Source: Bdellovibrio sp.
GTDB lineage: Bacteria; Bdellovibrionota; Bdellovibrionia; Bdellovibrionales; UBA1609
NCBI GenBank assembly: GCA_003694355.1
Contig: RFKI01000181.1
Coordinates: 1 to 12,735, forward strand
DNA length: 12,735 bases
Direction: 5' to 3'
In this document: positions 1 to 12,735 of the stretch, piece after piece
How the letters are laid out: each line of letters begins with the position of its first letter
How positions within the stretch are numbered: the first letter of the stretch is position 1
Program-made: the position numbers and the translations under genes
The notes under the pieces: model-generated
Database searches by the model: none
Told to the model about the DNA's origin: nothing
The model's input: the letters and a program-made list of their open reading frames with translations, nothing else

Positions 1-776
1 AGATTTAAGTTCTTAGCTAAAGTATACAGACTAATAGAACGAGCCACCCGAATTTCATCAAAGCTCAAGGGCTTCTGATAATCCAAGTCATGGAATCCAT
101 ACTTGGCCGGGTTTTGATGAATCAAAGCCGCTGCTATAAACTTGGGTACATAATTTCGTGTCTCACGAGGAAGCCGCCGGCCTTTGGCTAAACGCCAAAA
201 GTTTCTGGTTTTGTATTTCATCACAGCTCGTTTAATGCGATTTTCTCCTGCATTGTAAGCCGCTAAAGCCAAATACCAGTCTCCAAACAAGTTATAAAGC
301 TCTGAAAAATATTCAGCCGCCGCATTGGTAGATAAAATAGGGTCTCGTCTTTCATCAATGAATGTATTTATTCGTAATCCATACCGTTTGGCAGTTCCTC
401 GAATAAACTGCCAATACCCCACAGCACTGGCATAGCTATAAGCCCTATGATTAAAGCCAGACTCTATCAAAGGAACATAAATCAATTCTTCAGGCATCCC
501 CCTTTTTCGTAGCTCTGCTTTCATAACAGAAATATAACGAGTGGAACGCTTTAAGTAACGCTCCATATGAGCTCGCCCCCGTTCCTGAAAGTAATTCAAC
601 CACTTTTGAACTGCAGGATTGACTTCCAGTTGAATTGTGCCAAATTCGGGACTCGGATGATAAACATCATCTGTTCCCTTATTGATCTCTTCACTCACAT
701 CAATTTCTGGCTCAGGAGCTCTCTGGAAAACAGAACACCCTGTTGTTACAAGTAAAAATAGTAACAATGTCTTCAT
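1..776 (-). CDS. mltD: MltD-type membrane-bound lytic transglycosylase, 3' end outside the window
   Basis: Murein lytic transglycosylase that cleaves the MurNAc-GlcNAc bond in the periplasm. The visible 258 residues start at ATG (776), preceded by AAAAAGGGA as ribosome binding site. Residues 1-14 are a short lipoprotein-like signal with Cys14 in TTGC; position -3 is Thr, so the lipobox is not canonical. The SLT domain spans about residues 85-215: catalytic Glu105 in PLIESGFN, then SAVGYWQFIRGTAKRYGL and AAYNAGENRIKRA, then the MltD-typical block LPRETRNYVPKF (202-213). The ESGFN and ETRNYVPK blocks separate MltD from Slt. MltD proteins usually carry LysM repeats at the C-terminus; these would lie to the left of base 1 and cannot be seen. 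It is the last visible gene of the minus-strand series, 81 bases after slt. I see no convincing terminator hairpin in that gap, so it may share the transcript. Family call is firm; exact substrate range is unknown. Confidence 0.9.
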   Translation of the reverse strand, partial: MKTLLLFLLVTTGCSVFQRAPEPEIDVSEEINKGTDDVYHPSPEFGTIQLEVNPAVQKWLNYFQERGRAHMERYLKRSTRYISVMKAELRKRGMPEELIYVPLIESGFNHRAYSYASAVGYWQFIRGTAKRYGLRINTFIDERRDPILSTNAAAEYFSELYNLFGDWYLALAAYNAGENRIKRAVMKYKTRNFWRLAKGRRLPRETRNYVPKFIAAALIHQNPAKYGFHDLDYQKPLSFDEIRVARSISLYTLAKNLN

Positions 777-857
777 AAAAATCCCTTTTTATTTAATTTT
801 CCCTTACTTTTTTCTTTTAAGCAACCTCTCTAGACCCAAAATGCCTTTTAACTTATC

Positions 858-3152
858 TCACTTATCGGCTGTTTTTACATACTTTTGAAGAGCCCAAATG
901 GGGTTAGAAGCAGGAACTTCTTCTGGCCATTCTTCTAAGAGCCGGTAAATTAGAAAGTTCCTCAAAACGGCCTTAACGTAAAACTGGGTTTCAGTCCAGG
1001 GAAGTTCTTCTATCCAGATCTCATTTTGGGGCGACGAATCATTTGTTTGGAAAAAAAGTTCCGCCTCTCGACTACTTTGCCATTTCCGAATATTCCCGAT
1101 CCCCACATTATAAGCCGCTAGTGCCAAAGGAACATTTCCATTAAACGCCCGGTACATGCGACTTAAATAAAGAGTGCCAAAAAGAATATTCGTGGATGGC
1201 TGAAACAAATCCTCTGGCAAAGTAATTTTTTTTCTTAAATTCCTGGCCACTTCCCTAGCTGTTAAAGGCATAAGCTGCATTAATCCCAAGGCGCCAGCAC
1301 CACTTTGTCCTTTTGCACGGAAAGAACTTTCTTGACGAATCAACCCTAAAATCAAAAGAGGATCTAGAGCATAACGAGTCCCATAAGTTTTCACTTTATC
1401 CCAATACAGTTTTGGAAAAAGCCTTTTGATCCAAAAAACAGTGATCAAATGGGGGCGCTGATCCCACGCTTCATTGGCCAAGGTAATGGCCTCATGATAG
1501 TTCAAACATCTGGCATACAAATCAGCAAAAACTAACTTTTCTTCAGGGGAGCGAGGTTGATAAAAAGCCTGAAGTTCCAACTGAGCCTCTCTGAACCACC
1601 CTGCATTCACAAAAGTTAAATATCTCTGCCACTCTTGACGTCTCTCCTCCGTTAACCAAACGGTAATGCTTTTCACGGGCTGGCCACCCTCCGGCAAACT
1701 CAACTTCCCGCCTGCAAGTTCAGCTCTGGCTCTTAAACCGTAATAAGTTAAGGGATACTTTTTTGAGAGCTTCTGAGCTATAGTTGAAGCCTCTGCAGCC
1801 TTCAATTGCTGTTTGGCTCGCCATAACCAATACAAAACAGACAGTTCATATTTATCATTACGAGGTAAGCTGAGGTACTTCTCAAGAAAAGCAACAGCCT
1901 CCCCATATTTACCCAACCGATATTTTAACAGTCCCTGTCGGAAAAATGCCTCTCGAGCTTCGGGGCTTCCCGCATGCTCTTTGATTAAAGAACCAAAATA
2001 TTTTTGAGCCTTATCATACTTCCCATCTAAAAGAGCATTCCAGGCCGCAAGCCACGTAGCCTTCGTCAATTTTTTTGTTTTTGCTTTTTTAAACTTTTCA
2101 ACGGATTTCTCAGATAAATATAGTGCTTCTCTATACTTTTCCTGGTCTTTTAAAACCTCAGCCCATTTGAGTAAACGATCTGGCGGAGCCTTAATAATAG
2201 CCTTTAATATTTTTTCCTTTAGCAAAACAAAACGCCTATCCCTATGGCGCAGAACTCTCAAATAAGCTGTTATCACCCGATCCGCAGCCCATTGCGCACG
2301 CACGCCTCCTGGATAGTCATTTATAAGACGTATTCCTGTTTCTACAGCGGGCAATATTTTTCCTCTTTTTAAATAATCTCTGATTCTTTTAACATAAAGA
2401 CGCTCTTCCTCTGTGGCCTCCAAATCCACATTTTGAAGGGGAGAAAAATAATCAGCCCCTTCATAAGACTTCTCAAGTAAACCTAAAGTTTTCCTGAGAG
2501 AGATTAAACGACTTTGAACTTTTAAATCCTTTTTAAATGTAAGGCTTTTTTTATAAAGATTGGCCGCCAAGTCCAAGTTTTGCTGAACAAAAGCAAGATC
2601 TCCAGATAAACGATAAAATTGAAAAGCCTGAGATTTGGTTAACCACTTTTTCATTTCCTCCAGTTTCTCCACAGACTCCCAAGCCTTTAAACGAAAATAG
2701 TTAACCTGATACTGTAAATATTTAAGAAGAGCTGCCACATAAGTTTTTCGCAACAAATTCCAAGCAGAGCTTTGAACCTTCATATTGAAAAGTTGGCGGT
2801 ATCCTCTTTGCAAAGGACTTTTTAATAAAAGTCCTTTTTTAAGATCTCTTTCTACTAAGTCTTTCCCACATTCAAGCTCTCGTATAAGTAACCATGACTT
2901 GAAGGAAGGGAACCTCTTTTGCAAAGCACGAGCCTTTTTTAAACAAGCAGAATAGTTTTTTTGAACTTGGAACTTTTTTAAAATAAAAAACTGACGAGCC
3001 ATAGGTGATGTTGGCTCACTCATATCTTCAAAAAGGCGAGGAGAGTCCTTTGAAACCTGAATGGTGATTTTCTGGAAAGAAGCCTTCAAAGGACCAGAGA
3101 AAAACAACAAAACCACTAAAAAAAACTTAAAAATTCGTATTTTCTTCATCAT
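858..3152 (-). CDS. slt: Soluble lytic murein transglycosylase (Slt family)
   Basis: A 764-residue periplasmic enzyme that cuts glycan strands to 1,6-anhydro products. Residues 1-25 are a signal peptide with a Lys/Arg start and a long hydrophobic core. Residues about 30-570 are helical and TPR-like, matching the superhelical U/L domains of Slt70; the total length is somewhat above E. coli Slt. The catalytic SLT domain is at the C-terminus: Glu608 in IRQESSF, then SGAGALGLMQLMP and AAYNVGIGNIRKW. The gene overlaps the end of batD by 26 bases, so it is translationally tied to the Bat genes. Its binding site GGAGC sits only 1 base before the first ATG (3152) and 4 bases before the second (3149), so the second ATG may be the real start. 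Overlap with batD suggests co-expression with the Bat complex. Confidence in family is very high; its role in that complex is inference. Confidence 0.95.
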   Translation of the reverse strand: MMKKIRIFKFFLVVLLFFSGPLKASFQKITIQVSKDSPRLFEDMSEPTSPMARQFFILKKFQVQKNYSACLKKARALQKRFPSFKSWLLIRELECGKDLVERDLKKGLLLKSPLQRGYRQLFNMKVQSSAWNLLRKTYVAALLKYLQYQVNYFRLKAWESVEKLEEMKKWLTKSQAFQFYRLSGDLAFVQQNLDLAANLYKKSLTFKKDLKVQSRLISLRKTLGLLEKSYEGADYFSPLQNVDLEATEEERLYVKRIRDYLKRGKILPAVETGIRLINDYPGGVRAQWAADRVITAYLRVLRHRDRRFVLLKEKILKAIIKAPPDRLLKWAEVLKDQEKYREALYLSEKSVEKFKKAKTKKLTKATWLAAWNALLDGKYDKAQKYFGSLIKEHAGSPEAREAFFRQGLLKYRLGKYGEAVAFLEKYLSLPRNDKYELSVLYWLWRAKQQLKAAEASTIAQKLSKKYPLTYYGLRARAELAGGKLSLPEGGQPVKSITVWLTEERRQEWQRYLTFVNAGWFREAQLELQAFYQPRSPEEKLVFADLYARCLNYHEAITLANEAWDQRPHLITVFWIKRLFPKLYWDKVKTYGTRYALDPLLILGLIRQESSFRAKGQSGAGALGLMQLMPLTAREVARNLRKKITLPEDLFQPSTNILFGTLYLSRMYRAFNGNVPLALAAYNVGIGNIRKWQSSREAELFFQTNDSSPQNEIWIEELPWTETQFYVKAVLRNFLIYRLLEEWPEEVPASNPIWALQKYVKTADK

Positions 3153-5019
3153 GCTCCATGAGTTTTATAGACTTTGCCAAAAGCTTCTCTATTTGATCCA
3201 TTCTTTTCCTAACTTCTTCCTTATTTTTCAAAGTTTCTAAAATAGAGTCAGGAGCAAAAGCTAACTTTTCAAAATACTCCACTTGTTTCTTCAATTCAGT
3301 CCCCACTTCACGCCTCACACTGGGAGAAACCTTATCTAGTAATTTATGAATATCCTCAGCTCCTCCTTCGTCACTGATATATCCAAAAACCTCATAGGTG
3401 AGATTAATAACCTGAGTCCCTACATCTCTCCATTTGCTAGCATTGAGTTGTTTACGTATCTTTTTCATCCTCTTTTCTAATTTTTCCAAAGCGCCTTTTT
3501 CTTTTCTCTCTCCCAGTTCTCGAAAGGCCTGTATGAGTAAAATCAAAAGCACTATAAGACTTGCCGTCCCCCATAAAATCCATCGCTTCATACCATGCCA
3601 TGGTGATGGTTCTAGCCATTGATATTGCAAATTAAGGATGTTGTTCCCCGAAGAATTTGACTCACTCTCTTTCGTTTGTCCCAAAGCCTCCAAAGGCCGT
3701 TCGTCTTGTGTAACTCTTCCTCTATGAACTGACTCTTTCACTTTTATGGTCAAGGGTTGGCTGGTTAAGGTGTAATATTTTTTCTTTTGAGGATTAAAAA
3801 AGCTGGCATGAAGGGAAGGAACTCGAAACTCTCCCGCTTCTCTTGGAATAAGTAAAACTTCAAAAAGCTTAAAGCTCGTTCCGTCTTTATGAAACTGAGA
3901 CTCTTTTTTAACGTCATAAGGTTCAAAAGACTTTGGCCAATCAATAGGTGGTAAATCAATTAATTTGGCATTACCTCGACCTGCAAATTTAACCTTAATA
4001 ACAAGAGGCTGGTCTACTTGAGGTTCCTTGGTTTCTACTTTAACTCCCATTTGAAACTGACCCACAGCTCCTGAAAAATCATCAGGTCGACCTTCTTTAG
4101 GTAAAGGCAGCACGGTGATCTTCATGGGTTTACTGGCTTTTGTATAATATCGGGGACGCCCAAAACCAATCCCTAGAGAAGACATAACACGACAACGAGC
4201 CTTATAAGAGTCAATAACCAACTTCCCAGACTTCATGGGGAATAAAGCATAAGAAGCTAAAAGAGCTTTTCTATAAAGAATTCCATTAACAACAGCTTGT
4301 TTAAAATTTAACCGAGAAGCAATTTCTATATCTTCTTTCCAAAAACCATTTAAACTAGGGTATTTTAAAGTATCAATCTCCAAAATTTGTCCTCTTGTAT
4401 AAAGGTACCAATTGGCAACCAGTTGCTCTCCTTCATACACTTTATTTTTATCCACTTCCAAACGAATAAAAAAAGATTGTTTCAGTTCAGATTCTCCAAT
4501 ATCCGTTCCAAACCCATGCCTTTTCAACAACTGAGAAAACATATTGTCCATTTCTTCAAAAGGGTCCGAAGGTAAAGGGCTTGGTGGCTGTTGATTTGAG
4601 GGAGGATGCGACGGTGCACCTTGTCCGCTTTTTAAAACTTTTATGGAAAAAGGTTTGGTTCGAAAGACTTTCCCATTTACAGAAACACGGATAGCAGGAA
4701 TATGCAGAGTTCCTGCTTTTTCAGGGACAAGGGTGTAATTAAAAACCTGCATGCGACGCACCTGAAATTGCCCATTAATAAAAGAGCTTTGAACTTCTGA
4801 AACTTCTCCTGTATTTAGCAACTCCAGTCCTTCAATAGGAGGCAACTGGGGAGCCTCCACCGATTGACTCTCAGAGGCTGAAACACGAATACTCAAAGTA
4901 AAACTTTCTCCAAGAACCACCGTTGAACGATCCACCGTGGCTGTAACCTGAACCCCTTCCTGAGAAAGAATTTTTAAAACAAAGAAAAATACCACAAAAA
5001 AACTACCAATTTTTGTCAT
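3127..5019 (-). CDS. batD: BatD family protein (beta-rich periplasmic domains, one C-terminal membrane segment)
   Basis: A 630-residue protein. Residues 1-20 form a signal peptide; about 22-130 form a beta-rich immunoglobulin-like domain (VTATVDRSTVVLGESFTLSI, the typical BatD opening). A Pro/Ser/Gln-rich linker follows at about 131-155, and then further beta-rich domains (a second copy of the theme begins near 183, FIRLEVDKNKVYEGEQL). A membrane helix lies at about 480-499 and is followed by about 130 charged, helical cytoplasmic residues. BatD (oxygen-tolerance family) proteins occur with BatA/B/C; a scaffold or partner-binding role at the periplasmic face is inferred, as no catalytic motif is visible. 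The ATG at 5019 has GAGGAAGAGC directly upstream and overlaps the end of batC by 17 bases; the 3' end overlaps slt by 26. The charged C-terminal tail resembles in layout that of the DUF4381-like protein at 7815-8720. Confidence 0.9.
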   Translation of the reverse strand: MTKIGSFFVVFFFVLKILSQEGVQVTATVDRSTVVLGESFTLSIRVSASESQSVEAPQLPPIEGLELLNTGEVSEVQSSFINGQFQVRRMQVFNYTLVPEKAGTLHIPAIRVSVNGKVFRTKPFSIKVLKSGQGAPSHPPSNQQPPSPLPSDPFEEMDNMFSQLLKRHGFGTDIGESELKQSFFIRLEVDKNKVYEGEQLVANWYLYTRGQILEIDTLKYPSLNGFWKEDIEIASRLNFKQAVVNGILYRKALLASYALFPMKSGKLVIDSYKARCRVMSSLGIGFGRPRYYTKASKPMKITVLPLPKEGRPDDFSGAVGQFQMGVKVETKEPQVDQPLVIKVKFAGRGNAKLIDLPPIDWPKSFEPYDVKKESQFHKDGTSFKLFEVLLIPREAGEFRVPSLHASFFNPQKKKYYTLTSQPLTIKVKESVHRGRVTQDERPLEALGQTKESESNSSGNNILNLQYQWLEPSPWHGMKRWILWGTASLIVLLILLIQAFRELGERKEKGALEKLEKRMKKIRKQLNASKWRDVGTQVINLTYEVFGYISDEGGAEDIHKLLDKVSPSVRREVGTELKKQVEYFEKLAFAPDSILETLKNKEEVRKRMDQIEKLLAKSIKLMEHDEENTNF

Positions 5020-5737
5020 GCTCTTCCTCTTTGCCCTTCTTCTGTCGATTTTCTTTAGCGCGAATTTTTTCCTCCTGACGCTTTAACTCTTCCAAAATCT
5101 TTCTTACCTCATTTTTAGGCAACCGTTGACTTTTAAAGTCCTGTGGTCTTTCTTTCTGTTGCTTGTAATCACTGCCTTGTCCCTTATTTCCCTTATCTTG
5201 CTGGTTGTCATCGGATTGACCGCCTCCTTGACCGCCTCCTTGCTGCTTCAACCACAAAAGCTCTATATTAGTTTTAACTTCTTTGGATTGAGGAAAAATA
5301 TCCAAAGCTTTTTGATAAAAATAAAGCGCTCTTTCAATATTCTTCTTTTGAGCTTCAATGTTGCCCGCATTAAAGTAAGCTGCAAACAATAAGACTTTCT
5401 TTTTAGGATTTAATTTTATCACATATTCATATTCCTGAAGGGCCTTATCTGGTTCCTTTTCCAATTCAAAATAAAACCCCAAGTTCAAGTGAAGTTCTGG
5501 CGACTGAGGGGCCCTCCTTAAGGCATCAATCAAGTTTTGATAAGCTTCAAAGGTGTTCACAACAGGGCCTATTTCACTCTGATTTTTCTTAAACTTTTCC
5601 TCCTGACGTTTTTTAAGGCTTTTCTTAAGAAGAGAGGCGGCCTTGTTATTCTTATGAACAACGATGGGAGAAGCCGCCCAAGCTACCTTCCCTAAAAAGC
5701 AGCTTACAAAATAAAATAAAAGCACTATTTTCTTCAC
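5003..5737 (-). CDS. batC: BatC-like TPR protein
   Basis: A 244-residue exported protein. Residues 1-22 form a signal peptide (AWAA at the likely cleavage site). Two clear TPR units follow at about 79-111 (HLNLGFYFELEKEPDKAL) and 117-150 (YFNAGNIEAQKKNIERAL). The segment 166-195 is low-complexity Gln/Gly/Asp/Lys, including GGGQGGGQ, and the tail (205-240) is a highly charged helix. BatC proteins are TPR adaptors in the Bat complex; protein binding is the expected role. The start is GTG at 5737, not ATG: it overlaps the TGA stop of batB in GTGA and is preceded by the strong site AAGGAGGAG. No ATG with a ribosome site and a signal peptide is available nearby, which supports GTG. No BatE-like second TPR protein follows; batD comes next with a 17-base overlap. 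Confidence 0.85.
   Translation of the reverse strand: MKKIVLLFYFVSCFLGKVAWAASPIVVHKNNKAASLLKKSLKKRQEEKFKKNQSEIGPVVNTFEAYQNLIDALRRAPQSPELHLNLGFYFELEKEPDKALQEYEYVIKLNPKKKVLLFAAYFNAGNIEAQKKNIERALYFYQKALDIFPQSKEVKTNIELLWLKQQGGGQGGGQSDDNQQDKGNKGQGSDYKQQKERPQDFKSQRLPKNEVRKILEELKRQEEKIRAKENRQKKGKEEEHDKNW
5216..5242 (-). repeat. 12-base tandem repeat inside batC encoding GGGQ units
   Basis: Plus-strand unit TTGACCGCCTCC occurs twice without a break (5216-5227, 5228-5239), followed by TTG of a third unit. On the coding strand it gives GGGQ GGGQ in the low-complexity linker of BatC. The copies are identical at DNA level, suggesting recent duplication and possible length variation between strains. Confidence 0.8.
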
Positions 5738-6807
5738 GGAGAAACTCCTCCTTCAAAACGCCCCAGCCACACTCTACTTCCTTCTTTTTTTCGTTCTCCC
5801 ATTTGCCACTCCAAAAACATCAACAATAAAGCCATAAATAGTGGCCACTGATAATATTCTTTATAGTCAACCACCACTGAAGACTCAAACTCTGCCTTTT
5901 GAAGATGATCAATATCTTCTTTAAGTTTTTTAATGGCATTTCCTCCAAAAAATAGATGATAAAACCCTCCTTGCCCCTTTTGAGCTAAAGCTTTTAAAAC
6001 AGTTCCTTTTGTTTTTGTAATCACAATATTACCTTGTTTGTCTTTTTGATAACCCTTTAAAGTGCCATCAGACCGCCTCAAAGGAATAGGAGCCCCCTTT
6101 TCTGTTCCGACCACTAGAGAAAAAATATGAATTCCTTTCTGAATAAGCTGTTCTGCTGCCCGCATAGCTCCAGGTTCATTGTCTTCTCCATCAGAAACAA
6201 TAACAATAGCCCGAGTAACAGAAGTGGTTTTATCCGGCTCAACCCCTCCCCTTTCAAAGGCTTCTTTAGCCATCCACAGAGCATCCTTATAATTGGTTCC
6301 CTGATTGAAAACCGTATCAGAACTTAAGGATTCAATAAACATTTTCAAGGCTGATCGATCCGTCGTAAGAGGAGAAAGCAAAACGGCCGAACCAGCAAAA
6401 GCAATGAGCCCTATTCGATCCCCTCCTCCCATATCTAAAAAGCGTAAAAGCTCTCTTTTGGCTAATTCCAAACGACTAGGTTTGGCATCTTCGGCTCTCA
6501 TACTGTTAGAAACATCCACTAAAAGAAAGATTTCAACACCTTCACTTTTAACTTTTGTCTCTGAACGACCAGCTTGAGGCCGCGCCCACGAGAGAATCAA
6601 AAACAAGCAGGCCATTAAAAATAAAGATAATCGAATATGCCTTTTTCTTAGAGAAACACTTTGGGTTAGAAAACTAACGAGCCGAGATGAAAACACCCTC
6701 TCCAGCACCTTTTTGCGACGATACTGAGCCCACAGAAAAAGTAGAAAACAAACTGGTAAAAGAGTGAGCCATATAAAAACGTCAGAATTCGCCCATCTGT
6801 AATCCAT
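5734..6807 (-). CDS. batB: BatB: membrane-anchored von Willebrand factor A protein
   Basis: A 357-residue inner-membrane protein. Membrane helices lie at about 11-27 and 59-75, the second ending in the Bat signature WARPQAG, and at 322-334 near the C-terminus. The vWA domain between them (about 90-300) has a complete metal-binding (MIDAS) site: Asp98, Ser100 and Ser102 (DVSNSM), Thr171 (GTNYKDA) and Asp206 (DGEDNE). Binding of Mg2+/Mn2+ and a protein partner is expected for the family; the partner is unknown. The ATG abuts the stop of batA with no spacing, and the ribosome site lies inside the end of batA within a perfect hairpin (6808-6825). The gene ends in a GTGA overlap with batC. It is a paralogue of batA with the same helix-helix-vWA-helix plan. 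Confidence 0.93.
   Translation of the reverse strand: MDYRWANSDVFIWLTLLPVCFLLFLWAQYRRKKVLERVFSSRLVSFLTQSVSLRKRHIRLSLFLMACLFLILSWARPQAGRSETKVKSEGVEIFLLVDVSNSMRAEDAKPSRLELAKRELLRFLDMGGGDRIGLIAFAGSAVLLSPLTTDRSALKMFIESLSSDTVFNQGTNYKDALWMAKEAFERGGVEPDKTTSVTRAIVIVSDGEDNEPGAMRAAEQLIQKGIHIFSLVVGTEKGAPIPLRRSDGTLKGYQKDKQGNIVITKTKGTVLKALAQKGQGGFYHLFFGGNAIKKLKEDIDHLQKAEFESSVVVDYKEYYQWPLFMALLLMFLEWQMGERKKEGSRVWLGRFEGGVSP
5738..5753 (-). promoter_or_regulatory. Ribosome binding site of batC with adjacent anti-Shine-Dalgarno
   Basis: On the transcript strand AAGGAGGAG (5753-5745) is followed by TTT and CTCC directly before the GTG start of batC. GGAG and CTCC can pair as a 4-base stem with a 3-base loop, which would partly hide the ribosome site unless ribosomes are arriving from batB. 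The strong site decides the GTG start. The hairpin is short, so its effect is a guess. Confidence 0.5.
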
Positions 6808-6825
6808 TTAAGGATCCCTCCTTAA
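6808..6825 (-). promoter_or_regulatory. Perfect hairpin containing the batB ribosome binding site and batA stop codon
   Basis: The coding-strand sequence TTAAGGAGGGATCCTTAA directly precedes the batB ATG. It is a perfect 7-base inverted repeat (TTAAGGA / TCCTTAA) around a GGGA loop. The AAGGAGGGA ribosome site forms one arm plus the loop, and the last three bases are the TAA of batA. Ribosomes finishing batA would melt it, so it looks built for translational coupling. The inverted repeat is seen directly; the function is inferred. Confidence 0.6.
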
Positions 6826-7818
6826 AACCGTTTGGCCCAAGAAAAAGCCCAGAACATAAAGCCAAAAAGCCCATTTTAAATAAGCTGTAAAAAGCTCTTC
6901 ATACTTGACATATTGATTCACCTCAAATTTTGTTTTTTCCAGTTTGTTAATATCATTAAAAACATTTTCCAAAGCACGGGAAGTCGTTGCTCGATAATAT
7001 TTTCCCCCAGTTTCTTCAGCCATTTTCCTTAACAGTTTCTCATTCACCTTACTGTGTATAGGCCGGTAGGTCTTAATCTTCCGACCCCCAATCCCTTGCA
7101 TGTAAACGGGTAGCCTTGCTTGTCCATCCAGCCCCATTCCTATGCTATAAATGCGCACATTATAATCTTTAGCGATATCTATAGCCGTAGCAGGCGATAT
7201 GGTTCCTGTATTGTTTTCTCCATCGGTCAAAAAGATCACCACACGGCTTTTCGCTTTTGAGTCTTTTAAGCGAGCCACGGCATTAGCTAGAGCGACACCA
7301 ATAGCTGTTCCCATCTTGATATTACGAGTGGTTTGAACTTGTTTCAGGTTTTCTTTGAGTAACTCATAGTCCAGCGTCAGCGGCACCCTTGTATAAGATT
7401 CTCCAGAAAATACCACCAATCCAATACGATCTGTCACGCGCTTGTTAATAAATTCCTCAATGGTTTTTTTTGAAGCCTCTAAACGGTTAACGGGCTGCAT
7501 ATCTTCAATCAGCATGCTGTCAGAAATATCCAAACAAATAATAATATCTATGCCCTGGACATTTTTCTTGATCTTCGTATCAGCCCTTTGAGGCCGCGCC
7601 AAAGCCAAAATAACAAAACTCAAGGCCAATAAACGAAAAAAATCTGGCAAAAAAGCAAGATAAGCTCTAATCCCCCTTGTTTTTAGATTTCTCATGATGT
7701 TCCAGTTACCATACAACAAACTAGGATACTTTCTTTTCTTCCTTATGAGGTTCCAAACAAGAATAACCCCCACAAAGATAAAAAAGAAAAAGGCCCACAG
7801 GGAGTGCCATATGGTCAT
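6808..7818 (-). CDS. batA: BatA: membrane-anchored von Willebrand factor A protein
   Basis: A 336-residue inner-membrane protein with helices at about 7-24 and 58-75 (the latter ending LARPQRAD), and one at 313-330. The vWA domain (about 88-290) has an intact MIDAS metal site: Asp97, Ser99 and Ser101 (CLDISDSM), Thr171 (MGTAIGVAL) and Asp199 (TDGENNTG). The region after the second helix begins INVQG-like (KKNVQGIDIIICLDIS), typical of BatA. In family knowledge BatA/BatB are part of a membrane complex needed for aerotolerance or stress survival in some species; the precise activity is not established. ATG at 7818 overlaps the preceding stop in ATGA and has the strong site AGGAGGGAG upstream. 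Its last codons (LRRDP) double as the batB ribosome site. Confidence 0.93.
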   Translation of the reverse strand: MTIWHSLWAFFFFIFVGVILVWNLIRKKRKYPSLLYGNWNIMRNLKTRGIRAYLAFLPDFFRLLALSFVILALARPQRADTKIKKNVQGIDIIICLDISDSMLIEDMQPVNRLEASKKTIEEFINKRVTDRIGLVVFSGESYTRVPLTLDYELLKENLKQVQTTRNIKMGTAIGVALANAVARLKDSKAKSRVVIFLTDGENNTGTISPATAIDIAKDYNVRIYSIGMGLDGQARLPVYMQGIGGRKIKTYRPIHSKVNEKLLRKMAEETGGKYYRATTSRALENVFNDINKLEKTKFEVNQYVKYEELFTAYLKWAFWLYVLGFFLGQTVLRRDP

Positions 7819-8720
7819 TTCTGAGCTCCCTCCTGTTTCCTGTATTTTTCACATAAGGCCACACATTTTTGAGTCATTCGCAACAACTGCTCACAGTCTT
7901 TCATTTTTAAAAGAGAGAGTTTTCCTCGCGACCTCTTGAACTCCTTAAACAGAGATTTAATCTCCATTTGAGCATGCATAAAAACTTTTTTATGATGCTT
8001 TTTAATATCCTTTAGAACCTGAGACGCTGGCCATTTGTGAGCTGGAACCAAGAAAGCCCTTAACAAATACATTTTAAACAATTCCTCCAGACCATCTAAA
8101 CAACCTTTAAGTTCTTCTTGAGAAACTTGATAACTTTCTGGATGAGAAAAGCACTTTCTTTTTAGCTGTCTGAGGTCTTTATTAAATTGTCCGTATGGAC
8201 CTAATGCCGTATTATGTTTTCTCAGGTCAGCGATGAGATTATTTCGTTCAATCCGTCTTCGAACAACGAGAATCAACCATAAAAGGATAGCCGTACCCAA
8301 AATGACAAAATTTCCCCAAAACCACCATGGATATTTTAATTCAAATGGCCCAAGAGAAAAATAAGGAACGGGTTTTTGAGTTTTTGAAAGAACACTTTCA
8401 ACACTCCAACTCAATGGTTTAACAACAACCTTTTGATTTTGCCCTTTCAAGTAAAAAACCTTGTTTTGATGAACCCCAGGTCGATAGGAGGTGACTTCCA
8501 GTTGAATTTGATTTAACTCAGAATGCATCACCCTTAAAACATAAAGCTTATAAGCATCTTCTTTTTCGTTTTTAAATAAAATTTGCACCTCTCGAAGGGG
8601 CATTTCAAGAGGCTCCCCTGAACAAACAAGGACTTGCTTTGCACCCACCGTCCATTTTTGGGTTTGAGAAGTGAATTCACAAGACCATGCAGACTGACCT
8701 TCTCCTCCTGGCTCTGTCAT
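7815..8720 (-). CDS. Single-pass membrane protein with DUF4381-like C-terminal half
   Basis: A 301-residue protein occupying the place of the DUF4381-type gene in MoxR/Bat clusters. Residues 1-120 look beta-rich with two cysteines (Cys14, Cys33). WW and a membrane helix lie at about 131-153, then RRRIER (154-159), then a helical charged C-terminal half (160-300). The positive stop after the helix predicts C-terminus in the cytoplasm and N-terminus in the periplasm, yet there is no signal peptide: the protein opens MTEPGGEGQSAW, and an in-frame TAA lies seven codons upstream of the ATG. The ATG overlaps the DUF58 stop in ATGA and has GAGGAGAG upstream, so the start is well supported. The C-terminal half resembles DUF4381 by layout (WW, helix, RRR, helices); the N-terminal domain is not recognised. 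The plan parallels BatD. It is probably a BatD-like partner of the DUF58/vWA proteins; this is inference. Confidence 0.75.
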   Translation of the reverse strand: MTEPGGEGQSAWSCEFTSQTQKWTVGAKQVLVCSGEPLEMPLREVQILFKNEKEDAYKLYVLRVMHSELNQIQLEVTSYRPGVHQNKVFYLKGQNQKVVVKPLSWSVESVLSKTQKPVPYFSLGPFELKYPWWFWGNFVILGTAILLWLILVVRRRIERNNLIADLRKHNTALGPYGQFNKDLRQLKRKCFSHPESYQVSQEELKGCLDGLEELFKMYLLRAFLVPAHKWPASQVLKDIKKHHKKVFMHAQMEIKSLFKEFKRSRGKLSLLKMKDCEQLLRMTQKCVALCEKYRKQEGAQK

Positions 8721-9592
8721 CGAAGCGCTCTCCTCTTAAAATAGCTTAAAAGAGGGTCAATGAAATCCTGGTCGGTCCGAACTTGAATGCAATCCACTTG
8801 AGAGCGTTTTAAGTCTTCTGCAATCTGTTGCTTCACTTTTAAAGCTTCTTCTTTGAAAAACCGTCGTACAAGAGGCGATGACAAGTCTATTAATTGGTGT
8901 TCTCCCGTTTCAGGATCTTCCCAATCCACCAAACCTAAAGGGGGAGTCTCTTCTTCTAAAGGATCCTGAACTTGAACTGCTATGATATCATGCTTTTTGG
9001 AAGCCATTCTGAGTGGTTCGGTATAATCTTTATCTACAAAGTCACTGATCAAAAAAACATGGGATCTTTTTTTTAAAATCCCCTGCAAAAACTCTAAAGC
9101 CACAGAAATTTTCGTCTGATGAGAATAAGGCTTAAAAAAATACAAATCCCTCAAGATGCGCAACAAATGACTGCGCCCTTTTTTAGGAGGCACAACATGT
9201 TCGACCTGGTCAGAAAACAACACCAAACCTACAGGGTCTCCATTTTTAACAGCACAAAACCCTAAAGCGGCTGCCACATGAGCCATAACTTCCCCTTTGG
9301 GGTATTTCTGAGACCCAAAATCAGTGGAGCCGCTAATATCAACTGCAAGCATTAAAATATTTTCTCGTTCCTCATCAAATTTTTTTATATAAATTTTTCC
9401 TGTTTTTGCCATTAACGGCCAGGATATAGAGCGCACATCATCTCCAGGAACATATTCCCGAAATTCAGAGAAGGTCATCCCTTGACCCTTGAAAGCTGAA
9501 TGATACTGTCCTGCAAAGAAACTATTAACTCTTTTACGAATAACAAGCTCTAACAGCTTGACCTTTTCTAAAACCTCTGAAGGGACTTTCAA
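8717..9592 (-). CDS. DUF58 family protein (cytoplasmic vWA-like MoxR partner)
   Basis: A 291-residue soluble protein without membrane segments. It has the family hallmark at residues 30-58: GQYHSAFKGQG, then FSEFREYVPGDDVRSISW. A vWA-like core follows with Asp85, Ser87 and Ser89 (DISGST), Thr160 (HQTKIS) and Asp184 (ISDFVD), so the metal site looks intact. DUF58 proteins nearly always sit beside moxR and are thought to link the ATPase to the membrane vWA proteins. The start is TTG at 9592: the GAGGT ribosome site (9601-9605) lies 8 bases upstream, and residues from the TTG (VPSEVLEKVKLLELVIRKRV) match the usual DUF58 opening. The next in-frame Met is residue 39, inside the signature. A one-base gap separates it from moxR; its end overlaps the next gene by 4 bases. 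Confidence 0.92.
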   Translation of the reverse strand: MKVPSEVLEKVKLLELVIRKRVNSFFAGQYHSAFKGQGMTFSEFREYVPGDDVRSISWPLMAKTGKIYIKKFDEERENILMLAVDISGSTDFGSQKYPKGEVMAHVAAALGFCAVKNGDPVGLVLFSDQVEHVVPPKKGRSHLLRILRDLYFFKPYSHQTKISVALEFLQGILKKRSHVFLISDFVDKDYTEPLRMASKKHDIIAVQVQDPLEEETPPLGLVDWEDPETGEHQLIDLSSPLVRRFFKEEALKVKQQIAEDLKRSQVDCIQVRTDQDFIDPLLSYFKRRALR

Positions 9593-9593
9593 C

Positions 9594-10583
9594 TCAAGGT
9601 ACCTCTATGTGATTTAAAATCTCCTTGATCACATCATCTGTGGTCACATTTTCAGCCTCAGCTTCATAGGTTAAAATCAACCGATGTCGTAGAACCTTAC
9701 TAGCTACAGACTTCACATCATCAGCCGTCACGTATCCTCTCCCTCGAATGAAAGCATGAGCTTTAGACGCCTTGGTCAGACTAATGGTCGCTCGAGGAGA
9801 AGCTCCCACATTTAACAAATTAACTAAATGATCCAAACCATATTCCGAAGGAGAACGCGTAGCCATGACTATCTCAACAATATAATTTTTAATTTTAGAG
9901 TCCACATAAATCGCATCAATGCGTCCTTTGGCCTTTTCCAGTTCTTCCTTAGTAATGACAGTATGAATTTCTGGTATTTTCTCCACGGACATCTTTTCCA
10001 GAATTTCCAGTTCTTCTTTCTTGTTAGGGTAGTCCACAAGAATTTTAAACATAAACCGGTCCATTTGAGCTTCAGGAAGAGGATATGTACCCTCTTGCTC
10101 CAAAGGGTTCTGTGTTGCTAAAACCAAAAACGGTTTAGGCAGCGGATAGGTGGTTTCTCCAATGGTCACCTGTTTTTCAGCCATGGCCTCCAAAAGAGCA
10201 CTTTGCACTTTAGCGGGTGCTCTGTTAATTTCATCAGCTAAAACGATATTGGCAAACACGGGCCCCTTTTTAACACTAAACTCTCCTGTTTTGGGGTTAA
10301 AGATCATCGTGCCAACCAAGTCTGTTGGCAGCAGATCAGGTGTGAATTGAATCCTCTGAAATTGTAAAGAAATGGCCTTGGCCATGGAAGACACAGTCAA
10401 TGTCTTGGCCAACCCTGGAACTCCTTCTAACAGAACATGCCCTCCTGTCAGAAGACCCATTAAAATGCTTTCAAGCATTTCTTGCTGACCAACAATCACC
10501 TTATTAATTTCATTAAAGGCTTTTTCTACAAACTGACTTTCATGCTTAATGGCTTCATTAAGTGCGACTAGATCCACATCCAC
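9594..10583 (-). CDS. moxR: MoxR family AAA+ ATPase
   Basis: A 329-residue AAA+ ATPase of the MoxR class, considered a chaperone-like remodeller acting on vWA proteins at the membrane. Walker A is GVPGLAKT (54-61) and Walker B is IVLADEINRAP (113-123, Asp117 and Glu118). Sensor 1 is ATQNPLEQEGTYPLPEAQ (156-173) with the MoxR-typical insertion, and sensor 2 is GASPRAT (260-266, Arg264). All catalytic residues are present and length is normal. The start is GTG at 10583, 8 bases after GGAGG in AAGGAGGG; no in-frame ATG offers a comparable site before the conserved region. It is first in the operon, and a perfect TATAAT lies about 25 bases upstream. DUF58 follows after one base. Confidence 0.95.
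   Translation of the reverse strand: MDVDLVALNEAIKHESQFVEKAFNEINKVIVGQQEMLESILMGLLTGGHVLLEGVPGLAKTLTVSSMAKAISLQFQRIQFTPDLLPTDLVGTMIFNPKTGEFSVKKGPVFANIVLADEINRAPAKVQSALLEAMAEKQVTIGETTYPLPKPFLVLATQNPLEQEGTYPLPEAQMDRFMFKILVDYPNKKEELEILEKMSVEKIPEIHTVITKEELEKAKGRIDAIYVDSKIKNYIVEIVMATRSPSEYGLDHLVNLLNVGASPRATISLTKASKAHAFIRGRGYVTADDVKSVASKVLRHRLILTYEAEAENVTTDDVIKEILNHIEVP
9601..9606 (-). promoter_or_regulatory. Ribosome binding site supporting the TTG start of the DUF58 gene
   Basis: AGAGGT on the coding strand lies 8 bases before TTG (9592), inside the last codons of moxR. It is the only site at correct spacing for a start that keeps the conserved DUF58 N-terminus. Confidence 0.6.
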
Positions 10584-10590
10584 CCTTTAT

Positions 10591-10598
10591 CCCTCCTT
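10591..10598 (-). promoter_or_regulatory. Ribosome binding site of moxR
   Basis: AAGGAGGG on the coding strand, with GGAGG 8 bases before the GTG at 10583. It decides the GTG start. The same string AAGGAGGGAT recurs before batB. Confidence 0.7.
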
Positions 10599-10607
10599 AA
10601 AAATCTC

Positions 10608-10636
10608 ATTATAAGCTCTTCCAGAAAGTTTGCGAG
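10608..10636 (-). promoter_or_regulatory. Candidate sigma70-type promoter of the moxR-Bat operon
   Basis: A perfect -10 box TATAAT lies at 10613-10608 on the minus strand. Seventeen bases upstream is CTCGCA (10636-10631), which matches only three of six bases of TTGACA. Transcription would begin near 10601, leaving a leader of roughly 18 bases that holds the moxR ribosome site. The -10 is seen directly. The weak -35 suggests an activator or an alternative sigma factor. No promoter-like signal this good was found further down the operon. Confidence 0.5.
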
Positions 10637-10671
10637 CAGAAAAAATGAATCATCGCGTTAGTTTCATGAGA

Positions 10672-10699
10672 TTGCACAGGTTCTTAAGATGGTGATAAG
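10672..10699 (+). promoter_or_regulatory. Weak candidate promoter for the HtpX-like gene
   Basis: TTGCAC (10672-10677) and GATAAG (10694-10699) are 16 bases apart on the plus strand. The -10 would lie only 10 bases before the ATG at 10710, giving an almost leaderless message. That would fit the lack of a good ribosome site there, but the match is poor and could be chance. Confidence 0.2.
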
Positions 10700-10709
10700 C
10701 TAAAACTCT

Positions 10710-11549
10710 ATGCAAAAAATGCGTCCATGGTTTTTTTTGATCCTTCAATCGGCTCTTATTCTCTATGTGGGTCATTTACTTGGAGGTTCTTCAGGGTTAA
10801 TGATTGGGCTCGTTCTGGCCCTCCTTCTTAACACGTTTTACTATCTTTTCTCTCCACTGAAGTTAAAACCTTTTTCTGAGGCTACAAAACTTGAAGGACA
10901 AGACCCTTGGGGGCTGTTAGAAATGGCTCAGAACCTTTCCCAAAAAGCTCACCTTCCCTCAACGCCCCCCATTTATCTCCTCTCTTCAGAATCGCCCCAA
11001 GCTATGGTTCTAGGAACACACTTTCGAAACGCTTCCATTGTTCTAACTACAGCCCTTCTACAACACTTTAGCAAAAAAGAACTAGAAGCCATTCTGGCCT
11101 ACCAGATTGTAAGCATTAAAACCCAAGCTCATCTGGCCTTTAATTTCGCCACTCTTTTTGCTCTTCTTATTCTCTCCGCTTCCAACTTTCTAGATAGAGT
11201 GTATTGTGATGTTATTGGCATTAAGCAAAAAAACTCTTTTTGGGCTCATCCCTTTTCAACTCTACTCGTTCCCTTGATTCATTTTCTTCTTCATCTCCCT
11301 CTGGGCAAAAAAATTTATTATAAACTGGATCAAAAGAGCGCTCAGCTTATAGGGTCTCCTCGCCCCTTGGCCCAAGTTTATTGGAAACTGGAGACTCTCC
11401 GAAAAACCAAGCCCTATAAAATTTTCCCAGCTTTTGCTCCTTTATTCATAGCCAACCCCTTGACGGATCAGGGGTGGACTCGTTATTTTCAACTTCAGCC
11501 TCATGCCAAAAGCCGTATTCAACGGCTTATTGGCAGTTACCCTATATAA
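10710..11549 (+). CDS. HtpX-like M48 family membrane protein lacking the zinc and catalytic residues (predicted pseudoprotease)
   Basis: A 279-residue protein matching HtpX along its length. Two N-terminal membrane helices span about 7-47. The M48 core follows (LLEMAQNLSQKAHLPSTPPI, 69-88; then VLTTALLQHFSKKELEAILA, 111-130), then helices at about 143-162 and 181-198, and the closing block PHAKSRIQRL (264-273), matching THPPLDKRIEAL of HtpX. Where HtpX has AHEISH this protein has AYQIVS: His to Tyr131, Glu to Gln132, His to Ser135. The third zinc ligand (Glu in EFHAD) is Tyr203 in YYKLD; only Asp207 remains. It therefore cannot bind zinc or cut peptides in the usual way. The reading frame is intact, so it is not a decayed gene by frameshift. 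The ATG at 10710 has only a poor ribosome site; Met4 (10719) is an alternative. It is transcribed away from moxR and followed 14 bases later by a DUF1844 gene. Confidence 0.8.
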   Translation: MQKMRPWFFLILQSALILYVGHLLGGSSGLMIGLVLALLLNTFYYLFSPLKLKPFSEATKLEGQDPWGLLEMAQNLSQKAHLPSTPPIYLLSSESPQAMVLGTHFRNASIVLTTALLQHFSKKELEAILAYQIVSIKTQAHLAFNFATLFALLILSASNFLDRVYCDVIGIKQKNSFWAHPFSTLLVPLIHFLLHLPLGKKIYYKLDQKSAQLIGSPRPLAQVYWKLETLRKTKPYKIFPAFAPLFIANPLTDQGWTRYFQLQPHAKSRIQRLIGSYPI

Positions 11550-11563
11550 ACAAGGACTTATAA

Positions 11564-11854
11564 ATGAAATCTCAACAAAAACTGGAAGCCAATTTTTCTT
11601 CCCTCATTCTCTCCATAGCCTCTTCTGCGGCCATGTCCCTTGGACTGGCTCCAGACCCTCATACCAATAAAATTCAAAAAAACCTTCAAATGGCCACCTT
11701 CAATATTGACTTGCTGCTTCTTTTACGGGAAAAAACCAAAAACAATCTGACCTCAGAAGAAGAGTCTTTTCTAAATTCCGTGATCAGTGACCTTCAGGTT
11801 AGATTTTTAGAAGCCCAAAAGGCTGAAGAAAAAGAACCCGAAAAAACAAAGTAA
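11564..11854 (+). CDS. DUF1844 domain protein
   Basis: A 96-residue cytoplasmic-looking protein without signal peptide or membrane helix. Residues 11-85 follow the DUF1844 pattern: FSSLILSIASSAAMSLGLAP (11-30), DPHTNK, then a helix with NIDLLLLLREKTKNNLTSEE (48-67) and a closing helix SVISDLQVRFLEAQ. The tail is Lys/Glu-rich. DUF1844 proteins are small and common in delta-proteobacteria and planctomycetes; no function is established. The ATG has AAGGA 8 bases upstream. Gaps of 14 bases on both sides place it in an operon with the HtpX-like gene and the following secreted protein. Confidence 0.85.
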   Translation: MKSQQKLEANFSSLILSIASSAAMSLGLAPDPHTNKIQKNLQMATFNIDLLLLLREKTKNNLTSEEESFLNSVISDLQVRFLEAQKAEEKEPEKTK

Positions 11855-11868
11855 AAGCAAGAGGACTT

Positions 11869-12696
11869 GTGAAGCTTTTAACATTCTCCAAACTGATCTT
11901 GATTATCAGTTTATCTTCTTTTTCTTTATTTGCCGACCCTCAGGACTGCAAAGAGCAACTTCACCCCTCTCCCATTTCAGCGTCTTTTTTAAAAGACATG
12001 CATGAGATCTACTATATGAGCTCCCCTTATCTTTACAAAGCCAGTGAGCCTCTTTTAAGAATTATCAGCCCTATCCAAGTCCTTCGTTCTGCACAAACTT
12101 TTCTCAAAAGGTACAACATCTCCTCTCACATTGTTTTTGACTCAAGTAAACAATATCACCTGCTGGAGATTTCACCTCTCAACAGCCCCATAAGCTCTCA
12201 TCCCTTTCTCTCTCAACTTCATCAAGCTGCTATGAAGGGCTATAAAGTGTTTTTTGACCCCATTGAATACCTGTCCCCTTCTCGCCCCGACAAAAATGTT
12301 TTAAGTTTTGACCCCTTTTGGATCCCTTTCAACAAATCCCCCTTCGTTTTCCGCCTGTGTCACAACTCCAAAAAAGGGCGAGCTGTTTTTCTGAGTGAAC
12401 AGTTTTTCTATGATCTTTTTTACAAAACCACCTCGCCTATGCCTCCACCACCTCTTCTTTTTCTGGGGCCCCAAGCTCTCGTAGAAGGGCTGAGACAAGG
12501 CGCTGACAGCCTTTTCCAAACGTCCCCTCTAGAAACTTCTCTCCAGGCAACGGACCTTGTAGATGGCTTCTCCAACCAAATGCTCACCAAGGTTCTAGCC
12601 CTTAAAAATGCCAGCCGCCTTTTGGAAGAAACACTCCGTCTTCCCGAAAAAAGTCCTTTCCGAAAAAGACTCCCTGTTATTTATGGAAACATTTAA
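11869..12696 (+). CDS. Unrecognised secreted protein
   Basis: A 275-residue protein I cannot assign. Residues 1-22 form a signal peptide (MKLLTFSKLILIISLSSFSL, then FA before DPQ), so it should be periplasmic or outer-membrane associated. The mature part has two cysteines (Cys27, Cys164) that could form a disulfide. It is rich in aromatic residues and Ser/Pro, and contains a Pro run MPPPPL (191-196) and a helical C-terminal third. No lipobox, repeat or catalytic motif is evident. The start is GTG at 11869 with GAGGA 5 bases upstream; it gives a proper signal peptide, which supports it. It lies 14 bases after DUF1844 and so probably belongs to the same transcript as the HtpX-like protein. Confidence 0.7.
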   Translation: MKLLTFSKLILIISLSSFSLFADPQDCKEQLHPSPISASFLKDMHEIYYMSSPYLYKASEPLLRIISPIQVLRSAQTFLKRYNISSHIVFDSSKQYHLLEISPLNSPISSHPFLSQLHQAAMKGYKVFFDPIEYLSPSRPDKNVLSFDPFWIPFNKSPFVFRLCHNSKKGRAVFLSEQFFYDLFYKTTSPMPPPPLLFLGPQALVEGLRQGADSLFQTSPLETSLQATDLVDGFSNQMLTKVLALKNASRLLEETLRLPEKSPFRKRLPVIYGNI

Positions 12697-12735
12697 AAAA
12701 CCATTAACGACCTTTTGCAAAATCTGTCTTTTTAC
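12683..12735 (+). CDS. Possible start of a further gene, cut by the window edge
   Basis: An ATG at 12683 opens a frame that stays open to the end of the window (METFKKPLTTFCKICLF). It overlaps the end of the preceding gene by 14 bases, in the style of this compact region. There is no clear ribosome site and only 17 codons are visible, so this may be chance. No terminator is seen after the stop at 12696. Confidence 0.3.
   Translation, partial: METFKKPLTTFCKICLF

Follow-up and report, generated by a model that had tools for sequence, protein, structure and literature searches.

An HtpX orthologue without its zinc and catalytic residues in the Bdellovibrionales, probably retained as a non-catalytic membrane protein

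The locus

The window, i.e., the whole stretch of 12,735 nucleotides of Bdellovibrio sp. contig RFKI01000181.1 that was analysed, carries on its forward strand (10710..11549) a gene for an HtpX-like protein of 279 amino acids with a dead active site, hereafter HtpX-A, as defined by ORF translation, Pfam, NCBIfam and AlphaFold2. Next in the operon and 14 bases downstream lies a DUF1844 gene (11564..11854, forward strand; Pfam), and the divergent neighbour upstream is a gene for a moxR AAA ATPase (9594..10583, reverse strand; Pfam), beyond which stand the DUF58, bat/VWA, BatD, TPR and SLT genes (858..9592, reverse strand), all conserved, the SLT gene less so. The DUF1844 gene is followed on the forward strand by a frame of 275 aa that begins with a signal-like segment (11869-12696), in the place where 73 of 81 loci of the order have a gene for an HtrA-like protease; this frame gave no family match above cut-off and has no phmmer relative among the fetched loci, and no clear HtrA of this operon type was found in the window's own assembly (83% complete).

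The fold of the protein is readily assigned. The Pfam Peptidase_M48 match reaches 37.1 bits for a cut-off of 20.3, and the NCBIfam HtpX model PRK03001 aligns over nearly the full length at 126.5 bits, below its equivalog cut-off of 369; with the Escherichia coli-type HtpX model (PRK05457/NF003965), the score is only 32-33 bits. The AlphaFold2 model adopts an M48/HtpX fold (pLDDT 92.1) and matches Ste24p/ZMPSTE24, BepA and HtpX in structure comparison, as expected from an earlier note, made from the sequence alone, which had recognised M48 on both sides of the active site. Four hydrophobic stretches are predicted from hydropathy and form the two pairs typical of HtpX, namely residues 8-26 and 29-47 (10731..10850) and residues about 140-160 and 181-199 (11127..11306), both on the forward strand. 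The reading of the site itself in that note was also confirmed by translation and profile alignment, i.e., YQIVS stands in place of HExxH at residues 131-135 (11100..11114, forward strand), and the Glu that serves as third zinc ligand is replaced by Tyr203 (11316..11318, forward strand). Four residues further, Asp207 (11328..11330, forward strand; alignment) is a site residue still present. Two other segments of the forward strand bear on the family as a whole, namely LEGQDPWG (10890..10913; profile columns 59, 61, 63 and 64), which is derived and conserved in HtpX-A of the Bdellovibrionales, and GSYPI at the C-terminus (11532..11546; profile alignment). Judged from these residues, HtpX-A of the window would be devoid of proteolytic activity.

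Gene neighbourhood and orthology

A profile built from 28 relatives was run on 140 Bdellovibrionales genomes and 144 genomes of the phylum, and 81 Bdellovibrionales loci, i.e., the window and those of 80 fetched genomes, were all aligned to one profile. DUF1844 adjoins HtpX-A downstream in 74 of these 81 loci (in G003 it lies 3.2 kb away), moxR lies upstream in divergent orientation in 78, and 73 encode an HtrA-like protease downstream, for which Pfam detected trypsin and PDZ domains in the three loci examined. Among the eight loci devoid of HtrA, the sequence ends within about 2 kb downstream in the window, L132, L168 and L177, and there is room for the gene in L136, L181, L182 and L188.

The comparison was extended to the phylum with 11 fetched loci from six other families. 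HtpX is intact in ten of them and has the third-ligand Glu changed to Asp in one (G226); DUF1844 adjoins it in 10 loci and HtrA is encoded further on in 9; in the exceptions, 847 and 108 bases of downstream sequence are available. The gene for moxR is found upstream in none (0/11). Since the phylum copies are mostly intact and DUF1844 stands beside 10 of the 11, the window gene descends from the true HtpX of the phylum and, on gene order and tree, is a vertical orthologue of it, its own locus having DUF1844 but no HtrA. The alternative that HtpX-A is a side paralogue was rejected on the same grounds.

Spread of the inactive site in the Bdellovibrionales

The complete catalytic and zinc set is missing from 80 of the 81 Bdellovibrionales genomes, the number of residues kept being four in 1 copy, two in 20, one in 21 and none in 39. 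These positions are not weakly conserved ones, since the same four columns read H, E, H, E in 71/71 external canonical HtpX rows and in 10/10 phylum rows. The lone copy with all four residues (HEMAH and Glu) is that of G038, and Glu occupies the third-ligand column in 3/81 copies only, i.e., G038 and two copies without HExxH (G093 and G097). The earlier note had held that a close relative with intact HExxH would speak against its reading; one member of the order, G038, answers to that description, the set being incomplete in the other 80. It had also raised the question of whether orthologues beside DUF1844 and moxR share the YQxxS state: the dead site is indeed common to them, but a single fixed YQxxS state is not, and no single replacement ligand set runs throughout the alignment. 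The group is placed in the Bdellovibrionales by source names, and Bdellovibrio bacteriovorus is among its members.

For one copy of the genus Bdellovibrio, 167 relatives were retrieved, and the figures that follow concern the best 120 of these 167. The catalytic Glu is absent in 120/120 and replaced by Gln in 119, and the third-ligand position is occupied by F, Y, V, I or L. In 82/120, ExxH is replaced by Q[ILVM]CH with its conserved Cys, and a leading His precedes this motif in the 8 fetched loci of genus g37; Bdellovibrio L142 and relatives carrying it may have a residual metal site. The position of Asp207 is Asp in 120/120 of the same set as well as in 67/67 rows of the tree described below.

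Away from the site, a [YFH]P[ILVM]-like C-terminal tail is found in 56/81 Bdellovibrionales copies and in none of the 71 canonical or 10 phylum rows, and 12 columns are newly conserved in HtpX-A of the order at a level of at least 70%, ten of which are already so in the intact G038 copy. Active HtpX has 48 invariant columns, of which 17 are held at 60% or more in the Bdellovibrionales and 31 fall below, including most of the NAFATGR strand and of the SRxRE segment. What is retained comprises the fold, the two hydrophobic pairs, Asp207 and Arg269, along with the derived EGxDPWG and YPI-like C-terminus; on the alignment, the catalytic cleft is no longer held.

HtpX-like frames with a degenerate HExxH were also encountered outside the order, i.e., L205, L206, L233-L238 (family f12), L239 (f23) and L240 (f27), of which only L240 adjoins DUF1844. 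They may represent independent or earlier losses.

Order of the losses

In a careful tree of 67 rows, 45 of them from the Bdellovibrionales, the clade of the order has a support of 100/100 and a stem of 1.09 changes per column, and the intact G038 copy is its first branch (91/76, SH-aLRT 76); in a larger quick tree, G038 sits in an unresolved basal fork. Over the whole 67-row tree, the first His requires at least 8 changes, the second His 5, the Glu 4 and the third ligand 2, and none is needed for the Asp; one of the two third-ligand changes is that of G226, outside the order. This suggests that the catalytic positions were lost stepwise, third ligand first, and not together as had been thought initially. 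A single loss of the third ligand is not certain, since the tree omits the long-branched L176 and L178 (G093 and G097), which have Glu there and a broken HExxH. Since G038 shares ten of the 12 newly conserved columns, the remodelling of HtpX-A seems to have preceded the loss of catalysis.

The G226 copy (L203) has an intact HExxH, Asp as third ligand and a long branch beside its intact relative L193, and its genome carries two HtpX copies of the second type described below; it is possibly a case of loss in progress.

Selection, divergence and deletion

The dN/dS ratio was estimated by NG86 on 19 within-genus pairs, with dS computable in 16. It ranges from 0.00 to 0.27 in these 16 of the 19 pairs, 10 of the 16 usable dS values being above 1.5 and many near saturation. 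Close pairs show HtpX-A to be under purifying selection. In every pair where changes occurred, its dN is higher than the values for moxR and DUF58; it is lower than for batX in all pairs in which both genes were found, and mixed relative to the VWA genes. Internal stops are absent from the listed Bdellovibrionales matches. HtpX-A thus combines the two features of a pseudoprotease, i.e., sites lost across orthologues (80/81) and purifying selection, the latter from ratios of which many are near saturation.

In the profile search, 30 Bdellovibrionales genomes were weak or lacking, 20 of which have DUF1844. Among these 20, 12 retain a recognisable, more diverged HtpX-like protein, 11 of which align across the motif and none of which has HExxH; three have an open frame in the slot for which no tie to HtpX was found. 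HtpX-A is cleanly deleted in five genomes of three lineages (G045; G106; G013/G028/G136), where moxR adjoins DUF1844 with about 100-160 bases between the frames. It is dispensable there, since it is cleanly absent while DUF1844 and HtrA remain; like the intact G038 copy, these deletions bear on what the earlier note gave as grounds against its reading.

A second HtpX of the Escherichia coli type

The earlier note had proposed looking for a second, intact htpX in the same genome, and there is one: G000, the window's genome, encodes at C252 an intact M48 protein with HEIAH and Glu, hereafter named HtpX-B, whose 352.6 bits exceed the cut-off of 245 for the E. coli-type HtpX (NCBIfam). A 613-residue M48 frame is also present at C122. 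In a survey of 77 chosen genomes, HtpX-B was above cut-off in 63, including 46 of the 50 Bdellovibrionales genomes with a dead HtpX-A, all five of those that have lost HtpX-A, 9 of the 10 from families f12, f23 and f27 with a dead A (the tenth, G193, has two adjacent sub-cut-off pieces), both f26 genomes (one with an intact A) and G038. It was not found in 9 of 9 intact-A genomes of families f11, f13, f14, f19 and f21, which are 61-100% complete, several being incomplete. G211 and G038 possess an intact HtpX-A together with HtpX-B. The pairing of a dead A with HtpX-B is not strict, since no HtpX-B above cut-off was found in four dead-A genomes (G026, G032, G048 and G051; 86-97% complete), and since the lineages are few the distribution is to be read as a pattern rather than as a tally of independent events. 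This pattern is consistent with a loss of catalysis after a second HtpX had become available. Two adjacent intact E. coli-type HtpX genes were seen at L212 (G042).

Interpretation

The reading we favour, with a probability of about 0.6, is that HtpX-A was displaced as an enzyme by HtpX-B and retained in the membrane as a scaffold or adaptor without catalytic function. HtpX-A would be the vertical descendant of the phylum HtpX, of the type encoded before DUF1844 and an HtrA-like serine protease. HtpX-B was probably already present early in the Bdellovibrionales and able to do the proteolysis. HtpX-A would have been remodelled first, its zinc site being still present, as the long stem branch and the new conserved residues suggest; the third zinc ligand would have been lost next, and HExxH then eroded repeatedly to different letters. 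The protein would now serve envelope protein quality control from within the membrane, as a scaffold or adaptor acting through surfaces outside the old cleft. We infer displacement by HtpX-B as the cause, this order of events and this role, which is the most likely role in view of what has been kept, i.e., fold, hydrophobic pairs, Asp207, Arg269, EGxDPWG and the YPI-like end. Candidate partners would be FtsH, HtpX-B, DUF1844 and HtrA; a strict two-way dependence is disfavoured by the four genomes in which A persists but B is not found, and by the five that have lost A and retain B, DUF1844 and HtrA. A tentative variant places re-purposing before inactivation: a new interaction surface would have arisen in a still zinc-competent protein, the state seen in G038, and the protein would then have been dedicated, as a membrane scaffold, to a module of HtpX, DUF1844 and HtrA for envelope quality control, catalysis being lost as HtpX-B supplied it.

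A rival to retention is slow decay, where HtpX-A would be redundant and on its way out, kept for now by chance and operon position. The five clean deletions, the fast divergence with lineage-specific motif letters and the drop of 31 of the 48 invariant columns point that way, and slots that in some genomes hold proteins barely or not recognisable as HtpX also weigh against retention, but low dN/dS in 16 of 19 pairs, listed matches free of internal stops, the 12 derived residues and the same genomic place in most of the 81 genomes make decay unlikely. With the confident M48 model, the same selection, stop and neighbourhood data bear out the initial view of a retained, probably non-proteolytic protein, with the reservation that five genomes have dispensed with it. 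Another chemistry is highly improbable: the retained Asp, the frequent Q[ILVM]CH of Bdellovibrio-type proteins and the leading His of the g37 loci could suggest that some members (HQxCH, Bdellovibrio) bind metal and are enzymatic, but in the window the four positions are occupied by Tyr, Gln, Ser and Tyr, and the order has no common replacement set.

Two further possibilities fall within the scaffold reading as particular cases, so that their odds overlap with it. That HtpX-A anchors or feeds the co-encoded HtrA at the membrane is in keeping with the htpX-DUF1844-htrA order and with the downstream HtrA of most loci in the order and the phylum; it is somewhat unlikely given that HtpX has its M48 domain on the cytoplasmic side and HtrA is periplasmic, that DUF1844 and HtrA persist where HtpX-A is gone, and that no HtrA follows DUF1844 in the window. 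The earlier note had imagined a role in regulating an active HtpX or FtsH. Pairing of the dead copy with HtpX-B, or competition for substrates in the membrane, would accord with the presence of both copies in 46 of 50 genomes and with a review in which inactive homologues sometimes regulate active kin (PMC11266112). This idea is weakened, and now improbable, since the dead protein persists in four genomes without HtpX-B above cut-off; besides, B occurs without A in 5/5 deleted genomes, and the two genes are on separate contigs in G000 and distant from each other in G047.

These results correct the annotation: where sources give these proteins a name, it is M48 or M56 metalloprotease, heat-shock protein or HtpX, a misnaming that extends to B. 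bacteriovorus, a predator amenable to laboratory culture and mutagenesis. If re-purposing did come first, it would have done so in an order including the predator Bdellovibrio.

Comparison with known systems

The closest known relative is HtpX of the PRK03001/NF002826 type, of family M48B. The window protein shares with it the fold, the length, the hydrophobic pairs, the C-terminal block and the Asp and Arg of the domain, and in relatives from the phylum the operon with DUF1844 and HtrA is as in the Bdellovibrionales; unlike it, the window protein has neither HExxH nor the third Glu, its NAFATGR strand is eroded, and EGxDPWG and the YPI-like end are derived. The E. coli-type HtpX (PRK05457/NF003965) of the same genome is likewise an M48 membrane protein, but one with an intact HEIAH and Glu that stands above the cut-off of a model which the window gene matches only faintly. 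A literature search on HtpX/M48 with Bdellovibrio, pseudoprotease, inactive HEXXH and paralog listed no paper on an inactive HtpX/M48 lineage, DUF1844 came up in a single paper of the literature searched, and M48, HtpX and Ste24 gave no match in the main text of the pseudopeptidase review (PMC11266112). With metallopeptidase pseudoenzymes in general, the subject of that review, HtpX-A has in common that it is an inactive homologue retained under selection. To these, the Bdellovibrionales add an order-wide case of inactive HtpX in which the outgroups and one member are still intact and several intermediate states are seen, and from which the order of events, i.e., remodelling, ligand loss, motif erosion and deletion, becomes testable.
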